Shown: one piece after another, positions 1 to 64,000 of the stretch
How the letters are laid out: every line of letters starts with the position of its first letter
Numbering within the stretch: the stretch's first letter is position 1
From: an uncultured Spirochaetales bacterium
Lineage (GTDB): Bacteria > Spirochaetota > Spirochaetia > Sphaerochaetales > Sphaerochaetaceae
Reading direction: 5' to 3'
Assembly: GCA_949282255.1 (NCBI GenBank)
Contig: CASDPA010000002.1
Location: 1-64,000 of the forward strand
DNA: 64,000 bases
Made by a program: the position numbers and the translations under genes
Notes under the pieces: model-generated
What the model was told of the DNA's origin: nothing
The model's input: only the letters and a program-made list of their open reading frames with translations
The model's database searches: none

Positions 1-202
1 ACAAGAACAAGATGATAACAAAGTTTGAATACTGAATGGTTGTTCGAGTCTAATTCCCTTCTGATATCTGAACTTATCTTCACATCACTGATTATATATT
101 ACGTATAATGAAAACTCAAGTTCATTTGCACATTCATCTCCACCTTTCACTTCCGTTTAGAAGGTGGAGACTTCTGTGTGGATGTGTTAAATAAAGTTTA
201 AT
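1..202. other. Non-coding stretch downstream of adk
   Basis: No coding region is supported here. The one structure is an inverted repeat, 137-146 pairing with 161-170 (ten perfect base pairs around a 14-nt loop). No T-run follows it on either strand, so it is not a canonical intrinsic terminator. It may be the end of a transcript entering from outside the window. Confidence 0.4.
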
Positions 203-226
203 AAAAAAACCGCAGTCTCCTGCGGT
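203..226 (-). terminator. Intrinsic terminator of adk
   Basis: Read on the minus strand, CCGCAG and CTGCGG form a 6-bp GC-rich stem around a four-base loop and are followed by a run of seven T. It lies directly after the adk stop codon. Confidence 0.85.
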
Positions 227-238
227 CAAAACAACGTT

Positions 239-865
239 TTATTTCAAAAGCCCTTTGAGGTTTTCAAGTATATCCTCCGGCTTTCCAGAACAATCCAGAT
301 CGATGAGGATTCCTTTCTTTCTATAATAGTCGATCAAGGGTGCCGTGCTTTTCTCATACACGTCAAGCCTGTTCAAGATGGCTTCTTCCTTGTCGTCATC
401 CCTCTGGATAAGAGGCTCTCCGGTCTCATCATCGATGCCTTCCACCTTTGGAGGATTGTAAATGATATGATATGTCCTTCCTGTGCTCTTGCAGACCCTT
501 CTTCCAGAAAGCCTCTTGAGTATCTCGCTCCTTTCCAAAACGAAGTTCACAACATGGTCCGGCTTCCTCATTTCTTCAAGGGCGTCCGCCTGTGCGACAG
601 TGCGCGGGAATCCATCGAGAATGTATCCATTCAAGGCATCAGCTTCACCAAGTCTGTTTTCAACCATCTTGATTGTCACTTCGTCGGGAACAAGGTTTCC
701 CGCAGCCAGGATTCCCTTCACAAGCTTGCCAAGCTCGGTCTCATTTTTGATATTCGCTCTGAAGAGATCTCCAGTGGAGATGTGGGGAATGCCAAAGGCA
801 TCCTTTGCAATAGCAGCAATAGTGCCCTTTCCCGCTCCCGGAGGGCCTAAAAACACTAGATTCAT
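239..865 (-). CDS. adk: Adenylate kinase
   Basis: This 208-aa cytoplasmic enzyme interconverts ATP + AMP and 2 ADP. The P-loop GPPGAGKGT lies at residues 7-15. The AMP-binding segment STGDLFRANI and the DGFPRT motif follow in the expected order. The LID has a single cysteine (RVCKSTGRTYH) instead of the four-cysteine zinc site of many Gram-positive enzymes. Length is normal for the family. It is monocistronic: its own terminator follows, and the gene upstream (980-2032) is divergent across about 115 bp. Confidence 0.97.
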   Translation of the reverse strand: MNLVFLGPPGAGKGTIAAIAKDAFGIPHISTGDLFRANIKNETELGKLVKGILAAGNLVPDEVTIKMVENRLGEADALNGYILDGFPRTVAQADALEEMRKPDHVVNFVLERSEILKRLSGRRVCKSTGRTYHIIYNPPKVEGIDDETGEPLIQRDDDKEEAILNRLDVYEKSTAPLIDYYRKKGILIDLDCSGKPEDILENLKGLLK

Positions 866-929
866 AGTCTTCCTTCCTTAACAAATTGAAAAGTAAGCTG
901 ATGATACCACGTAAAGGAGAAAAAGTTAA

Positions 930-959
930 TTGTAAAAGCCGGTTCTTATAAAATATAAT
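930..959 (+). promoter_or_regulatory. Sigma-70-type promoter for the UPRT-family gene
   Basis: A -35 TTGTAA (930-935) and a perfect -10 TATAAT (954-959) are separated by 18 bp. The inferred start near 966 leaves a leader of only about 14 nt before the ATG at 980, just enough for the GAGG ribosome binding site. Confidence 0.6.
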
Positions 960-979
960 AGCGCCTAGAGGTTGTGATT

Positions 980-2032
980 ATGAAGAAGATAGTACTCCAT
1001 GCCACGGATCTGGACGGGTTCCTCACCAACCAGGATAAAGAGGATTTGGACCAGATAGAGAAAATGTATGATGAGAGTCTTGAGGCATGCAGGCTGATAG
1101 ACAACGATCCTGCTGATGAAAAAGCCCTATCAAGGCTTGTGGACAGCGCAAGGGATATCGGGCATAAGCTTGAAGAGATAACAAAAAACAACAAAAGAAT
1201 ACACGTCTACTCTTTTGATACCCCCGACGAGATGCATGGGGAATGCTCAAGAATAATTTCAAAGCTCAGGGATCCGGAAACGGGGCATGAAGAATTTCTA
1301 TATTATATCCAAAGGGCATATGAACTCATGTTCACACATACCTTTGCAGATGAATGCCTACCAAAAAAGAGAAGCATAATACAGAAGACCCCTGTTACAA
1401 ATCCGGTGAGAAATTATGCGGTGCATAAGATCCCCGATGTGGACGATATGATTCATAACAGCGTCATGTGCGTCATGCTGCGCGGCGCCCTTTTGCCGTC
1501 GATGATCATAAGTAAAGAAATAGAGGACTATTCCTCAGACAGATACATAACTCCGTTTGCCCTCTTTAAGATCAAACGGGATGAATCCAGGAGCGAGAAA
1601 AACATGGATTACATCCTGGATCTGGACAAATCCTTTTTCTCTCTTTCGGAGCTTGATGGCAAGGATCTGATTTTTGCAGATCCCATGAATGCCACAGGAG
1701 GATCTCTTGTGACCATAGTGAAATATCTGAAGGATGAAGGGATCAAGCCAAAATCGATCAAGTTCATAAACGTCATAAGCGCATTGAAAGGTGCTCTTAG
1801 AATAACAAGGGCGATCGAGGAAGCGGAGGTATACACGCTTTGGATGGATCCGGTTTTAAACGACAAGGCATATATCCTTCCCGGCCTTGGAGATGCCGGA
1901 GACCGCCTGAACGGTATCGACAGCGGTGCAAGCCCGAGAAACATGATCCAGCTCATAGCGGATTATGGCACCTCTATTGTCAACCTGTACAGGGATCAGG
2001 TAAGGGAAATTGAAAAGACCGTTCTTAATTAG
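980..2032 (+). CDS. Uracil phosphoribosyltransferase-family protein with N-terminal extension
   Basis: The C-terminal ~210 residues carry the UPRT hallmarks: the PRPP loop DPMNATGGS and the uracil-binding signature YILPGLGDAGDR. In the UPRT family the reaction is uracil + PRPP to UMP. Roughly 140 residues precede the catalytic domain, whereas the usual enzyme is near 208 aa in total; this extension contains no domain I recognise. The ATG at 980 is chosen over the GTG at 974 because the GAGG motif is eight bases from the former and too close to the latter. The gene overlaps the next one by 23 bases. Pyrimidine salvage is the likely role, but the extension leaves substrate or regulation open. 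Confidence 0.8.
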   Translation: MKKIVLHATDLDGFLTNQDKEDLDQIEKMYDESLEACRLIDNDPADEKALSRLVDSARDIGHKLEEITKNNKRIHVYSFDTPDEMHGECSRIISKLRDPETGHEEFLYYIQRAYELMFTHTFADECLPKKRSIIQKTPVTNPVRNYAVHKIPDVDDMIHNSVMCVMLRGALLPSMIISKEIEDYSSDRYITPFALFKIKRDESRSEKNMDYILDLDKSFFSLSELDGKDLIFADPMNATGGSLVTIVKYLKDEGIKPKSIKFINVISALKGALRITRAIEEAEVYTLWMDPVLNDKAYILPGLGDAGDRLNGIDSGASPRNMIQLIADYGTSIVNLYRDQVREIEKTVLN

Positions 2033-2636
2033 CCTGATTCCATTTCTCATTTTCCTGCTTTCATCCTGCTTTACGAGCCGGACAGACCGGACTCTGGCTC
2101 TTGCAGGCAGGATGGATCTGCAGGATAGGATTGCGCTATATGAGGAAGAAGCGGAAAAAACAGGTGACTTCAAGCTTTATTACAATCTGGCATATTCCTA
2201 TATCCAGGCGGGAAAGCTTGAAGATGCAGAAAGGATTGCAGACGATGCCCTCCTGCTTTTTCCTGACAACTACAGGATGCTGAGCCTGAAAGCGTATGCG
2301 GCACGGGAAAATGGGAATTTGGCCGAATATGAGAAGGCACTTATAAAAATCCTGAAGCAGGTTCCGGCCGATATGGAAAAGCGCAAGCTTTTGATGGAGC
2401 TTTATTTCAAAACAGGCTTTACGAAAAAGGCGGAGGGCCAGGCATATTCGATCCTGTATTATTATCCTGATGATGAGGATGCTCTTTTCATCCTTTCGTT
2501 CAAGGATGGTTTTTACAGCCTATTGGGTCCTGGAAAAGAAATAAGAAAGCTTTTGGAGGCGGAAATTCCGCTTCCGGAAAAGCTTTTTGAAACAGAAATA
2601 GGAAAAAGAAGGGCTTTCAAAGCCCCCGTCATTTGA
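2010..2636 (+). CDS. TPR-repeat lipoprotein
   Basis: A 208-aa protein starting at TTG (2010) with AAGGG just upstream, overlapping the end of the UPRT-family gene, so translation is probably coupled. Residues 1-20 form a lipoprotein signal peptide ending in the lipobox LLSSC. The rest is helical with TPR-like repeats (YYNLAYSYIQAGKLEDAERI, then two weaker units). It should be anchored in the cell envelope and serve as a protein-interaction scaffold. Its 3' end runs 8 bases into the converging rnhA. The exact partner cannot be inferred. Confidence 0.75.
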   Translation: MKRPFLISLIPFLIFLLSSCFTSRTDRTLALAGRMDLQDRIALYEEEAEKTGDFKLYYNLAYSYIQAGKLEDAERIADDALLLFPDNYRMLSLKAYAARENGNLAEYEKALIKILKQVPADMEKRKLLMELYFKTGFTKKAEGQAYSILYYYPDDEDALFILSFKDGFYSLLGPGKEIRKLLEAEIPLPEKLFETEIGKRRAFKAPVI

Positions 2637-3069
2637 ATTTTGCAATCTCTTTTTGTGTCAGATCATCACAGTATTCGTTCCATTCAAGGCCTGCATGCCC
2701 CTTTACCCATACCCATCTGATTTCAACGCATCTGCACAGCTGGTCAAGTTCCTCCCAATACTGCCTGTTTTTGACAGGGTCCCCTGACGAAGTCTTCCAG
2801 TTTTTTTTCTTCCAATTTGCTATCCACTCCGTAATGCCGTTCTTGACATATTGGCTGTCCGTACAGATCTCAAGGGAGCTGATGCCGTTTGAGATGGCGA
2901 ATTTCAGAGCCTCTATCACCGCAGTAAGCTCCATCTTATTATTGGTAGTGAGCTTTTCCCCTCCGCTTGACGAGGCGATCAAGGCCCCATCGCACAAAAT
3001 GCAATATCCCCATCCTCCCGGACCTGGATTGCCGCTGCATCCTCCATCGGTGTATATGCTGTACATCAT
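2629..3069 (-). CDS. rnhA: Ribonuclease HI
   Basis: A 146-aa enzyme that cuts RNA in RNA-DNA hybrids. The catalytic carboxylates sit in YTDGGCSGNPG (Asp), KMELTAV (Glu), CTDSQYV (Asp) and the final WNEYCDD; the family His lies in VKGHAGLEWNE. A longer reading frame to 3102 is an artefact of the integration junction. The real start is one of two consecutive ATGs (3069/3066) served by AGGAG at 3075-3079. Before the prophage inserted, this start overlapped the stop of the parvulin gene now at 43561. The gene has thus been cut off from its original operon (CYTH protein, parvulin) and now lies downstream of phage genes. Confidence 0.95.
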   Translation of the reverse strand: MMYSIYTDGGCSGNPGPGGWGYCILCDGALIASSSGGEKLTTNNKMELTAVIEALKFAISNGISSLEICTDSQYVKNGITEWIANWKKKNWKTSSGDPVKNRQYWEELDQLCRCVEIRWVWVKGHAGLEWNEYCDDLTQKEIAKFK

Positions 3070-3098
3070 CTTGCTCCTGTCTTCTTGATTATGTGGTA
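3066..3098 (-). repeat. attL: displaced 3' end of the parvulin gene
   Basis: Read on the minus strand this stretch still spells Tyr-His-Ile-Ile-Lys-Lys-Thr-Gly-Ala-Arg-stop, the C-terminus of the parvulin encoded at 43561-43836. The stop overlaps the rnhA ATG. Compared with attR (43561-43594), two 8-bp blocks are identical (CACATAAT and AAGAAGAC on the minus strand). Almost all other differences are synonymous third-position changes. Confidence 0.85.
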
Positions 3099-3102
3099 GC
3101 AT

Positions 3103-3228
3103 CTTATTTGATTTAACTCAATTGAAATAAATTTAATCAAATTCATAATTCATTAACTCTTAAACAAATATTTAAAATAAAAAATTGTAAATGATTTAAA
3201 CTGATTGTAACGCATTTAAAAAGATTTC
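3103..3228. other. AT-rich attP left arm
   Basis: A very AT-rich segment with several copies of ATTTAA but no open frame and no GC hairpin. In the circular phage it lies between the att core and the first leftward gene. It may bind host bending proteins. It contains no visible terminator between the phage cassette (3229-4253) and rnhA. Confidence 0.4.
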
Positions 3229-3420
3229 TCAATCCGTAGACAAATTGTAGACACTCTTTCGTAATATCCTTAATACGAAAGGGGACACTCCTTCCCCTTT
3301 CGATAGCTCATGAATTTTATTCCAAAGCTCCTCATCTTCTGGTTTGAAAATAATTGTTGCTTTGTGAATTTTTGATTGATATTTCTTATCTGCTTTTTTC
3401 TGTGCTTCGGAATATCCCAT
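3229..3420 (-). CDS. Small ribbon-helix-helix-like protein
   Basis: A 63-aa basic protein whose centre (ATIIFKPEDEELWNKIHELS) resembles the strand-then-helix start of Arc/MetJ-type DNA-binding proteins. It is the last gene of a four-gene leftward cassette controlled by the promoter at 4283-4311. That promoter contains a 16-bp perfect palindrome, so autorepression by this protein is a plausible but unproved role. Its final codons overlap the left integrase arm-type repeat. Confidence 0.5.
   Translation of the reverse strand: MGYSEAQKKADKKYQSKIHKATIIFKPEDEELWNKIHELSKGEGVSPFVLRILRKSVYNLSTD
3236..3253 (+). repeat. Left arm-type integrase repeats
   Basis: Two direct copies of GTAGACA (3236-3242 and 3247-3253) are spaced exactly 11 bp start to start. 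The same pair with the same spacing occurs at 43489-43506 beside the right att site, preceded by identical flanking bases (AATCCGTAGACAAA). This placement fits arm-type binding sites of a tyrosine integrase. Confidence 0.6.
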
Positions 3421-3424
3421 AACC

Positions 3425-3619
3425 TTATCCTTTCATCAACCTCCTTACCTCTGCATTAGTTAACTTGTAATCTGGTATTATCTCACCTTCGATTCTGTCC
3501 TCTTTAAGAGCGTTCTTCAAATCCTCCCATGCTTCTCTTATCTTCTTAGATGTCTTTCTCTCTCCCCAGAAGTCAATCATGCATGGCTCGAAAAGTTTCA
3601 TCATTTCTACCTTAGTCAT
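3425..3619 (-). CDS. Small phage protein, unknown function
   Basis: A 64-aa protein with no motif I recognise: charged, mostly helical, ending in a KLTNAEVRRLMKG segment. It lies four bases upstream of the ribbon-helix-helix-like gene and three bases after the preceding gene, clearly in the same transcript. Confidence 0.6.
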   Translation of the reverse strand: MTKVEMMKLFEPCMIDFWGERKTSKKIREAWEDLKNALKEDRIEGEIIPDYKLTNAEVRRLMKG

Positions 3620-3622
3620 TCC

Positions 3623-3901
3623 TCACACCTCCAAATGGGTAATGCTCTGAAATTCTTCAAGCATCTTTTTCACAATTGCTTTTACATCATTCTCATCGTA
3701 TCTTATGATTTCCTCTGCGTAACAGTCCGCTTCCAAGTCTGGGGAATCATAGATTCCCACTCTTGCTTTCTTACCAGACTTCCCAACTGTCATCATAAAC
3801 CAGTATTCATCTCCATCTTCTGTTTCAACCAATATGTATTCTGCGTTCTTCCTGTCGTTTATGATGTTGACCATCTTTTCAATTGTTAATGGATTAATCA
3901 T
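3623..3901 (-). CDS. Small phage protein, unknown function
   Basis: A 92-aa protein. The ATG at 3901 is preferred over the longer frame to 4015 because AAGGGGA lies seven bases upstream and the longer version would overlap the previous gene by almost 100 bp. The sequence alternates strands (AEYILVETEDGDEYWFMMTV) and acidic stretches, suggesting a small alpha-beta fold. Second gene of the cassette. Confidence 0.6.
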   Translation of the reverse strand: MINPLTIEKMVNIINDRKNAEYILVETEDGDEYWFMMTVGKSGKKARVGIYDSPDLEADCYAEEIIRYDENDVKAIVKKMLEEFQSITHLEV

Positions 3902-3917
3902 TTTTATCCCCTTATTA

Positions 3918-4253
3918 TTAACATTTTTCATTTTCGACTTCTGAATATTCCCAATCAATCTTACCTTTCTCAATAGAGCAATAAGCTGTGGTGCAATAAT
4001 CGTTTCCTTCATCATCTGATGTGGAGAACCAGACTACCAGACTCCATGTGTTCCATGTACTATAAACCGGTTTCCAGTTCCTTTCAAAACTTACAACGAT
4101 TGTGTCGTTAAGAAATTCAACTGTGAGTTCATCGCATTTCTTGACCTTCTTCAATTCATTCTGTATAGCCTCGCATACAGCTTTGACACTTTTCTTGGAG
4201 TAATAACCACTCTTGGTGTATCCAATCTTTTCATTGACTTTTAAATTCTGCAT
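3918..4253 (-). CDS. Small phage protein, unknown function
   Basis: A 111-aa protein, first gene of the separately promoted cassette, with AGGAG just upstream of its ATG. The N-terminus is basic and helical (KSVKAVCEAIQNELKKVKK); the C-terminal half is aromatic and strand-rich (RNWKPVYSTWNTWSLVVWF) with three cysteines near the end. I do not recognise the family. Position after the lysis genes and beside attL, with an independent strong promoter, is typical of phage morons expressed in the lysogen. Confidence 0.6.
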   Translation of the reverse strand: MQNLKVNEKIGYTKSGYYSKKSVKAVCEAIQNELKKVKKCDELTVEFLNDTIVVSFERNWKPVYSTWNTWSLVVWFSTSDDEGNDYCTTAYCSIEKGKIDWEYSEVENEKC

Positions 4254-4282
4254 ATCGAATCTCCTATAACTGTTATACCCTT

Positions 4283-4311
4283 ATTATAGTACGTACTATA
4301 TTTAATGTCAA
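4283..4311 (-). promoter_or_regulatory. Perfect consensus sigma-70 promoter with palindromic operator
   Basis: On the minus strand TTGACA (4306-4311) and TATAAT (4283-4288) are separated by exactly 17 bp. A 16-bp perfect palindrome (TATAGTACGTACTATA, 4285-4300) covers most of the spacer and the upstream part of the -10, an ideal repressor site. It drives the cassette 4253-3229 and, lacking a visible terminator, could read on into rnhA. Confidence 0.85.
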
Positions 4312-4313
4312 TA

Positions 4314-4344
4314 GAAAATTCCCTACCTGATTTCTCAGATAGGG
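4314..4344 (-). terminator. Terminator of the late lysis operon
   Basis: The arms 4321-4330 and 4335-4344 form a 10-bp stem in the minus-strand RNA, with one G-U pair and a four-base loop. AAUUUUCU follows. It starts a few bases after the stop of the XhlA-like gene and insulates the late operon from the promoter at 4283-4311. Confidence 0.7.
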
Positions 4345-4350
4345 ATAAAT

Positions 4351-4593
4351 TCATAATTTGTTTTCAAGATTTGTAATTCGTACTTCGTGCTTGTCCACTC
4401 TTCTTACAACCTCATCAAGTTCCTTACCATGCAAGGTTATTCTTTCATCTCTTATCCTATCACGTTCGAGCATGTTGTCTATGCTGTCTCTCATACGGGT
4501 TATATTCGAATTGATTTTAAAAAGTGGTGTCAGCACACTTATTAATGTGCCTATACCTAATACTATGTAACCAACCACATACACCTCATCCAT
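4351..4593 (-). CDS. XhlA-like holin accessory protein
   Basis: An 80-aa protein with one N-terminal membrane segment (VVGYIVLGIGTLISVLTPLF, about residues 5-24) followed by a charged coiled coil (RMRDSIDNMLERDRIRDERI, then KHEVRITNLENKL). This is the inverse-topology layout of haemolysin XhlA-like phage proteins, which assist holins. It overlaps the holin stop codon, so the two are co-translated. Assignment is by architecture and position, not by a signature motif. Confidence 0.55.
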   Translation of the reverse strand: MDEVYVVGYIVLGIGTLISVLTPLFKINSNITRMRDSIDNMLERDRIRDERITLHGKELDEVVRRVDKHEVRITNLENKL

Positions 4594-4853
4594 CAGTTAG
4601 CCCCCTTGTTCTTCATGTTTCTGATGGACTCGAAAAGACCTGTGGAAGCCCATCCTGATACTACACCCTGAGCGATTATGTCAAAAGAAACAGCCTTGCT
4701 CATCAAGCAGGCTATCACTATCCCAACTACCCCGTTGATTATGGGTATGTACCCGTTATCAATCTTGGATACGAAATTCTTAACAATTAATCCCACCAAG
4801 TAGCATATCACTACAATAGTCGGAGAAATTAATGTTGATAAAATATTTTCCAT
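4593..4853 (-). CDS. Phage holin
   Basis: An 86-aa membrane protein with hydrophobic segments near residues 8-26, 38-52 and 55-72, ending SGWASTGLFESIRNMKNKG, a tail shared by many small phage holins. It would permeabilise the inner membrane at the end of the lytic cycle. It follows the tail genes and overlaps the XhlA-like gene. No endolysin lies next to it, which is unusual. Confidence 0.7.
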   Translation of the reverse strand: MENILSTLISPTIVVICYLVGLIVKNFVSKIDNGYIPIINGVVGIVIACLMSKAVSFDIIAQGVVSGWASTGLFESIRNMKNKGAN

Positions 4854-4862
4854 GTTAAATCC

Positions 4863-7583
4863 TTAAATCTTAACCCTTAGATATCTTGAAGAATCGATAT
4901 ATAATCTACCAGTTTCATATGAATCAATTTCATCTGATGTTACCCCCTGCCCTTCAATTCCTGGAATATTAACAACAAGTCGGTTACCACCTTGGAGAAC
5001 TTCAAGAGTAACATCTTGTGTGAAGTAACATCCTGAAAAATTGTCACCAAAGTTATATGAATTTGAAGTAAACAAATATCCATGAGTTGTATCACCAGAA
5101 TAACCAATCCCTAAATTTGCCAGTTTTATTTCTTTTCCATCGATATCGTAAAAAATAATCCTGTCCTCAGAATAAGAGCCAAACGTATAACTGTCATAAG
5201 AAAGCTCCAATTTAAAGAAAGCCACGTTACTATTTCCAGAAAGACGACATCTAGTTTTAACTCCGTTACTAGTTTGAGGAGGATTATACCCAAGCTGAAT
5301 TGCTAGATTGCGTACTTGCTTGATTCCTTGAGAAGCATAAAATATTACAGTTTTGTATACAGATGATTCATCAGGTTGAGCTTTAATTGACTCGCAATCA
5401 AAAAACCCTTTAAATTGCCCATTTGTGATGATTGCAGTCCCCGAAATGGAGGAATTGATGAAATCTGCATTTTGAGCAGATATGGTTCCATTTGAAGTGT
5501 CAATTTTGAAGATGATATTATTATTGTATTTCACTTCCCAAATTGGATATTCTAATTTATTTCCATCATCATCTATAGTTGAAACCTGAAATTCGAAATT
5601 GTTAGTTACAATGTGAAGATTCCTACTTATAAACATATTAGTAAAAACAATGTTTGCCGCAAGTTTCTTAAACCAAGATGAATATTTGGTATTTTCAACG
5701 GTATCGGTATTTAAAGCATCTTCAAGACATTTACTCATAATGTCTGCATACTCGTTAACAGAGACATTCCCGCTCAGCTCTGCGCTTTCCCATGAAGCAC
5801 CATTATAGACATAAGGATTTCCTGCCAAAAATTCAGCAAAACTCTTAGTGCATAAGAAGTAATCACCTTTTATTAAATCCGTTCCTTCTGATGTCTGTGT
5901 AGGTACTGAGTTCTCGCATGCCCCTAGATATAACGCACCTCCAGTCTTATCTATGACTGTTAAATTGAGAGTATCTTTCAGTACAGTTCCATCATATAGA
6001 TTCACACTGAAAGCTTCTGCTTTCTTATATGGGATGTTTCTGGAATAACTTCCACCCTCTCCTACTTTTTCACCGTCGATGTACCATAAAGGTACTGCAT
6101 TGGGATATCCGCTGATATCAGCAGTAAATATTATGGTCTGTGCATCTGTACGTCTATCATTACGGATTACTACAGTTGAATCAGCTTTTATCTTGAATTG
6201 TTTTGCATCCATCCCCTGATATGAAGGATAGTAGCATTTAGTCTCTGTCCCATCGTTGAATTTAGTGGTGACCCTAGTCCATAGCCATTTCCCCTGCTGA
6301 GGTGAGTAAGTGGTACTGAAAGACTCGTCATCAGGTTTTTCCGTGCCACTCTCCGATATGGCATATGCAAATTCATACCCCGTTATTTTTATTGATTTAC
6401 CATCAACAGGTTTTGTCTTATTATCGTTTACAATCTGCTCTACGAAATTGGGAATCACCTTGCCAAGCGTGAATTTATTGCTTGATGGATTCTGCAAATT
6501 CAACTCAAGTTTCGTGATGTTATAGGAATCCTTTATTCCATGTTTATCTGATATGACATCAACCTTCTTTCCTATCTGGAAGAAATCAACATCGTTTAGA
6601 CACGACATATCGACTGCCGTTATTTCGATGCTGTTTGAAAGTCCTGTAAGATTATCGACATCTGCTATCAACTGGTCTTTCCAATCATCTGGATATCCAT
6701 CATACGAACGTTCTTCAATTATCAGGCCATATTTCTCATAAAGTGGAATATTAACCAGATAGATGCCATAATCACCAAATTGCTCATTTCTACTTTCAGA
6801 ATCAGGGACAACCCCCATCTGCCTATGAAGTGTAGTTGTCGGAATCTGTAACGTGCTTATGTTGCAAGGCCAATTAGTATCTTCTCTAGTATCTCCATGA
6901 GGCAATATAGCTGTCACAACTTTATCACCTTGAATAGTCTGAGTAAGGTCTAAAAGATTAATCCCAAAAGATACATCCTGATTGATGCTTTCATAATCCT
7001 CTGTCCAATCGATATAGACACCTTCATCCTCGTGTCGGAAGATGAAATGACCACCGCACCTATCTATCAAATCATCAAGTGCTTCTATGCTTTTAATGAA
7101 CTCCATGTTCGCATATCCGATTTCTTCTGTTGAACCTGTAATTGATATGTTTCCAATCAAGAATCTTCGGTCTTCCGATACCTGAGAATTGTAGTCCGTT
7201 ATAATCTGAGTGAAGATTTCAATCGGAGTGAATGGAGTGATTTGTTCCTCCCCATATTCATCTTCTCCTCCATCCTGTCCCAAGGGATAGAATATTCCAT
7301 CGTTGAAGAAAGCATATTCCCCTTCACAAGTAATCTTCCTGTCCTTGTAGAAAGACTCTTCGCTATCTAAGACCCTTCCTCTGAATATGATTACATCATT
7401 TTGCTTGACTAGGATTGTCGATGTGATTTTTTCGAACGCTGAATAATATGGATGGTCGGGGTAGATGGTAAATTCCAGAGAACCAGCCTTGTTTTCTTCA
7501 AGTGTCAATTTCAGTCCTGTAATGCTTCTCTGCTCCATCCTATCATCATAGAAGCACTCATCATTCAGATAAATTTTAAACAT
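4863..7583 (-). CDS. Tail tip (Tal-like) structural protein
   Basis: A 906-aa protein directly downstream of the Dit-like gene and overlapping it, the position of tail-associated hub proteins in siphoviruses. The N-terminal ~390 residues resemble the hub/prophage endopeptidase-type tail domain (KAGSLEFTIYPDHPYY, IDRCGGHFIFRHEDEGVYID). A central segment (395-560) contains beta-sandwich-like sequence with a repeated style of PxxYxDGE and WTRVTTKF. The C-terminal third is strand-rich (NGTISAQNADFINSSISGTA), like fibre shafts. I see no lysozyme or peptidase active site. It should form the baseplate hub on which the receptor-binding proteins sit. Confidence 0.8.
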   Translation of the reverse strand: MFKIYLNDECFYDDRMEQRSITGLKLTLEENKAGSLEFTIYPDHPYYSAFEKITSTILVKQNDVIIFRGRVLDSEESFYKDRKITCEGEYAFFNDGIFYPLGQDGGEDEYGEEQITPFTPIEIFTQIITDYNSQVSEDRRFLIGNISITGSTEEIGYANMEFIKSIEALDDLIDRCGGHFIFRHEDEGVYIDWTEDYESINQDVSFGINLLDLTQTIQGDKVVTAILPHGDTREDTNWPCNISTLQIPTTTLHRQMGVVPDSESRNEQFGDYGIYLVNIPLYEKYGLIIEERSYDGYPDDWKDQLIADVDNLTGLSNSIEITAVDMSCLNDVDFFQIGKKVDVISDKHGIKDSYNITKLELNLQNPSSNKFTLGKVIPNFVEQIVNDNKTKPVDGKSIKITGYEFAYAISESGTEKPDDESFSTTYSPQQGKWLWTRVTTKFNDGTETKCYYPSYQGMDAKQFKIKADSTVVIRNDRRTDAQTIIFTADISGYPNAVPLWYIDGEKVGEGGSYSRNIPYKKAEAFSVNLYDGTVLKDTLNLTVIDKTGGALYLGACENSVPTQTSEGTDLIKGDYFLCTKSFAEFLAGNPYVYNGASWESAELSGNVSVNEYADIMSKCLEDALNTDTVENTKYSSWFKKLAANIVFTNMFISRNLHIVTNNFEFQVSTIDDDGNKLEYPIWEVKYNNNIIFKIDTSNGTISAQNADFINSSISGTAIITNGQFKGFFDCESIKAQPDESSVYKTVIFYASQGIKQVRNLAIQLGYNPPQTSNGVKTRCRLSGNSNVAFFKLELSYDSYTFGSYSEDRIIFYDIDGKEIKLANLGIGYSGDTTHGYLFTSNSYNFGDNFSGCYFTQDVTLEVLQGGNRLVVNIPGIEGQGVTSDEIDSYETGRLYIDSSRYLRVKI

Positions 7584-8230
7584 TACAAACTCCCCATCCG
7601 ATAACGTATCGTTATCGTTCCTGTCCCTGTCACTTTGAGTATGTTCTCACCTTCCACAAGCCTTATATCAGGACTTGTGAACTCCTGTTCCTGTGGACTG
7701 ATTATAGTCTTATCATTGAACAACAGATTCATCACCGATGTAGTCTTGATAATCGGATTCACAGGCTTCCTGTTGTTAATCAACCTCAGTGTTACCGATT
7801 CCGTGACATCTTTTTTTATAAGCGTCTCATCTTTGAAATACTTGTAAGGGTCTGCCGTGATATCGAATGTCATCGACCCAATCACTTTGTCCGTCTTCCA
7901 CTTGTCGATTGAAACCCTTCCGACATAATACCAATCCGAATCATCATCAAAGACTATGTTGAATCTCCGTCCATGAAGTAGGTTTTGACACTTGCTGAAA
8001 ACATCCCAGAAATATTTTCTCTCTGTCAACGAGATGAATGTGAGGGAGATGTCCCTGTTTTCATAGAAGACATCTCCGAACACTTCCGTTAAATCAATAG
8101 AACCATCTCCACCTTCGATGTCCACATAGTTGTCTTTAACCTGTGGAGCGGAAATATCACGGGAACTCAAAATCAATCCTAAATCCTTATAGCTGTCTAT
8201 AAGACCGAATCTCACATTATGTAATGGCAT
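7583..8230 (-). CDS. Distal tail protein (Dit-like)
   Basis: A 215-aa protein between tape measure and hub, where Dit proteins lie. Start ATG 8230 overlaps the tape measure stop (TGATG) and has GGGGGA upstream; the TTG at 8233 is less likely. The central motif RRFNIVFDDDSDWYYVGRVS followed by GSMTFDITADPYKY is typical of the Dit/tail protein N-terminal beta-barrel family. It should form the ring joining tail tube to hub. Confidence 0.85.
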   Translation of the reverse strand: MPLHNVRFGLIDSYKDLGLILSSRDISAPQVKDNYVDIEGGDGSIDLTEVFGDVFYENRDISLTFISLTERKYFWDVFSKCQNLLHGRRFNIVFDDDSDWYYVGRVSIDKWKTDKVIGSMTFDITADPYKYFKDETLIKKDVTESVTLRLINNRKPVNPIIKTTSVMNLLFNDKTIISPQEQEFTSPDIRLVEGENILKVTGTGTITIRYRMGSL

Positions 8231-11200
8231 CAAATCCCCCTTCCTCTGAGTCTTGAGGCATTTCCGAGTTCGTTGTTGACATATGGAGATATGACTCTCG
8301 CAACAACCTGTCCATCAATCACAATCTGCTGATTTCCCTGACGGATGTAATTGAAGAAGTCCGCAACCATCTGTCTGAACTGATTGATTTCCACTCTTAA
8401 CGAATCATCATTCCTTTCAGAGTTGGAAACAGCAGGAGCAAGAGCTTTTGCAAGTCCTCCAACCCATTCGGTGTTTCTCTCAAGTGGAACAATCGCCTCA
8501 GCACCATCCTCACCAATCAATGCGTGTGTAGCCTTATCGACAATTCCACCTTCTGCCAATGCTGGTACATATTGCTGTTCATTGATTGCCGCAGTCTGTA
8601 TACCAGCCGTAGTAGCTATAGCCGCAGTGAGTCCCAATGCAACAGGCCAGAAATTTTCGGAGAATGCCCTCATTGTCGCACTTGCCGCATCAATCCAGAC
8701 CTGAGCTATCTTATTGGCTTTCTCCGACTCGAACTGTTTCTTACCCAGTTCATCTTTCTTCTGCTGTAATTCGTTCTCTTTAGCGATTTCCTCATCCGCT
8801 AATTGGTCTTTGAGGTTATCGAGAGACTTCTCATTGTTTTTAAGAGCCGTGATGTATTCTTTATAGGAAATCTCCCCATCATAAAGCTGTTCTTTTAAAG
8901 CTTCGTTCTCTCCATCAAGACGTTCTTCTTCATCCTTTATCTTCTGTTCATTTAGTTTTTTTAATTCCTCGTATTCGCTTTCGAGAATGGCTATCTCATT
9001 CTCCAATGCCTGATTCTGCAAATCATGTATAGCGTTGACTAAATCAAGCATTGTGCTTGTTACGGTCGTTGCAAGTGAAAGAAACTTATCAATCACATCC
9101 TGATAAGTATCTTTTACCTCAAAACCTTCTTCACCAAGAGCATTTATCTTATTCAGTAAATCGGTAAGCAGTGGAGAACCTTCTTTAACACCTACCTCTA
9201 TAAGCTCTTCTATAGCTCTTTTGTAGATTCTCGCCTTCTCAGCATTGGTTTCAAAAGTTTCACCCCATATGGCACTTTTTGTGTTTACATTGGCTATATC
9301 CTCGGATAAGCCTTTCATGATTTCTTCAATCGGATTTTCCGCAATGGAGTTGATTTCATCCATTTCGATATTCAATGCCGCCAACTTAGCGATGATGTTT
9401 TCAACTGCCGCAGAACCTCGTTTGAATCCGCTCTCAAACAAATCCTGTAAAGCGTTCTTGTAGATATTCGCTTTCTCTCCGCTGAGGTCGAAAGAATCAC
9501 CCACCACGGTAGCCATCTGCTCTGCCGCCTGAATCTGACGCTCCATGCTCTGTAAAATCAAATCCGAATCACTGTATTCAACACTTGGTACACCTATATT
9601 TCTAACAGCATTATTGACAGCTTTTACCAGATTATCGCCATATTCCTCACCTGTCTTTTTTCCAGACTCAGAAACATCTGTTTCCAGTTCTGAGACTACA
9701 TCCATGATGGAATTGTAAAGGTCACTGTTTCCAAGCTTGAGAAAATCGACATTTACAAGTCCCTTGTTGACAGCCTCCGCAATTGAAAGTATTGAACTTT
9801 CCATCTCGTGAATCTGAGATGTTACATCCTTCTCTGCTTCGACATAGTTCTTATAGAATCCTTCGATTATTGGATATAGTTCTTCTTCTGTTCTTCTGAA
9901 ATTACTTTCAATCGCATTTATGTACTGCTTATAGTATTCATATTCGGCACTTCCGAAATCAAAGCGTGCCATCTGGTCTCGGGCATATTCCACCTCATCC
10001 AATATACCGTCAATTCCCAGAGGATTTTCTTTGAGGAAAAACATTGCATCCAATGCACCTTCTGCACCTTCTGCTTTGACTCTTGAATCTTCAATATTCT
10101 TGGTCAATTCCGAATATGCATCAGCTAATGCAAGTACCTGCTCTGAGGCTTCCAGTCGGTAAAGACTCAAACGCTGTTCATATAATTTTCTCTCTTCTTC
10201 TGAAAGTTCTCCAACATCACCAGAAAGTGCATTAACTGCATCCTGATACTTCCTGCTTATGGATTCAAGATTTGCCGTTGCATCCGTTAAATCTCTCGTA
10301 GAATCGTGTGCGTTACTGAGTATTACGACGAGTCCAGTCAAAGCCGCTACAAACAACCCTACTGGATTAGCACCCATTGCTATGTTAAGTAAGCTTTGAG
10401 CAGTTGTGAGATTTTTAACCCAAGTGGTGACAGTCTGTAATATTTTGAGTCCACCAGCGACAGCGATATATGCACCGACTGTCTTTATTGCAGTCTCAAA
10501 AATGTCTATCAAAAGACTCATTGCATCATGATTGCTGTTAATCCAGTCAACCAACTCGCTCATTTTTGAGCTAAGCTCCTGCATGATGGGTAATAATGCA
10601 TTGAGTATAGGCTCTCCCAATACGGCTTTGAGCTGTAACCAAGAATCTGCCAAGTTCCCAGTCTGGTTAGCATATTCCCCAGATTCCCTTGCCGCCTGAC
10701 CTGTCGCACCTGCCATGTCGTAGATGTAAGATGCAATGTCAAGCATCACCATCTGCTTCTGTGCCTCTGTTAGCGTAATGTACTTCTGTCCATACATCTC
10801 AAGAGCCTTTGTGTTACGCTGTGTTTCTGATGTGAAAAGACCAATCATATCACCAGCTTCCACATTGCCTCTGATGAATGACCTCAGTCTCATATCAGCG
10901 TCTTCAAGACTCATATCGTAATAAGCCGCCGCATCTGCCGCCAGATTGAGATATCTCTCCGTTTCGCTCAATGCCCTGTTTGCATCAAGTCCTGCCCCTT
11001 TGAACTGAGAGAAAGCCTTCGTACCTGCAACCCTGAGCCTTGTAGCCATTACACCAGTTGCGTTTGCAACTCTCTGGAACATCGTCTGAGCGGCTTCCCC
11101 TACCTGTGCGAATGTAGCCTCGAATTGTGCATTGCTTGCGTTCACCTGTGCTGTCGCAGATACAAGTTCTTTTGTGAAATTGATTATGGCTCTTGCTGAT

Positions 11201-11355
11201 AACGCACTAGCTATAATACCGCCCAATCTCTGAAAAGACTGAGACATCTTATCCGTAGTGGAATCGGTTTGAGATTCCACATGTTTCAAATCATTATTGA
11301 ACTGTGACGCACCTACTAATTTAAGTACGCCCTGTATTGTGAAAACATCATTCAT
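8230..11355 (-). CDS. Tail tape measure protein
   Basis: At 1041 aa this is the longest gene of the prophage, as expected of the protein that sets tail length. It has an N-terminal phage tail tape-measure region (residues ~1-270, including GNVEAGDMIGLFTSETQRN), hydrophobic stretches around residues 290-345 and near 930, and a long charged coiled coil around 780-890. The C-terminus contains LAEGGIVDKATHALIGEDGAEAI split over a Gly-rich turn, common in tape measures. It overlaps both the chaperone gene and Dit. Confidence 0.95.
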   Translation of the reverse strand: MNDVFTIQGVLKLVGASQFNNDLKHVESQTDSTTDKMSQSFQRLGGIIASALSARAIINFTKELVSATAQVNASNAQFEATFAQVGEAAQTMFQRVANATGVMATRLRVAGTKAFSQFKGAGLDANRALSETERYLNLAADAAAYYDMSLEDADMRLRSFIRGNVEAGDMIGLFTSETQRNTKALEMYGQKYITLTEAQKQMVMLDIASYIYDMAGATGQAARESGEYANQTGNLADSWLQLKAVLGEPILNALLPIMQELSSKMSELVDWINSNHDAMSLLIDIFETAIKTVGAYIAVAGGLKILQTVTTWVKNLTTAQSLLNIAMGANPVGLFVAALTGLVVILSNAHDSTRDLTDATANLESISRKYQDAVNALSGDVGELSEEERKLYEQRLSLYRLEASEQVLALADAYSELTKNIEDSRVKAEGAEGALDAMFFLKENPLGIDGILDEVEYARDQMARFDFGSAEYEYYKQYINAIESNFRRTEEELYPIIEGFYKNYVEAEKDVTSQIHEMESSILSIAEAVNKGLVNVDFLKLGNSDLYNSIMDVVSELETDVSESGKKTGEEYGDNLVKAVNNAVRNIGVPSVEYSDSDLILQSMERQIQAAEQMATVVGDSFDLSGEKANIYKNALQDLFESGFKRGSAAVENIIAKLAALNIEMDEINSIAENPIEEIMKGLSEDIANVNTKSAIWGETFETNAEKARIYKRAIEELIEVGVKEGSPLLTDLLNKINALGEEGFEVKDTYQDVIDKFLSLATTVTSTMLDLVNAIHDLQNQALENEIAILESEYEELKKLNEQKIKDEEERLDGENEALKEQLYDGEISYKEYITALKNNEKSLDNLKDQLADEEIAKENELQQKKDELGKKQFESEKANKIAQVWIDAASATMRAFSENFWPVALGLTAAIATTAGIQTAAINEQQYVPALAEGGIVDKATHALIGEDGAEAIVPLERNTEWVGGLAKALAPAVSNSERNDDSLRVEINQFRQMVADFFNYIRQGNQQIVIDGQVVARVISPYVNNELGNASRLRGRGI

Positions 11356-11688
11356 GTGTACTTTCCTTAAATTCGAATTGCGTCAACATATCTCTTGATG
11401 ATTCGATTATCGCCTTGAGTTCTTCATCTGATAGTTTCTTGTTCGATGGATGTTTTGATTTCTGGAAAACCATCTCCTTGAAATCGTTGAAAGAGTGTTT
11501 GAAATCCTTATTCAGCCAGAACTCATATAACATGGAGTCCTGACAGATATCCCAGAACTCATGTATGAATCTAGACAACTCCCCAGAACCGATGTATCCA
11601 TCTAATAAAAAATCGGGACATGAATAGCGACTAACCATCATGTCCCAGAACTTGACATCCCCTATTTGAAGAATTTCAAGGCAACCTT
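11348..11688 (-). CDS. Tail assembly chaperone, frameshift extension (GT part)
   Basis: The annotated-looking ATG at 11641 has no ribosome binding site, and the frame stays open upstream to the slippery site at 11689-11695. A -1 shift there gives ...KDFF followed by QGCLEILQIGDVKFWDMM and the rest, continuous with no stop. The product resembles gpT-type extensions, which recruit tail tube protein to the tape measure. The last codons overlap the tape measure start. Confidence 0.75.
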
Positions 11689-12039
11689 GAAAAAATCCTT
11701 GAATTCCTGCTTGGAGATTATATCCGCTATGATATTGGCGAAATCAGCCATCGACATTTCCATAAGCTCTTTCATACCGACATCATCATCCTTTATTACG
11801 GAAGCGACAAAGGTGTAAATCTCCCTTTCACAAGATGGAATGTTGGAGATTATGATTGAGGCTATTTCAAAAACAGTGTTGACTCCAAGTAAAGCATCAA
11901 GATTCTTCTTATCCTTGCAGGTATCCGCAAGCTCGACTGAATTGTTGAAAGCTTCTTTAAACTCTTTGATTCCAATCTTTCTCAGTATTCCGCAAATCGG
12001 GAAAATATCCTTGCTTGTAAGCGTCCTAAGCTCCATCAT
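11662..12039 (-). CDS. Tail assembly chaperone (G-like)
   Basis: A 125-aa acidic helical protein between major tail protein and tape measure, the invariant place of G/GT chaperones. AGGAGG precedes tandem ATGs (12039/12036). Its zero frame ends soon after a canonical slippery heptamer, so two products are expected: this protein and a longer G-T fusion ending at 11348. Confidence 0.8.
   Translation of the reverse strand: MMELRTLTSKDIFPICGILRKIGIKEFKEAFNNSVELADTCKDKKNLDALLGVNTVFEIASIIISNIPSCEREIYTFVASVIKDDDVGMKELMEMSMADFANIIADIISKQEFKDFFKVALKFFK
11689..11695 (-). promoter_or_regulatory. Programmed -1 ribosomal frameshift site
   Basis: The minus strand reads GAT TTT TTC AAG in the zero frame, giving the heptamer T TTT TTC, a proper X XXY YYZ slippery sequence. 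A one-base backward slip enters the open frame that continues to 11348. Confidence 0.8.
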
Positions 12040-12662
12040 GCATCCTCCTTATCGGTATCATTCAACGTCTGCACCTGTGGAGTCGGATAAAGGATGTGAT
12101 ATGGTAATCTGTCATGGTCTCCTTCAAGAGATGCGACACACTCAAACGTAGCTGTCGATACTGATGCACTCTTGTTCTGAGGATTGATTGAGAATCCACC
12201 TGATACAAGTGCAAGCTCGAAAATGATTATGATTGGAGTGCCATCAATCTTCTTACCGACATAGGCAAGATTCTCAATGTAATCACCATCGGAAATCCTG
12301 TTCTTACTTGTGATTTCCGTATATCCCTCATATGTTTCGCTTTCCGCTTCTTTTCCGACCACAAGAGCCTTGATGATGTCTGGTTTGATTTCGATGAGAT
12401 TGATTTCCATCGTAGCCGTCTCACCTGTCTTGAGGTCTGAAAGACTCTTGACCTTGACCAGCTTTCCATCGATTTCAAGGTCTGTTAACTCTGGTGTGAT
12501 GTTTATCGCAAATCCACCTGATGTAGCTCCGATAAGGGACTCTGCAAAATTCCATTTACCAGTGGTAAGTTTCAATCCTTTATGGATTGTACCTGCTCCG
12601 AATAATATGTTTTTCGGTGTATCAGCGGTAATACCGCTTGATTTCAATTCTTCATATGCCAT
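12036..12662 (-). CDS. Major tail protein
   Basis: A 208-aa protein with the pattern of phage tail tube subunits: an early NILFGAGTIHKGL segment, LIGATSGGFAINITPEL, then a beta-rich core and ISDGDYIENLAYVGKKIDG. It lies between the tail completion protein and the chaperone pair. The DFTD-like opening and GG(F) loops match tube proteins seen in siphoviruses. It should polymerise into the tail tube. Confidence 0.85.
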   Translation of the reverse strand: MAYEELKSSGITADTPKNILFGAGTIHKGLKLTTGKWNFAESLIGATSGGFAINITPELTDLEIDGKLVKVKSLSDLKTGETATMEINLIEIKPDIIKALVVGKEAESETYEGYTEITSKNRISDGDYIENLAYVGKKIDGTPIIIIFELALVSGGFSINPQNKSASVSTATFECVASLEGDHDRLPYHILYPTPQVQTLNDTDKEDA

Positions 12663-13031
12663 TTATTCATTTCTCCATATGTGTACTTCGAACACTATCT
12701 GAATACGCTTCAACTCCGAATCCTCAACGGGAATGGGAGTTGAATTACTATACATAATCAATACCCCGTAACCGTCCACCATGCCTGTGAAATGTCTGAA
12801 TTTATTAGCAAGCTTCTGTTTGATTGTCTCCAACTCCATCCAGCTCCCTTTAGTCCAGCCATTAAGATTGAATGTGACACGCATCTCACCGCTCTCAGTA
12901 GCTTCTTGACTCTCAATATAATCACCAACGAAATATGGGTATGAAACTTTGCCATTTTTACGCATAAAGGAATAATTAATCCCAATATCCAAAAAAGCAT
13001 GGTTTAAATAAGCTAGAATCTCATCATTCAT
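12663..13031 (-). CDS. Tail completion/terminator-like protein
   Basis: A 122-aa protein immediately upstream of the major tail protein. It has the layout of tail terminator or minor capsid proteins (MRVTFNLNGWTKGSWMELET, then LKRIQIVFEVHIWRNE at the end). Such proteins cap the tail tube and contact the head. Function is inferred from position and general pattern. Confidence 0.65.
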   Translation of the reverse strand: MNDEILAYLNHAFLDIGINYSFMRKNGKVSYPYFVGDYIESQEATESGEMRVTFNLNGWTKGSWMELETIKQKLANKFRHFTGMVDGYGVLIMYSNSTPIPVEDSELKRIQIVFEVHIWRNE

Positions 13032-13546
13032 ATCTCAATCTCCATATTCCTTAGAAGGTATCTGATTCTGTTGACAATCTTTTGTTCTTTCTCGTTGAAT
13101 GCTCTGAAAATCGGTCTGTTTGGTGTCTTACCATTGGTGTAATACGCTTCAAGCCCCTTGCTCCTCAGAATAGCCATAATCTTTACCGCTTCCTCTTTGG
13201 TGTAATATCGCTTGGGACTTTCAGATGCATATGTACCATCAGAACCTTTGACATATACCCAATAGCCTTTTCTTCCATTACCATCTAACGCATATTCGCC
13301 AGTACCGAACTCCTCCCATACCGCATTCTGCAAGTCTGAGCCGATATAAGCTGTTTTTACATTGGTATCGACAACGTGATGATAAGACCCCTTGGTCTGT
13401 CCCGTATCAACTCTTGAAAGTTCTGAAATCTTCCCTTCCAACTCTCCTGCCGATTCCTCAAGCCACTTGTTTATAGCTCTGTCAACTTCCTTGGTGAAAG
13501 AACTCAACTTGCTTTTAAAAGTAATCCGACAACCATCAACTACCAT
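13028..13546 (-). CDS. HK97 gp10-like head-tail component
   Basis: A 172-aa protein. The ATG at 13546 is chosen because the longer frame to 13618 would overlap the previous gene by more than 80 bp. The motif RVDTGQTKGSYHHVV followed by GSDLQNAVWEEFGTGEYA is the typical DTG...WEEFGTG signature of gp10-family connector proteins. An insert of about 50 residues (GYWVYVKGSDGTYASESPKR) is longer than usual. The C-terminal PNRPIFRAFNEKE is the expected ending. Confidence 0.85.
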   Translation of the reverse strand: MVVDGCRITFKSKLSSFTKEVDRAINKWLEESAGELEGKISELSRVDTGQTKGSYHHVVDTNVKTAYIGSDLQNAVWEEFGTGEYALDGNGRKGYWVYVKGSDGTYASESPKRYYTKEEAVKIMAILRSKGLEAYYTNGKTPNRPIFRAFNEKEQKIVNRIRYLLRNMEIEI

Positions 13547-13871
13547 ACTGTTCAACCCTTTTGAGAAAGATTTCAAAATGATATCCAAACCCCACAGGCT
13601 CATCGAAATAGACCACATCGTACGCAGATTCTTTTATTGATAATCGTGTGACCTTGCTTCTATCGATGTTGAACGTATCGCAGATGAAAACATGTGTAAC
13701 TTCCTCCATCTTCGTTCTATACTTTTCATACGAACTGTTACCAGATGAAAGGTCGAGAAAACCAATATGTTTTGCAACTGTTTTCAACGATTCAACATCT
13801 TCGCCTATTTCATTTTTGGATACTGTCATAGCCTGAAATTCGGCTATGACATTCCCACCTATCTTCTTCAT
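13536..13871 (-). CDS. Head closure-like protein
   Basis: A 111-aa beta-rich protein between the head-tail connector and the gp10-like gene, where head closure (stopper) proteins lie. FICDTFNIDRSKVTRLSI and YDVVYFDEPVGFGYHFEIFL fit the small barrel of this group. It overlaps both neighbours by a few bases, so the three are co-translated. Confidence 0.65.
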   Translation of the reverse strand: MKKIGGNVIAEFQAMTVSKNEIGEDVESLKTVAKHIGFLDLSSGNSSYEKYRTKMEEVTHVFICDTFNIDRSKVTRLSIKESAYDVVYFDEPVGFGYHFEIFLKRVEQYGS

Positions 13872-14392
13872 CTCTTCATCTTCCTGTACGGCTTCAAAAA
13901 TGAAGTCAATTTAATCGGATACCCCATGATTGTATTAGATGCTCCATGAGTTACATACGATACGCTGTGACGGGATATCGACTCGCTAGCCACATCCTCT
14001 CTACCGACACTCGCAATATCGTATGTAATCATGGACAACGCACCCATCATCACATCATCGGGGTATTTGACAAGTCCAACTGTTCCATCACCATCCATGC
14101 ATTCAGGAGACACCCTATAAGTACATGATTCAAGTTTTTCAACTATCACATAGAGTCCATCCGAATACTTCATATGGAAAAATTCAACAGTGTCATCAAC
14201 TCTGAAAACGTCATTCTCAGTTATGAGGATTCCATTTTCAATGTGCATTTTCTGAACGGTGTCGAGTTTTACAAAATTATTGTTAGTGTAAGCCCTGATG
14301 GACTGTTCAACTCCGTTGAGCCTCATCATCAATTTGAGGTCGTCCTCGTCCGTGTCAATGAGCTTACGTAGGTCGGAAACACTCATCAGCAT
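13868..14392 (-). CDS. Head-tail connector-like protein
   Basis: A 174-aa protein right after the major capsid gene. Its start ISDLRKLI-type helix and LMMRLNGVEQSIRAYTNNN match the helical N-terminus of gp6-like adaptors that dock under the portal. A middle beta-hairpin insertion (residues ~50-100) makes it longer than the common ~100 aa form. GGAG lies nine bases before the ATG, inside the end of the capsid gene region. Confidence 0.7.
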   Translation of the reverse strand: MLMSVSDLRKLIDTDEDDLKLMMRLNGVEQSIRAYTNNNFVKLDTVQKMHIENGILITENDVFRVDDTVEFFHMKYSDGLYVIVEKLESCTYRVSPECMDGDGTVGLVKYPDDVMMGALSMITYDIASVGREDVASESISRHSVSYVTHGASNTIMGYPIKLTSFLKPYRKMKR

Positions 14393-14396
14393 AGGT

Positions 14397-15506
14397 TCAA
14401 GCTCCTTCGGTTACAGAAACTTCAACTTTCTTTGTTGCCTTGGTTTTGCCATCCGCCTGAGCTTCAACTGTTACAGTTGTCTTTCCAACATCAACGCCTG
14501 TAATCTTCTTACTTGACTTATCAACACTTGCAATGTCTACATTCTCGGAAGTCATAGAGAAATCAGATGCATCTGTCTCAATTGTCAGAGCATCAGACTG
14601 TGTTCCTTTCTGGACGGATACAGTCTCAGGTGACACTGTAAGCTGTGTAACTCCATCTCCGAACTTTCCAATCACAACCTTGGTTTCATCAGTGAGAGCC
14701 GTAACATACATCTTATCTACTGTGATTTCAGTCGTTCTCGTTCTTGACTTTCTTTCGGTCTCAACATTAGTGTCACGCTTGATGAAGATTGTGATAGCGG
14801 CTTCCTTGGTCATCGTCTGTTCATCGTCAATCGCAAGCATGACAATCGGATTATAGAAATATCCCCCTTCGTGCTTGACCTTTCTCGAACTTACAAGTTT
14901 GACACCCGCAATCTTACCGAACTCTCCAGACACCATCACGTTGTCTTTGTATTTATCAGCAGAAAGAAAATTCACATCTTTTCTGAGCTGAGTCTTCTGA
15001 TTTGGATGTACGAACATGACCTTTTCTGTCTCTCCATCTTTTTCTTCTTTGAAAAGGTCAACTACGTCAACAATGCCGTTGTAACTAATGATGTCGTTAG
15101 TTACAAAAATTCTCTTGGCTGTATAAAGCTCGTCCAGAACGTCATTATCCATCTTCTGAGCAATCGATGCCGCCAACTGTCTGTTGATTTCACCAATAGG
15201 GTCGCCATGAGCGGAAAGAACAGATTCATCAGAAATCGGAACTCCTTTTGCAGATTTCTTGATGGTGTATTTCACGCTCGTAGCGTTAAGTTCGGACATC
15301 GGGATTTCCTCACCCTCACCCACTTCGACGGCATCTCCAATGTAACCGTATCTTGTTACGGTCATACTATCACCCTCTTCCCCTTTGAGCGTTGTATCTA
15401 TTTTTGCATAAGGAGAAGCGACAATCTTCGCTTCAACAATTGCCTCAATCATATCGCTCATCACTTCTGGATTAATGAGCATACTCAATCTTGTTAGTTT
15501 ATCCAT
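14397..15506 (-). CDS. Major capsid protein with C-terminal Ig-like domain
   Basis: A 369-aa protein. Residues 1-285 look like an HK97-fold capsid protein of the N4gp56/SPP1-like type (TRYGYIGDAVEVGEGEEIPM, then KKSAKGVPISDESVLSA and VMFVHPNQKTQLRK). Residues ~286-369 are a separate bacterial Ig-like (Big_2 type) domain (LTVSPETVSVQKG ... KKITGVDVGKTTVTVEA). Such domains decorate capsid surfaces and may bind carbohydrates. The start overlaps the scaffold stop (TAATG). Confidence 0.9.
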   Translation of the reverse strand: MDKLTRLSMLINPEVMSDMIEAIVEAKIVASPYAKIDTTLKGEEGDSMTVTRYGYIGDAVEVGEGEEIPMSELNATSVKYTIKKSAKGVPISDESVLSAHGDPIGEINRQLAASIAQKMDNDVLDELYTAKRIFVTNDIISYNGIVDVVDLFKEEKDGETEKVMFVHPNQKTQLRKDVNFLSADKYKDNVMVSGEFGKIAGVKLVSSRKVKHEGGYFYNPIVMLAIDDEQTMTKEAAITIFIKRDTNVETERKSRTRTTEITVDKMYVTALTDETKVVIGKFGDGVTQLTVSPETVSVQKGTQSDALTIETDASDFSMTSENVDIASVDKSSKKITGVDVGKTTVTVEAQADGKTKATKKVEVSVTEGA

Positions 15507-16141
15507 TATTTTAACTCCTCGCTGTTATCTTCAACATTCCTTCCTGAAAGAGCTTCATAAAGCTCTTTATCTTTCGAATAGAGTTCAATCCGTTCCTTGT
15601 AACTCATCTTTCTAAACTGCTCTTTTGTAATCTTGTCATTATTACCGAGAGTCTCATTACCCGAATCGAGTTTCTTGACGTTCACGGTCGGTTTGGCCTT
15701 ATTCTCAGCCTCAAACTGAGAAGGATGTTCTGCTTTAAGGTCTTTAATAAGGTTATCGATATTTTCAATCTTCCCCTTATCATCGAGCTTGATTTCACTC
15801 TTCTGTCTGAGCTTGTAACTCATGTAATCAATGTCCGTAGCCTTGGCTTCCATAAGAGCGGTGTTGATTGCAGAATCAAGCTTGGTCTTCTCAAGCTCCG
15901 CATTAAGGTTTTTAACGGTATCCTCATACTCACCGATTCTCTTCTGCATCTCTTCCGTCTTATCATTCTTCTTCATTTCATCGATAAGCTTGTTGGCATT
16001 ATCAACCTGCTCTTTGAGCTTCTGGTATCTTATGTCCATGTTCTGCTCTGTCGTAAAATGATTCTCCTTCATTGCCGCAACGATTTTGGCAATGACATCC
16101 TCCGACACACCCTGTGCCGCCAATAACTCTTCGAAAGTCAT
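15506..16141 (-). CDS. Capsid scaffold protein (GP20-like)
   Basis: A 211-aa highly charged protein dominated by a coiled coil (residues ~30-90, QKLKEQVDNANKLIDEMKKN), followed by a helical core (DSAINTALMEAKATDIDYMS) and an unstructured C-terminus. This is the layout of phage minor structural GP20-type scaffolds, placed directly before the capsid gene. It should template procapsid assembly and then leave. The gene starts after an intrinsic terminator at 16211-16245. Confidence 0.85.
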   Translation of the reverse strand: MTFEELLAAQGVSEDVIAKIVAAMKENHFTTEQNMDIRYQKLKEQVDNANKLIDEMKKNDKTEEMQKRIGEYEDTVKNLNAELEKTKLDSAINTALMEAKATDIDYMSYKLRQKSEIKLDDKGKIENIDNLIKDLKAEHPSQFEAENKAKPTVNVKKLDSGNETLGNNDKITKEQFRKMSYKERIELYSKDKELYEALSGRNVEDNSEELK

Positions 16142-16210
16142 CTTTTATTTCTCCTATGATTTTTACGGCTTTCATGCCGCTTGTATGAAATCCAGTACCT
16201 CTGGAAAGGT

Positions 16211-16245
16211 ATAAAAAAGGCAAAGAACTAAATGTCCTTCGCCTT
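16211..16245 (-). terminator. Intrinsic terminator between MuF-like and scaffold genes
   Basis: In the minus-strand RNA 16234-16245 pairs with 16217-16228, giving 12 bp with two G-U pairs and a short loop, followed by six U. It overlaps the end of the MuF-like gene. It should reduce, or conditionally block, transcription into the capsid genes unless antiterminated, or trim the message. Confidence 0.65.
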
Positions 16246-17115
16246 TGTTTTAAATTCGTTAAAATTTCGTGCTTCTATGAATCCGTCACCATCATCTTTC
16301 AAAGTCCATTCCGCACGTTGTAATAATCGGCAACGACAGTTGACATCCTCGCTTGCCACTCCGAATCCCGATGGATAGAGTGTCCTGTGTCCGTTCACTT
16401 CAAAATACTCTTCAATCCGTTTGATTTGATTGTGAAGTTCCGAATGACTCGGCCTGATTCTCCCATCAAGAATACCACACCACTGTTTGAATATATCAGC
16501 CCCACGCTTCTTGGCATCCATCTGTGCTTGATATGTAGCCTCGTTCACTATCCTCTGTCCCTCTGTCCTTGCAATCCTGTAAGCATTGTACCTTCCAGTA
16601 TTCATCTTGAGGTCAATGGATGTTGCTACCTGAGCATACATTTTTCCCGTAGCTATAGACCTGGATATTTCATCTCGCACTGTCCGTTTGAGTTTATCCA
16701 AGCTTATACCTAACGAGTCGTAAAGCGATTTTGAAAGCTTGGAATCAATCGTTATAGCTTTGACCATTTTTTCAGGGTCTATAGGCATTATGAGAGGTAC
16801 ACCTTGTCCTTGCATATCATAAAAAGCACCAAGATAGCCGTTTTCATAACATCTTGTGCGATAATCCTCTATGCTCTGATATACACCGTTATGGATTCTC
16901 TCAAGAGTGTCATCAATCTGCTTTTTCAAAGCCCTCTGCCACTTCGCCTGATATATCTTTGATGGAAGTCCCGTCTTTTCAAAATCCTTCATCAACTTCT
17001 CTATCCGTGCCTGTATATTCTTACTTGCCTCACGATATATCATCTCAAGATATTCAAGTATCTTCTTCTCCTCTCCGAGCTGATATGTCATCAATTCCTT
17101 CTGTCGTTTCGTCAT
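16228..17115 (-). CDS. MuF-like minor head protein
   Basis: A 295-aa protein overlapping the portal gene by about 60 bp. The C-terminal half has the Mu gpF signature: YRIARTEGQRIVNEATYQAQ, then WCGILDGRIRPSHSELH and ASEDVNCRCRLL. The start is ATG 17115, with GGGG seven bases upstream. MuF proteins bind the portal inside the capsid and are probably ejected with DNA. The usual toxin or peptidase C-terminal fusion is absent here. Confidence 0.9.
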   Translation of the reverse strand: MTKRQKELMTYQLGEEKKILEYLEMIYREASKNIQARIEKLMKDFEKTGLPSKIYQAKWQRALKKQIDDTLERIHNGVYQSIEDYRTRCYENGYLGAFYDMQGQGVPLIMPIDPEKMVKAITIDSKLSKSLYDSLGISLDKLKRTVRDEISRSIATGKMYAQVATSIDLKMNTGRYNAYRIARTEGQRIVNEATYQAQMDAKKRGADIFKQWCGILDGRIRPSHSELHNQIKRIEEYFEVNGHRTLYPSGFGVASEDVNCRCRLLQRAEWTLKDDGDGFIEARNFNEFKTKAKDI

Positions 17116-18514
17116 CAATCAACCCCTGCAATTCGACATCATCTGGTGGAAGCTTGTCTTTGATTTCATCGTAATCTATATCAAGGATTTCGCAGATGTT
17201 CTTCACTATTGTTTCGTTGTCAAACTTCTCTGCAATCATCAATAGTGTTGCAATCTCAGTCTGTTTGGCTTGTGCCTCAGCTCCCTTAATCTGAGCGTTA
17301 TCAAGTGCATTGGTTATCGTCTCCCGTTCAAAATCAAAATATACATCTCTGACACTGTAAGCAGTTCCATGCATTGTATTGATTTCATCCAGTACAACTT
17401 TGACAAGTTTCTTCATTAACTGTTTAAGCTTGATTTCAAGCTTGTTGCATTTGAGGTCAAGCAATGTGTAACGTGATTTGATAACGACATTTGTAATGTT
17501 CCCATCCCCTACTTTCTGAGAATTGAATCCCATCCCAAATCTATAGATGTTATCTTCATCTAAAGCAAGTTTTGTTTGCCTAGCCTGAAAAGGAATATCA
17601 ACCGTCTTTATCTCTATTCCACCTTCGGAATCAACACCGACAGCCTTTCTTGCTTTCACATCCTTGACAAGTTCATCAATATCCTCACCCTGATAGTTCT
17701 TAACCACCCATACACCTTCGGCAAAATCCTGTAGATTATTGGAAAGGCCACAGCTCATCATATCGTAGTCATCTATCAACGGTTTTGTAACAAATACCTC
17801 GGATGTACGCTTCCTATTTCTGTCAAGTCTGAAAAATGGAATGTAACCCAATCCATAACCATAGTCATCATTGTTTTTTGAAAAGACAACATGAGGCTGT
17901 GGATTATATTTTACATTCTTATCCTTCTTAACTCCCTTACTTCCTTCCTTGATGAAATAACCGACTTCATTTTTATCCCATACCTGAATCTTGATGATAG
18001 GTTCATTGTCATCGTCATATCTATCGACATAGTGATATATGACATAATCCGCATGGTCATCCGTATCAACCGCTCTTACTTCTATCACTCCCAGACCATC
18101 AGCCCATTTGAAAGAGAGTCTTTCATCCTCATCCTTGTATGCATAAACGTAATCGTATCCTTTCACAACAACACCAGTTAAAAGGTCGTTAAGTTCCGCA
18201 TCAAAATCCTCATCAAAATACGAATCCAGAAGTTCCTGCAACTCGGGAATATCGCTCTTCACATGAGGTCTGTCACCACTGAGCATATACTGCACTTCTT
18301 GGTCTACCAGCTCTGTGAAAAAAGGATGTGGAATCTTTATATTGCTTCTGGTCGTATCCTCTATGTAATGTCCATCCTTATCAGGTATGTAAAGCTTGTA
18401 ATTTAAAATGTCATGCTTACCTTCGTAATATCTCTGCCCTATCTTGGCCTGTCTTTTTTCCTTATTTGCTAAATCGTTGTTAAGAAAATAATCAATCTCG
18501 CTAGGTTTTAGCAT
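17054..18514 (-). CDS. Portal protein (SPP1 gp6-like)
   Basis: A 486-aa protein with the family's order of motifs: RQAKIGQRYYEGKHDILNY near the N-terminus, an acidic middle (DVVVKGYDYVYAYKDEDE-like), PFFRLDRNRKRTSEVF, and LDDYDMMSCGLSNNLQDFAEG, the characteristic helix segment. It forms the dodecameric DNA channel at the capsid vertex. It lies downstream of the DGR cassette rather than directly after the terminase, which is unusual. Confidence 0.9.
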   Translation of the reverse strand: MLKPSEIDYFLNNDLANKEKRQAKIGQRYYEGKHDILNYKLYIPDKDGHYIEDTTRSNIKIPHPFFTELVDQEVQYMLSGDRPHVKSDIPELQELLDSYFDEDFDAELNDLLTGVVVKGYDYVYAYKDEDERLSFKWADGLGVIEVRAVDTDDHADYVIYHYVDRYDDDNEPIIKIQVWDKNEVGYFIKEGSKGVKKDKNVKYNPQPHVVFSKNNDDYGYGLGYIPFFRLDRNRKRTSEVFVTKPLIDDYDMMSCGLSNNLQDFAEGVWVVKNYQGEDIDELVKDVKARKAVGVDSEGGIEIKTVDIPFQARQTKLALDEDNIYRFGMGFNSQKVGDGNITNVVIKSRYTLLDLKCNKLEIKLKQLMKKLVKVVLDEINTMHGTAYSVRDVYFDFERETITNALDNAQIKGAEAQAKQTEIATLLMIAEKFDNETIVKNICEILDIDYDEIKDKLPPDDVELQGLIDDETTEGIDDISARRGEEDT

Positions 18515-18515
18515 T

Positions 18516-18680
18516 TCACATCTCCATCAATCTCTCAAATTCCCCCTGAGATAATCTTCCATCTTCAACATCCTCAATCATGAGTTCTTTAACTTCATCC
18601 TTATATTTCTCAGGACAATCCGAAAAGAACTGCGTACCAGCTTCTATCCTGTTTCTCCAAATCTTAGCCATCGCACTCAT
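18516..18680 (-). CDS. XkdX-like small tail-fibre-associated protein
   Basis: A 54-aa protein. The third in-frame ATG (18680) is served by GGAGGG six bases upstream and follows the stop of the preceding gene. The pattern MAKIWRNRIEAGTQFF ... GRLSQGEFERLM is common in short proteins that follow tail fibre genes in Gram-positive-type siphophages. Exact function unknown. Confidence 0.65.
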   Translation of the reverse strand: MSAMAKIWRNRIEAGTQFFSDCPEKYKDEVKELMIEDVEDGRLSQGEFERLMEM

Positions 18681-18682
18681 AA

Positions 18683-18955
18683 TCATCCCTCCATGCTGAG
18701 TTCGCATAATGCGTCTTCCAACCCTGCAATACCTTCCGTGTTCTCATCTGTCATAGCTAAAAGGTCTATCACATCCTTTGGTAGTGTAGTCTCCTTATAA
18801 GTCCATTTTGCTGGAACTTCCTTCCCCTCTTCATCCGTATATCCTTCATGAAAAACGAAATCCTTTCTGAGATAAACCACCTTGGAGGAGCTTTCACTCT
18901 CTCTTACAGGTGGTTTAACCTCGCTTATGCATTCAACGTCATGCCACTTCGTCAT
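18683..18955 (-). CDS. Fibre-associated phage protein, unknown function
   Basis: A 90-aa protein starting at ATG 18955, which has AGGAG eight bases upstream and overlaps the end of the reverse transcriptase gene by 17 bp. The middle (YLRKDFVFHEGYTDEEGKEV) and the DVIDLLAMTDENTEGIAGLE end recall small proteins located after tail fibre genes. It does not look like the four-helix Avd accessory protein of known DGRs, but it is the only small gene coupled to the reverse transcriptase and should be considered. Confidence 0.6.
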   Translation of the reverse strand: MTKWHDVECISEVKPPVRESESSSKVVYLRKDFVFHEGYTDEEGKEVPAKWTYKETTLPKDVIDLLAMTDENTEGIAGLEDALCELSMEG

Positions 18956-20021
18956 TATTTCTTCTCCTGTCATATGTGCTAATATATCTTCGCATCTTTC
19001 CAATATTTACTTTCGGTTCTATGTACCTCATCCAATATCCCTTGGTGGTCGTACTCTTGTAATACCCGATGTATGATGTCATCTGTCTGCAATCGTAAAT
19101 CGTAGCTTTCGTTTTCCTTGAAATGCGATTTGCTTTTCTTCTTGACTTCATCAATATGGATTTTCTTATTGTGGTTCTGTTTCGATAGAATCGATATCCC
19201 ATGAAATCCAAATCCCTGCCGATTTCCTTTCCGTCTTTCTTTTGATAATTGAATTTAACAACCTGCCAATTGGCTTTAAGTTCAAGACCATCTTCGGAAA
19301 GTTTTTTCATTATCGCTTTCCTCATCTTATGTAATTCACGCTTGTTATCTGAGAATATGACCATATCATCCATGTATCGATAATAAGCAGGGACTTTCAG
19401 TTCTTCCTTCAACCAATGGTCAAAATTCATGAGATAGAAGTTTGCAAGCCATTGTGAAAGATAGAAACCTATCGGTATCCCTTTCGGTACAACATCTATG
19501 ATTGTGAAAAGAACTTTTAGAAATCTTTTATCCCTTATCACCTTGGAAAGCTTTTCTTTCAACTTCTCATGTGGAATGGATTCAAAATACTTCTTTACAT
19601 CTAATTTCAGATAATATCGGATGTTGCGATTCTTCTTTATGAGTTTTTCAATGTGCTTCTTTCCAAGTGTAGCGCCTCGATTCGGAATTGATGCATAGGA
19701 ATGCTCATACATCCCTTTCATGAAAATCCTCTCCATCACAATACACATTGCATGTTGTACTACAAGTTCAATAAATGTTGGTACAAGTATCGTTCTCTTC
19801 TTTCTACTTATTCCGTCATATATTACTTTAGGTTCATGTTCGTCATTCTTGTAATCCGCAAGTCTTTCTCTCACTTTGATTTTGAATGACTCCACATCTT
19901 TCAACGCTTCCTTGACATCTCTTCTTCTCTTCCTTTTCTTGCCTTTTGAAGCGTTTTTAATTGCAAGGTCAAGAACAGCATCGCTGTTACATTCTTCAAA
20001 GAGTCCGTTATAGCTCTTCAT
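18939..20021 (-). CDS. DGR-type reverse transcriptase
   Basis: A 360-aa protein. Catalytic Asp141 lies in LKLDVKKYFESIP; the second motif, GIPIGFYLSQWLANFYL (residues 181-197), has the I-G-x-x-x-S-Q form diagnostic of diversity-generating retroelement enzymes, not group II introns or retrons. YMDD is at 216-219. RGATLGKK (115-122) and the basic C-terminus after 290 also fit. It copies the template-repeat RNA with errors at adenines and supplies cDNA for replacing the variable repeat. GAAGGAAA precedes the ATG. The template repeat lies about 120 bp upstream and the target gene before that. Confidence 0.95.
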   Translation of the reverse strand: MKSYNGLFEECNSDAVLDLAIKNASKGKKRKRRRDVKEALKDVESFKIKVRERLADYKNDEHEPKVIYDGISRKKRTILVPTFIELVVQHAMCIVMERIFMKGMYEHSYASIPNRGATLGKKHIEKLIKKNRNIRYYLKLDVKKYFESIPHEKLKEKLSKVIRDKRFLKVLFTIIDVVPKGIPIGFYLSQWLANFYLMNFDHWLKEELKVPAYYRYMDDMVIFSDNKRELHKMRKAIMKKLSEDGLELKANWQVVKFNYQKKDGKEIGRDLDFMGYRFYRNRTTIRKSILMKSRRKANRISRKTKATIYDCRQMTSYIGYYKSTTTKGYWMRYIEPKVNIGKMRRYISTYDRRRNNDEVA

Positions 20022-20139
20022 TTTCCTTCTATCCTCTTATCCATGTTGAGCATATCGCTTACTAACAGATACCTGCATCGAGTTGATTTTTTCCAAGCGG
20101 AAAGGTGTAAAGGTGGGATTAAGGAATATTTGATAGAAA

Positions 20140-20247
20140 TAAAGACCTGCCTCAATGTTCCAATTGACATTGCTAACAGTGTTGTTCACATTCACGTAGA
20201 ACACTCCGAAATTAGCACCATTGCTAACGTTACCACCGTGATACGGA
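20140..20247 (-). repeat. DGR template repeat (TR)
   Basis: This 108-bp stretch aligns without gaps to 20357-20464. It matches at 91 positions and differs at 17, all adenines on the coding strand of TR. TR codons at the variable sites are mostly AAC/AAT, which by adenine mutagenesis can reach many residues while avoiding stop codons. It sits between target gene and reverse transcriptase, the standard DGR order. Confidence 0.97.
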
Positions 20248-20315
20248 CAAGCCCGACCCCACCAGAACACCTATATACCTAAAATTCACATATGACAGAA
20301 ATAAAAGCTTTCATA

Positions 20316-20331
20316 AGGGGGAAATCCCCCT
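20316..20331. promoter_or_regulatory. Hairpin/cruciform just after the variable repeat
   Basis: A 6-bp perfect stem (AGGGGG/CCCCCT) with a four-base loop lies six bases past the target gene's stop codon. In the Bordetella phage BPP-1 DGR, a hairpin with a four-base loop at this place promotes retrohoming, so this is its likely counterpart. It could also act as a weak transcript end, but it lacks a U-run. Confidence 0.6.
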
Positions 20332-20337
20332 AACCCC

Positions 20338-21699
20338 CTATACAGGTGGTTTAAAGGAAAGACCCGCCCCAAAGTACCAATAGACAAGGCCAACAGTGTT
20401 GTCCACATGCACGCAGAACACTCCGAAATAAGCACCAGAGCTAACGTTACCACCGCGAAACGGATATCTATCAGAGACATCATCGTTAAACCATAATCCA
20501 TCTGCATAATAAGTAGATGATGATGCTCCATCTCCTACTTCCACAGGTACGCATGAGCCTGATATATCGAACAACATGTTCTTGATATATGCATTTTTAT
20601 ATCCCTGTCCTATGCCGCTCTCTCCATTATACCTGATAGGCTCGTTGTTAAGATTTATATAGCCGTCTCCGTTATTGTTATACCCTTCGACTGCTGAGCC
20701 GTCCTGCATACCCCATGTATACTTAACCTTATAGACTCCATTATCAACAATAAGTCCTGCAAATCTCTGCCAGATGTTGCCCCACCAGTTTTCCATGCCG
20801 AAAACCTTTACAATATCACCTGTGTTGTTTGAGGCATTCTTACCATAGAAAAGACCTTTGTCATTTCCTGCCCCACTAGCTTTGATACCGTAATAATTCT
20901 CTCCCGTAGGATGTGATTCATCGTACCCGTTCCAACCATAGCCATATTTGGACTGTGTATCTGTCGATTTGCACATCAAGACCAAAAGCATGTTGATAAG
21001 CATGATGTCCGACCATACCTCTGTGTACCAATAAACCGCATCAACTGGATTATTGGCTTTAGCAAGAGTAATCTCCTGCGTACCATTCTTGTTATGACAT
21101 GGCATCTGTCCTGAAATACTTCTAAGCCTTGCAACACCATCAGTACCAGTAACCTCAGAGCCGTTGTAAATCCTAGTATAAAAGTGGTCTACCTCCACAC
21201 CCTGATTATTTGTGAAAGACCAGCAATGATAATTCTCATCAACCTTGTAATCAGCAATATATACATCCGCACTCTTACCATCGGATGACGGCTTGATACA
21301 CATCCATATCTTCTTCCCGTTCTGCCCCCATTCCATCATCGCATTACCTTCATAATCAACATTTGCGATATCGGAAGCCTGACCGTTCGCTTTCTTTGTG
21401 TAGTCGTTCTCATCCAGATAATAATCAACTGTTCCATCATACTTGACCATGCACGGCCTCGGCATGAAGAAAGCATCTTTCCAGCCTCCCCAAACGAACT
21501 CATCGTTAGTGAAATCATAATAAGCAGGTTCTAATCCTACCGCATTTTCAAGATATGTCACTTTGTCATCTGGATTGGATTCATTGCCGTTTATGTGGAA
21601 TCCATAAACCGTTCCACCGCCTCTTATAGCCTGTGTGACCGCCTGTATCGCCTGTACTACGTTTTTCAACGTATCATCACTTGCCACTCTGTTACTCAT
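20338..21699 (-). CDS. DGR target: variable C-type-lectin-like tail-tip protein
   Basis: A 453-aa protein. After a short helical N-terminus (residues 1-27) comes a large domain with formylglycine-generating-enzyme/C-type-lectin features (GMENWWGNIWQRFAGL, then DRYPFRGGNVSSGAYFG). The last 37 or so residues (412-448 of 453) are the variable repeat. There TR-encoded Asn, Tyr, Ser or Glu have become Ser, Tyr, Cys, His, Asp, Gly, Leu and Phe, while scaffold residues stay fixed. This is the ligand-binding face in known DGR proteins. The gene overlaps the coiled-coil stalk gene by 8 bp, pointing to a shared receptor-binding assembly. Confidence 0.92.
   Translation of the reverse strand: MSNRVASDDTLKNVVQAIQAVTQAIRGGGTVYGFHINGNESNPDDKVTYLENAVGLEPAYYDFTNDEFVWGGWKDAFFMPRPCMVKYDGTVDYYLDENDYTKKANGQASDIANVDYEGNAMMEWGQNGKKIWMCIKPSSDGKSADVYIADYKVDENYHCWSFTNNQGVEVDHFYTRIYNGSEVTGTDGVARLRSISGQMPCHNKNGTQEITLAKANNPVDAVYWYTEVWSDIMLINMLLVLMCKSTDTQSKYGYGWNGYDESHPTGENYYGIKASGAGNDKGLFYGKNASNNTGDIVKVFGMENWWGNIWQRFAGLIVDNGVYKVKYTWGMQDGSAVEGYNNNGDGYINLNNEPIRYNGESGIGQGYKNAYIKNMLFDISGSCVPVEVGDGASSSTYYADGLWFNDDVSDRYPFRGGNVSSGAYFGVFCVHVDNTVGLVYWYFGAGLSFKPPV
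20357..20464 (-). repeat. DGR variable repeat (VR)
   Basis: The 108 bp match TR (20140-20247) except at 17 TR adenines, of about 29 present. Homology stops abruptly on both sides. It ends 17 bases before the stop codon of the target gene, and the invariant 3' end (GGGTCTTT) is the likely homing-initiation region. Confidence 0.97.
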
Positions 21700-22495
21700 C
21701 TATCACCTCGCACAAATATCCTTCTTCATCTATTGCAAATCTATTACCAAGAGCTATAAAACCTTCCATACCTTCTACAAGTTCCTCAGCTTCATCATGT
21801 AACTGCTTAGTTTGATTTTTCAGCTCATTGACTTCGGTTTTTATCTGCCCTGTGTCATCATGAATCTGCTGTGTGTCCGTCTTAATCCGACTGGTTTCAG
21901 TCTTTAATTGGCTTACTTCCTCTTTTGTGTTATTTACATTTTCTTTTACAACGAGTGCATTTTCATAAATTTGAGAAGTATCATTCTTGATTTTCTGCGT
22001 GTCTGTCTTAATTTGATTGGTTTCTGTTTTAAGCTGAGAAACATCATTCTTCAAACTTTCGACATCGGTTTTTATAGCCGCAGTATCGGTCTTTATCTTT
22101 TCAGTGTCGTCTTTGATTTTCTCTGTCGCTTTCTTGATATCGTTCGCTTCCTGCAATACCTTGTCGAACGTAAGCAAATCCGATTCTTCATAGACGTATT
22201 CATCCGGTCTCTGTCTAGGTATCAGATTGATGACACCTGACATTTCAACATACTGCCCATTATCATCAAGAGCGTTGCAATAGAATCTTATCTTCTCATC
22301 AAGAGCTAAGACCTCATTAGGAATCTGGACTTTTATCACACCATCTTCTTTTTTAGTCTGGACTGTGAAAGCCCCTGTTCCTTTTGAATTATAGAAATTA
22401 ACCGTATTACATTCTTTGATATCTATAAGTTTGAGATATCTACCTGTCTCCCACTGATAGACCTGCATCCTCCCATCATCTAATTCCCATGTCAT
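21692..22495 (-). CDS. Coiled-coil tail fibre/baseplate protein (BppU-like N-terminus)
   Basis: A 267-aa protein. Residues 1-105 form a beta-rich domain (GTGAFTVQTKKEDGVIKVQI, then IRFYCNALDDNGQYVEMSG) like the N-terminal anchoring domain of baseplate upper proteins. Residues ~110-245 are a long coiled coil built from near-repeats of IKTDTxxIKNDT. It likely docks to the hub and projects the DGR-diversified protein encoded next. It overlaps the target gene by 8 bases and the spanin gene by about 20. Confidence 0.7.
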   Translation of the reverse strand: MTWELDDGRMQVYQWETGRYLKLIDIKECNTVNFYNSKGTGAFTVQTKKEDGVIKVQIPNEVLALDEKIRFYCNALDDNGQYVEMSGVINLIPRQRPDEYVYEESDLLTFDKVLQEANDIKKATEKIKDDTEKIKTDTAAIKTDVESLKNDVSQLKTETNQIKTDTQKIKNDTSQIYENALVVKENVNNTKEEVSQLKTETSRIKTDTQQIHDDTGQIKTEVNELKNQTKQLHDEAEELVEGMEGFIALGNRFAIDEEGYLCEVIDE

Positions 22496-22727
22496 TTCTT
22501 ACCCCTCTGTAAAAATCCTCCCAGCCCTGAATTACAACTTCCAACTTCTTGCTATATATCATTAACTCCCCAACATTTGACTCCATATCATCCGTTAATG
22601 TCGGCCTAGAAGGAACAATCAATTCAAAATCTGGAAGATTGGGTGTGATATATCGTGTCTCACAACCCGTTATTCCAATTATCAATAAGATTATCGATAG
22701 GTATTTTTTCATTTTTCTCATCATCAA
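22476..22727 (-). CDS. Outer-membrane spanin-like lipoprotein (Rz1-like)
   Basis: An 83-aa protein with a signal peptide ending in the lipobox IGITGC, so the mature protein is a lipoprotein of about 62 residues. It starts inside the preceding membrane/coiled-coil gene in another frame, overlapping it by 68 bp, the classic overlapping Rz/Rz1 arrangement. Spanins fuse inner and outer membranes at the end of lysis, consistent with a host that has an outer membrane. The mature part is less proline-rich than many Rz1 proteins. Confidence 0.7.
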   Translation of the reverse strand: MMMRKMKKYLSIILLIIGITGCETRYITPNLPDFELIVPSRPTLTDDMESNVGELMIYSKKLEVVIQGWEDFYRGVRNDMGIR

Positions 22728-22932
22728 TCACCTGAATCTTTTCCGTCACATTTTTAGTAACATTCAATGCTTCCTGTGTAGCGTTCTTTTCCATCTCACT
22801 CTTTTCAAGCCTTTCAGATGTCTCCTCAAGCTTGCTTTCCACTTTCTTTCTTTTGAATCTCTCAATTCCGAACAGAAAACCAAAAATAAGTGTGATACCA
22901 CCTATCACATAATTGAAAATCTTTTTAATCAT
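22660..22932 (-). CDS. Inner-membrane spanin-like protein (Rz-like)
   Basis: A 90-aa protein with one N-terminal membrane segment (YVIGGITLIFGFLFGI, residues 8-23) followed by a charged coiled coil to about residue 70. This is the i-spanin architecture, and it overlaps the lipoprotein gene in the expected way. The start overlaps the stop of the metalloprotease gene by 8 bases. Confidence 0.7.
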   Translation of the reverse strand: MIKKIFNYVIGGITLIFGFLFGIERFKRKKVESKLEETSERLEKSEMEKNATQEALNVTKNVTEKIQVIDDEKNEKIPIDNLIDNWNNGL

Positions 22933-23239
22933 TGAAATATGACCTTACAATATCGTTCATCTTATCGCCGTAATACCCAAAGAAATCTGCCATCTGCTCA
23001 TCGGTAAATGTTTGAAAATACATGAAACCATATGCGAAAAGAAATGCATGAACTAATTCATGACGGAGAGTATTCATCTTCTGTTCTCTCGACAAATCAT
23101 TAGCAAGCGTGATTATCCTTGGTTCATACTCGCACATTCCTAAACACATTCCGCTTGCATCGAGTCTTCCCTTGATTTCATCCCTGTTTTTCTCTTCTAT
23201 AGTCCATATCTGCTCATTAATCATAGTTGTAAATTTCAT
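22925..23239 (-). CDS. Zinc metalloprotease-like phage protein
   Basis: A 104-aa protein with the zinc motif HELVH (in TLRHELVHAFLFAYG) and a downstream acidic TDEQMADFFG that could supply the third ligand. The start is ATG 23239, with AGGAG eight bases upstream; the longer frame overlaps terL. The family of small HExxH proteins beside terminase genes is widespread, and its target is unknown. It lies immediately upstream of the spanin pair, so a contribution to lysis is possible. Confidence 0.65.
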   Translation of the reverse strand: MKFTTMINEQIWTIEEKNRDEIKGRLDASGMCLGMCEYEPRIITLANDLSREQKMNTLRHELVHAFLFAYGFMYFQTFTDEQMADFFGYYGDKMNDIVRSYFND

Positions 23240-23250
23240 ATTCCATTCTC

Positions 23251-24495
23251 CTAATGAATCCATTTGCCTTTTATGATGTAATCCTCAAGTGCATATCTCA
23301 TCGCATCCATGAGGTGATTGAAATCATCTATCGGGGTATTGATTTTCTTTCCGAACTTATCCTCAGCCCAACTGTAATTTGAAATCTCGGTGAGGAAATT
23401 AACGCATCTAGGATGTACGACTATATGCAAATCCTGTATCCACTGGATACCGTTGTTAACACTATCACGACCTTTCTTCGCACCTTTTATCCTAAGCCCC
23501 ATTCCTGCCAGCTCCTTGATGCTCTTAGGTTCTGCTGAATCAGCCGTTATATGAGCTTTGACATATCCTAATTTCTCTATCTCATCATATATGTCCTTAT
23601 TGCTCATATTTTTCTTATACATCTCGTCCCAGACATACAAGACCTTCAATTTCTTATCCAAAACACCGATGAAAAGTGCTGACGGGTCATTCGTGTACCC
23701 GAAATCCAATCCTGCAACAAAAACATGGTCATTATCGAACTGTGGAAGTTCAAATCTCTTCTCTTCCCAGTCCTCATATATGACACCTTCGACTATTCCC
23801 CAGTTTCCCAGCCCTGCAACCTGATAACGTCTCGGATTGCGTACCCTCATGTCTTCGAACAATCTTCTATCCGAATCGTCAAGCCACTCGTTGCATAAAT
23901 ATGTGGTGGTCATCGCTAAGACTTCTGGATTAGGTGTATCGAAAAATCTTTTCTTGAGCCAATGTTTCTCGTTCCATGGGTTAAAAGTCAAAACAACCTG
24001 TTTGAAATACCCATCTGGAACTTCACCTCGGATTGCCTCATTTACTACATCGAAATCGGATTCCCTTGATATTTCATATGCTTCTTCAAACCATACCCAA
24101 CATAAGAAGCCAACAGAAACGGATATCGATGTGATTTTCAACGGGTCATCCAACCCTCGAAAATATATCTTCTGACCAGTTGGAAGATATTCAGCTTCAA
24201 GGGGGTTGTTTCGGAATTTCCAGAAACCCTCAGCCTTGCATCTCCTGACAGCCCATTGTAAATCCGCAAAACATGAATCTTTCAACGTTCTGAAAGTTTT
24301 TCTCACGACAAGTAGATTTGCCAACGGAAATTTCATAATACCAAGAACAAATTTAATAGCCGTGTTTTTAGACTTCTTACTAGCACGACTCCCTTTGACG
24401 ACAAGATAACGGCCTCTCCATCTCCAATACTCACCGTAGCCCCCACCTATCAGCTCAGGTATCCTTACAGGAACATACTCAGTCTGGTATTTCAT
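23251..24495 (-). CDS. terL: Terminase large subunit (PBSX type)
   Basis: A 414-aa packaging motor. The Walker A variant KGSRASKKS is at residues 34-42; the Walker B/catalytic region is CWVWFEEAYE near 135. The C-terminal nuclease domain starts with GLDFGYTNDPSAL and includes HITADSAEPKS and DDFNHLMDAMRYAL. It overlaps the small subunit gene by 17 bp. The product cuts concatemers and pumps DNA into procapsids. Confidence 0.95.
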   Translation of the reverse strand: MKYQTEYVPVRIPELIGGGYGEYWRWRGRYLVVKGSRASKKSKNTAIKFVLGIMKFPLANLLVVRKTFRTLKDSCFADLQWAVRRCKAEGFWKFRNNPLEAEYLPTGQKIYFRGLDDPLKITSISVSVGFLCWVWFEEAYEISRESDFDVVNEAIRGEVPDGYFKQVVLTFNPWNEKHWLKKRFFDTPNPEVLAMTTTYLCNEWLDDSDRRLFEDMRVRNPRRYQVAGLGNWGIVEGVIYEDWEEKRFELPQFDNDHVFVAGLDFGYTNDPSALFIGVLDKKLKVLYVWDEMYKKNMSNKDIYDEIEKLGYVKAHITADSAEPKSIKELAGMGLRIKGAKKGRDSVNNGIQWIQDLHIVVHPRCVNFLTEISNYSWAEDKFGKKINTPIDDFNHLMDAMRYALEDYIIKGKWIH

Positions 24496-24844
24496 CTTCC
24501 CCCTCGAACTTAGGGACTTGTATGATGGTGGTCTCTATCTCCTCTTTAGGCTTCTCTCCTATCTGGTCTCGTATCATCGCTACGGCCTGTAAATCACCTG
24601 CCATGGCTTTTTTGACAAGATTGACTGCTATCTTATCTCCGACTGTTATATTGGAATCCTTGGTTATGTTCTTGAATCCTTTTATCTTTTCAAGATTCTC
24701 AGTTTTACCATTTGTAAGGGACATTGAGAGAAGTGTCTCAAGCGTTTCTCGCATCGTCCTCTTCTCCCTTCTCTTCTCCCCTGATTTTCTACCTCCCATC
24801 CTGCCATACTCAGCGGCATTCTGAGAATTTATTTTCTCTCCCAT
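24479..24844 (-). CDS. terS: Small terminase-like protein
   Basis: A 121-aa basic protein. The pattern GGRKSGEKRREKRTMRETLE, later GDKIAVNLVKKAMAGDLQAV and MIRDQIGEKPKEE, is shared by small proteins preceding PBSX-type large terminases and probably recognises the packaging site. It overlaps the large subunit gene. A terminator lies directly upstream of its start. Confidence 0.8.
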   Translation of the reverse strand: MGEKINSQNAAEYGRMGGRKSGEKRREKRTMRETLETLLSMSLTNGKTENLEKIKGFKNITKDSNITVGDKIAVNLVKKAMAGDLQAVAMIRDQIGEKPKEEIETTIIQVPKFEGEDEIPD

Positions 24845-24854
24845 GATGATACCT

Positions 24855-24881
24855 CAATAAAAAAGCACCATCACTGGTGCT
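24855..24881 (-). terminator. Intrinsic terminator before the terminase genes
   Basis: In minus-strand RNA AGCACC/GGUGCU forms a 6-bp stem with a six-base loop, followed by six U. It separates the regulatory/accessory genes from the packaging and structural genes, so late expression needs either read-through or a promoter close to the terS start. Confidence 0.75.
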
Positions 24882-24911
24882 GTTCAAATTATCACATGCC
24901 CTTTCGGCTGT

Positions 24912-25295
24912 TTACTCTTCTTCTTTTTCTTCTTCACCGAATACGCTCTCCCTAGTAAATTCCACTCTCGGTAGATATCCCTCTATGACTGCAAACTCCC
25001 TGCAAGCATCTGCCGCAAATCTGACCTCATCTGTCGCATCCGCTTTTGCAAACTTAGGCCAAGAATCAAACTCATCATAATTGGGGTCGTCCTTATCAAG
25101 CTCGGAAGGTGCAACGAACTCATCACAATTTTCCAATCTCAGCTTGATAACCCTCCTGATGTTGAGTTTGTATTTCTCAAGCCATCTGTATAAAAGATTT
25201 GCAATCGGCTCTGTAAGATACTCTTTCAATTCATCAAGTGTAAATTCAAAATCCGTTTCACTGAGAATCGATTCCCATTTTTTATCGCTAATCAC
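24912..25295 (-). CDS. Phage protein, unknown function
   Basis: A 127-aa acidic protein with no motif I recognise, helical throughout (LKEYLTEPIANLLYRWLEKY) and with a Glu-rich C-terminus. It overlaps the metalloprotease-like gene by 4 bases and is followed by the terminator at 24855-24881. Confidence 0.6.
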   Translation of the reverse strand: MISDKKWESILSETDFEFTLDELKEYLTEPIANLLYRWLEKYKLNIRRVIKLRLENCDEFVAPSELDKDDPNYDEFDSWPKFAKADATDEVRFAADACREFAVIEGYLPRVEFTRESVFGEEEKEEE

Positions 25296-25954
25296 TGCAA
25301 CTCTCCTTTCATCAATCTTATTATCTCACGAGATATAGGTCTAGCTTTATTTTTATTCGCATTATAGTCTGCAAAAGCCTCTGCTATCATCTCGCTCGGA
25401 TTATAATTGGCATATCTTGATATCATACTAGCATACTGTCCTGCATTTTTATTAGAACCAGTCTGTTTGTTGAGATTATTAGCCGCAGTCTCGACAATTA
25501 TGTTAGGTACGTTGTTCCCTTTAACAGTCTGACCGAAAAGAGTATCGCCATTTTTATATTTACCGATAATCGTATCATGAGCTACATGACCGTATTCGTG
25601 AGCCACGATATCAATCGCACTTGTACCTTTTGGATGGAATCCCGCTTTTACATCATTTGCATAACTTCTTTCCAGATTCTCATTGGCAAAGTATTTTCGA
25701 TTCAAATATACAGTGCCATTACCACCCAGAGCATATACATTGCTGTTTGAAGTATACAACTGTATCTGAGTATCCCTTAATGCAGGAAACTCATTCATCA
25801 TGTTCTGTCCAAGCTTGTCTATTTCATAACCGAACTGACGATTCACACCCAATCTCGCATATTTGAAATCTTCCGTGTTAGTTGGTACTCTGCCACCACC
25901 AGCAGAACCACCAGAAAATCCATTCCTCTTACTCCTACTTCCTCTGCCACCCAT
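25292..25954 (-). CDS. Putative zinc metallopeptidase with MGGRGS leader
   Basis: A 220-aa protein. The zinc motif HEYGH occurs in IDIVAHEYGHVAHDTI, with a later Glu in PSEMIAEAFADY as possible third ligand. The Gly/Ser/Arg-rich N-terminus (GGRGSRSKRNGFSGGSAGGG) is typical of head-associated phage effectors often fused to MuF proteins. Here it is a free-standing gene some 8 kb from the MuF gene. ATG 25954 has GGAG upstream. It may be ejected with DNA or process virion proteins; activity is not established. Confidence 0.7.
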   Translation of the reverse strand: MGGRGSRSKRNGFSGGSAGGGRVPTNTEDFKYARLGVNRQFGYEIDKLGQNMMNEFPALRDTQIQLYTSNSNVYALGGNGTVYLNRKYFANENLERSYANDVKAGFHPKGTSAIDIVAHEYGHVAHDTIIGKYKNGDTLFGQTVKGNNVPNIIVETAANNLNKQTGSNKNAGQYASMISRYANYNPSEMIAEAFADYNANKNKARPISREIIRLMKGELQ

Positions 25955-26132
25955 CAAAACACTCCAATAAAATGTAAAAAAGAATCGCTATGAAAAACAT
26001 TCCTAACGAAATCCAGAGAGGTATCAAAACAATAGGCCAACTCCATGAAATCAGATTCAATAGTTTCAAGACTATGAATATAATCTGCAACACCCCTAAA
26101 ACTCCCATTCCAGAACTACCCTTTTCTGCCAT
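25935..26132 (-). CDS. Small two-helix membrane protein
   Basis: A 65-aa protein with two hydrophobic segments (residues ~10-30 and ~34-58) and a short basic end. It overlaps both neighbours (17 bases upstream, 20 downstream), so it is part of a coupled unit. Similar tiny membrane proteins are frequent in phage accessory regions; function is unknown. Confidence 0.6.
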   Translation of the reverse strand: MAEKGSSGMGVLGVLQIIFIVLKLLNLISWSWPIVLIPLWISLGMFFIAILFYILLECFDGWQRK

Positions 26133-27156
26133 TCTTCATCCTCTCCGTCACTTCATTTTTAAACTCGATAATCTCGGATTTCCCATAATCAGCATCCACC
26201 ATCCCACCATAAAGGACTATCTTCTTAGGAGTGAGACGTTTGACCATCTCTCCAACCCCGTTCCTGTAAATCAATAACGACTCCTCAGAGCGTTTGACAC
26301 CGACAGTTGATATCGCTAATACCTTTCGCTTCGGCAAGCCGTCAAAACAAAATGTATAGCTCTCAGGAGCAGACCAAGAAACGGTAGGTATGACTTTCAA
26401 ACCCTGTCTCTCCATCATCTGCCCTATGAGCCTAGAGCGATAGACGTTCCATATCTGCATTGCAATAGGCATATCAAGGTAAAGTGAGAAATCAGGGGTT
26501 AAGACGCATTTGAATTTCCTCAACCGCTCTATGTTGGTTAGAGGGTCATTCCATACCCTTTCAAATTGATAATCATCTATGAAGAAATGCACACCCATGT
26601 CAAAGTCCTTGGATGTCTTCGCATAGTTGAACCCTATGAATCTCTCTGGAATCACATCAGAGCCGTGTATGATTGGCATCTGATAGAATCCATCACACGA
26701 ATTGGTATCGAACTCTCCAAGATTATATGCATCATCAGTCCTGTGCCTCTCGTTGATGTCATCATCGTCATCATCGATTTCAAGCTCCTCATCCTCATCG
26801 ATTTCAAAACCGAAATCAGACATGTCTATGTCCAAGTCCTCAAGTTCCTCGACAAGCAGTTTGTCATCCCATCTTGAGGCTTCCGACACCTTGTTGTCCG
26901 CAAGACGAAATGCCTTAATCTGCATCGGGGTAAGGTCATCAGCAACAATGCATGGCACTTGCGAAATATGTAGCTTCCTGCTAGCTTCGAACCTTGTATG
27001 TCCTGCTACTATCACGTTGTCCTTATCAACGACAATCGGTACTTTGAATCCGAACTCTTCAATACTCTTCGCCACCTTGTCTATAGCGTCATCATTCTTC
27101 CTCGGATTCTTTTCATATGGTCTCAATTCATCGAGTTTCTTATAGATTATCTGCAT
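26116..27156 (-). CDS. ParB-like nuclease domain protein with C-terminal DUF4417-like domain
   Basis: A 346-aa protein starting at ATG 27156, with GGAG seven bases upstream. The N-terminal ParB/Srx-like domain has LRPYEKNPRKND and the active-type motif VAGHTRFEASRKL. A highly acidic linker (about residues 115-140, with a run of Asp) leads to a C-terminal domain of ~190 residues (VHFFIDDYQFERVWNDP, then LTPDFSLYLDMP, VLYGGMVDADYG), which looks like DUF4417. Free-standing ParB-like genes near terminases are common; some are nucleases or control DNA modification. No methylase is adjacent. Confidence 0.75.
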   Translation of the reverse strand: MQIIYKKLDELRPYEKNPRKNDDAIDKVAKSIEEFGFKVPIVVDKDNVIVAGHTRFEASRKLHISQVPCIVADDLTPMQIKAFRLADNKVSEASRWDDKLLVEELEDLDIDMSDFGFEIDEDEELEIDDDDDDINERHRTDDAYNLGEFDTNSCDGFYQMPIIHGSDVIPERFIGFNYAKTSKDFDMGVHFFIDDYQFERVWNDPLTNIERLRKFKCVLTPDFSLYLDMPIAMQIWNVYRSRLIGQMMERQGLKVIPTVSWSAPESYTFCFDGLPKRKVLAISTVGVKRSEESLLIYRNGVGEMVKRLTPKKIVLYGGMVDADYGKSEIIEFKNEVTERMKNGRKG

Positions 27157-27260
27157 CAGCTTTCTCCAATTTTTAAAAGCGGCACGAGAAAGCAACAACA
27201 ATGAAAAATTTACTTAGAGGAGATAACGATAAAAAAACAATCAACACCCGTGCCGCCATT

Positions 27261-27304
27261 AAAAATCCCCAATGTGTGAAGGAGGTAGAAACACACATTG
27301 GGGA
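27261..27304 (-). terminator. Strong intrinsic terminator after the late regulator gene
   Basis: A perfect 13-bp stem (27266-27278 with 27292-27304) has a 13-base loop and is followed by five U on the minus strand. A second, wide inverted repeat (GCGGCACG/CGTGCCGC) flanks the next 70 bp. Together these make a well-defined end for the early transcript. Confidence 0.85.
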
Positions 27305-27372
27305 AGTAGCCAAATCCCTTAAAATTCTACGATTATATTAAAACATGGGACTTCTACAAAATAAACTGAACA

Positions 27373-27804
27373 TTACTGCATTTTACTGCACTCGAACCTG
27401 TACCGCTCGGAAAGCTCTTTCAAGACCTCACCATGGCTTTTGTATATCTGTCTTTCACTGTATCCAGATTTCCTCACTATCTCCTTCCATGTAAGACCTT
27501 CGATGTATCTGGAATACATCAGCCATCTTTTGAAATCATCCGTTATACTCTCAATCATCACACATGCATCTTTTTGGAGCTTAACATCCTTAACCAACAG
27601 CCCTTCCACTTCATCCCGAAATGATATAAGCTTGACGAGTGCATCAGTCCTCTTATGTGACGGGTCTCCATTACCATGAGGCATGTCCGATATGATGGGA
27701 GAAACATAAACCGTTGAAGATTCCATCTCTTCGAGTTTCCTCTGTTTGATGCGACAGATGTCCCCCACATACTTGATGTTCTTGAAATATTCCTTTGCTG
27801 TCAT
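27373..27804 (-). CDS. ArpU/RinA-like late transcription regulator
   Basis: A 143-aa protein. The C-terminal half contains a sigma-region-4-like helix-turn-helix (RYIEGLTWKEIVRKSGYSER, then QIYKSHGEVLKEL), as in the ArpU/RinA/DUF1492 group that switches on phage structural genes. It lies after the replication genes and before the packaging genes, the usual place. It is followed by the strongest terminator of the prophage and preceded by the iteron array. Confidence 0.75.
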   Translation of the reverse strand: MTAKEYFKNIKYVGDICRIKQRKLEEMESSTVYVSPIISDMPHGNGDPSHKRTDALVKLISFRDEVEGLLVKDVKLQKDACVMIESITDDFKRWLMYSRYIEGLTWKEIVRKSGYSERQIYKSHGEVLKELSERYRFECSKMQ

Positions 27805-27836
27805 TTTTGACCTCTTGGCTAAGGGTCTTCCTTAGC

Positions 27837-28228
27837 GGTAACACTTGAAAAACAGCCTTAATTCATTCTACCAAAATAAATTACTTTTGTCAGGTAACAC
27901 TTGGTAACACTTGAAATTGAGCAAGTGTTACCTCGTAAATATCTATACTAAAAGTAATTATTCGAAAAGGTAACAGGGTAACACTTAAAACCTCAATTCC
28001 ACTTATATATTATATATAGTATATACTATATTACTCATTTACTAAGTATTCCTATAATATAATAAATAAGAAGGTAACACTTGAAGTGTTACCTTGAAAT
28101 AATTCCTTCTACTATAGATATTTAGATAGGTAACACTTGGTAACACTTGAGGTAACACTTGCCCTATAAAATATCATCTAAATCCTTACAGTAGCCGAAA
28201 TTAGCAAGGTAACACTTGGGTAACACTT
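27837..28228. repeat. Iteron-like array, candidate phage replication origin
   Basis: Twelve exact copies of GGTAACACTT occur in 392 bp, ten in one orientation (27837, 27893, 27903, 27977, 28073, 28129, 28139, 28151, 28208, 28219) and two inverted (27923, 28084); a truncated copy is at 27969. Adjacent copies are 10, 12 or 11 bp apart, about one helical turn. One pair forms a perfect 25-bp palindrome at 28071-28095. The middle (28000-28070) is extremely AT-rich. It directly follows the primase-helicase gene. Confidence 0.85.
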
Positions 28229-30116
28229 AGTCATCACTAACATACATCCTGAACACCTTTCCTGCCACTTTTGATGTCTTTGTCTTAACATTTGCACTCC
28301 TGCATATCTCCTTGCTGAATGTCTGTTTGTTCATCTCCTTATATCCATTCTCGATACAGAAAACCCTGTATTGTCTGTAAACCTCATCGGTAGACCGTCC
28401 CATTACTTCATTCTCAGCGATGAATGAAAGCACTGGATTGTTCTCAATCTCATATTGTCCAAGAGCTTTTGTGACAATATCTGCATGCGTGAAATCCTTT
28501 CTCATCAATACACGTTTGAGTCCTTCAATGCCAATCCGTATAAGATACTCTATCGACTCCTTGCTTTTGAGTTTTGAAACGATGTACGGGTCGTAATCCT
28601 CATCATCTGGTGAGAACTTGGCATTGAACGGGACGATGACCATTCTTCTCAATACAGCTCCCGTCTTGTCCTTCATCCTTGGAATCTCATTGGCACTGAA
28701 AAAGAGCTTGCAGTATGGTTTAAAAAAGAAAACATTCTCCCCTTTGTATTCGCCTTTCAATGCATTACCAGATACTATCTTCTTAAACGTGCTAACACTC
28801 CTCCCCTGTAGAAATTCATCGCTGATATCATCTCCGATATTGACAAGCTTACCAGCAAGCTCCGCAATGCTGAATCGCTCATCAAGCTCCCCCAAATCCA
28901 GATTGGAACAATTGGAATCGCCGTATATCTCCTGCAACACTTCAAGAAACGTACTCTTACCATTGCTCTTCTCTCCTGTGAGCATGAAAGCTTTGGAAAG
29001 CTCGTTTCTCCTAAACATCCCATAACCTATGCATTCTTCCAGAACCGCCCTCACCTGATGGTCGTTGCAAGAAAGCTTATCAAGCGTCCTGTCCGTCAAC
29101 TCGCAATAAGCATCGGGATTATAATCATGCCTGATGATGTTCCTTGTCACCACATCAGGTGTAGGAGGATTGATACTTCCCGTTTCAATATCAAGTACCC
29201 CGTTGTTGAAAGTTATATATCTAGGCTCAGCACTTTCTATCGACTCGGCAAGTACCGCATCTATGTATTTCGCTACCTCAGTCCTATATCTTGATTGAAG
29301 CGTCCTAATATGCCTCACACAGAGGCTATCTATCATGTCGTTGGCATTCACATACTCACCATCCTTGTAGTAGCAGAGTACCCCGTCAATCCTTTTAATC
29401 TTGTGTTCCGCAATCAGGTAGTCTCCGAACCTGTCATGAAGAAACTTCCCTTTCGAAAAGAAGGTTTCCTCTGGGAAAGCGTCATCCCTCGTAATCCTGT
29501 CTATATCCTTATCGGAAAGCTTATCTTCAAACACATACTTGTTGATTATGGAAAGCGTCTCCCTGCAATCATCCTTGGTGAATCCGTGATTAATCAAAGT
29601 GAGGATGTAAGAATACAGCGTGCTGTCCCTTCCGTCTCCGTCCTGCATCCCGTATAAATGCCTGTCCGTTGAATCTATAGGTAACATCCATTTGGGTATC
29701 TTCTGATAGTCCGAATCCTCATCCTTGTCAAAGACCACCTCTCTGGTCTTTCCGTTATATTTGAGACATGCGATTGAGTTCTCACATCCAACCTTGATAT
29801 CGGCCTTGATGCCACATGCCAGATAAACCCCTGTCCTGCACTTCCTTACCCCGTCATTGTAGAAGAAGAAATGCATCCCTTTAGTGGTCTGTCTCATCCT
29901 GCATTCAAGCTGTAAGTCTTCAACCATGTCGGCCAGCAACTCAGCCTGTTCCTTGTCATCGACATCTATGAGGATTGCGTCATCGGATAGCACACCTGCA
30001 TACTCGTCAAGTTTGGAAGCCTCCTCGTAAGTGAGAAGGTTTCCAGCGTCCTTATATTTCTGCAAAGGTGCTTTTCCTTTCGTCTTTACATATCCCTTGA
30101 AGAAAATATCATTCAT
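28227..30116 (-). CDS. Primase-helicase (primpol plus D5/SF3 helicase)
   Basis: A 629-aa protein. The N-terminal part (1-170) looks like a primase-polymerase/bifunctional domain (AILIDVDDKEQAELLADM, then TKGMHFFFYNDG). The C-terminal half is a D5/P4-type SF3 helicase: Walker A GEKSNGKSTFLEVL, then NIGDDISDEFLQG, KLFFSANEIPRMKDKTGA and the arginine region LRRMVIVPF. ATG 30116 is preferred because GGAG is six bases upstream and it overlaps the previous stop. The protein likely opens the origin, and the adjacent iterons are its probable binding sites. Confidence 0.92.
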   Translation of the reverse strand: MNDIFFKGYVKTKGKAPLQKYKDAGNLLTYEEASKLDEYAGVLSDDAILIDVDDKEQAELLADMVEDLQLECRMRQTTKGMHFFFYNDGVRKCRTGVYLACGIKADIKVGCENSIACLKYNGKTREVVFDKDEDSDYQKIPKWMLPIDSTDRHLYGMQDGDGRDSTLYSYILTLINHGFTKDDCRETLSIINKYVFEDKLSDKDIDRITRDDAFPEETFFSKGKFLHDRFGDYLIAEHKIKRIDGVLCYYKDGEYVNANDMIDSLCVRHIRTLQSRYRTEVAKYIDAVLAESIESAEPRYITFNNGVLDIETGSINPPTPDVVTRNIIRHDYNPDAYCELTDRTLDKLSCNDHQVRAVLEECIGYGMFRRNELSKAFMLTGEKSNGKSTFLEVLQEIYGDSNCSNLDLGELDERFSIAELAGKLVNIGDDISDEFLQGRSVSTFKKIVSGNALKGEYKGENVFFFKPYCKLFFSANEIPRMKDKTGAVLRRMVIVPFNAKFSPDDEDYDPYIVSKLKSKESIEYLIRIGIEGLKRVLMRKDFTHADIVTKALGQYEIENNPVLSFIAENEVMGRSTDEVYRQYRVFCIENGYKEMNKQTFSKEICRSANVKTKTSKVAGKVFRMYVSDD

Positions 30117-30348
30117 CGTCAACTCCGTAGTATGCTCTCGCATAGTAATATATGAGTTCTAGAGACAACCCCTGATATGTTTTTAATTCAAATGCAGGAG
30201 AGATTACCACAGGGGCCGAAAAATAGTAATGCCTCACTCTACAAATGAACTCCTTATATCTCATATTCCAGAAATCAGGAAAACATTCCTCCAAACCATA
30301 AATTGCAGTCTTGATTCTTTCAACTAACAACTCGTCCCTTTCATCCAT
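30109..30348 (-). CDS. Phage protein, unknown function
   Basis: A 79-aa protein rich in aromatic residues (FPDFWNMRYKEFICRVRHYYF). ATG 30348 is favoured over the GTG at 30351 by spacing from GAGGAG. It overlaps both neighbours. No family recognised. Confidence 0.6.
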   Translation of the reverse strand: MDERDELLVERIKTAIYGLEECFPDFWNMRYKEFICRVRHYYFSAPVVISPAFELKTYQGLSLELIYYYARAYYGVDDE

Positions 30349-30595
30349 CACACATCTCCTCAGCCTTATCCGCTATCTGTTTCAGCATCGTGTCGCAATA
30401 CTTCTTGGCACTTTTAAGTGTAGTGTAACTGTTAGCTCCAATCACAATCACCTCCGATTGATTCTTATTCGTCACATACACTGTCGCCAAGAATGTATAG
30501 TTCTTCACATACTCCACTCTAGCACCTATGAAACTTCGCTTCGTAAGCTCATCGAACTTTACATATGTATCATCCATCCTCTTAATCCATGGCAT
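30341..30595 (-). CDS. Phage protein, unknown function
   Basis: An 84-aa protein with an N-terminal strand-rich part (YVKNYTFLATVYVTNKNQ) and a C-terminal helix ending near Cys. It begins within the last codons of the ThyX-like gene and has GGAGG upstream. No family recognised. Confidence 0.6.
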   Translation of the reverse strand: MPWIKRMDDTYVKFDELTKRSFIGARVEYVKNYTFLATVYVTNKNQSEVIVIGANSYTTLKSAKKYCDTMLKQIADKAEEMCDG

Positions 30596-31265
30596 TTAGA
30601 AAGTCCTCCATATAAGGTAAGCTCTCAATCCACTCGCAGAATGCATGCCATTCCGAAAGTCTGTGATTCTTTCTCTGGTGGTAGATATTCAAGAGACATT
30701 CATAATTGGTGTCTATCGTCCTGAGCTGATTATAGGATTCTGGAAGAAGCTGTTTGATTGTTCTAAACCAACTTCTTTTCATCCCTTCATCTGTTGACTC
30801 CTTATAGCAACGAATGCTGTTGTTGAGTATGAAGATGATTCCTAGAATGCCATCTTCAAGAAAGCCATCATCAAGGCTAAAATCTTCAATCGCCAGCTCA
30901 CGCATTGTAATCAAGTGCATGGTGCTTGAGCTATTCATATTCACATGCTTATAAGTATCCATCTCAGCCCACCAGTAACGAGGAGCGAAAATATCCGCTT
31001 GTACGTGTATCATGCGTAGGAATTTCCTATGCTCGCTTCCAGCTTTAATCAGCGTACAAGCAAGCCTCATATCCTTTTTACCTATTGAATATCCATCTAA
31101 AGAGTTGTCTTCGAATGGACAATGCTTCCATTTAATGCACTGATAACACTCAGACATTTCCTCGCATATCTTACTGTCGCTGTTCTCATGGCTCATGTAT
31201 GGATTTCTCATGCCTCTGATAGCTCCATCAAAGCCCCATACATCTGTATTTGTTATTTTAATCAT
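30582..31265 (-). CDS. ThyX-like protein (divergent)
   Basis: A 227-aa protein. HRKFLRMIHVQADIFAPRYWW, EMDTYKHVNMNSSSTMH and YHQRKNHRLSEWHAFCEWIE match a group of phage proteins usually related to flavin-dependent thymidylate synthase ThyX. The canonical RHR-x7-S signature is not obvious. An N-terminal extension carries four cysteines (CEEMSECYQCIKWKHCP). It may modify the thymidylate supply or be an inactive or repurposed relative. Classification rests on recalled pattern similarity. Confidence 0.55.
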   Translation of the reverse strand: MIKITNTDVWGFDGAIRGMRNPYMSHENSDSKICEEMSECYQCIKWKHCPFEDNSLDGYSIGKKDMRLACTLIKAGSEHRKFLRMIHVQADIFAPRYWWAEMDTYKHVNMNSSSTMHLITMRELAIEDFSLDDGFLEDGILGIIFILNNSIRCYKESTDEGMKRSWFRTIKQLLPESYNQLRTIDTNYECLLNIYHQRKNHRLSEWHAFCEWIESLPYMEDFLNAMD

Positions 31266-31438
31266 CTCAAGACCTCCTCTATTTCCCTGTCGGTAATTGA
31301 AGATGGCTCATTATGCAGTCTCGAACATACTTTGTTGTTGAATTGACAGTAATCACAATCGGTGTGCATCTTGCACATCTCCCTGACGGCTTCAACCATT
31401 ACTTTCATGTCTTCTTTCAATATCTGCTTTTCAGTCAT
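31262..31438 (-). CDS. Small cysteine-containing phage protein
   Basis: A 58-aa protein beginning at ATG 31438; the upstream extension to 31492 overlaps the preceding gene and is unlikely. Four cysteines in CKMHTDCDYCQFNNKVC could bind a metal ion. It overlaps the ThyX-like start by 4 bases. Confidence 0.55.
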   Translation of the reverse strand: MTEKQILKEDMKVMVEAVREMCKMHTDCDYCQFNNKVCSRLHNEPSSITDREIEEVLR

Positions 31439-31754
31439 TCTTCCTCCAACATCCGTATCCCTGTGAATTCGTTCCAAGCTCGTATGTCTCAAAAGATGTA
31501 GGTGTACTCACATCCTCCAATGTCGTTTTCATTGATTCCAGAAAATCCTCAGCTATCCTGATTGCCTTATTGACGTTCCTGCTTCGTCCAATCGATACGT
31601 TCACAATATTCTTGCTGGATTTGCATATCATGCTGATTTCAAACCAGTTAAGTTGTTTGTTATAAGAAATCTCCACATGAAGATTTTCCGTGATATTGAA
31701 GATGTAATATTCACTGTCTCCTATCTTATGGATTTCCCATATCATCCTACTCAT
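31431..31754 (-). CDS. Phage protein, unknown function
   Basis: A 107-aa alpha-beta protein (strands DSEYYIFNITENLHVEISY and a helix NKAIRIAEDFLESM). No motif is recognised. It overlaps both neighbours, within the nucleotide-metabolism stretch of the replication module. Confidence 0.6.
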   Translation of the reverse strand: MSRMIWEIHKIGDSEYYIFNITENLHVEISYNKQLNWFEISMICKSSKNIVNVSIGRSRNVNKAIRIAEDFLESMKTTLEDVSTPTSFETYELGTNSQGYGCWRKND

Positions 31755-32016
31755 CCCCCGTACTTATTCTTTCAATCTGTCTATCAAGTTTTGCTCGCAC
31801 ATAATCCTTGATGATATTGTCCTTACCTAGCAGATATTCGATTTGAGCAATCATTATTTTCACATCCGCTATCTCTTCCTGTAGATGGTCTATGCTGTCG
31901 TTTGCATCAAAGAAACCTTCTATCGCTTCATTCAGCTCTTCGGATTCTTCTGATAGTTTGAAGAGTTGATGAATCAAACCGTAATGATTTGCTATGAATT
32001 TAATGTCTTCTTCCAT
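31747..32016 (-). CDS. MazG-like nucleotide pyrophosphohydrolase
   Basis: An 89-aa all-helical protein with the family's metal-binding pattern: EESEELNEAIE, then EEIADVKIMIAQIE. Such phage enzymes hydrolyse NTPs/dNTPs and can adjust nucleotide or (p)ppGpp pools during infection. It lies two bases after the clamp-like gene. Confidence 0.8.
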   Translation of the reverse strand: MEEDIKFIANHYGLIHQLFKLSEESEELNEAIEGFFDANDSIDHLQEEIADVKIMIAQIEYLLGKDNIIKDYVRAKLDRQIERISTGDE

Positions 32017-32018
32017 GA

Positions 32019-32678
32019 TTATTTTTTTGTCTCCTCTTCCATAATGTATTGAATCAGATACTTTATACTCCCATCTGCTGAGAGTAGTTGAAGAGGAAGT
32101 ATGGACGTTGCCTTTTTCCTTTCAACCGCATCCATCTCATCAAGCTCTTCTTCCGTATAAATCCTGCTGAAACATGCCCACATGAAATCATCTAAAAGGA
32201 GTTTGACTTTATCAAAAAATTCAGGATTATAAAGACAATCCACTTCACGACACATCATTTCACATAACAGGAAAGGAATGTATTTGTTTGATATTTGAGC
32301 CTTTCCTGCCTTGACGCTCAAGCTTGGTATGTCGAACCGCTCGACGTGTTTTCCGTTGATGTCATAAAACAATCTTTTCCAATTGGTGTATCTACTTTCA
32401 TTATCTGGAAGCTTATCAACTGCGATAAGAATATCGTTCTTGAGAAACTTGCAGAACATTGAAGTCTCTTCGAACTGTGAAAGAAACTCATCGTTTTCAA
32501 TCCTTATCGTAAGAAGCGTTTTCCTGTTGCTAGCAACGAATGTCTTCTCATCTGCATCATAGTAGATGTATTCGAGAGAACGTACCGTATTGGACTTGTC
32601 ACCGTCCTTAATTCTTACAGAATCCAGTGTTTTAAAATAATTGATGTATTCTGGATTTATCCTTATCAATTTTTCCAT
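32019..32678 (-). CDS. Phage protein next to DNA polymerase, possible sliding clamp
   Basis: A 219-aa protein starting at the polymerase stop codon. Several features resemble sliding-clamp subunits: YIYYDADEKTFVASNRKTLL recalls the clamp motif in which a strand leads to A-(T/S)-(D/N)-x-x-R-L, and the C-terminus SADGSIKYLIQYIM resembles the end of bacterial beta clamps (DG..YLIMPM). Only about two-thirds of a bacterial clamp is present. Close coupling with the polymerase supports a processivity role, but similarity is weak. Confidence 0.45.
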   Translation of the reverse strand: MEKLIRINPEYINYFKTLDSVRIKDGDKSNTVRSLEYIYYDADEKTFVASNRKTLLTIRIENDEFLSQFEETSMFCKFLKNDILIAVDKLPDNESRYTNWKRLFYDINGKHVERFDIPSLSVKAGKAQISNKYIPFLLCEMMCREVDCLYNPEFFDKVKLLLDDFMWACFSRIYTEEELDEMDAVERKKATSILPLQLLSADGSIKYLIQYIMEEETKK

Positions 32679-34399
32679 TAAAATAATCTCCTATCGTTGT
32701 TTTTGAATTTGACGATTCTTCTTTCAGCCTCAGCTATGTACCATCGCTTATCGAGTATTGATGGAATCGGCATGTCATGGACATTCTCATTGACTATGAA
32801 ACAATGGTCTGGTGTCCCTTCCACTTTCTGAATCCTTCCGTTCTTGTGCCGCTTATAAAGTGTAGTGTCCTCCCTTCTTATCGATGCAAACACCCTTACG
32901 GTCTTCTCATTGAGCATCTTTCCGTTGTAAATCAGATTCGCATATTTTGCAGAAATTCTCTTTACAAGCTGGAACTTATAGAGTTCGTTGCAATTATTGA
33001 CGGTCTTTGATATCGGGGTATCGTTAAGAAGATTCTCAACAACAGCCTCATTGACTATCGCAAGGTCATAATCAAGGTCTGAAAGCTCCTTCACGTATGC
33101 ACCTTTACTTTTATAATGTCCATCCTCTGCAACAATGAGATAGTTGTTCACATCGCCTTGGAAGACCTTGCAGTACTCATCGAACTCAAGATTCAATCCT
33201 GTACGGATTTCCCATTCATGAGCCACATTGTCTATATCGCTGTAGAACTTATCTATTCCACCTTGATAATCATCAGGCATCCTTACAAGGACACCATCAG
33301 TGTTGCTCTGGATGATTTCCGCTCCTGCATCTTCAAGATGCTCGATAAGGTCTAAGAGAAGAAGCTGTCCATAGACACAGACCCTGTTTGCCTGTCTTGG
33401 GTCATAGAGTGGATTGTTCTTATCTTTAGATGCACCATATGTCCCATTGATGACAATCTTGAGTGGTGCTTGGAGAGGATTCTTCTCAGCCTTGTATTTG
33501 AGCCTTGCATCAACAATCTCCTTGAACTTCTCCGCATGACATGAGCGTGATATAAGGTCATAACGAATCATGAGGGATGGATACAGGGAAGCGACATCCA
33601 TGTTGATGTAATTCCCCTCACCCATATAGTTTGGTATGGCACCATGTACGCCGCCCCATCCGAATGTATGAGGGACACCTGCTATAGTGATGTTAAGTGA
33701 CTTTGTATAATCATAATTGCTTTCATCAAGATACCAGTCCATCACTTCCGTATATCTTTTAATGTCCAGAGTCGGTGGTACATCGATATCAAACTCATCG
33801 TTGTATCTTCTCTTCCTAGCATCCAGAATTTTGGCCGACAACTGCACCTTGGTCTTGCTGATGTCGGAAAGTGGAAGATTGAACATCTTCAACAATCCTA
33901 TATGAGCATTGAAATCATCAATCCTTCTGGAAAATACTTCCATTGTCTGTTCGACATCGTGAGTACAATACTTCACAGTCTCATCAATCTGAGCCTGAGT
34001 GAGACGAAACGGGATGTGGAAAGGGACGCTTGATTCCCTTATGTCGTTCCCCATGCTCCCTTCATAGTATTTAAGTCCTCTGTCGGTAGCATTCATAACA
34101 TCGTAGAAATTCAAAGGGATATCTCTGAACCTGCTGTCAAACTCCCACCCTGCACGGTCTTGCACAATAATCCAATCGTTTACCTGTTTCGGCTCTAGTC
34201 CTATCAGGATTGCTTTGAATATATACTGGTCGTAGTGACGGATGTTGAAACCAATCCAGATGTCGTTGTTGTTCTTCTGGTAGTAGTCGATTAGAACATC
34301 CCTGTCATTGACTATAACAACCTCATCATCAACATTGGGATTGACGATTACGCAGAGCCAATCGTAATGGAACACTTCAAAATCTATGAACTGCATCAA
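32678..34399 (-). CDS. Family B DNA polymerase
   Basis: A 573-aa protein. A DEDDy proofreading domain is visible: Asp6/Glu8 in FIDFE, GFNIRHYD (50-57) and YCTHD (144-148). Polymerase motif A is MDVASLYPS (267-275) and motif B is KIVINGTYG (314-322). Motif C is SNTDG (365-369), so Asn replaces the first Asp of the usual DTD; the second Asp is kept. It is compact, with no obvious terminal-protein insertions. It should replicate the phage genome together with the primase-helicase. Confidence 0.9.
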   Translation of the reverse strand: MMQFIDFEVFHYDWLCVIVNPNVDDEVVIVNDRDVLIDYYQKNNNDIWIGFNIRHYDQYIFKAILIGLEPKQVNDWIIVQDRAGWEFDSRFRDIPLNFYDVMNATDRGLKYYEGSMGNDIRESSVPFHIPFRLTQAQIDETVKYCTHDVEQTMEVFSRRIDDFNAHIGLLKMFNLPLSDISKTKVQLSAKILDARKRRYNDEFDIDVPPTLDIKRYTEVMDWYLDESNYDYTKSLNITIAGVPHTFGWGGVHGAIPNYMGEGNYINMDVASLYPSLMIRYDLISRSCHAEKFKEIVDARLKYKAEKNPLQAPLKIVINGTYGASKDKNNPLYDPRQANRVCVYGQLLLLDLIEHLEDAGAEIIQSNTDGVLVRMPDDYQGGIDKFYSDIDNVAHEWEIRTGLNLEFDEYCKVFQGDVNNYLIVAEDGHYKSKGAYVKELSDLDYDLAIVNEAVVENLLNDTPISKTVNNCNELYKFQLVKRISAKYANLIYNGKMLNEKTVRVFASIRREDTTLYKRHKNGRIQKVEGTPDHCFIVNENVHDMPIPSILDKRWYIAEAERRIVKFKNNDRRLF

Positions 34400-34414
34400 A
34401 ACCTCCTAAAGTGT

Positions 34415-34438
34415 AGGTGGGGTAAGACAACCCCACCT
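34415..34438 (-). promoter_or_regulatory. Hairpin between ssDNA-binding and polymerase genes
   Basis: A perfect 8-bp stem (AGGTGGGG/CCCCACCT) with an 8-base loop is not followed by a U-run. It ends about ten bases before the polymerase ribosome binding site (AGGAGG). It may stabilise the upstream message or tune polymerase translation. Confidence 0.5.
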
Positions 34439-34445
34439 CGAACAG

Positions 34446-34913
34446 TCAACCTTCTTCACCGATATCCCAGCAGTCGCTGATTGCAAAAGTCGGATAGCCT
34501 TTCTTATCCTTTCCGATTTCGAGAACTACCCCGACCTTCTCACCAAGCTCTTCAAAAGCATTGATGAGCGTTTCTTCGAAATGAGTGAAATTACCATCCC
34601 ACTCGATTTCATGTTCAGGTTCCATGTCATTGAGCAATGTCTTGAGGTTTGAAATCGCCAAGCCGTAAATCAAATTGTAATTAGCCCAAGTCCACTGTCC
34701 CTTGTACTGACCTTTGATGATTCGGAAAGCGACTTTCACCATGGGTTCATCGTTCTTGTTCTCACAGCATTCCAGTCTTGCCAGAACAGCTTCATATGTA
34801 CCTTCTGGTATTTCCTGATACTCCCTCTTTCCTCCGTTCTCCTCAATCTCTCTCACATCATTAGTAAGCTTCTCCGTGTCAACAATCTTATTGAATTTAT
34901 CCCACTTGCCCAT
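34446..34913 (-). CDS. DUF669 single-stranded DNA-binding-like protein
   Basis: A 155-aa protein. Hallmarks of DUF669: EIPEGTYEAVLARLECCENK near residue 40, the VKVAFRIIKGQYKGQWTWAN strand pair, and the acidic C-terminal end. Such proteins sit beside Sak4-type ATPases and act as phage SSB. It starts within the stop of the 36-aa ORF (TAATG). Confidence 0.85.
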   Translation of the reverse strand: MGKWDKFNKIVDTEKLTNDVREIEENGGKREYQEIPEGTYEAVLARLECCENKNDEPMVKVAFRIIKGQYKGQWTWANYNLIYGLAISNLKTLLNDMEPEHEIEWDGNFTHFEETLINAFEELGEKVGVVLEIGKDKKGYPTFAISDCWDIGEEG

Positions 34914-35023
34914 TATTTAATCTCCTTATCATTTGGTATTGATTTGACTCTTGTTCCACCGAACGCACCTTTCGTGCCTATGTTCTTATAGATGCGTCCA
35001 TGTCTCCATTTCTTTGTTGCCAT
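34913..35023 (-). CDS. Tiny basic phage protein, 36 aa
   Basis: Encodes MATKKWRHGRIYKNIGTKG followed by 17 residues ending KEIK. Both ends use TAATG overlaps, its ATG with the stop of the nuclease-ATPase gene and its stop with the ATG of the ssDNA-binding gene. That tight double coupling makes a real gene likely. It may be a small nucleic-acid-binding protein (basic, Gly-rich). Function unknown. Confidence 0.65.
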   Translation of the reverse strand: MATKKWRHGRIYKNIGTKGAFGGTRVKSIPNDKEIK

Positions 35024-36663
35024 TACGTTCTTCTCCTTCTCCTAGTTCTGCTAGGAGTCTCTTCTTCCTTAGTCGGCTCGTCCTTGATTGTGCTGATGTT
35101 CTCAATCATCTCATCGTCTCCTGTACGCTCTTCATCTTGAGGTTCTTCAACAACTCTTTTCGGTTCTTCTTTAGACGGCTCGGCTTTTCGGCTCTTACGT
35201 TCAATCTTCATAGAACCTATCACGGTATCGTACACCTCCATGAGCTTGTCATAGTCATTGTCGATTTCAGTCTTGGGGAAGTTGATTCTCCCTCCACCAA
35301 ACACATTCTCATCGGATTTGAATTTGAGCTTATGCTCCCCATCGATTACCACGGCTCTCACAACGACATCCACCATGCCAGCTATCTTGTTGGCAATCTT
35401 ATCTTGGATGTTCGGTCTGATTGTGGTGATGGACTCTCCGCTTCTCTTGGTGATATTCTTTGAAGAGTCCTCGTGACTGACCAGAACGATGTTCTCATAA
35501 TCCAGATTCATCAGCTTCTTGATTGTGGATAGGAACTCCGTACGTACCATGTCCCATGCTTTTGAAAAACTGGATTCGGATTCATGAGATATCCCAAGCT
35601 TCTTGTACACATAGAGTCTGCAACCCTCATATGTGTCTTCAAGCAGGTCAATCACGATGGACTTGTAATCATTGTCCTTCTTGGCAAGCTCATCTATGGT
35701 TTCTTTAAAAACCTCCCACATCATCTTGGTCTTGGTAATATGCCCGTCAACCGTCACTTGGTCTGCAATCTTGACAAATGGTGCTGTCACGTAATCGATT
35801 CTTCCATCGGTATTCAGCATCAATACATCAGGGAAACTGTCGCACAGTGTAGTCTTCCCACTGAACGGACTTCCATAAACCCACAGTCGTTTCTTTCCAG
35901 ATACCCCGACTGTTCTTCTTTCATTCTTCGGTAAAATCATCCAATCCTCCTTACCGTTAGATTCACAGTATTCTCTAAATTCGCAGTACCAGCAGAGATT
36001 CTTACTTTTCTTCTCATACTTGAGAGTGTTCTCAATCCTGCCGATATATCCCAGAGTTCTTAAAGCCGCTTTCTCATCATATTTGACATATTCGATATGA
36101 GGTTTGAGTCCGCTCAGCTTATCCCTTATGTATTCCCTGTAAAGCTCCTCCGTCTCAAAGTCATCCCTCTCGTCATCCAGTTTTGGGATGAAGAGATATC
36201 CCTGCCTCTCTATCCTCATTCCATAGAATCTATGGAGAAGATACCTGTAGAGATGTATTTGAGGACTTTTCAGGTAATGAGCCTTGTTGTTGCTGTATTT
36301 GAAATCCAAGATGGTGTTGGTCTCAGGGTCTATGTAATCGACATAGCCGATGAAATCAGCAGTCTTGATTTCAAATTCGAACATCGCATTCGGGTTGATA
36401 ATCTCCTGCACTTTCGGGACAAGAAGTGAAATCTTGAGTGCTTCCGTCTCCATCTCCGTACTCGTGACTGGATAGCTGTTGAGATATTCATCAACGGCCT
36501 CATCTATCCCCAGCTCTATCCCGTGATGCATGGCATTCCCGACAGTCAAAGGATTGTCCGCACTGTCGTAGTCTGGTAGTGTATCCAGCTTTGCTATGTA
36601 TCTGAGAAGGAACTTATAAGGGCAATTGAGATAAGTCTCAATTCTAGAAAAGCTGTACCTCAT
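35023..36663 (-). CDS. RecB/Cas4-like nuclease fused to Sak4-like recombination ATPase
   Basis: A 546-aa fusion. Residues 1-245 are a PD-(D/E)XK nuclease: FIGYVDYIDPETNTILDFKY supplies the D..DFK core. Cys14 together with the cluster LCWYCEFREYC forms a 4-cysteine set like the Fe-S cluster of Cas4/AddB nucleases. Residues 255-490 are a RecA-like ATPase of the Sak4/AAA_24 type (Walker A GSPFSGKTTL; SIVIDLLEDTYEG as Walker B). The last ~60 residues are charged and unstructured. Usually exonuclease and annealing/strand-exchange proteins are separate genes; here one polypeptide holds both. Confidence 0.85.
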   Translation of the reverse strand: MRYSFSRIETYLNCPYKFLLRYIAKLDTLPDYDSADNPLTVGNAMHHGIELGIDEAVDEYLNSYPVTSTEMETEALKISLLVPKVQEIINPNAMFEFEIKTADFIGYVDYIDPETNTILDFKYSNNKAHYLKSPQIHLYRYLLHRFYGMRIERQGYLFIPKLDDERDDFETEELYREYIRDKLSGLKPHIEYVKYDEKAALRTLGYIGRIENTLKYEKKSKNLCWYCEFREYCESNGKEDWMILPKNERRTVGVSGKKRLWVYGSPFSGKTTLCDSFPDVLMLNTDGRIDYVTAPFVKIADQVTVDGHITKTKMMWEVFKETIDELAKKDNDYKSIVIDLLEDTYEGCRLYVYKKLGISHESESSFSKAWDMVRTEFLSTIKKLMNLDYENIVLVSHEDSSKNITKRSGESITTIRPNIQDKIANKIAGMVDVVVRAVVIDGEHKLKFKSDENVFGGGRINFPKTEIDNDYDKLMEVYDTVIGSMKIERKSRKAEPSKEEPKRVVEEPQDEERTGDDEMIENISTIKDEPTKEEETPSRTRRRRRT

Positions 36664-37049
36664 AACGACTCGTATTCTTCAAACAGTTTCTTGAACTCAT
36701 CATTAATTTGAGCCAAACCCTTGTATATCTGATAAGTGTCTATGCCTCTGAATATATTGGTCATCTGTTCATCAAGTGCTTGTTTTTTACGTTTTCTTTC
36801 ACGGTCTTTCTCATATAATGTGAAATCCAGTTTTGACAGTACGCATTTAACATTTCCATTATTCGCATATTGTTTCTCTAGAGCTGTCATTTCCTTAATC
36901 GGTTTTACTCCAACAACTGTCACACATGCCAAATCCCCTTGACTATCGACAAGTACGGAATCCCCTGCTTTAATGGATTCATCGTAGCTTGAATAACTGT
37001 AGATTTTCTCATTCCCTTCGAATTTCACATTGATTAATAACTTTTCCAT
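36660..37049 (-). CDS. Phage protein, paralogue of the next gene upstream
   Basis: A 129-aa protein with ATG at 37049; the longer frame to 37136 is rejected because it overlaps the previous gene. An N-terminal beta-barrel-like part (YSYSSYDESIKAGDSVLVDS, then ACVTVVGVKPI) precedes a basic helical tail. It shares layout and key positions with 37051-37425, suggesting tandem duplication. The barrel recalls the N-terminal DNA-binding domain of PriA, but this is weak. Confidence 0.55.
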   Translation of the reverse strand: MEKLLINVKFEGNEKIYSYSSYDESIKAGDSVLVDSQGDLACVTVVGVKPIKEMTALEKQYANNGNVKCVLSKLDFTLYEKDRERKRKKQALDEQMTNIFRGIDTYQIYKGLAQINDEFKKLFEEYESL

Positions 37050-37050
37050 T

Positions 37051-37425
37051 TCAAATCTCCTCCAATAAATTCTTGTATTCGGTATAAAGCTCCTGCATCT
37101 TAGGGTCTCTTCCTGCAAGCTCTTCAAAACCTTCATTTCTTACGAAATCCTCATATCGTGTCATCATCGCCTTATCCAGTTCCGCAAGCTGTGTACCGAT
37201 GTTGATGTGTCTTTTTATCTCATCGATATCGATTCTCATGACAGCCCATACATTTATGCTCGAATTGTCATTTGGCTTGATATCGGTGACAGTTCCAAGT
37301 CGCATCTCCCCACTTGAGAACATGACAAGAGCCTTGTCTCCGATTGCCAAATCCAGATAAGTACGACAGTGATATGAACATTTCGCACCTTCGGTCTGCA
37401 CATATACGATGTGTACTTTCTTCAT
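37051..37425 (-). CDS. Phage protein, paralogue of 36660-37049
   Basis: A 124-aa protein from ATG 37425, overlapping the end of the membrane-protein gene. YHCRTYLDLAIGDKALVMFS and RLGTVTDIKPNDNS align with YSSYDESIKAGDSVLVDS and ACVTVVGVKPI of its neighbour. The C-terminus is helical (AELDKAMMTRYEDFV). The function of either copy is unknown. Confidence 0.55.
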   Translation of the reverse strand: MKKVHIVYVQTEGAKCSYHCRTYLDLAIGDKALVMFSSGEMRLGTVTDIKPNDNSSINVWAVMRIDIDEIKRHINIGTQLAELDKAMMTRYEDFVRNEGFEELAGRDPKMQELYTEYKNLLEEI

Positions 37426-37676
37426 AGGAACAGCACTCCCATGACCAAGCCGATGATGATTCCTATCAAGTCCGCTATGATGTCGTCCCAGTCCCAGCCA
37501 CCATCTACCGCACCGTCCAGCCCTTCTTTCATAAGCCCCAGAATCGATGCAACGCACACACCTGCAATCAGATTGAAAATCCCAAGTGTGAGAACGATTG
37601 AGTAAGACACGAATGCGTGCAACAGCCAATCAAGATGCTTGTCGCACATACTTTTGAGTTTCTTAAAAACTTCCAT
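37422..37676 (-). CDS. Small phage membrane protein
   Basis: An 84-aa protein with hydrophobic segments at about residues 20-45 and 68-84. Histidine and acidic residues in the loops (LDWLLHAFVSYS, then KEGLDGAVDGGWDWDDIIAD) give a VanZ/YfiM-like pattern. Function unknown. Confidence 0.5.
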   Translation of the reverse strand: MEVFKKLKSMCDKHLDWLLHAFVSYSIVLTLGIFNLIAGVCVASILGLMKEGLDGAVDGGWDWDDIIADLIGIIIGLVMGVLFL

Positions 37677-37961
37677 CTATATTTCCTCCATTAAATGTTT
37701 GAAGTCCTTGAAATCCTTGGGGTATATCACTAGAGCGATTCCCCCAGCCTCTTTGATTTGTTTAATCTGGTGTTTCTGCAACTCCGACACCCTCCCATGT
37801 GTAGCTTTCAACTCCACCCCGATAAACCTTCCCTTGTGACAGATTAGAAGGTCTGGTACTCCTGCTTTCTGGTATCCGTTCGATATGGTTTTCAAATACC
37901 AAGCTCCTATTTCATCCAGATACCTTCTGACCTTCATCTCAAACCGTTTCTCTTCTGCCAT
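37677..37961 (-). CDS. VRR-NUC domain nuclease
   Basis: A 94-aa protein from ATG 37961, with GGAG upstream and the ATG overlapping the preceding stop. The active-site pattern is complete: GVPDLLICHKGRFIGVELKA (PD...ExK), with Glu near residue 6 and the C-terminal QIKEAGGIALVI. Small stand-alone VRR-NUC proteins are frequent in phage replication modules and cleave branched or structured DNA. Confidence 0.88.
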   Translation of the reverse strand: MAEEKRFEMKVRRYLDEIGAWYLKTISNGYQKAGVPDLLICHKGRFIGVELKATHGRVSELQKHQIKQIKEAGGIALVIYPKDFKDFKHLMEEI

Positions 37962-38194
37962 CAATTCTCCTTCCAGAAGATGTGTCCAGCAGGATTCAAA
38001 CTCTTGTCCAATTCGCTTCCGCAATGAGGACAGAAATATTTATGTGGATATCCATAAGTCACACATGTCTCATCCTCAGATAGAATCGGTAACTTGAAGT
38101 TCTCACCACAGGAAGGACATTTGAAAGACTTGGTTTTCGTCTTCTTTGAATATTCCTTCCCTCCCTTGAATGGCTGAGTGTAAATCCGTCCCAT
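37961..38194 (-). CDS. Zinc-ribbon protein
   Basis: A 77-aa protein with CPSC and CPHC pairs 30 residues apart (FKCPSCGENFKL, then YFCPHCGSELDK), a classic zinc ribbon, and a basic N-terminus. It probably contacts nucleic acid or a partner enzyme. It is coupled to the VRR-NUC gene by a TGATG overlap. Confidence 0.7.
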   Translation of the reverse strand: MGRIYTQPFKGGKEYSKKTKTKSFKCPSCGENFKLPILSEDETCVTYGYPHKYFCPHCGSELDKSLNPAGHIFWKEN

Positions 38195-38200
38195 ATCAGC

Positions 38201-38398
38201 TTAAACTCCCATCTTTTTCATATATTGATTGAGCACCTTGTATTTGCTCTTTCTCTTACCATGAAGTCCCATTGCCTTTTTGAGTCTTCTTCTCTTTGAT
38301 TTGAATGAAGCGGTAGCCCAGTCTATTGCACGTTTTGCCTTTTCCAGTTTCGCCTGTCTCTCTTGCTCTTTTTCAATCATTTCTGCCATTTCGCTCAT
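38201..38398 (-). CDS. Small basic phage protein
   Basis: A 65-aa protein, helical and strongly basic in the second half (KSKRRRLKKAMGLHGKRKSK). It may bind nucleic acid non-specifically. No family recognised. Confidence 0.55.
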   Translation of the reverse strand: MSEMAEMIEKEQERQAKLEKAKRAIDWATASFKSKRRRLKKAMGLHGKRKSKYKVLNQYMKKMGV

Positions 38399-38401
38399 CT
38401 C

Positions 38402-38608
38402 TTATTTACCTCCTAAGACTCTTTTGAAAATCTCATCAGCTAGCTGATTTTTAACATTTATTACTTTTTCGAGAGCAATTTTTGATGCCGTTTCCAATCC
38501 AAGCAGATACTTGAAATCTTCATCATCTTCATAGGATGCGTTTAATGCATCACTGCACTCATCGTGATAACTATTAAGTTCGTTTATCACCTTCTCCAAT
38601 TCTTCCAT
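38402..38608 (-). CDS. Small acidic phage protein
   Basis: A 68-aa helical protein (MEELEKVINELNSYHDECSD). No motif recognised. It follows the 53-aa ORF by three bases and precedes the basic protein by three. Confidence 0.5.
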   Translation of the reverse strand: MEELEKVINELNSYHDECSDALNASYEDDEDFKYLLGLETASKIALEKVINVKNQLADEIFKRVLGGK

Positions 38609-38611
38609 CTC

Positions 38612-38773
38612 TCAATCTCCTTCCTTTTTTATCAGTTCATCCAGATATTCCTTAGCCTTGATGATTTCCAGCTTGGCTGTTGCAAGATATCGGACATTTC
38701 TTTGTTCTTTGGCTCTTTTAAGGTCATAAGCCGCCATGTCCAACCTGTTGATTATCGCTGTCGTCAAATCCAT
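38612..38773 (-). CDS. Small helical phage protein, 53 aa
   Basis: Starts at ATG 38773 with GAGGGA directly upstream, overlapping the last codons of the helicase gene, and ends in TGA at 38612. The sequence (MDLTTAIINRLDMAAYDLKR ... KAKEYLDELIKKEGD) is a probable helical hairpin. It fills what would otherwise be a gap in a fully packed operon. Function unknown. Confidence 0.6.
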   Translation of the reverse strand: MDLTTAIINRLDMAAYDLKRAKEQRNVRYLATAKLEIIKAKEYLDELIKKEGD

Positions 38774-40056
38774 TCCCTCATGTCCTCCTTGAATAGTTCG
38801 TCCGTATAATCCCTACGCTCTTGGAGAGCCTTGTAGATTCCTGTCTCGATAGACCTTTCGGTCAATGGGATGTAATACCAACAGGTTGATTTCTGACCTA
38901 ACCTGTGGATTCTCTTCTTGCTCTGCTCAAAAAGGTCTGTTCTCTCAGGTAATGAGAAGTAGATGATTCTCTGAGCCTTCTGTAAGTTGAGTCCCATAGC
39001 ACCTGCCTGATACTGCACCAGCGTGATTGAATCGGTCTCATCCTCATAAGCCTCCAAGTCCTTTTCTTTTCCATTGACTATCGATATCGGTCTTCCAAGT
39101 TCGTTAGCCAACGTCATTAGAAGTTTCAGCTCGCTGTTCCAGTTGTAGAAGATGATGAATCTCTCATTGCTTGAACTGAGCAAGTCCATGACTGCATCAA
39201 TCTTGTATTCCGAATACTCAGCACATAATCTTCTGAGTCCTATCCTCCAAGCCATGATAGAGTCCCCTATCAGCTCAACAGGCGGCTTGTCTCCGAACTC
39301 GACAAACTTATCCATCTTGAATCTCAGATACTCATCACTGCTCTTGATTGGAATGGTCGTAATCATCTGTTCTGGAAGCTCAATAACCATGTCGGTTTTG
39401 AGAAAATCCGCCCCGTGTTCCCTGAGCTTATCCTTGAGTCTTTCGACATTCTTATAAGGATTGTTTTTACAAGGTCTGAAATGAGCAGTCCTACCGATAT
39501 AGAAGCGTTCCCAGTTGACATATGTTGACTCGAACACGCTCTTGGAGATATCCCAGCCTAGAAGTACGGCCTGAGACCATAGGTTTTCATATTTCCCAGA
39601 ACAAGGTGTTCCTGAAAGCAATATGCAATGCTTGTAGTGTAGTCCCAGTACAAACTTCGTAATCTTTGCTTTTGCATTCTGGATGATGGATGATTCGTCC
39701 AGCATGATTACGTCCCATGGATAATCAGCTAGAATCGGTCTTCTCCAAGCAAGTTCATAGTTGCAGATTATGGTCAATCCATTAGGATTCCTATTGAATA
39801 CGCACTTGATGATGTCGTTCTTCTGGTGTTTCTTATCAAGTAGAATCACATCACCTGAAACGTTCCAGTATAGATGCTGATACCAGTCATCCATCTTTGA
39901 CTTCTGACAAAGTACGAGATTGAGTCTGCCGTTGAACTTGGCCATCTGAGCTGTACCGACATACGTCTTGCCAAGCCCCATGTCCCAGTAGAAGGCCACA
40001 TTTTCTTTCCCATTCACTCTTGATAGACCTTCCCTCTGAAAGTCATACAATCCCAT
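38764..40056 (-). CDS. SNF2/DEAD-type superfamily 2 helicase
   Basis: A 430-aa protein. Motif I variant WDMGLGKTYVG, motif II MLDESS, motif III LLSGTPCSG, then the C-terminal half with LVQYQAGAMGLNLQKA (motif V) and QSKKRIHRLGQK (motif VI). This is the compact phage form of SNF2-like ATPases, presumably remodelling DNA or displacing proteins during replication. First large gene of the replication module. Confidence 0.92.
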   Translation of the reverse strand: MGLYDFQREGLSRVNGKENVAFYWDMGLGKTYVGTAQMAKFNGRLNLVLCQKSKMDDWYQHLYWNVSGDVILLDKKHQKNDIIKCVFNRNPNGLTIICNYELAWRRPILADYPWDVIMLDESSIIQNAKAKITKFVLGLHYKHCILLSGTPCSGKYENLWSQAVLLGWDISKSVFESTYVNWERFYIGRTAHFRPCKNNPYKNVERLKDKLREHGADFLKTDMVIELPEQMITTIPIKSSDEYLRFKMDKFVEFGDKPPVELIGDSIMAWRIGLRRLCAEYSEYKIDAVMDLLSSSNERFIIFYNWNSELKLLMTLANELGRPISIVNGKEKDLEAYEDETDSITLVQYQAGAMGLNLQKAQRIIYFSLPERTDLFEQSKKRIHRLGQKSTCWYYIPLTERSIETGIYKALQERRDYTDELFKEDMREWI

Positions 40057-40241
40057 TATCGTACCTCCTCAAAATACTCACTACCGATGAAACCGTTAGA
40101 ACCTCTTGTAAGAACGTACCTTCCAGTCTTTTTGAAGTGCTTTTTGTTGCTGAGTTTTCTGCATATGCCACGTATGAGCATTGATAGGAATGCTTCGGTC
40201 AATAAAACGATTGCTATAGTGAGACAATGTGTTTCAATCAT
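40056..40241 (-). CDS. Small phage protein with N-terminal membrane segment
   Basis: A 61-aa protein with a hydrophobic N-terminal helix (TIAIVLLTEAFLSMLIRGI) and a basic C-terminal part. It overlaps the excisionase-like gene by 4 bases. Function unknown. Confidence 0.45.
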   Translation of the reverse strand: MIETHCLTIAIVLLTEAFLSMLIRGICRKLSNKKHFKKTGRYVLTRGSNGFIGSEYFEEVR

Positions 40242-40465
40242 AAGACCAACTCCTTGATGTTCTCTAAATCGCTGAAATCCTTTCCTTCTGCATCCTTTAG
40301 AAACCTGTCGATTTCAGCTCGTCTGATTTTCAATCCTTTGAGTTTCAACCCTTTGATGTAGCCTTTCTTAACCAAACTTCTAACTTTGTTGATGTCCGTA
40401 TGCATCAGAATCGCCGCTTGCGGAATCGTTAGAAGAATCTCGTCATAAAGATTCTCTATATTCAT
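40238..40465 (-). CDS. Excisionase-like helix-turn-helix protein
   Basis: A 75-aa protein with a MerR/Xis-type helix-turn-helix: LLTIPQAAILMHTDINKVRS, followed by KGLKLKGLKIRRAEIDRFL. In temperate phages such proteins direct excision with integrase or act as early regulators. It lies near the start of the leftward early operon, so it would be made on induction. Confidence 0.7.
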   Translation of the reverse strand: MNIENLYDEILLTIPQAAILMHTDINKVRSLVKKGYIKGLKLKGLKIRRAEIDRFLKDAEGKDFSDLENIKELVL

Positions 40466-40653
40466 TACTTACCTCCTGTCATCTTCCATCGATTGCCCAC
40501 CCAGTCATATGAAACGGAAATTCCAAAATAGTCTTTGAGAATCGTTTCATAGGCGAATGCCATACCTGACTGGAACTCATTACCAGTTTCAGCTTTCTTC
40601 TTGCTCTTGCAGAACAATTCGAAAATCTCCCTAGCAAATTCTTCTCTGCCCAT
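40465..40653 (-). CDS. Phage protein, unknown function
   Basis: A 62-aa protein with aromatic C-terminus (YFGISVSYDWVGNRWKMTGG). No motif recognised. It is the second gene of the early leftward operon and is joined to the excisionase-like gene by a one-base overlap. Confidence 0.5.
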   Translation of the reverse strand: MGREEFAREIFELFCKSKKKAETGNEFQSGMAFAYETILKDYFGISVSYDWVGNRWKMTGGK

Positions 40654-40677
40654 TCGTCTACCTCCTAAACTTACATT

Positions 40678-40848
40678 TCAATCGGACTTGAGCTTACCTG
40701 CGGAAAAATCGTTTTTTGCTATTTCATCCTTTATGAGACTTCCGATAAAACCTCCGAAGCTCATACCTTTCGATTTTGCAATTTTTTTCGCTTTATCCCT
40801 TTCTGCTTTGGTGATATTGGCTGTTAGCATTGTGTATTTTTTATTCAC
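40678..40848 (-). CDS. Ribbon-helix-helix regulator (Cro/Arc-like position)
   Basis: A 56-aa protein. GTG at 40848 is favoured because GGAGGG lies four bases upstream; the ATG at 40860 has no such signal. KYTMLTANITKAERDKAKKI is an Arc-type strand plus helix A. It is the first gene of the early leftward operon and divergent from the CI-like repressor, the position of Cro or other early repressors. Confidence 0.65.
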   Translation of the reverse strand: MNKKYTMLTANITKAERDKAKKIAKSKGMSFGGFIGSLIKDEIAKNDFSAGKLKSD

Positions 40849-40972
40849 TATTCCCTCCATATTTGAGCTTTTACTCAAATTATAGTTAAGAATGTATAAT
40901 AATAATAATAAACTTTCAAGTAAATTTTTGAGTTTTTCTTCAAAATTTCTAAACTTTTGCTAAACTACTTAT
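40849..40972. promoter_or_regulatory. Divergent lysogeny control region
   Basis: A 124-bp AT-rich region between the repressor and the early operon. An inverted repeat ATTTGAG/CTCAAAT (40861-40880) and a looser related one around 40921-40950 (TTTTGAG ... CTTCAAAA) are candidate operators. Several -10-like elements occur on both strands (for example TATAAT at 40895-40900), but no promoter is unambiguous. Confidence 0.55.
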
Positions 40973-41335
40973 ATGGATAATATTGAATTTAATTTTTGGG
41001 CAAATGTTGATATGTGCAATCCGTATAAGACAATTAGAGGATTATGCAATGCTACAGGATTGGATTATTGGAATACTGCACAACAAAGAAGTAAAAACAT
41101 AATTCCTAAAGCAGATGTACTTCTTAGGATTTCGAATGCTGTTCATAAAAGTATTGAATATTTACTTACGGGGAAAGACCGCAAGGAATATCCTCCTCGA
41201 ATAGAGGCAATTGCTAGGAGATGCTTGTATTTTGCTAGTGAGGAAGATTTATTTTTAATAGAGCACATTTTAAAAATGCCATCTGAGTATGAAATAGTTA
41301 AAAAAGGTAGCGAAAAAAATAACGTTATTGCATAA
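40973..41335 (+). CDS. CI-like phage repressor
   Basis: A 120-aa protein with an N-terminal helix-turn-helix of the phage repressor/XRE type: TIRGLCNATGLDYWNTAQQR, then PKADVLLRISNAVHKSIEYL followed by LTGK, the standard end of such domains. The C-terminal 50 residues are short, with no LexA-like peptidase residues visible, so it probably is not self-cleaving. Divergent from the early operon, it should maintain lysogeny. Confidence 0.8.
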   Translation: MDNIEFNFWANVDMCNPYKTIRGLCNATGLDYWNTAQQRSKNIIPKADVLLRISNAVHKSIEYLLTGKDRKEYPPRIEAIARRCLYFASEEDLFLIEHILKMPSEYEIVKKGSEKNNVIA

Positions 41336-41413
41336 CGGTGTGGAGTTTGAGTTGATATAGTTTTCAAACTATTCAATCTTAATAAATTTTTAAATTTTTA
41401 TTGAGGTGTATAA

Positions 41414-42142
41414 ATGAGAAAAATGCTGGTTTTAATTTGTGTTACTCTTATCACATTAATATCATGTGATTTTAATCCAACTGTTCAAAATGAAGATGTA
41501 AAACAATTTAACATTCCCGATTACATGTGTGGAACATGGATTGACTCAGCAAGTCAAACCATTGTAATTACTAATGAAAACATAATCTATAACCCTTTGA
41601 ATGGAAGCATAAATTTTGCAGACCAGATAAAACTTTTACCAGAGTGTTATTCGTTCCATATATCGGATAATTATATTGAAATAAATGCTGAAAACATATC
41701 GGCACAGTACAAATTTGAGTTTGAAGGTAATAAATTAAATTTTACGTTATTGATTGGTGGTTATTCTTATAATCCTGTCAGATTTACAAAAATTGCCGAT
41801 GGAATACTTGATAATTTGAATAAAGTTCCAACATGGTTACAAGGTAAATGGAAAAGTGAAGGCGGCACTTATTTTACATTCAACGATACTGAATGTACAT
41901 TTAGTAGTCCACCTATTTATGATGAGGCTATTTTATATTCATATTTTGAAAATGATGCTTACACTATTGTTTTGGATAAAACTCTAAAAAACATGGGAGT
42001 CAATTGTGATGTAAAAGGTGAATATGTTTTTAGGTTTATAGATTCTGAGACAATTAGTTTTTCATATGATTATACGATTATATATGAAAAAACTTATGAA
42101 GATGAACATAGAACCAACAATGGTATTTTATATAGAAGATAA
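41414..42142 (+). CDS. Lipoprotein moron with duplicated domain
   Basis: A 242-aa protein. Residues 1-18 are a lipoprotein signal with lipobox LISC. Two similar halves follow: IPDYMCGTWIDSASQTIVIT and VPTWLQGKWKSEGGTYFTFN start each with the P-x-x-x-G-x-W pattern of small lipocalin-like barrels, about 105 residues apart. Located between repressor and integrase and read with them, it is probably expressed in the lysogen and displayed in the envelope. Superinfection exclusion or surface conversion are reasonable guesses. Base composition is more AT-rich than the late phage genes. Confidence 0.7.
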   Translation: MRKMLVLICVTLITLISCDFNPTVQNEDVKQFNIPDYMCGTWIDSASQTIVITNENIIYNPLNGSINFADQIKLLPECYSFHISDNYIEINAENISAQYKFEFEGNKLNFTLLIGGYSYNPVRFTKIADGILDNLNKVPTWLQGKWKSEGGTYFTFNDTECTFSSPPIYDEAILYSYFENDAYTIVLDKTLKNMGVNCDVKGEYVFRFIDSETISFSYDYTIIYEKTYEDEHRTNNGILYRR

Positions 42143-42240
42143 AAAAAATCGCTCCCCTTTCAAGTCGGCAATACTCTGGAGGAAGCGATAAACAGTTATA
42201 GGATGGACACTTTTGATGTCCATCTTCATTTTAGCATGAA
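42143..42240. terminator. Structured gap between lipoprotein and integrase
   Basis: On the + strand GATGGACA/TGTCCATC (42202-42209 with 42217-42224) forms an 8-bp hairpin followed by TTCATTTT, a plausible terminator for repressor and lipoprotein. A second inverted repeat (ATCGCT at 42149 with AGCGAT at 42184) is preceded by eight A, so on the minus strand it would terminate rightward-entering transcription. Confidence 0.55.
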
Positions 42241-42261
42241 ATGCAATGGAGGACTACACGA

Positions 42262-43503
42262 ATGGCTCAATTAATCACGAGAAAAAGAGGAAAGTTCTGG
42301 GAATATGCTTTTGAAATCGCATCTATTGAAGGAAAAAGGAAAAGAATCTCAAAAAGCGGATTTCAAACTAAATCAGAAGCATTGAAGGAAGGGAGCAAGG
42401 CAAAAGCAAGATACGATAACACTGGATTGACATTTGTACCCACCGACATGTCGGTTTCCGATTATCTCGATTACTTCTATAAGGTCTATGTGATGAGTGA
42501 ATTAAAACCCAACTCTCAGGAGTTCTGGGAGTATTTCATAAGGATTCACTATAAGCCCTATCTTGGAAAATACAGATTGAACTCCATCACACCTGCTGTA
42601 ATTCAGGAGTTCCTATACGAATGTAAGAAAAAAGGATATGCAAGACCAACACTCATACATCTGAGAAACAATCTGAAAGAAGCATTCAACTATGCGATTA
42701 ACCCATGTGGATTCATTGAGGACAATCCAGTAGCTAAAACATCGTTACCGAAAACGAGCAAGGAACAGGTGAACCCACACCACCTGATTTCTCTGGAAGA
42801 TTATCACTCTATCATGGAATATTTTCATTTTGGGAACCGCTATCACGTCATGCTTCAACTTGGATGGAATCTTGGATTGAGACTTGGAGAGATTACAGGC
42901 TTGAGATGGAGTGATATAGATTTCGATAAACGGGCTGTAAGAATTGAGAAACAGGCGATATATTGCAACAAGATACCAGAGCGAAAAAGCAACTTCTATA
43001 TTGAAACTCCTAAGACTGAAAATTCAATCAGGACTGTTTCTTTCGGAGAATCTCTCAAGACTCTTCTTTTAAAAGAAAGAAAGCGTCAGAAAGAGAATGA
43101 ATCGAATTATGGGATTTATTATACGAAACAATATCTAGTCGATGGTAAGTTCATAATCGAACATCAGGTCATGGATGATTTCAAGGATGGAGAGGAACTT
43201 GATTTCATTTGTCTGGATGAAAACGGAAGATGGGTCAATCCTTCCATGTCCACATATTGCACACGAGTGATTACCAAGAAGCTTGGAATAGATTTTGATT
43301 TCCATTCTTTAAGAGTTTCAAATGCTACACATCTGATAGACAATAAGGTTGACATAAAAGTTGTCCAGCAGAGATTAGGTCATGCGAATATCACAACAAC
43401 CTATAACAGTTATGTGAGAGTTACTGAGGATATGAATGATGAAGCTGTCTACGTTCTAGATGAAATTTTGTCTACAGATGAAAAATCCGTAGACAAAACG
43501 TAG
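42262..43503 (+). CDS. int: Tyrosine integrase
   Basis: A 413-aa protein. The ATG at 42262 has GGAGG nine bases upstream, so the longer frame from 42241 is rejected. An N-terminal AP2-like arm-binding region (FWEYAFEIASIEGKRKRIS) is followed by a SAM-like core-binding domain. The catalytic residues appear in order: Arg in LGLRLGEITGLRW, Lys in TPKTENSIRTV, HSLR, LGHANITTTY with the Tyr nucleophile near NSYVRV. It recombines attP with the 3' end of the parvulin gene. The gene runs into the attP arm repeats. Confidence 0.97.
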   Translation: MAQLITRKRGKFWEYAFEIASIEGKRKRISKSGFQTKSEALKEGSKAKARYDNTGLTFVPTDMSVSDYLDYFYKVYVMSELKPNSQEFWEYFIRIHYKPYLGKYRLNSITPAVIQEFLYECKKKGYARPTLIHLRNNLKEAFNYAINPCGFIEDNPVAKTSLPKTSKEQVNPHHLISLEDYHSIMEYFHFGNRYHVMLQLGWNLGLRLGEITGLRWSDIDFDKRAVRIEKQAIYCNKIPERKSNFYIETPKTENSIRTVSFGESLKTLLLKERKRQKENESNYGIYYTKQYLVDGKFIIEHQVMDDFKDGEELDFICLDENGRWVNPSMSTYCTRVITKKLGIDFDFHSLRVSNATHLIDNKVDIKVVQQRLGHANITTTYNSYVRVTEDMNDEAVYVLDEILSTDEKSVDKT

Positions 43504-43506
43504 ACA
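43446..43506. repeat. Right arm-type integrase repeats
   Basis: Four copies of GTAGACA lie in 61 bp: two inverted within the end of the integrase gene (43446-43452, 43469-43475) and two direct at 43489-43495 and 43500-43506, 11 bp apart. The direct pair matches the pair at 3236-3253 in spacing and flanks. Confidence 0.6.
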
Positions 43507-43560
43507 AATAACCATTTTAAACAATTTTCTAGTGAGATGATTTCTTTATATTGAAAGGAA

Positions 43561-43594
43561 TTATCTCACCCCCGTCTTCTTAATTATGTGATAT
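43561..43594 (-). repeat. attR: phage-supplied end of the parvulin gene
   Basis: Encodes Tyr-His-Ile-Ile-Lys-Lys-Thr-Gly-Val-Arg-stop at the end of the parvulin gene. Compared with attL only the penultimate residue differs (Val for Ala). The crossover must lie in an identical 8-bp block, so the codons towards lower coordinates come from the phage. Confidence 0.85.
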
Positions 43595-43836
43595 CCAAAC
43601 TGGCTATGGACCGGCCGCGAAACCGCGCCTATGGACATTCTTCTGACCGCATCCTCGAAAGACCTTACCATCTGTCCTTCCTTGAACCATCCAAGATCCC
43701 CACCCTTGGATTTTGACGGACATTGGGAATACTGGGATGCAAGGGAAGAAAAGCTTTCACCTTTTTTTACCCGTTCATACAGCATATCCGCTGTGCTTTT
43801 TTCCTTTACAAGAATATGGCTTGCTCTGAATTCCAT
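43561..43836 (-). CDS. Parvulin-type peptidyl-prolyl isomerase
   Basis: A 91-aa single-domain parvulin, probably cytoplasmic since no signal peptide is present. Family features: RASHILVKEKSTADML at the start, the SKGGDLGWFKEGQMV loop, and PVHSQFGYHIIK at the end. It accelerates cis-trans isomerisation of prolyl bonds. It lies one base after the CYTH gene and was originally followed by rnhA. Its last residues are now contributed by the prophage without loss of function expected. Confidence 0.93.
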   Translation of the reverse strand: MEFRASHILVKEKSTADMLYERVKKGESFSSLASQYSQCPSKSKGGDLGWFKEGQMVRSFEDAVRRMSIGAVSRPVHSQFGYHIIKKTGVR

Positions 43837-43837
43837 C

Positions 43838-44371
43838 CTAAACTCCTAAAATCATTTCCCTATAGCTCTTCATTTCAACATCGCTTTCGTCAAGCCCAAA
43901 AAGATGAAGCAGCCGATAAAGTTCCTGCTGGGCATGTTCAACATCCTCTTTTGAAGATGAAAAGTCAAGCAGATATTCCATTTCCAGAAACGCACCTACA
44001 CCGTTGACCTCCAAAAGCTCGACATGCACCGGACCGAAGTACCATTCAAAACCTGTCTTCTCCTTAACAAAATACTCCTCGTATCCAAGGCAGAGAAAAA
44101 AAGCCTTCAGGTTTTCAGCCTCATCAAGCGATGCGGAAAACTCATATTCACGATTCTCTTCACTGACACAATCTTTGAACTGTTTTTTCGCAGTCACTTC
44201 CAAATGGTCCTCAAAGCGTCTTATTCTCAACGCCTGCTGGACCTCCCCCGGCCTATGGAAATACAGATCGTGCTTCTTTACACCCTTATGCCCCTCTTCG
44301 GATAACGAATCGATGAGGGCGGCCATTTTTTCCATATTGCCGGCATGAGCCTTGATCTCTATCTCTTTCAC
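43838..44371 (-). CDS. CYTH-domain protein (class IV adenylate cyclase-like)
   Basis: A 177-aa protein with the CYTH signature MKEIEIKAH at the N-terminus, RIRRFEDHLEVTAKKQ, and the acidic strands VHVELLEVNGVGAFLEMEYL. Such enzymes act on triphosphates (adenylate cyclase CyaB or thiamine triphosphatase/polyphosphatase). The substrate cannot be assigned. First of the CYTH-parvulin-(rnhA) operon; it follows the membrane protein gene by one base. Confidence 0.85.
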   Translation of the reverse strand: MKEIEIKAHAGNMEKMAALIDSLSEEGHKGVKKHDLYFHRPGEVQQALRIRRFEDHLEVTAKKQFKDCVSEENREYEFSASLDEAENLKAFFLCLGYEEYFVKEKTGFEWYFGPVHVELLEVNGVGAFLEMEYLLDFSSSKEDVEHAQQELYRLLHLFGLDESDVEMKSYREMILGV

Positions 44372-44372
44372 A

Positions 44373-45146
44373 CTAGTCCTTCCATGGGAAAATCATGTTC
44401 TTCAGGCTTCTTGGACCAACCTTCTCCCTCTCATCATAAAGAAGATCCTCCCAGTTTATGTTCTTTCTGTCCGCAGGATGCTTTTCCAGATAATCATATT
44501 TGAACATCAAAAGCTTTATTGCATCCTGGGCAGCCAGCTGCATGCCGGTCACACCGGGAACGAGACCCATTGTAAAAACGGAAAAAGCTATGCAAACGAT
44601 ATTGTAGATGCCAAAGAAAATGGCAAACAAGAGATTGTCGGCTACGATTATGAAACATTTCTTCAATGTCTTGAGAGGCCTGTCCCCTGGAAGGCGGCAC
44701 ATAAGAGGGAAATAGAACGGGCAAGCAAGAAGAAGTATTACAGTGAGCCAGAACAACACCACGGTTATCACAAGACTGACAGGGTTATCAACCGAGAAAT
44801 AAAACGGAATCACAAGAAAAACCAGAAGGAAAAGAAAAAGCTGTAAAAAGAAATAAAGTATGGAGTGTCTGATATTCCTTACCAGTCCTTCCTTGAATGC
44901 CTGAAAAGTGTCTCTCTGGTAATTGGACCAGCTTAAGGTTGCACCGGCAACCCCGCCCGTTATCAGGGATTGGACAAAAAGCAGAAGGACCAAAAGCACA
45001 TAGGCCAAGACCGTCATGCTTTCCATCAAGGACAGGACGCTGAACGACAGCACCAGGATGAGGACAAACAAAAGATTGAAAAGAACCATTGGGATCAAAT
45101 TGTCCCAACCGTCAAAAAACGCTTTCTTTATAAAAAAACCTTTCAT
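44373..45146 (-). CDS. Polytopic membrane protein
   Basis: A 257-aa protein with about six hydrophobic segments (residues ~18-42, 46-68, 95-118, 122-145, 168-195). It has an N-terminal KKAFFDGWDNLIPM, typical of the DUF624-like spirochaetal membrane proteins I recall, and a hydrophilic C-terminus. Transport substrate or partners are unknown. Confidence 0.65.
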   Translation of the reverse strand: MKGFFIKKAFFDGWDNLIPMVLFNLLFVLILVLSFSVLSLMESMTVLAYVLLVLLLFVQSLITGGVAGATLSWSNYQRDTFQAFKEGLVRNIRHSILYFFLQLFLFLLVFLVIPFYFSVDNPVSLVITVVLFWLTVILLLACPFYFPLMCRLPGDRPLKTLKKCFIIVADNLLFAIFFGIYNIVCIAFSVFTMGLVPGVTGMQLAAQDAIKLLMFKYDYLEKHPADRKNINWEDLLYDEREKVGPRSLKNMIFPWKD

Positions 45147-45440
45147 ACATCAAGACTCTAAACGAAAGAAAGGTCAAATTCAATCGCAAATATGCAACTC
45201 AATGAAATATATAAAGTGAAAAATCATGAAACACGGCTTCATCCTATGCGCATAAATGCTGTTAATAATTTTGCTCCATTGGTCCGCCTTATCATTCTTT
45301 TCAAATTTAAATATGTTTTTATGTAACCAATAATTTCCACTTGAGTTTTGCATTGGAACAAATAAGAAGGAAAGAAGAATAAAATAAAAATGTCGTTTAA
45401 TAAAAATTATATAAAAATCATAGCTTTTTTTATAAAAGTC
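45147..45440. other. AT-rich intergenic region
   Basis: No convincing gene. It lies upstream of the leftward membrane-protein operon and probably holds its promoter, but no strong consensus is visible. Confidence 0.4.
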
Positions 45441-45443
45441 ATA

Positions 45444-45601
45444 TTTACAAAATATATGCATGATGGTATAAGATTAAGTAGTGGCTTAAATGAGTAATCT
45501 GGTTGCCTAGAAGAGAGGGACTGCCGCGAGCCGCCTTCCTTGTGAACGGGAAGACGCATACAAATAAAATCCCGGCCTGCAAAGCTGGGATTCTTTTTTT
45601 T
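45444..45601 (+). ncRNA. Probable small RNA or leader upstream of argG
   Basis: A promoter (TTTACA 45444-45449, 17-bp spacer, TATAAG 45467-45472) would start a transcript near 45479. It ends at a clear intrinsic terminator: AATCCCGGC/GCTGGGATT (45568-45576 with 45584-45592), then TTCTTTTTTTT. The ~120-nt product includes a GC-rich core (GCCGCGAGCCGCC; CTTCC/GGAAG hairpin), striking within AT-rich surroundings, and lacks a plausible reading frame. I cannot match it to a known RNA family. It could be a free small RNA or a termination-controlled leader of argG, 160 bp downstream. Confidence 0.6.
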
Positions 45602-45759
45602 GGAAAAAAATACAGCCAATTTTGCAAACATATTTACTCATATTTTCATTATTATTCGTAAAACAAATGGTTTTTAATAAAAATTTGAATATTTATACAA
45701 AAAACTAGTTGAATCTTTTTTATATTTATGCAAAATACAAGGCATCAGGAGATAATAAG

Positions 45760-46980
45760 ATGAAAGAAAAGATCATTCTTGCATATTCAGGTGGACTTGA
45801 CACCTCCGTCATACTCAAATGGCTCAGCAACAAGGGCTTTGATGTCATTGCATACGTGGCCAACGTTGGACAGAACGAAGATTTCAAGGCTATCGAAGAA
45901 AAAGCTTACGCCACAGGCGCTTCAAAAGTTTATATCGAGGACTTGAGAAAGGAGCTTGTCACCGATTACATCTATCCTGCTCTCAAATCAAATTGCATAT
46001 ATGAAGGGACATACATGCTCGGCACAAGCCTTGCAAGGCCCATCATCGCCAAAAAGCATATAGAAATCGCAAAAAAAGAAGGAACCAAATATGTAGCCCA
46101 TGGTGCGACCGGAAAAGGAAACGACCAGGTGAGGTTTGAATTCGGCTATTACATGAACATGCCGGATGTAAAGATCATAAGCCCATGGAAGGATGAGGAA
46201 TGGCTCAGCCAGTTTGAAGGCAGGTCGGACATGCTTGCATACGCTGAAAAATATGGCATTCCTGTAAAGGCTTCTTTGAAAAAGCCATACAGCGAGGATG
46301 AGAACCTGATCCATATCTCCCATGAAGCGGGAATCCTCGAGGATCCGTCAAAGAGATGTCCTGAAGATGTTTTCTCTCTTACGGTTTCTCCAAAGGATGC
46401 TCCTAACGCGGAATGCCTGCTCGAGCTTGATTTCAAGGCCGGCATACCCGTCAAAGTCACAAATCTCAAGGACAACACAACAGTAACCGATCCCCTTGAA
46501 ATGATCCTCTATCTCAACAAGATGGGACACGACAATGCAATCGGGAGGGTCGACATGGTCGAGAACAGGTTCATCGGAATCAAAAGCAGAGGCGTATACG
46601 AGACCCCCGGATGCGAAATCCTTTGGAAGGCACACCATAACCTTGAAGGTCTCTGCATGGATAAGGAAGCGATGCATCTGAGGGACATGCTCAGCCCGAA
46701 ATATGCAGAGCTTATCTACAACGGTTATTGGGGAGCACCGGAATTCAATATGCTCACAGCGCTCTTTGACGAAAGCCAAAAACATGTTACCGGCAAGGCC
46801 GTAGTTGCTCTTTACAAGGGGAACGTCATCAATGCAGGCATCGAGAGCCCCGAGTCGCTTTACAACGAGGATCTCGGGAGCATGGACAAGGCCGGCGGCT
46901 ACCACCCCATCGACTGCAAGGGCTTCATCAACATCAATGCAATAAGACTGATGGCCTCCAGCATGAGGGACAAGAATTGA
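45760..46980 (+). CDS. argG: Argininosuccinate synthase
   Basis: A 406-aa cytoplasmic enzyme that joins citrulline and aspartate with ATP. The ATP-binding loop [15 protein letters not shown] is at residues 8-22; [14 protein letters not shown] and the C-terminal substrate-binding motifs follow. ATG 45760 is chosen over 45709 because AGGAG lies nine bases upstream and the family begins with the ILAYSGGLD strand. No other arg gene is adjacent. A terminator follows immediately. Confidence 0.97.
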
Positions 46981-46983
46981 AAT

Positions 46984-47010
46984 ACAGGGACGCTTCGGGC
47001 GTCCCTTTTG
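46984..47010 (+). terminator. Terminator of argG
   Basis: AGGGACGC and GCGTCCCT form an 8-bp stem around a five-base loop (TTCGG), followed by TTTT, four bases after the argG stop. Confidence 0.85.
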
Positions 47011-47015
47011 CTTAC

Positions 47016-47044
47016 TTGATTTATTATCGAAAAAAACATATATT
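47016..47044 (+). promoter_or_regulatory. Promoter of the rpsB operon
   Basis: TTGATT (47016-47021) and TATATT (47039-47044) lie 17 bp apart. The inferred start near 47051 gives a leader of about 95 nt. The leader contains CCCG/CGGG and AGGATAG/CTATCCT hairpins (47107-47125) and ends in GGGAGG. S2-mediated feedback on such leaders is known in other bacteria and is possible here. Confidence 0.65.
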
Positions 47045-47144
47045 AACAACATCGTGTCTTTTAGAGACGAAATTTCCGCCCGTACGGGTGAGATACAGTG
47101 TTAGGAAGGATAGAAAAGCTATCCTGGCGTAAGGGAGGATTACT

Positions 47145-47972
47145 ATGGCAGTAGTAACCATGAAAAGCCTGCTTGAATCAGGCGTACATTTCGGACACCA
47201 GACAAAGAGGTGGAATCCGAAGATGGCCCGTTTCATCTTCACGGAAAGAAACGGGATTCATATCATCGACCTTCAGAAGACTTCAGCATGCATAGTTGAG
47301 GCCTATGAAGCAGTAAGAGCTCAGGTAAAGAACGGAAAGCAGATCCTTTTCGTCGGAACAAAGAAACAGGCACAGCAGGCCATCGAGGATGAGGCCAAGA
47401 GATGCGGTATGCCTTATGTTTCAAACCGCTGGCTCGGCGGAATGCTCACAAACTTCACAACAATCAAGAAGTCCGTTGCAAAGCTTAAGAAAATCGAAAG
47501 GATGGAAGCTGACGGAACATTCGATTCACTTACAAAAAAGGAAGTCGCCCTTTTAACAAAGCAGAAGCTCAAGCTCAGCAAGAACCTTGGTGGTATCAAG
47601 GATATGAAGGAGCTTCCGGGCGCACTCTTCATCATCGATACAAAGAAGGAAGCCACTGCTGTTGCAGAAGCAAAGAGACTTGGCATTCCTGTAATCGCAG
47701 TCGTTGATACAAACTGCGATCCTACCGACATCGACTACCCGATTCCGGGCAACGACGATGCAATCAGGGCAATCCAACTTTTTGTTGAAATCATTGCAAA
47801 TGCCGTAATCGATGCAGACAGCGAAGGTGGAATCCAGATCATCGAAAGCCTTGAGGATGAAGAGGAGCTTGCAAAGGCACCTGTCGAGGACAAGGACAAC
47901 GAAATCGAAATAGAGGATTTCTCCAACTATGTTCCTGAAGAGAAGGAAGAGACTAAGGAAGACGAGGAGTAA
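47145..47972 (+). CDS. rpsB: Small ribosomal subunit protein S2
   Basis: A 275-aa protein with the S2 signature [20 protein letters not shown] and [37 protein letters not shown] and [19 protein letters not shown] are intact. An acidic tail of about 40 residues extends past the usual end, as in several spirochaetes. First gene of the rpsB-tsf-frr operon. Confidence 0.98.
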
Positions 47973-47975
47973 TTT

Positions 47976-48827
47976 ATGGCAAATATCAGCGCAGCAGATG
48001 TAAAAAAGCTCAGGGATGTCACCGGAGCTGGCATGATGGACTGCAAAAAAGCACTCAGCCAGGCCGATGGTGATTTTGCACAGGCTGAAAAGATTCTCAA
48101 GGAAATGGGTCTTGCGGCAGTTGCAAAGCGCCAGGACAGAGCAACTGAAAACGGAAGGGTTTTCGTAAAGGCAGATGGAAAGAAGGCTGTTCTTCTCTCC
48201 CTTTCCTGTGAAACCGACTTCGTTGCAAAGAACGATGATTTCGCAAAGCTCGGGGAAGATATGTGTTCTGTCATTCTTGAAAAGGGATATACAGAGGTCA
48301 ATGATGAGCTTAAGGGCATGGTCGATGCTCTTATCGCAATCATCAAGGAGAATATGAATATCCAGAAGTTCACAGTTGTCGATATTGACACTTATGCTTC
48401 CACATACATTCATGGTGAAGGCTCCGTTGCGGTTCTTGTAAACCTTCATTCTGACAAGCCGGAGATTTTTGCAAACGACGATGTCAAGGAATTTGCACAT
48501 GACCTTGCTCTCCATGCAGCAGCATTCAAGCCTCAGTATCTTGATGAGAAGTCTGTAGATAAGAGCTATGAGGAAGAGCAGCTTTCCATCTTCACGGCAC
48601 AGGTTGCCCAGGATGAGAAGCTTGCAAGCAAGCCGGACAAGGTTAAGGACGGAATCATCCGCGGAAAGCTCAGCAAGCTTTATAAGGAAATCTGCTTCAC
48701 CAGCCAGGCATTCGTAAAGGATGATACAAAGAGCGTTTCCCAGGCTTGTGCGGAAATCAGCAAGAAATATGGTGCCGAATTCAAGATTGTCGGTTACTGC
48801 GTTTACCAGGCAGGAGTGACAGCATAA
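47976..48827 (+). CDS. tsf: Translation elongation factor Ts
   Basis: A 283-aa nucleotide-exchange factor for EF-Tu. Signatures: VKKLRDVTGAGMMDCKKAL (first), and VLLSLSCETDFVAKNDDF (second, the TDFVA(K/R)N motif). It starts three bases after rpsB. Length and order are typical. Confidence 0.98.
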   Translation: MANISAADVKKLRDVTGAGMMDCKKALSQADGDFAQAEKILKEMGLAAVAKRQDRATENGRVFVKADGKKAVLLSLSCETDFVAKNDDFAKLGEDMCSVILEKGYTEVNDELKGMVDALIAIIKENMNIQKFTVVDIDTYASTYIHGEGSVAVLVNLHSDKPEIFANDDVKEFAHDLALHAAAFKPQYLDEKSVDKSYEEEQLSIFTAQVAQDEKLASKPDKVKDGIIRGKLSKLYKEICFTSQAFVKDDTKSVSQACAEISKKYGAEFKIVGYCVYQAGVTA

Positions 48828-48838
48828 CGGAGGAAAAT

Positions 48839-49393
48839 ATGCAGAACGTACTCGCAAACTGCGAAGACAGGATGAAAAAATGCATCCACTCCCTGACCAA
48901 CGAGTTCCAGAATCTCAGAACAGGAAGAGCCAATACCGCTCTTTTTGACAAGATCAAGGTGGACTACTATGGTGCGGAGACACCGCTCAATCAGGTTGCA
49001 TCACTTTCCGTTCCTGAAGCCCGTCTTGTTGTTATCCAGCCATGGGACAAGAGTGTACTTCCTGCAATTGAGAAAGCTATCCAAAAGTCCGAGCTCGGAC
49101 TCAATCCGAACAATGACGGAAAGCTTATCAGGGTCAACTTCCCTCCCCTTACAGAGCAAAGGAGGAAGGAGCTGGCAAAGCAAGCCAAGCAGACAGCGGA
49201 AAATGCACGTGTGGCAATCCGCAATGTCCGCAGGGATGCTATGGAAGAGCTTAAGAAGCTTCAGAAGGCAAGCGAAATAAGCGAGGACCAGCAGAAGGAA
49301 GGGGAAACAAAAATCCAGAAGCTTACGGACAACTACATTGCCGAAATCGGCAAAATTTCCGAAGCCAAGGAAAAGGAAATCATGGAAATATGA
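48839..49393 (+). CDS. frr: Ribosome recycling factor
   Basis: A 184-aa protein from ATG 48839, with GGAGG six bases upstream. NLRTGRANTALFDKIKVDYY and INFPPLTEQRRKELAKQAK-type motifs (here VNFPPLTEQ) identify RRF, which dissociates post-termination ribosomes together with EF-G. Followed by a terminator. Confidence 0.98.
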   Translation: MQNVLANCEDRMKKCIHSLTNEFQNLRTGRANTALFDKIKVDYYGAETPLNQVASLSVPEARLVVIQPWDKSVLPAIEKAIQKSELGLNPNNDGKLIRVNFPPLTEQRRKELAKQAKQTAENARVAIRNVRRDAMEELKKLQKASEISEDQQKEGETKIQKLTDNYIAEIGKISEAKEKEIMEI

Positions 49394-49399
49394 TATCTG

Positions 49400-49424
49400 C
49401 CGCCGGGAAACCGGCGGTTTTCTT
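49400..49424 (+). terminator. Terminator of the rpsB-tsf-frr operon
   Basis: A 7-bp perfect GC stem (CCGCCGG/CCGGCGG) with a GAAA loop, then TTTTCTT. Confidence 0.9.
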
Positions 49425-49543
49425 ATACTTTGTCCAATTAAAATCATAAAACAAATTTACTTACTCCGCTTTTTCCAATATAGTGGTCTGTATATAGCTT
49501 CCTGTCATGGGGATGTGATTTTTAATGGATTTCAACTAAGCAT

Positions 49544-50230
49544 ATGGATAACGAACTTATACATTTGGGCATAATAATGGATGGAAACGGAAGATGGGCA
49601 AAAGCAAAAGGCCTGCCCAGGACAGCCGGGCACCTCGAGGGGCTCAAGGCTCTCAAGAAGGTGATCCGTGGAGCCATCGAAGAAGATATAAAATATCTGA
49701 CAGTATACTGTTTTTCAACCGAGAACTGGAAAAGACCGCAGGAAGAGGTCAAATATCTGATGGCGCTCTTTACAAATAAGATTTATGGAGAGATCAGGAC
49801 ATTTAACGACCTCGGGGTTTGTGTGAGGCTTCTCGGTTCCAGGAACGGTCTGCCGGAAAAGGCGCTTGAAGCACTGGACAGAACCGTCGAGGAAACGAAG
49901 AATAATGACAAGATCACCCTTCAGCTTGCCATAAATTACGGCGGTTATGATGAAATAACAAGATCTGTGAATTCTCTTATCAGGGATGGGTACAAAGAGG
50001 TGACGGCCGAGCTTATCAGAAGCAGATTTGACAATCCAGACATTCCTGCGGTGGATTTCATCATAAGAAGTGCCGGAGAACAGAGGCTTTCAAACTTTCT
50101 GCTATTTGATTCCGGCTATTCAGAATTTGGTTTTTATGATAGACTTTGGCCAGATTGGGACGAGGAAATGATCCATACTGTCAAGCAGGATTATTTGAAA
50201 AGGACCCGCAAATTCGGAGGTTTGGTTTGA
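49544..50230 (+). CDS. uppS: Undecaprenyl diphosphate synthase
   Basis: A 228-aa cis-prenyltransferase making the C55 lipid carrier for peptidoglycan and other wall polymers. The signature HLGIIMDGNGRWAKAKGLPR (residues 7-26) holds the catalytic Asp; FSTENWKRP and DFIIRSAGEQRLSNFLL follow. The ribosome binding site is weak. First gene of a tightly overlapping lipid/isoprenoid unit. Confidence 0.97.
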   Translation: MDNELIHLGIIMDGNGRWAKAKGLPRTAGHLEGLKALKKVIRGAIEEDIKYLTVYCFSTENWKRPQEEVKYLMALFTNKIYGEIRTFNDLGVCVRLLGSRNGLPEKALEALDRTVEETKNNDKITLQLAINYGGYDEITRSVNSLIRDGYKEVTAELIRSRFDNPDIPAVDFIIRSAGEQRLSNFLLFDSGYSEFGFYDRLWPDWDEEMIHTVKQDYLKRTRKFGGLV

Positions 50231-51063
50231 CTTCGATAGCAAAAAGGATTTTGACGGCTGTTATCGCCCTTCCCATTCTGTTCTGTCTTGTCGTATTTCT
50301 TCCACAGATGAATCACGCGGCATTGATGGTTGTGATATTGGCGGCTTCCGTATTCGGTACGGTTGAAATGGCCTCCATGGTTTCAAAGAGGATTCCTGTA
50401 AGCAGAATCGCATATGCCGCACCACTGATAACGCTTTGTGAATATGTCTCAAGGTATTTTTATAACTCACAGATATATTCCTTCTACATGTTCACCATTC
50501 TTTTGGCGATAATCCTTTCGCGCGAGGTGTTTTCTAAAGAAGATGACTTTTCAACGAGGATAGCCGAATGCGGAGCGGATGTGCTTGTTTTGGTATATCC
50601 GGGACTTTTGTCGATTTTCATAGTAGACCTATTGTTCCTTGAAGCAAGCTCATCCCACATCCTTCTTTATTTCGCACTCGTTTTCGGCTGCGACACATTT
50701 GCGTATTTTTCAGGCTTGCTTTTCGGAAAGGGCAACCGCGGAATAATAAAAGTCAGTCCAAACAAGAGCATTGCAGGATTTATAGGCGGAGTGCTTGTTC
50801 CAGCTCTGATTGGAGGTTGCGCAGCAATGCTCTTTCCAAGCCACTTCCACTTCTCAATAATGGAAGGCTTTTTCATCGGCGCTCTTGTAAGCATATTCGG
50901 AGAGCTTGGAGATCTTGTGGAATCGACATTTAAAAGAAGTGCCGGAATAAAGGACAGCGGCTTCATTATTCCTGGCAGAGGCGGCATTCTTGATTCCATC
51001 GATTCGCTGCTGTTTGCCGCCCCGATCTTCATACTTTCCCTCAAATTTTTCGACGTAGTATGA
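50227..51063 (+). CDS. cdsA: Phosphatidate cytidylyltransferase
   Basis: A 278-aa membrane enzyme producing CDP-diacylglycerol. The start is TTG 50227: GGAGG lies six bases upstream and the TTGA overlaps the uppS stop; the longer frame from 50146 lies inside uppS. The C-terminal CdsA signature is present (SIFGELGDLVESTFKRSAGIKDSG, split across residues ~225-250, ending in PGRGGILDSIDSL). About eight membrane segments. Confidence 0.95.
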   Translation: MTSIAKRILTAVIALPILFCLVVFLPQMNHAALMVVILAASVFGTVEMASMVSKRIPVSRIAYAAPLITLCEYVSRYFYNSQIYSFYMFTILLAIILSREVFSKEDDFSTRIAECGADVLVLVYPGLLSIFIVDLLFLEASSSHILLYFALVFGCDTFAYFSGLLFGKGNRGIIKVSPNKSIAGFIGGVLVPALIGGCAAMLFPSHFHFSIMEGFFIGALVSIFGELGDLVESTFKRSAGIKDSGFIIPGRGGILDSIDSLLFAAPIFILSLKFFDVV

Positions 51064-52136
51064 GAAGCATATTGATTCTAGGTGCCACCGGTTCGATCGG
51101 CAGCACCTGCATAAAAGCCATAAAAGAAAAAAAACTTGATCTTAAAATAAACGGATTGGTTTCATTTTCGGATCCAAAAACCGCAATGCTTGCAAAAGAT
51201 TTTTCCTGTCCATATCTTTTGATGAATGGGAAAAAGGATGAGGATCTGCATAATTTCATAAATTCCAACAGATCGGATATCGTTTTAAATGCCATAGCAG
51301 GAAGTGCAGGCCTAAAGGCTTCGCTTTCCGTAATCAGCCTCGGAATGGATCTTGCTCTTGCAAATAAAGAAAGCATTGTCCTGGGTGGCTCCTTCCTTTT
51401 TTCCGAGGCGAACAGAAACGGGGTCAAAATCATTCCGGTCGATAGTGAGCATAGCTGCCTGTACAACCTTATAAGAGCCTTTCCTGATACGAATGAATTG
51501 ATCATAACAGCTTCAGGAGGCCCGTTCTACGACAGAAAAGATACAAGCAATGTCACGATAGATGAAGCTCTCAATCATCCAACCTGGAAAATGGGTAAAA
51601 AGATCACAATTGACAGTGCCACTCTTGCAAATAAGGGATTGGAGGTGATCGAGGCCGGATTCCTTTTCGGTTTTCCTGCATCAAAAATAAAGGTCACCGT
51701 CCACCGTCAATCCATCGTACATAGCATTGTTAAGGTTAAAAATGGAGCATTCTATGCCCAGCTTACCCCACCTGATATGACGTTGCCGATCATAAGCGCA
51801 CTGAGTGATGGCAATCTCGATTTGAATGACATCGTCAAACCATTGGATTTCACAAATCTGGATCTTACATTCAGAAGTTGGGATGAAAAGCAGTTCCCCC
51901 TGCTTGCTGCGGCTTATTCCTGTCTTGAGAAGAAGCAAGGCTGGCCAATTGCATTCAACATATCAAACGAGGTCGCGGTGGAAGCATTCCTTTGCGGACG
52001 AATAAGCTACAACCGTATTTCTGAGACGGTATTGAAAGTGCTTGAAAAAAACTGGGAAGCTGACATATGCTGCCTTGAGAACATACAGGATGTCATGAAA
52101 GCATCTGAAGAATATGCCAGAAAGGAAATTTTTTGA
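51060..52136 (+). CDS. dxr: 1-deoxy-D-xylulose 5-phosphate reductoisomerase
   Basis: A 358-aa enzyme, the committed step of the MEP isoprenoid pathway that feeds uppS. NADPH-binding GATGSIGS is at residues 8-15; LANKESIVLGG, PVDSEHSC, ITASGGPF and HPTWKMGKKITIDSATLANK match the family. The ATG overlaps the cdsA stop. Confidence 0.97.
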   Translation: MRSILILGATGSIGSTCIKAIKEKKLDLKINGLVSFSDPKTAMLAKDFSCPYLLMNGKKDEDLHNFINSNRSDIVLNAIAGSAGLKASLSVISLGMDLALANKESIVLGGSFLFSEANRNGVKIIPVDSEHSCLYNLIRAFPDTNELIITASGGPFYDRKDTSNVTIDEALNHPTWKMGKKITIDSATLANKGLEVIEAGFLFGFPASKIKVTVHRQSIVHSIVKVKNGAFYAQLTPPDMTLPIISALSDGNLDLNDIVKPLDFTNLDLTFRSWDEKQFPLLAAAYSCLEKKQGWPIAFNISNEVAVEAFLCGRISYNRISETVLKVLEKNWEADICCLENIQDVMKASEEYARKEIF

Positions 52137-53458
52137 TGCTGATGCATCTTCTCCGCTTCATCCTTGGATTTTTGCTTATAGGCCTTGTCGTATTCATCCA
52201 TGAGCTTGGACATTTCTTTACGGCAAGACTGCTTAAAGTCGATGTTGAGGTTCTTTCTTATGGGATGGGGCCGAAAGTGATTGCAATCTATGGAAAAAAC
52301 ACCGAATTCAGGATAAGTGCCCTACCATTTGGCGGATATTGCCGCATGAAAGGCTCGATAGACCTTTCAAAGGCCCTTAGCGATGATAAAAGGAGCATGG
52401 ATATGTCGGAAGCCGGTTCCTATTTCTCTTGCTCTCCACTGCGCCGGCTTCTGATATATTTTGCAGGTCCCCTAACCAATTTCATTCTCGCCTTTCTGCT
52501 TTTGTCATTTTCTGCAATGCTTCCCGTAGAGCGTATCACAAATGAGGCTTTTATCGCACCAACATATCTTTATGCCGATGTGTTTCCAAATATCAACGTG
52601 GTTCAAAGCCAAATTTTTCCAGGAGACAAGGTTTTATCGGTCGATGGGATTGCAGTCAGTGATTACCAGGATTTCGTATCCAGACTTTCAAAATCATCCT
52701 CAGGCTCAGATCTTGTCATAGCAAGGGATGGGAAAAAAATTATTGTTCATGTCACTCCGGAATATATCGATGGAGGCTACGTATACGGACTTACGCTTTA
52801 CCAGAAGCCTGTCATTTCAAATCCTTCGGATGCACAGCTTGAAGATGGAGATGAAATCATAAAAGTAAATGGGCAGGATGTATCATGCACCCTTGATGTA
52901 TTCAAGATAGATGGAGAAGAATTGATACTCACCATGCAAAGGAATGGAAGAGAGTTCACTTATAAGACAGATGACAGAACATTTCCTTTTGCATGGAAAA
53001 GCGATCTCAAAAGGCTTCCGGATGCATCAGGAATTGCAATATTCTCTTATGGAATCGCCAATGCGTGCAATTACTTCATAACGACACTGAAGACACTTGG
53101 AGCCCTCATATGCTTTAATGTCGATGATGCCAGAATGGTGATAACAGGACCTGTCAAGGCCGCACAGAACATCGGAAACATTTCCATGCTCGCATTCTCT
53201 TACAGTGCAAATGATGGAATCAGGACAATGTTTCATCTGCTTGCAGTAGTATCGATCAGCTTATGCATCGGAAACATACTTCCGATCCCAACATTTGATG
53301 GAGGGCAGATGCTGATCAATACGGCGGAGATCATCAAAAAAGGAAATCTGAAACCAAAAACATACGTTTGCCTACAGATTTTCGGCATGTTTATGGCTGT
53401 GCTTATAATGGTGATGATGTATTCTCTGGATATAAAAGCGTTCTTCTTCAGAGCCTGA
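52136..53458 (+). CDS. rseP: RseP-like site-2 metalloprotease
   Basis: A 440-aa inner-membrane protease. The active-site HELGH lies in VVFIHELGHFFTARLL, a PDZ domain is in the middle (ILPGDKVLSVDGIAV-like), and the second metal motif PIPTFDGGQML is near the C-terminus. Cleaves anti-sigma factors or signal-peptide remnants. TTG 52133 and ATG 52136 are both possible; the ATG overlaps the dxr stop as TGATG. Confidence 0.95.
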   Translation: MLMHLLRFILGFLLIGLVVFIHELGHFFTARLLKVDVEVLSYGMGPKVIAIYGKNTEFRISALPFGGYCRMKGSIDLSKALSDDKRSMDMSEAGSYFSCSPLRRLLIYFAGPLTNFILAFLLLSFSAMLPVERITNEAFIAPTYLYADVFPNINVVQSQIFPGDKVLSVDGIAVSDYQDFVSRLSKSSSGSDLVIARDGKKIIVHVTPEYIDGGYVYGLTLYQKPVISNPSDAQLEDGDEIIKVNGQDVSCTLDVFKIDGEELILTMQRNGREFTYKTDDRTFPFAWKSDLKRLPDASGIAIFSYGIANACNYFITTLKTLGALICFNVDDARMVITGPVKAAQNIGNISMLAFSYSANDGIRTMFHLLAVVSISLCIGNILPIPTFDGGQMLINTAEIIKKGNLKPKTYVCLQIFGMFMAVLIMVMMYSLDIKAFFFRA

Positions 53459-54877
53459 TCAACGGGATTTGCTGACTTCTTTCTTAGGCTCAATAAAGAG
53501 ATTCTTATCCTGTGCAATTTCCTCAAACGATGTGATTTCCCCGATATAGCCAAGATATATTGTGCCGGTCCGGCCATTGCGGTTTTTTGCAATCAAAAGC
53601 TTAGAAGACTGCACCCGGGCTTTTCCTGTACTGTCTTTCTGAAGCTTTGCCCGCTCCTCATCGCTTATGTCGGTAAGATTGGTTCTTCTATGTATGAACA
53701 TAACAACATCCGCGTCCTGCTCGATCGAGCCTGAATCCCTGAGGTTGTTAAGCTGCGGTTCCTGATCCGCGGTATCACGCGAAACCTGGCAGAGGACGAC
53801 AATTGGAATCCTAAGCTCCCTTGCCAGTTGCTTGAGACTCTTGGAGATCCTTCCTACCTGCTCATGCCTGGGAACAGATGGATCCATCCCGCTTTCAATC
53901 AGTCCTATATAGTCAATGAAGATACATTGGATATCCTTCTCCCTGCATAACATCCTCGCCCTGCTCCTAAGATCGCTGAGTTTCATATTCGGCTCATCGA
54001 CAAGATAAAATTCACTCTGGTAAATCCTATCTGCAGCAGCACTTATGTCATCGATATCCTTCTGGCTCATATTACCGCTGAACATCTTGGACAGCTCTAC
54101 CTTGCTAAGGCATGACAAAAGACGCATTATAATCTGGTCGGCAGGCATTTCAAGGGAGAAAAAAGCAATCCTGCTACCTTTTCTGAGCATATTTCTAATA
54201 AGGGAAACGGCAAGTGCGGTCTTACCTACACTCGGACGTGCGGCAATGATGATATAATCGCTTTTCTGAAAACCACCGTTGGTGTAATTATTCAGATAAT
54301 CATATCCGGTATCAAGATTTTCGTTGACATATTCCCCATCCATTTTCAACAGAAGGGTTTTAATCACATTGTTGATGCCCTCGTTGATCTTATAGGCATC
54401 GCTTGTGACAGGATTCGACCGCTGGCTTATCTCTCCAAGCTTCTGCTCCACGTCATCCAAAACGTTATAAATATCCTTGCTTTCCTCGAAAGCATCGACA
54501 GCAATCTCGCTCGAGGTCTCAATCAAGGCTCTTCGGACAGCGCATTCCCTAATGAGGCTTGCATAAAATTCAATGTTTGAATAAATGGAATAAACGTCGG
54601 AAAGCTCTGCAAGATATGCAGCGCCGCCGGCCTTATCCAAAAGATTTTTTTTGGATAAGAAATCGAACAGGCTGACCTGATCTATCTCAACAGTGTTCAT
54701 CAGCTTCATATCCGCTATAGCAGAATAGATGACCCTGTTGGCAGGATGATAAAAATCCTGACTGCTCAAAAGGGGGCTTACCTTGTCGTAAGCCTCCTTA
54801 TGCATCATAAGGGCGCTGAGAACCGATTTTTCGGCCTCATCATTATGTGGAGGAACCCTCGTATTCCCAGTACCCAT
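53459..54877 (-). CDS. dnaB: Replicative DNA helicase
   Basis: A 472-aa hexameric helicase. The N-terminal domain has NDEAEKSVLSALMMHKEAY; the RecA-like core carries AARPSVGKTALAVSLIRN (Walker A), FSLEMPADQI and IFIDYIGLI (Walker B), and ends with LSRRTNL-type QVSRDTADQEPQL and FIHRRTN. Last gene of the rpsF operon. It converges on rseP with no intergenic space or visible terminator. Confidence 0.97.
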   Translation of the reverse strand: MGTGNTRVPPHNDEAEKSVLSALMMHKEAYDKVSPLLSSQDFYHPANRVIYSAIADMKLMNTVEIDQVSLFDFLSKKNLLDKAGGAAYLAELSDVYSIYSNIEFYASLIRECAVRRALIETSSEIAVDAFEESKDIYNVLDDVEQKLGEISQRSNPVTSDAYKINEGINNVIKTLLLKMDGEYVNENLDTGYDYLNNYTNGGFQKSDYIIIAARPSVGKTALAVSLIRNMLRKGSRIAFFSLEMPADQIIMRLLSCLSKVELSKMFSGNMSQKDIDDISAAADRIYQSEFYLVDEPNMKLSDLRSRARMLCREKDIQCIFIDYIGLIESGMDPSVPRHEQVGRISKSLKQLARELRIPIVVLCQVSRDTADQEPQLNNLRDSGSIEQDADVVMFIHRRTNLTDISDEERAKLQKDSTGKARVQSSKLLIAKNRNGRTGTIYLGYIGEITSFEEIAQDKNLFIEPKKEVSKSR

Positions 54878-54882
54878 TATGC

Positions 54883-55491
54883 TTACTCCTCTACCTGTAC
54901 AGTCTCTTCCTCTACGACCGCCGGTTCAGCTTCTGCCTGAGCTGCAGCAGCTGCCTCTTCTGCCGCCTTGGCCTCTGCAGCGGCAGCTTCCGCTTCTGCT
55001 TTAGCCTTTGCCTCAGCCTCGGCCTTTGCTCTTGCTTTCACTTCAGCTTCAGAAATGACAACAAGCTTCACATGGCTTGATTCATTCTCATAGAGGTGGA
55101 TGACAACATGATAGGTGCCTGTCATCTTGATTGCATGTGTCGCAACCTCGATCTTCTTCCTTTCGATCTCGAATCCTGCCTTCTTGAGTTCCTCCTGGAC
55201 CATTACGGAGGTTACGGAACCAAAGAGTTTTCCGGATTCGCCGGCGGAAACAACAATCTCAAGTGTAAGATTGTCAAGCCTTTCCTTGAGGCTTGCAGCC
55301 ATGGCTCTCTTTTCAGCCTTCCTCTTCTCAATGGCCGCCGCACGGGATGCGAACACCGCGGCATTGGTCTTGTTATAGATCACGGCTGCGCCGGTCGGAA
55401 GGAGATAGTTACGGGCATATCCGTCTTTTACTTCCCTTACGTCTCCCTCTTCTCCAAGGTTGACAACGTCCTGAGTAAGAATGATCTTCAT
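54883..55491 (-). CDS. rplI: Large ribosomal subunit protein L9 with Ala/Glu-rich tail
   Basis: A 202-aa protein. The L9 signature GEEGDVREVKDGYARNYLLP opens it, and the second domain ends near residue 148. The remaining ~54 residues are low-complexity Ala/Glu/Lys (AKAEAEAKAKAEAEAAAAEA and on), roughly a third longer than the common 148-150 aa form. Between DUF2232 and dnaB. Confidence 0.95.
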   Translation of the reverse strand: MKIILTQDVVNLGEEGDVREVKDGYARNYLLPTGAAVIYNKTNAAVFASRAAAIEKRKAEKRAMAASLKERLDNLTLEIVVSAGESGKLFGSVTSVMVQEELKKAGFEIERKKIEVATHAIKMTGTYHVVIHLYENESSHVKLVVISEAEVKARAKAEAEAKAKAEAEAAAAEAKAAEEAAAAAQAEAEPAVVEEETVQVEE

Positions 55492-55501
55492 CTTTTCTCT
55501 C

Positions 55502-56461
55502 CTATCTTCTTAGTTCAAAGAAGGTCTCGGCAACCCCCAAAAGGGGCAATCCCAAGACAATTATGAAATTTATCCCCGGAACAAACATGGCCACAGCCAC
55601 CAAAACAAGAAAGAGCGAATAGCTTTTCAGTTTTCTTCCCTTCATCCTGAGTTTATAATACACAACGCTGAATCCTTGTACAGCGTAGGTAATAGAAACA
55701 CATAGTGCCAAGTTGACCAGAGCGATGCCCAGCTGATAAGGCAATGACACAAAGTGCGAGAAGAGGACTCCCGCCCATAAGGCAAGGAAAATCCAGATGG
55801 CATTTCCGTTCAACTCAACGGAAGCAACCTTGTCTTCCCAGTCGCTTTCTCTTGAATGCAACACTGTCTCATAAGTGAAACAGGTTGCACAGACGAAGCA
55901 CATCACCAGAGGAAGCAGTATCGAAAGAACGACCGAAAAAAGCGCAGCATAAAAAAACGCCATGAATTCCTCGCTCATTCCCGTAATACCAAACAACCCT
56001 GAAAGAAGTACTTCAAACACATTCTCGTAATAGGTTCTCACACCATCGAGAAGCGCCTTGTCCTGCTCCAGGTACACAAATAGAAGAATGAAAAAAAACA
56101 CCGCAGGAAGCATTGAGCCTGCAAGGCGGGCTTCCACACGTCTCTCCCTTATAAGGAGCCATACCGCACCAGCCGCTAACAGCGACAAGGGGATGTAAAG
56201 TTCGATAAGTATCAAAGCATCAGCGATTTCCGGCATGTGCTCCGGATAAGGGGAAGACAGTATAGTATAAATAATGACTATAGCCGTCTCCACGACCAAA
56301 GCAACATAGGAAAGCGCCTTCTTATGATACACGCTCACAAGCAGGAGGGGGAAAACAAAAAAAACCTGTCCGAACCCCACATAAAACAATATGAAGGAAA
56401 GGGCCACAGCGACAAGAAAATCAATTGGCCCCTTATACTTATTGTCCGCAATCCCCTGCAT
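55502..56461 (-). CDS. DUF2232-type membrane protein
   Basis: A 319-aa polytopic membrane protein with about eight helices. Proteins of the DUF2232/YybS type sit between rpsR and rplI in several phyla, including the treponemes as I recall. The role is unknown, possibly as a transporter component. A long loop (residues ~115-150, YLEQDKALLDGVRTYYENVF) links two sets of helices. Confidence 0.75.
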   Translation of the reverse strand: MQGIADNKYKGPIDFLVAVALSFILFYVGFGQVFFVFPLLLVSVYHKKALSYVALVVETAIVIIYTILSSPYPEHMPEIADALILIELYIPLSLLAAGAVWLLIRERRVEARLAGSMLPAVFFFILLFVYLEQDKALLDGVRTYYENVFEVLLSGLFGITGMSEEFMAFFYAALFSVVLSILLPLVMCFVCATCFTYETVLHSRESDWEDKVASVELNGNAIWIFLALWAGVLFSHFVSLPYQLGIALVNLALCVSITYAVQGFSVVYYKLRMKGRKLKSYSLFLVLVAVAMFVPGINFIIVLGLPLLGVAETFFELRR

Positions 56462-56482
56462 GAAAAAAGGTCTCCGGGCCTA

Positions 56483-56764
56483 TCACTTCTTCTCGAAAGG
56501 AAGATATGCGAGTACGCGTGCCCTCTTTATTTCCCTGTTGAGAGCTCTCTGATGCTTTGCACAGGTTCCGGTGATTCTTGCAGGAAGAATCTTTCCGCGC
56601 TCTGTGATATATCTTCTGAGCATCTCGGGATTCTTGTAATCTGCAGGAGCGGCACCCTGACAGAATTTGCAGACCTTCTTTTTGAAGCTTGCCTTTCTTA
56701 CGCCCATCTTCCTATCTTTGAGGGCGTTCTTGTCCATTTCGTTGAAATCTTTATCTTCGCGCAT
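56483..56764 (-). CDS. rpsR: Small ribosomal subunit protein S18
   Basis: A 93-aa protein with the S18 core [40 protein letters not shown] and [18 protein letters not shown]. The N-terminal ~25 residues are extra and basic. The operon context (rpsF-ssb-rpsR-rplI) is classical. Confidence 0.97.
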
Positions 56765-56778
56765 TTTTTTCTCCTAAA

Positions 56779-57249
56779 TTAAAATGGGATGTCATCATCC
56801 TGGAAATCTTCAGGACCGGGCTGATATTCCTCACGCATGTTCTGTGCCGTTTTCACCGGTGCAGGTTTTGCGTTTGATCCCTGTCCTTGGAAAATCTTCT
56901 GGCCGTTATTATTGCCTTGGGCGGAAGAAAGGAGTGAAAGGTTGTTAACAAACACCTCTACCCTGCTTCTTGTCTGGCCATCCTGTTCCCAGCGTGACTG
57001 CCTCAACTCACCCTGGATTGATACCTGCCTGCCCTTTTCTAGGTATTGATTGATGTTTCCCGCATTGCGACCGAAATATACACAGTCGAAATAGTTCACC
57101 TCATCATCCCAACTGCCGTCTGCGTTCTTTCTGGAACGATTGACTGCAATGGAAAACCTGAGGATCGCCGTTCCGCCTTGGGTGTATTTTAATTCAGCCT
57201 CCCTTACAAGTCTGCCTACCAAAGCCACAACATTCAAATCGGTTGCCAT
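56779..57249 (-). CDS. ssb: Single-stranded DNA-binding protein
   Basis: A 156-aa OB-fold protein: LNVVALVGRLVREAELKYTQ, ILRFSIAVNRSRKN and GRQVSIQGELRQSRWEQDGQ. It ends in the acidic tip DFQDDDIPF, the partner-binding tail of bacterial SSBs. Between rpsF and rpsR, as usual. Confidence 0.97.
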   Translation of the reverse strand: MATDLNVVALVGRLVREAELKYTQGGTAILRFSIAVNRSRKNADGSWDDEVNYFDCVYFGRNAGNINQYLEKGRQVSIQGELRQSRWEQDGQTRSRVEVFVNNLSLLSSAQGNNNGQKIFQGQGSNAKPAPVKTAQNMREEYQPGPEDFQDDDIPF

Positions 57250-57261
57250 CTGATACCTCCT

Positions 57262-57300
57262 AAAACGGCCGGAAACCTACTTTTAGTTGTTTTCCGGATT
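57262..57300 (-). terminator. Weak hairpin after rpsF
   Basis: On the minus strand CCGGAAAAC and GTTTCCGG pair around a 12-base loop, followed by CCGTTTT. It spans the rpsF stop. It may attenuate transcription into ssb or fix the relative dosage of ribosomal and replication proteins. Confidence 0.45.
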
Positions 57301-57570
57301 GACGAACAGGAACTTCAGTACAAGCGTGCTGAGCTGGAAAGCCCTGCTGAGCTTGACGATCACCTGAGTGTCCGCCTTGATTTCGAAATAGACGTAATGT
57401 CCCCTGTCTTGTTTTGCGATCTGATATGCAAGAGTCTTAACTCCCAGATCTTCCTGCTTGGTGATTTCAACACCAGCTTTTTCAAACTCGCCTGTAACGA
57501 AAGCGAGCCCTTCTTTCATCTTCTCCTCATCAGAAGAGAGAATGACGGTGAACTCATAATCTGCTATCAT
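57283..57570 (-). CDS. rpsF: Small ribosomal subunit protein S6
   Basis: A 95-aa protein from ATG 57570 (the longer frame to 57615 enters the promoter region), with AAGGAGG upstream. YEFTVILSSDEEKM, KTLAYQIAKQDRGHYVYFEI and AFQLSTLVLKFLFV match S6. The leader holds a hairpin ATCCGG/CCGGAT (57606-57625); S6:S18 complexes bind CCG-containing leader hairpins in other bacteria, so feedback is plausible. Confidence 0.96.
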   Translation of the reverse strand: MIADYEFTVILSSDEEKMKEGLAFVTGEFEKAGVEITKQEDLGVKTLAYQIAKQDRGHYVYFEIKADTQVIVKLSRAFQLSTLVLKFLFVNPENN

Positions 57571-57642
57571 GGTTCCTCCTTGTGGTCTTAGATTTTTATC
57601 TTTCGATCCGGACACAAGCCCGGATAAAGAGGCTTTAAGGAT

Positions 57643-57670
57643 ATTATCATTTTTTATGTATTTACGTCAA
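57643..57670 (-). promoter_or_regulatory. Promoter of the rpsF operon
   Basis: Minus-strand TTGACG (57665-57670) and GATAAT (57643-57648) are 16 bp apart; TAATAT two bases further gives an 18-bp alternative. It lies in the gap between mntP and rpsF. Confidence 0.6.
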
Positions 57671-57695
57671 TTTGCATAACGTGCGAAAATGTGTT

Positions 57696-58256
57696 TTAAA
57701 GTCTGATAATTCCAAGATGCTCAAAAAGTATTTTCAAACCTATCAAGATAAGGATGATTCCACCTGCAACTTCCGCTTTGCTCTTGAATTTTGAGCCAAA
57801 TACAGAACCTATTTTAAGACCTGATGCACTTATAAAAAAAGTGCACACTCCGATTGATACGACAGAAAATACGATATCCACATCCAATACTGCAAAAGAA
57901 ATACCTACAGCAAGAGCATCAATGCTTGTAGCCACAGCCAAGGGAAACATCGCCTTTGCTCCATAGCAGGCATCCTCCGGCTCCATCTTGCGGCTTTCGA
58001 CGATCATGCCTGCCCCTATTGCGGCAAGCAGCAGAAATGCAATCCAATGGTCGACCGATTCGATCATGCTTTGGAAATTAAGTCCAAGGAAATAGCCTAT
58101 AAGCGGCATCAAGGCCTGGAAAACACCAAACCAAAGCCCGACGCACAGCATATTGGAAGCCCCGACCTGCTTGGTAGCCAGGCCCTTGCACACCGAAACC
58201 GCAAATGCATCCATACTCAATCCCACTGCGATTAAAAATAGTTCGAACAATCCCAT
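57696..58256 (-). CDS. mntP: Manganese efflux pump MntP
   Basis: A 186-aa protein with six membrane helices. The opening LFLIAVGLSMDAFAVSVCKG and the internally repeated MFPLAVATSIDALAVGISFA hold the conserved Asp residues of the MntP (DUF204) family. It exports Mn2+ when intracellular levels are high. The yybP-ykoY riboswitch directly upstream gives strong independent support. Confidence 0.95.
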   Translation of the reverse strand: MGLFELFLIAVGLSMDAFAVSVCKGLATKQVGASNMLCVGLWFGVFQALMPLIGYFLGLNFQSMIESVDHWIAFLLLAAIGAGMIVESRKMEPEDACYGAKAMFPLAVATSIDALAVGISFAVLDVDIVFSVVSIGVCTFFISASGLKIGSVFGSKFKSKAEVAGGIILILIGLKILFEHLGIIRL

Positions 58257-58287
58257 TTAATCTCCCCCGTTTCCGGCAGCCGGCATA

Positions 58288-58434
58288 AAAAAAATGACGC
58301 AGACCACCTGTGATACAGATAAGTCTCGTCATTTACACCAAGACCAGGAAAATCCAGTCTGTTGACCTTGGAGCACCTATGTGCTGACTACTCCCTTACA
58401 TGGCCATTATTACAACAAACAAAGGAATAATCAA
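58288..58434 (-). promoter_or_regulatory. yybP-ykoY manganese riboswitch with promoter
   Basis: The minus-strand leader contains the family's conserved elements: AAGGGAGTAG at the 5' side, AAGGTCAACAGACTGG in the middle, and GACGAGACTT at the 3' side. The last of these overlaps a terminator stem (AAATGACG/CGTCATTT followed by eight T). Mn2+ binding should favour the anti-terminated form and allow mntP expression. A promoter (TTGATT 58429-58434, 16 bp, TAATAA 58407-58412) precedes it. Confidence 0.92.
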
Positions 58435-58475
58435 GAAGGGGTGAAAATAAAAGCTGGATGGGTTATCATCAGATC

Positions 58476-59099
58476 ATGTTTGATTTCCATGCGCATCACG
58501 GAGATGATGATGAAAACGCATACATAAACATCGTTGAAAAAAGCGAACTTGGACTTGTTGGTGGAAACGGATGGCTTTCAATCGGAACGCTGCCTTGGAT
58601 CGAAAATATCGATGCCGACACAATCTGCGGTCTTCTTGAAGAGCATCCTTTGCTGGGAGTTGGAGAAATCGGTCTTGACAGACGGTTTGAGGACATGGAG
58701 GAGCAGAAAAGGATCTTCTGCTTTCTTTGCAAGGTGGCAAAGGATATGGACAGGGTATTGAGTGTACATTGCGTGGGAAGAACGGAGGAGGCACTTCAGA
58801 TCATCAAAAAAATCGGGGTGGCAAAGGTGATATTCCATGGTTTCAATTCCAGTTACGAGGTTGCAAAAAAGATTGTGCAATCAAACTGTTTCATAAGCCT
58901 CGGCCCTGGATGCATATTCCTACGGGATTATCAAAAAATCACAACCCTTCCCTTTCTTATCGAGAGCGACATGAAAACCGGCATAGAACAGAAAAATGTA
59001 TTGAATTCTCTATATGCCAAACTCAAAGAGGATTCGAAAAGAGATGTGGAAAAAGAGGCAATTGAAATTGGCAGGCTGTTATGGAAAGGCAATTTTTAA
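58476..59099 (+). CDS. TatD-family metal-dependent hydrolase
   Basis: A 207-aa protein from ATG 58476, chosen because TatD proteins begin directly with the metal motif (here MFDFHAHHG); ATG 58458 is also possible and neither has a good ribosome binding site. GVGEIGLDRRF supplies the catalytic Glu and SVHCVGRTEEAL and FHGFNSS the further His residues; LIESDMKT the final Asp. At about 210 residues it is shorter than typical (250-270). Possible DNA or tRNA quality-control nuclease. Confidence 0.8.
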   Translation: MFDFHAHHGDDDENAYINIVEKSELGLVGGNGWLSIGTLPWIENIDADTICGLLEEHPLLGVGEIGLDRRFEDMEEQKRIFCFLCKVAKDMDRVLSVHCVGRTEEALQIIKKIGVAKVIFHGFNSSYEVAKKIVQSNCFISLGPGCIFLRDYQKITTLPFLIESDMKTGIEQKNVLNSLYAKLKEDSKRDVEKEAIEIGRLLWKGNF

Positions 59100-59878
59100 G
59101 GATTTCAAGATTCATAGGAGATGAGAACGTCGACCTTCTGCATTCAAAAAAGGTTGCTCTCATAGGACTCGGAGCTGTCGGGGGCTTCTGCCTTGAGGCT
59201 TTGGCGCGCAGCGGCATAGGACGATTCAGCCTTGCGGATTTCGACAAAATAAGCGAGACAAATATCAACCGACAGATTTTGGCGCTTCACTCGACAATCG
59301 GGAAAAGCAAAGCAGAGCTTGCAAAAGAAAGGGTATTAGATATTTATCCAATGGCCCAGGTAGATGCATACGATGAGTTCGTGTGCAAAAACAATCATGA
59401 AAAAATCTTTTCCGATGCAGATATCATCATAGACTGCATAGACAGCCTTAATCCTAAAATCGATCTTCTGGAGGCTGCGGTGAAAACTGGAATTCCAGTC
59501 ATTTCAAGCATGGGGGCCGCATTAAGAAAGGATCCGTCGATGATAATGTGCGCACCTTTGAAAGATACATGGGGATGCCCTTTGGCCAGATGTGTCAGAA
59601 GTGGATTAAGGAAACGGGGTGTGGACTGTTCTTTCATGACCATATTCTCCCCTGAAAGGGTGAATTACAAATTCATTCCGCCAGAAGAAGACGAACAATT
59701 GGAATTCGATGATAAAATCCTTGATCGGGGAAGAAAACGTGTCATGCTGGGCTCTCTGCCAACAGTCACCGCAATTTTCGGGCTCAGACTCGCACATCTG
59801 GCGCTGCAGATCCTTTTGAAAGAGGGGACGTTGGAGGCTGAAAAGGAATGGGATCCCAGGAAAAACGTGCTCAATTAA
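59081..59878 (+). CDS. tcdA: tRNA threonylcarbamoyladenosine dehydratase
   Basis: A 265-aa ThiF/MoeB-fold protein. ATP-binding ALIGLGAVGGFCLEALARSG, DFDKISETNINRQI, IDCIDSLNPKIDLL and SSMGAALRKDPSMI are the TcdA (CsdL) pattern, rather than MoeB or ThiF. It catalyses cyclisation of t6A37 in tRNA to ct6A. It overlaps the TatD-like gene by 19 bases. Confidence 0.92.
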   Translation: MERQFLRISRFIGDENVDLLHSKKVALIGLGAVGGFCLEALARSGIGRFSLADFDKISETNINRQILALHSTIGKSKAELAKERVLDIYPMAQVDAYDEFVCKNNHEKIFSDADIIIDCIDSLNPKIDLLEAAVKTGIPVISSMGAALRKDPSMIMCAPLKDTWGCPLARCVRSGLRKRGVDCSFMTIFSPERVNYKFIPPEEDEQLEFDDKILDRGRKRVMLGSLPTVTAIFGLRLAHLALQILLKEGTLEAEKEWDPRKNVLN

Positions 59879-60185
59879 AAATATCGAGCTCCTCTATCAC
59901 GATTCCCGTTATCCTGATAACCATCTTAAACAAGGTGCCCTTTTCAGTATTCTCAAGAAGATTGAGGCTGACCACAGCATTTGGCATATCGGTTTTGAGA
60001 GTTGAAGTGAAGTGATACATGGTACCGTTTATTTTGAGACGCAGGGAAAAATCCCGTTCATCCCCCATCCTGTAAAGCACCTTGACCCTTGCCTGATAGG
60101 TCAAAACATAACCATCGTTGCTTTTGTCGATCCAGATTGATGAAGCATCTCCATCGACCTGGAACGGAAAACCTGTTATTTTCAT
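59871..60185 (-). CDS. Conserved-looking hypothetical protein
   Basis: A 104-aa beta-rich protein (FPFQVDGDASSIWIDKSNDG, then LKINGTMYHFTSTLK), convergent with and overlapping tcdA by 8 bases. It might be a PilZ-type barrel, but the RxxxR motif is not evident. No family assigned. Confidence 0.55.
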   Translation of the reverse strand: MKITGFPFQVDGDASSIWIDKSNDGYVLTYQARVKVLYRMGDERDFSLRLKINGTMYHFTSTLKTDMPNAVVSLNLLENTEKGTLFKMVIRITGIVIEELDIFN

Positions 60186-60455
60186 AAATCAAGATTATAT
60201 TGGACAGAAGCCTGCTTTTCAACAAACGTATTAAAAAACATGCAGAGCAAAATTAGGAACTATCAGATGGTTGTTGTGCCATGATGAAAAGAACTTGAAA
60301 AAAATTTAAAAAGATTGGACACATGCCCCGTCTATCATATTTCAATGATATCCAAGTTATTTGGAAATTGATCTCCGGCATAAAGCGGACATCAATTCCT
60401 TTTCATTCATCTCCATATCTTTTCCGGCAGGTCCAGCCTGCCGGTTTAAAAAAAA
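60186..60455 (+). other. Intergenic region, possible + strand small RNA
   Basis: No gene supported. Two hairpins are visible on the + strand: a nested one at 60367-60396 (ATTGAT/ATCAAT enclosing CCG/CGG) and an 8-bp GC stem at 60424-60444 (CCGGCAGG/CCTGCCGG) followed by TTTAAA. They could mark a short RNA ending near 60447; its promoter is not clear. Confidence 0.3.
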
Positions 60456-60482
60456 TACCACCGGAGATACTCCCCGATGGTA
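60453..60482 (-). terminator. Terminator of the AURKAIP1/COX24-like gene
   Basis: A 12-bp stem in minus-strand RNA (including G-U pairs, loop of three) spans 60456-60482 and is followed by eight U. Confidence 0.85.
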
Positions 60483-60505
60483 GGCCAAATAGATTGCAAG
60501 AGGAA

Positions 60506-60595
60506 TTACTTCTTCTTGTGTCTGTTCATTCTGAGTCTCTTCTTCCTCTTATGAGTTGCAATCTTATGCTTCTTTCTTTTCTTTCCGCAAGGCAC
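60506..60595 (-). CDS. AURKAIP1/COX24-type small basic ribosomal protein
   Basis: A 29-aa protein, MPCGKKRKKHKIATHKRKKR and nine more residues ending in Lys-Lys-Lys. It starts at GTG 60595 with AAGGAG seven bases upstream. The KKHKIATHKRKKRLRMNRHKK pattern (read across residues 8-28) is the AURKAIP1/COX24 domain, known in spirochaetes and Bacteroidetes as a tiny ribosome-associated protein. Easily missed because of its size; a strong terminator follows. Confidence 0.85.
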   Translation of the reverse strand: MPCGKKRKKHKIATHKRKKRLRMNRHKKK

Positions 60596-60765
60596 AGTAA
60601 TGCTCCTTATCCATATGGATTTAAAATGTAATTACCCGGTTATTATCAGTGTTTTCAATGACTTTAGTCAATAGGAAAACCTAAAAAACATCCCCTCTTC
60701 CACCAGCTCGCCAATACTCGGGCTGTAATAGTTATTTCTCGCTATGAAAGTTTGATGATCATCAT
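60596..60765. other. Divergent promoter region
   Basis: Holds the upstream signals of the small ribosomal protein gene (leftward) and of murD (rightward). No gene seen. Confidence 0.4.
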
Positions 60766-60794
60766 TTGTATTTGGACAATTTTTTTATTATGAT
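60766..60794 (+). promoter_or_regulatory. Candidate promoter of murD
   Basis: TTGTAT (60766-60771), 17-bp spacer, TATGAT (60789-60794). The predicted start at about 60801 is directly before the ATG at 60802, and no ribosome binding site precedes that ATG, suggesting a leaderless message. Confidence 0.45.
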
Positions 60795-60801
60795 AATAAG
60801 C

Positions 60802-62088
60802 ATGAAGGTTTTGGTCATAGGTTTCGGTCCGCACTCATCAGGCGTGGAAGCTGCTGAGTTTTACAACAGCTACGGCCATGAGGTGACCCTTTATGAGCAA
60901 AGGGAGGAAGAATCCTATGCCGCTCAAGCTGCAAGGCTTGAGGAAGAAGGCATAACAGTCCGTTTTGAGAAGCTGGATGCCTCCACTGTCAGAAACTATG
61001 ACATACTCGTAAAAGCGCCAACCATCCCCCTTAATCTGTCGATATTGAGAAATGCAAAAGAGATCACAAACGATCTTGCCGCCCTTTTAAAGCATCCTGC
61101 TGTTGAAAAGATGAAGATAGTCATAATAGTAGGCAGCAAGGGCAAGACAAGTGTCGCATCGGCTTTGGTGCATGCGCTCAATCTGATGGGTGCAAGAGCT
61201 GCCATGTGTGGCTCGATCGGAGTATCAGGCTTCCATATACTCAAGGACATAATTGAAAAAGGGGATGATGTTTATACACACCTTGTGCTTGAGATGACAA
61301 ACTGGCAGATTTCCGATACCGATTATTTTCTATACAGCCGCTGGCCAACCATCGACTGTGTTCTTCTCACCAGACAAGCAGATAGCAATAAAAGCGAAAA
61401 AAAGGAAGTATACAAGATATTTGGTCCTTGGGTGAAAAAAGCACTCGTATATAAGGATGCCAAACAGAATTTTCTTACTAAGGTCAGCTTCAACAAGAAA
61501 AACATAATATTCTTTCCAACAGTCTGGAATCCATATAAGAACAGGGAACCTTTGGAGTCCGCCTATGAGGTGCTGAAAACATTCGGCTGCCACAAGGCGG
61601 AAATAGCAAAGGCATTCTCATCTTATAAAGGTATACCCCACAGGATGGAGCATGTTGCCCTTAAAAACGGAATACTATATATAAACGACAGTGCGGCAAC
61701 ACTTCCCGAATCAGTTCTGTTCACAATGAAAATGATTGGACAAGCCTCCATACACCTCATATGCGGTGGATCGGATAAGAACAATATCGATCCGACAGGG
61801 ATGAGATATCCTTTCAAAATGGCTACTACGATCATACTGCTTAACGGCACTTTTTCAGATAAGCTGGCAGCGGTGATGGACAGAACAGGTAGAAAATACC
61901 TGGGGCCGTACAACAGCATGGATGAAGCGGTAGATGCGGCGAAAAAGGAAGCAGAGCAGAGAATCGAAGAAAAGCCGAACAGCACCCAGATAATCCTCCT
62001 TGCGCCAGGCAGCCCAGGCTATGGTATGTTCGACAGCGAGTTCGACCGCGGAGACAAATTCAAGGATGCGGTAAAAAGACTCGGATGA
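60802..62088 (+). CDS. murD: UDP-N-acetylmuramoylalanine-D-glutamate ligase
   Basis: A 428-aa Mur ligase adding D-Glu to the peptidoglycan precursor. VLVIGFGPHSSGVEAAEFY is the N-terminal nucleotide-like fold, VGSKGKTSVASALVHAL the ATP loop, and INDSAATLPESVLFTM plus LLAPGSPGYGMFDSEFDRGD the C-terminal MurD motifs (N-D-S-x-A-T and L-S-P-x-x-x-S-x-D-x-F in variant form). ATG 60802 begins at the conserved VLVIG strand. Confidence 0.9.
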   Translation: MKVLVIGFGPHSSGVEAAEFYNSYGHEVTLYEQREEESYAAQAARLEEEGITVRFEKLDASTVRNYDILVKAPTIPLNLSILRNAKEITNDLAALLKHPAVEKMKIVIIVGSKGKTSVASALVHALNLMGARAAMCGSIGVSGFHILKDIIEKGDDVYTHLVLEMTNWQISDTDYFLYSRWPTIDCVLLTRQADSNKSEKKEVYKIFGPWVKKALVYKDAKQNFLTKVSFNKKNIIFFPTVWNPYKNREPLESAYEVLKTFGCHKAEIAKAFSSYKGIPHRMEHVALKNGILYINDSAATLPESVLFTMKMIGQASIHLICGGSDKNNIDPTGMRYPFKMATTIILLNGTFSDKLAAVMDRTGRKYLGPYNSMDEAVDAAKKEAEQRIEEKPNSTQIILLAPGSPGYGMFDSEFDRGDKFKDAVKRLG

Positions 62089-62098
62089 GACTTTTCTA

Positions 62099-62127
62099 CA
62101 AAAAAGCCGCACCCATCGGATGCGGCC
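62099..62127 (-). terminator. Terminator of the metG operon
   Basis: GCCGCA/TGCGGC forms a 6-bp stem with a nine-base loop on the minus strand, followed by TTTTTT. It lies after the stop of the 130-aa hypothetical gene. Confidence 0.8.
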
Positions 62128-62151
62128 AAAACAATGAAATTGAAAGGAATC

Positions 62152-62544
62152 TCACTTTCTCCTCAAGTAAAGAACGGATGAAAAATCGTTAAGAAAATCT
62201 CTGACGCATTTTCCTCCGGCCTTGAATCCTGCAGCCCTGAGCTGGGAAAGAATGGAGAAGAATGTTGAGATCTCGACTGTTACGTCATCAGATTCGAGTG
62301 CATCCTCAAGCTCATCTTCATCCACACCCTCAAGATCATAGGTTGAGCTTTCAACCGTATCCACATCACCATTCGAGTAGATCACATCGAAGAACGTGGT
62401 TACAGTGGCATCATAAAGATCCTCGTCTTCCTTATAGTCCTGGTCGACATCCGTGTAGCAGACGACGGCCACATCGGTGGCGTCTTCCGGAATTTCAAGA
62501 ACGATATCCTCGTTCCCGAGCCCTTCAAGTTTGGAAATTTCCAT
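62152..62544 (-). CDS. Acidic hypothetical protein downstream of metG
   Basis: A 130-aa strongly acidic protein from ATG 62544, with GGAGGAG upstream; the longer frame runs into metG. The middle is an acidic strand-rich region (YTDVDQDYKEDEDLYDATVT) and the end is helical and basic. No family recognised. It starts ten bases after metG, so is co-transcribed. Confidence 0.65.
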   Translation of the reverse strand: MEISKLEGLGNEDIVLEIPEDATDVAVVCYTDVDQDYKEDEDLYDATVTTFFDVIYSNGDVDTVESSTYDLEGVDEDELEDALESDDVTVEISTFFSILSQLRAAGFKAGGKCVRDFLNDFSSVLYLRRK

Positions 62545-62554
62545 GTTCTCCTCC

Positions 62555-64000
62555 TCAGCCAACGTTTCCATTGACATATTTGTAAACCTTAAGGTGTTTG
62601 CCTTCATATCCTAAAGGAAGGCCGTCCACACAGACTTCCCCGTTCACAGTCTTCATGGGCATTGCAAAGAAATGCTCGCTCTTGAGATAAGTGGTGATCT
62701 TCTCAACCTTCTCCTCATTGTCGAATTCCATCACGGCTCCGACAGGAAATTCATCTGCAAACACAAGCTCGCAGGTAGCATGATCATGATCATCCTTATC
62801 GGAGGCCGCAATGAGCATTCCATAGCTCTTTACCCCGCGGAAATTTGCCGGCTTGAGATTGGAAACGATCACGATGTTCCTTCCAAGAAGCTCATCCTCC
62901 CTATAATAAGGCACGATCGAGGAGACTATCTGCCTCAATTCCGGCTCTCCTGTGTCGAGCTTGAGAATATAAAGCTTGTCCCCGTTCGGATGACGTTCGA
63001 CTTCCTTGACATTTGCAACCTTGAGAATAACCTTCTTCTTGAACGAATCCACAAGGCTGAGTTCTTCATTCTGATTATTGTTCATTTTTTCCTCTTTGAC
63101 TTGTTCTTCTTTCTTTTCAATTCTTTCGCTTTGAGATCCGGAATAGCGCTCACGAAGAGTCTCTATAAGCTTGTCCTCAAGCTTTGAGAAAAGGAGCTCG
63201 CATTTTTCAACCCGCACCTCCCCTTCAGTCTTTCCCACATCCGACCAGACAGAGCCCTCGCGTCCGAGGAAGGAAAGGATCTTCTCACCTGTAGAGGGAA
63301 TATAAGGACTGATCATCACTGCAAGGTCGCGGATGATGAAATAAAGGGTCGCAAGAAGATCTGCGGCCTTCTGGGGATCCTCGTTTTTGACCTTCCACGG
63401 TTCGCCGTCCTGGAAAGCCTTGTTACCCATGTCGGACAATTCGAAGATGGCGTGAAGCGCATCACGCTCTTCTGCCCTCTCAAGAAGATCTGTAATCTCC
63501 TTCTCCTTTTCCAACGCCTTAGCATAAAGCTCCTGGGAAATGGAATAAGAGCTGATCTTGGAGCCATAGAACCTGGAAATGAAGCTGAGCGTCCTATTTA
63601 CAAGGTTAGAAAGATTACCGATCAGTTCCTTGTTGACCTTGTCCTGGAAATCCTTCCAGGTGAAGGTGAAATCGCTCTTTTCAGGGCGGTTGTAGAACAT
63701 ATAGAATCTCCAGCAATCGGCGGGAATCCCTGTTTCCTGAACATCGTTGCCGAATACGCCGATACCTCTCGATTTACTGAATTTACCACCTTCGTAATTA
63801 AGGTATTCGGTCGAAGACATATGATAAAGCATCGTCCATTTTTCACCAGTTGCAAGCAGACTGGAAGGAAAGATGACAGTATGGAATGGAATGTTGTCCT
63901 TTCCTATGAATTGGAAGAGCTCGGTATTCTCGGGATCCCTCCACCAATATTGCCAGTCTTCCACCGCATTTGCAGTAATGGAAATATAGCCGATCGGAGC
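62555..64000 (-). CDS. metG: Methionyl-tRNA synthetase, 3' part (runs off the window)
   Basis: The window holds the last 481 residues; the frame is open to base 64000 (APIGYISITANAVEDWQYWW). KFSKSRGIGVFG is the KMSKS-type loop, followed by the anticodon-binding helical domain (NLSNLVNRTLSFISRFYG). After a Lys/Glu-rich linker the C-terminal ~150 residues are an EMAP/Trbp111-type tRNA-binding OB domain (VERHPNGDKLYILKLDTGE, then NLKPANFRGVKSYGMLIAA). The N-terminal HIGH motif lies outside the window. Confidence 0.95.
   Translation of the reverse strand, partial: APIGYISITANAVEDWQYWWRDPENTELFQFIGKDNIPFHTVIFPSSLLATGEKWTMLYHMSSTEYLNYEGGKFSKSRGIGVFGNDVQETGIPADCWRFYMFYNRPEKSDFTFTWKDFQDKVNKELIGNLSNLVNRTLSFISRFYGSKISSYSISQELYAKALEKEKEITDLLERAEERDALHAIFELSDMGNKAFQDGEPWKVKNEDPQKAADLLATLYFIIRDLAVMISPYIPSTGEKILSFLGREGSVWSDVGKTEGEVRVEKCELLFSKLEDKLIETLRERYSGSQSERIEKKEEQVKEEKMNNNQNEELSLVDSFKKKVILKVANVKEVERHPNGDKLYILKLDTGEPELRQIVSSIVPYYREDELLGRNIVIVSNLKPANFRGVKSYGMLIAASDKDDHDHATCELVFADEFPVGAVMEFDNEEKVEKITTYLKSEHFFAMPMKTVNGEVCVDGLPLGYEGKHLKVYKYVNGNVG

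Follow-up and report, generated by a model that had tools for sequence, protein, structure and literature searches.

An Avd-less diversity-generating retroelement in a spirochaete prophage, apparently borrowed from phages of Gram-positive gut bacteria

Within a 64,000-nucleotide stretch of a gut-type spirochaete genome (the window), it is highly probable that a complete Avd-less diversity-generating retroelement (DGR) diversifies the receptor-binding protein of a temperate phage, and that its cassette was acquired from phages of Lachnospiraceae-type hosts. DGRs are a known class of device that recodes the tip of a protein used for binding hosts, and this element is a real, intact DGR of the already known Avd-less 'target-TR-RT' type. 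An earlier note on this DNA had called the DGR complete, and the intact reverse transcriptase (RT), template repeat (TR), variable repeat (VR) and target with a variable-protein fold uphold that description. New beyond the note are the lack of Avd, an RNA in the TR-RT spacer, the cassette's kinship with Firmicute phages and the flagellin-less host family. The element is laid out as follows:

21699 down to 18939, minus strand: target gene, VR, TR and RT gene, in that order
20338..21699, minus strand: target gene for a variable protein of 453 aa with a C-type-lectin fold, matching PHROG 5302 'tail protein' (profile match and AlphaFold2 model)
20357..20464 (start 20357/20358), minus strand: VR, at the 3' end of the target gene (repeat alignment)
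20140..20247 (start 20140/20141), minus strand: TR, with 29 adenines (repeat alignment)
20026..20102, minus strand: RT-18-like structured RNA in the TR-RT spacer (Rfam model match and covariation)
18939..20021, minus strand: DGR reverse transcriptase, 360 aa, motifs IGFYLSQ and YMDD (ORF list, profiles, tree)
Spacing, minus strand: VR 20464-20357, then 110 bp, TR 20247-20140, then 119 bp, RT 20021-18939

The ORF list and the repeat alignment return the positions of RT, TR and VR that the earlier note had given. TR and VR lie on the same strand, 217 bp apart, and align without gaps over 107-108 bp. They mismatch at 17 sites in 108 bp, every one an adenine in the template, as the note had said, and there is no non-adenine difference in 107 bp. 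The substitutions are A>T (7), A>G (6) and A>C (4). Our recount of their coding effect differs from the note, which had 12 of 14 changed codons altering the amino acid: 13 of the 14 complete changed codons are non-synonymous, the silent one being GCA>GCG. Of the 17 changes, the final one to three (20152, 20148, 20140) fall at the 3' end of the repeat, in bases where relatives carry fixed TR/VR differences, and these may not be products of mutagenesis. AAC or AAT makes up 9 of the 35 TR codons, none can be turned into a stop by A>N substitution, and the potential repertoire is about 2.5e15 proteins. No further copy of either repeat occurs elsewhere in the 2.35 Mb genome, so this is its sole TR/VR pair.

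Two similar 107-bp repeats lying close together could also arise without any DGR mechanism, by a plain duplication whose copies later acquired point mutations. However, had the mismatches fallen anywhere in the 108-base TR, the probability of all 17 hitting one of its 29 adenines would be 1.9e-12. A DGR RT is also adjacent, and the same architecture recurs in dozens of loci. The adenine restriction and the RT together refute this explanation in practice, and we give it almost no weight.

The kinship of the enzyme itself supports a DGR. For the reverse TRANSCRIPTASE (RT), the best solved match is 8ub7, a 328-residue RT (E 1.8e-27; next match 1.5e-11). This entry is labelled 'Reverse transcriptase', and we take it to be the bRT of Bordetella phage BPP-1. 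Against profiles of group II introns, retrons and defence RTs, scores stay far under the cut-offs; for retrons, which were compared by profile only, the score of 58 bits compares with a cut-off of 235. In a 70-row tree the RT is split from group II intron RTs (SH-aLRT 100) and falls in a 12-row clade (support 95) with RTs of Lachnospiraceae MAGs, rumen phages and viral contigs. It clusters more broadly with Avd-less phage RTs, including that of crAssphage LMMB, in a 38-row clade (SH-aLRT 99). The solved match and this placement among DGR RTs bear out the DGR-type RT of the earlier note. That note had named grouping with retrons or group II introns as the result that would speak against it, and the tree separates the RT from group II introns.

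RTs from the same spirochaete family sit elsewhere among the DGR branches, in some cases accompanied by Avd (locus L034 has bAvd), and in a Treponema MAG (L048) an HRDC gene adjoins the RT. We rejected inheritance of the cassette from same-genus DGRs: forcing the RT into a clade with same-genus spirochaete RTs gave an AU p of 0.0004. As separate observations, loci L030-L042 represent at least two further DGR lineages in this family, one Avd-less and phage-like and one with bAvd or Avd-sized ORFs, and the single-contig genome G113, also of this family, has thirteen group II intron RT matches.

There is no Avd-sized ORF between VR and RT, and thus no avd gene in the cassette of the kind that marks an Avd-dependent, BPP-1-type element. 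We also considered Avd supplied in trans, and rejected it: the bAvd model (PF22296) has no match across the genome, and the same model detects Avd in the control loci L034 and L054. About a quarter of DGRs have no accessory gene (PMC7290462). Avd-less 'target-TR-RT' phage DGRs are lineage 3 of Wu et al. as cited in that paper, which assigns crAssphage LMMB to this lineage. The gene order, the lack of avd and an RT in one clade with that of crAssphage LMMB place the window element in this type.

The spacer between TR and RT holds a structured RNA. It matches Rfam RT-18 (RF03021) with 38.5 bits (E 1.2e-4); because this falls below the gathering score of 41.3, we call it RT-18-like. RF03021 exceeds the gathering threshold at the same place in twelve related loci, one more locus matches RT-4, and a spacer RNA is present at this position across the Avd-less clade. 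In a sequence-only alignment of 15 spacers, 92.5% of cells in the RT-18 helices are paired, against 37-46% in slid controls. Fifteen of 17 pairs show changes on both sides, with a covariation score of 0.63 against 0.25 when shuffled. Single-sequence folding did no better than shuffles (z 0.0) and is uninformative. Among 299 genomes from one Lachnospiraceae family, RT-18 matches six times, on each occasion directly before a DGR RT. A survey of 393 genomes of the spirochaete phylum matched RF03021 in this genome only, which is a lower bound because strict filters were applied to a sample and L030, from the same genus, scores 52 bits. Among named Avd-less phages, FP_Epona carries RT-4 and LBR48 RT-18, with weak matches in Arawn (RT-4) and crAssphage LMMB (RT-17).

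The BPP-1 spacer brings in RT and Avd as a complex and also provides the adenine used for priming (PMC12875486). By analogy, the RT-18-like RNA may play this role here without Avd. At 20022-20035 in the window, the RNA extends at its 3' end into the Shine-Dalgarno sequence (AGAAGG) of the RT gene; translation of RT could therefore be governed by RNA folding or by binding of the RT. These comparisons tie the orphan Rfam RNAs RT-4, RT-17 and RT-18 to the Avd-less DGR lineage, and a limited literature search found no prior report of this link.

Two features after VR resemble homing signals:

20343..20352, minus strand: AAACCACCTG, directly 3' of VR, putative initiation-of-homing-like element (comparison with clade members)
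20316..20331, minus strand: GC-rich hairpin AGGGGG-ATTT-CCCCCT, putative target-site stem-loop (analogy with BPP-1)

A motif resembling AAACCACCTG follows VR in most clade members and was not seen after TR. The hairpin begins 26 nt after VR, just beyond the target stop codon; hairpins of differing sequence follow VR in most clade members, and some relatives have none. The BPP-1 DGR has a counterpart stem-loop after VR (PMC12875486). Homing would take place at the VR of this element.

VR forms the last ~35 codons of the target, whose AlphaFold2 model (pLDDT 84, pTM 0.88) has the fold of DGR variable proteins. The best fold match is Thermus aquaticus TaqVP (Z 24.1 over 282 residues), from another host and only 14% identical in sequence, followed by Treponema denticola TvpA (Z 11.8) and Bordetella Mtd (Z 9.2-9.8). 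Formylglycine-generating-enzyme-type folds, which are of the same class, also match. The C-type-lectin-like target of the earlier note thus agrees with the model. The note's tail-tip location is an inference: the gene sits between lysis-type and portal genes, outside the tail module. Its product probably binds the receptor. Three neighbours surround the element:

21692..22495, minus strand: protein with an N-terminal beta domain and a long coiled coil, likely a fibre stalk or adaptor
18683..18955, minus strand: small gene following RT, with a weak match directly after RT in L024
18516..18707, minus strand: small gene, 63 aa, weak NCBIfam CD1375-family match

The first overlaps the target start by 8 bp, and its product, a beta domain plus a 140-residue helix, is likely a stalk; BppU_N is not among the matches listed for it. 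A 56% identical copy of the 18516..18707 product follows the DGR RT in L076.

The cassette lies within a prophage:

3231..3244: likely attachment-site repeat AATCCGTAGACAAA, prophage left end
43484..43497: likely attachment-site repeat AATCCGTAGACAAA, prophage right end
42241..43503, plus strand: tyrosine integrase of the prophage
23251..24495, minus strand: terminase large subunit, outside the cassette
22476..22932, minus strand: two small membrane/lipoprotein genes, putatively spanin-like
17054..18514, minus strand: portal protein, outside the cassette

About 40.3 kb lie between the 14-bp direct repeats, and the right repeat overlaps the end of the integrase gene. Integrase, terminase, portal, capsid and tape measure genes are all found between the repeats, so the prophage proposed earlier stands. 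A small M78/IrrE-like metallopeptidase gene (weak Pfam match) occupies 22925-23263 of the window, between the terminase and spanin-like genes.

The host is a spirochaete, as the earlier note had it. Its ribosomal protein S2 is 90% identical within the genus and 81-82% within the family; identity drops to 68-69% for Treponema and to 46-61% for other phyla. ArgG, at 43-44% to both phyla, is uninformative as a host marker. A search for flagellin found none in the host genome and none in six further genomes from this family, three of which are single-contig; it returned four copies in each of three Treponema genomes. Sphaerochaetaceae are a flagellum-less family, which this absence fits.

The closest cassettes are found in Lachnospiraceae and rumen phage loci (L043, L045, L072, L074), with RTs 50-57% and targets ~42-52% identical. 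In these and further loci (L043, L045, L072/L079, L074/L081, L002-L011), RT and target alone match the window, barring weak single matches in a few, and no terminase, portal or capsid gene is common to them and the window. RT and target are closest (about 45-57% identity) to those of phages with which the prophage has no capsid or packaging gene in common, indicating that the cassette moved as a module. Whole-phage transfer from Firmicutes was rejected because the loci with the closest cassettes have no backbone genes in common with the prophage. The cassette appears to be borrowed from phages of unrelated Gram-positive gut bacteria, and its nesting among Firmicute phages suggests transfer from Firmicute phages to the spirochaete phage. 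In L045, which has the closest target relative, the RT matches in two frames (6001-7051); this possible frameshift may have left the L045 element inactive.

By its backbone, the prophage is part of a different, large group of phages; its best 80 terminase relatives are 61-67% identical. Terminase and portal in this group usually lie ~20 bp apart, and larger gaps hold proteins with BppU_N, H-type-lectin or collagen matches. The window cassette is located between the spanin-like and portal genes. L167, a sister phage from the host's bacterial family whose terminase is 63% and portal 57% identical, has two spanin-like genes in its terminase-portal gap, similar to the 22476..22932 pair, and no cassette. 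Its own DGR lies elsewhere:

4124-7614 of L167 (contig of same-family genome G094): DGR, with target 5506-7614, VR 5524-5624, TR 5334-5434 and RT 4124-5194

This DGR is complete (10 of 10 mismatches at template adenines), distantly related (RT 29% identical, on a very long branch) and placed between head-morphogenesis and scaffold genes; a cassette common to both sister phages was rejected on this ground. After its RT and upstream of the scaffold gene, at 3582-3644, L167 has an Rfam GP20-b RNA (43.5 bits, gathering score 36.2). Together, the gap contents and the L167 comparison indicate that the cassette entered a receptor-cargo slot, and that the two sister phages hold different DGRs in different slots.

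The position between terminase and portal might instead suggest that the target is not for host attachment and serves, for example, as a head or packaging accessory. We consider this improbable, given the BppU_N and lectin proteins in the same gap of related phages, the stalk-like coiled-coil gene overlapping the target start, the PHROG tail-protein assignment and the TaqVP/Mtd fold.

Relatives provide a view of allele turnover. Between L043 and L003, in the closest clade, all 19 VR differences fall at template adenines, TR has 0 differences in 103 positions and the flanks differ by 3-4%. L014 and L017 differ at 17 VR sites, all at template adenines, and nowhere else in ~2.7 kb; for L012 and L013, template adenines account for 13 of 14 VR differences. 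To judge from sequence, these near-identical pairs behave as would be expected of working DGRs. VR variation at non-adenine sites, which the earlier note had named as evidence against its reading, is almost lacking among them.

The collections searched held no second allele or sibling of the window element (closest relatives ~50% identical), so its own activity is something we infer. It could be a fossil that diversified its target formerly and is inactive in this prophage, with VR a frozen allele; a single known allele and an integrated phage would suit such a history. We think this unlikely, since RT, TR, target, RNA and hairpin each remain intact, drift would have added non-adenine TR/VR differences where there are none, and alleles turn over between near-identical relatives in its clade. 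Recent activity of the window copy is a reasonable reading of its sequence.

The closest known systems include the Avd-less DGRs of four named phages:

crAssphage LMMB, Butyrivibrio phage Arawn, Faecalibacterium phage FP_Epona and Lactobacillus phage LBR48: named Avd-less carriers

They share the gene order, the absence of avd, the 38-row RT clade and an RT-4, RT-17 or RT-18 spacer RNA. In contrast, the window RT is only 33-40% identical to theirs, its host is a spirochaete, and their cassettes lie at the end of the tail module. The Lachnospiraceae and rumen loci L043, L045, L072 and L074 have the same RNA and architecture, with capsid and packaging genes not in common in the flanks compared. 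BPP-1 (Mtd) is alike in A>N mutagenesis, target-TR-RT order, C-type-lectin target, structured spacer RNA and stem-loop after VR. It differs in an extra gene, bbp7 (avd), between mtd and TR, an RT in another DGR branch, and a spacer RNA of another family (Rfam Phage_DGR). The Treponema denticola DGR also belongs to a spirochaete and varies a C-type-lectin protein, TvpA, but is chromosomal, not phage-linked, and has an HRDC accessory gene (PMC4891356).

We propose that TR is transcribed jointly with the structured spacer RNA and that ~13 residues of the target's C-type-lectin domain would change, so that individual phage progeny would be able to bind different surface structures. The cassette would comprise target, TR, RNA and RT, probably plus the neighbouring fibre genes, and would have come from phages of Lachnospiraceae-type hosts into an unrelated spirochaete phage, where it would occupy the receptor-cargo slot. 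More speculatively, and more likely wrong than right, RT-4, RT-17 and RT-18 RNAs would recruit and prime without a protein partner in Avd-less DGRs, and target-TR-RNA-RT units would be self-contained cross-phylum tropism modules, here passing from Gram-positive hosts to an outer-membrane spirochaete without flagellin.

Spirochaete phages are barely known; the text of a 2024 survey of 38 Treponema prophages has no mention of DGRs or reverse transcriptases (PMC11144348). This locus names a receptor-binding protein, marks its varied residues and offers a route to the receptor. A tropism-switching cassette is seen here crossing phylum borders as a unit, into an unusual host for an Avd-less DGR.

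Follow-up and report, generated by a model that had tools for sequence, protein, structure and literature searches.

A very probable iteron origin in a tailed prophage and a candidate code by which the wing of its primase-helicase may read the repeats

The locus and its genes

The stretch of DNA analysed here (the window, 64,000 nucleotides) carries a prophage with most of its genes on the minus strand, comprising replication genes, the primase-helicase gene, a cluster of repeats, an ArpU-like gene, a gene for a ParB-like nuclease, a terminase gene and structural genes (Table 1). The terminase and the major head and tail proteins are encoded by this same prophage and the element is therefore not a PICI. 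The primase-helicase matches phrog_864 at E 9e-168 and combines a D5_N domain, an SF3 helicase core and a C-terminal winged helix, the features of a D5-type primase-helicase. No known RNA elements were found in 27200-28400, and no tRNA was found.

Directly after the ArpU-like gene lies a gene for a fusion of ParB_N and DUF4417 (26116-27201). The window also holds a diversity-generating retroelement, in which a reverse transcriptase gene (phrog_1423, 18939-20021) lies beside a pair of 107-nt repeats, with 16 of 16 differences between the template copy (20141-20247) and the variable copy (20358-20464) falling at template-copy adenines. A tail protein gene (20338-21699) contains the variable copy at its 3′ end.

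Table 1. Features at the array locus, with positions in the window.
Feature	Position	Strand	Remarks
ArpU/RinA-like late regulator gene, directly downstream of the array	27373-27804	-	phrog_36, E 3.6e-17; DUF1492
Left (arpU-side) iteron set	27837-27986	+	GGTAACACTT at 27837, 27893, 27903, 27977 (+) and 27923 (-); exact matches
Sigma-70-like promoter match for arpU, in the left iteron set	27865-27893	-	CTGACA-17-TAGAAT, TG before
AT-rich core, proposed DNA unwinding element	27987-28072		86 bp, 82.6% AT
25-bp perfect palindrome	28071-28095		Facing iterons 28073 (+) and 28084 (-)
Right (primase-side) iteron set	28073-28228	+	GGTAACACTT at 28073, 28129, 28139, 28151, 28208, 28219 (+) and 28084 (-); exact matches
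Primase-helicase, proposed initiator	28227-30143	-	638 aa; D5_N, DUF5906, Pox_D5; phrog_864; fold match to SaPI5 7OLA
C-terminal winged-helix domain (predicted), residues 545-638	28230-28511	-	AlphaFold2 models, fold search
Wing codons, residues 623-625 (T, S, K)	28269-28277	-	625 covaries with iteron base 1, 623 with base 5

The iteron array

Exact matching located 12 copies of GGTAACACTT at 27837-28228, ten on the plus strand and two on the minus strand. A search for the 10-mer elsewhere, which had been proposed as a check, returned no further exact copies in the 64 kb and only two stray copies in the whole genome. When up to one mismatch was allowed there were 15 matches against 2.45 expected, a number reached in 0 of 100 shuffles. 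In 500 dinucleotide shuffles of 27830-28235 no 10-mer exceeded three copies, and the best 400-bp stretch in the rest of the window likewise held three copies of a 10-mer.

A sequence-only reading of the window had described ten direct and two inverted copies, many of them one helical turn apart, around a very AT-rich core and with a perfect 25-bp palindrome, and each of these elements was recovered. The start spacings between successive copies are 56, 10, 20, 54, 96, 11, 45, 10, 12, 57 and 11 bp, with five of the eleven intervals corresponding to one helical turn (10-12 bp). The core, flanked by five iterons on the left and seven on the right, ranks second in AT among the 86-bp stretches of 10-45 kb, and the palindrome consists of two 12-bp arms around a central G. 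The terminal copy (28219-28228) does overlap the stop codon of the primase-helicase gene, by 2 bp, while at the other end the iteron nearest the arpU-like gene ends 32 bp before its start codon.

Iteron arrays in related phages

The array was compared with those of about 100 related phages. No DNA-level relatives of the locus were found among phages. The same layout with other repeats was seen in one close IMG/VR relative and two phage isolates (42-50% identity), the repeats in these first relatives being GTAACAGA (L023), ATAAGACA (L024) and GGTATAAGAT (L009). Scans with the primase alignment yielded 80 viral and 70 genome loci. From 162 loci 111 arrays were chosen, 107 of them with the primase in the alignment; the register could be settled for 89, and removal of primases at least 95% identical left 73 dereplicated arrays. 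To be chosen, an array had to have an AT-rich minimum and, with one locus excepted, sites in both orientations; the occurrence of both orientations in every array is thus a selection effect and was given no weight as evidence. Twenty arrays were dropped as their register could not be set; these include L052 and L077, which are probable coding repeats, and that of L024, a real array which fits only in another orientation.

The arrays of the relatives are likewise non-coding and retain an AT-rich minimum, while their iterons differ, and in 66 of the 73 dereplicated arrays the 60 bp of lowest GC has at least two iterons on each side. Most of the repeats share one 10-bp register, as in GGTTCAAGAT, AAGTCAAGAT, GGTAACAGAT, TGTTACGGTT, TGTTACTGAT and the GGTAACACTT of the window. 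A search that started from the iteron gave 54 contigs with tandem GGTAACACTT or TGTAACACTT, 15 of which carried at least four copies in 450 bp, most of these 15 having no primase relative in the stored stretch. Clusters of 5-13 copies of TGTAACACTT occur in L338, L351, L329 and L347, with no primase relative detectable in the stored stretch.

The position of the array relative to the primase gene varies. Among the 73 arrays, 17 lie directly after the primase gene (within 500 bp), 15 at 0.5-2 kb and 34 at 2-8 kb downstream, and seven lie upstream. At loci with an ArpU match, 49 of 52 arrays are found directly 5′ of the arpU-like gene, on the same strand and within 600 bp; the other 21 loci have no ArpU match in the stored stretch, and several of these stretches end soon after the array. 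In L009 the array lies between the dUTPase and integrase genes with no neighbouring arpU. A model in which the origin serves the primase alone would not call for this recurrent placement before arpU, which suggests a possible link between firing of the origin and the late switch. A conserved promoter before arpU was considered and dropped, with promoter-like sites present at 11 of 50 relatives' loci against 8.7 expected.

Two arrays with the same iteron are present in each of L041, L048, L092, L105 and L118, and such paired arrays bracket the replication module, one about 9 kb upstream and the other several kb downstream of the primase gene. In L105 the second array is followed by a gene for a phrog_62 helicase, well away from arpU, and genes similar in size to this one follow the upstream arrays of L092, L085 and L047.

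Covariation of iteron bases with primase-helicase residues

Mutual information was calculated between the 638 residues and ten iteron bases for the 73 dereplicated primases (6380 pairs). The highest-scoring pair was residue 625 with base 1 (z 10.7), followed by residue 625 with base 2 (z 6.5), the next pair reaching 5.0. In keeping with this, a sliding-window partial Mantel comparison with iteron distance, controlled for residues 14-545, peaked at residues 614-633 (0.376). A second hump at residues 278-309 (about 29217-29312), with a partial value of 0.24, was counted against the origin reading. At residue 625, K accompanies GG at bases 1-2 in 29 of 31 cases, R accompanies TG in 19 of 21, T accompanies AA in 15 of 15 and S accompanies GG in three of four.

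In a tree built from residues 14-545 only, 25 changes were counted at residue 625 and 24 at base 1; 20 of these fall on a shared branch, 12 of them pairing a K/R exchange with a G/T exchange. The hypergeometric p for this co-change is 3.2e-16; as this measure ignores branch length, the other columns were used as a control, of which the next best for base 1 gave 7e-4, the best pair anywhere that does not involve residue 625 giving 1.1e-5. Pairs of close relatives behave likewise. L190 and L203 are 92% identical over residues 14-545, and as predicted K occurs with GGTAACAGAT in the one and R with TGTAACAGAT in the other, while the iterons of L279 and L286 (88% identical) differ as the rule predicts. 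In L044 and L053, which are 97% identical up to residue 545, both the C-terminal domain and the iteron are different, an apparent natural exchange of what would be the origin-reading domain.

Prediction in further phages, exceptions and controls

Two more scans provided 116 new loci, with 54 primases less than 95% identical to the earlier rows and to each other. Arrays were identified by the earlier procedure after base 1 had been neutralised in the register template, giving 38 usable arrays, seven of poor register and nine primases without an array. Two of the 38 (with W and N at residue 625) fall outside the rule; for the other 36, base 1 was predicted from residue 625 correctly in 35 cases and wrongly in one, in a set in which G and T are roughly equally common at base 1. 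In the pooled 111 rows K goes with G in 47 cases, A in two and T in one, R with T in 34 and A in two, and T with A in 17, such that the residue-625 rule (K to G, R to T, T to A) is correct in 98 of 103 rows. The same pooled rows gave a second association, between residue 623 and base 5, with D accompanying C in 30 of 30 and V, I or L accompanying A in 28 of 28. From the iteron-first search, the L346 and L349 primases, with TGTAACACTT arrays, have R at 625 by alignment. L304, with GGTAACACTT, was left uncounted because the alignment gives V at 625 while K is possible by eye, and the match in L311 was set aside as not being a primase C-terminus.

The exceptions to the rule are L060 (K with TA), L162 and L246 (K with AG) and L132 and L179 (R with AG). 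Among the arrays dropped for their register, those of L046 and L129 are real arrays and possible exceptions, with K at 625 but a base 1 other than G when the best register is used. L060, L046 and L129 share CTAC-containing iterons together with this combination of K at 625 and no G at base 1, possibly reflecting a different register of the site.

Other phage proteins served as controls, with best co-change p values of 4.8e-4 for ArpU (52 loci), 5.3e-5 for DNA polymerase (67), 2.5e-4 for SSB (63) and 1.8e-5 for AAA_24 (56), compared with 2.6e-18 for the primase; for ArpU the highest mutual information z was 4.2 and no signal rose above that of the control proteins. The rule was also examined against the distance between array and primase gene, being correct in 15 of 17 cases below 500 bp, 14 of 14 at 500-2000 bp and 34 of 35 above 2000 bp. 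As it holds beyond 2 kb it is no artefact of overlapping DNA, and as it holds in all three distance classes neither shared DNA nor hitch-hiking of adjacent sequence can explain it.

Structure of the C-terminal domain

The AlphaFold2 model of the full primase-helicase has a pLDDT of 87, and its residues 223-631 match the SaPI5 primase-helicase 7OLA as the best fold match (Z 34.8). The C-terminal domain is predicted to form a winged helix with a recognition helix at residues 606-616 and wing strands at 619-626 and 629-636, which would put both covarying residues (623 and 625) in the first of the two wing strands. Searched alone, this domain is closest in fold to RFX1 (Z 8.2) and RFX5, followed by archaeal Orc1/Cdc6 and the P4 origin-binding domain, the last (1KA8) being the fourth fold match (Z 6.6, rmsd 2.1, 65 residues). 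These matches are modest, none having a Foldseek E of 0.001 or below, and in a profile comparison with P4 alpha the hhalign probability was 1.3, too low to establish homology of the domains, with an alignment of the wing that carries no confidence. In RFX1 the major groove is described as being read by the wing and not by helix B (PMC4333399), in agreement with the specificity residues lying in the wing of the primase-helicase.

Origin function and alternative explanations

The array is very probably the replication origin of the prophage, with the iterons bound through the C-terminal winged helix of the primase-helicase, the wing reading the bases, the core being melted and hexamers being loaded. 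An iteron origin with an unwinding region had been the first choice of the sequence-only reading, and it is now strongly favoured by the way in which the iteron bases follow the wing residues. The pattern of substitutions across the phages suggests that single amino acids of the primase-helicase may decide which letters of the repeat are recognised. The computation demonstrates the array, the return of such arrays with different iterons in the relatives, and a covariation of residues with bases that also holds out of sample; physical binding, melting of the core, hexamer loading and initiation are inferred. Copies of the 638-residue protein would use their C-terminal winged helix to bind each 10-bp iteron; the bases would be read by the wing and not by the recognition helix alone, K625 reading base 1 (G) and residue 623 reading base 5. 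Two sets of bound protomers would then face the AT-rich core, which would melt, allowing SF3-type hexamers to load and to unwind outwards, with primers made by the N-terminal part of the primase-helicase or by a partner.

An operator cluster for the ArpU/RinA-like protein, lying before its own gene and serving autoregulation, had been put forward as the alternative. The positional side of that proposal stood, with the array directly 5′ of arpU on the same strand at nearly all loci with an ArpU match and with the short gap in the window. Its other half did not, since no ArpU residue tracks the iterons beyond the controls while the primase wing predicts them, and arrays also occur without an adjacent arpU or, as second arrays, before the phrog_62 helicase gene. 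The iteron origin is therefore preferred, on the grounds that the bases covary with the primase wing and not with ArpU, DNA polymerase, SSB or AAA_24, and an operator as the main function is rejected as highly improbable. The conserved placement nevertheless makes a second, regulatory role possible. In such a dual element, binding of the primase-helicase would both start replication and control arpU, with the late genes kept waiting or silenced. This would fit a position before arpU that is conserved independently of the position of the primase gene, as well as the promoter-like site between the iterons of the window; the lack of enrichment of such sites in the relatives speaks against it, and the gap may simply be the sole non-coding stretch between the early and late modules. 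A dual role is accordingly regarded as tentative and, on balance, doubtful.

Two further explanations take the array for something other than an origin. The palindrome gives a terminator-like match on the minus strand (28095-28071) and could be read as the intrinsic terminator of the early transcript with the repeats as by-products; its stem is weak (four G-C pairs in 11), as is its tail, and a terminator would leave the 12 exact copies, the recurrence of the array and the wing covariation unexplained, which makes this reading even less credible than the operator. Least probable of all, to the point of being nearly dismissed, is a partition or packaging site used by the ParB-like nuclease or the terminase, an idea that draws on the nearby protein with a ParB_N domain and is countered by the finding of homologues of that protein in only ten of 162 loci while arrays are widespread.

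Relation to known systems

With the array taken as an origin read by the primase-helicase, its arrangement in the window resembles that of SaPIs and PICIs (PMC7581432), with an AT-rich region between two sets of iterons immediately 3′ of the initiator gene, and with the C-terminal domain of the initiator helicase as the part that recognises the iterons, a feature that is indicated here by covariation. It differs from them in that the carriers are full tailed phages and not satellites, that the iteron sequence varies between phages and tracks the wing residues, and that most relatives have their array in front of arpU and apart from the primase gene, the position directly 3′ of the primase-helicase gene seen in the window being shared by only 17 of 73 arrays (within 500 bp). 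Phage P4 offers a second parallel, with type I repeats that read GGTGAACA on one strand, close to the iteron class described here, an alpha protein ending in a winged-helix origin-binding domain (1KA8) and two iteron regions (ori1 and crr), as are seen in some of the relatives; unlike the present protein, alpha has a Toprim-type primase, as described in the part of PMC4234260 consulted.

For Cch2 of SCCmec, PMC7581432 reports by experiment that iterons lying 3′ of the gene are bound by the C-terminal domain on its own. AAGTG, the iteron of that system, also occurs within the complement of the window iteron (AAGTGTTACC), whereas in the same source there are only three iterons and a separate primase pair, CCPol-MP, and Cch2 is carried on a chromosomal cassette and not on a phage. 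RFX1 is likened to the present domain as its top structural match and through the wing position of the covarying residues; it is a eukaryotic transcription factor with a modest Z, and no kinship is claimed. Covariation of an initiator domain with the iteron is also described for the iteron-related domain of geminivirus Rep and for RepA_N and ori of PLE, in the portions of PMC10653810 and PMC8263062 consulted; these initiators are unrelated, and the correlation described in those portions is regional, as opposed to the two single residues, one base each, found here.

Biological significance

A broader proposal, towards which the analysis leans only slightly, is that in a large group of tailed phages the identity of the origin is set by a simple amino-acid-to-base code. 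Residue 625 would read base 1 (K for G, R for T, T for A) and residue 623 would read base 5 (D for C; V, I or L for A) by an RFX1-like insertion of the wing into the major groove; the code letter and all the iterons would have switched together repeatedly, giving rise to incompatibility groups, and an origin placed before arpU would couple replication to the late switch. No paper on such a wing code or on the origins of these phages was found in a literature search covering few subscription papers, and within that literature both the code and the consistent location of the array in front of arpU, as opposed to beside the primase gene, appear to be new.

Through the analysis an anonymous repeat cluster becomes a very probable origin for which a reader is named and a letter code can be tested, a single residue predicting base 1 of the repeat in phages not seen before. 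The code raises the question of how an initiator and a dozen binding sites change their letter together, and, with the array conserved in its place in front of arpU, any coupling of replication to the late switch becomes open to direct test. It may offer a route to the origins of many uncultured phages of the group and to the sorting of prophages by origin specificity. If the code holds, its switching would sort co-resident prophages into origin-specificity (incompatibility) groups.
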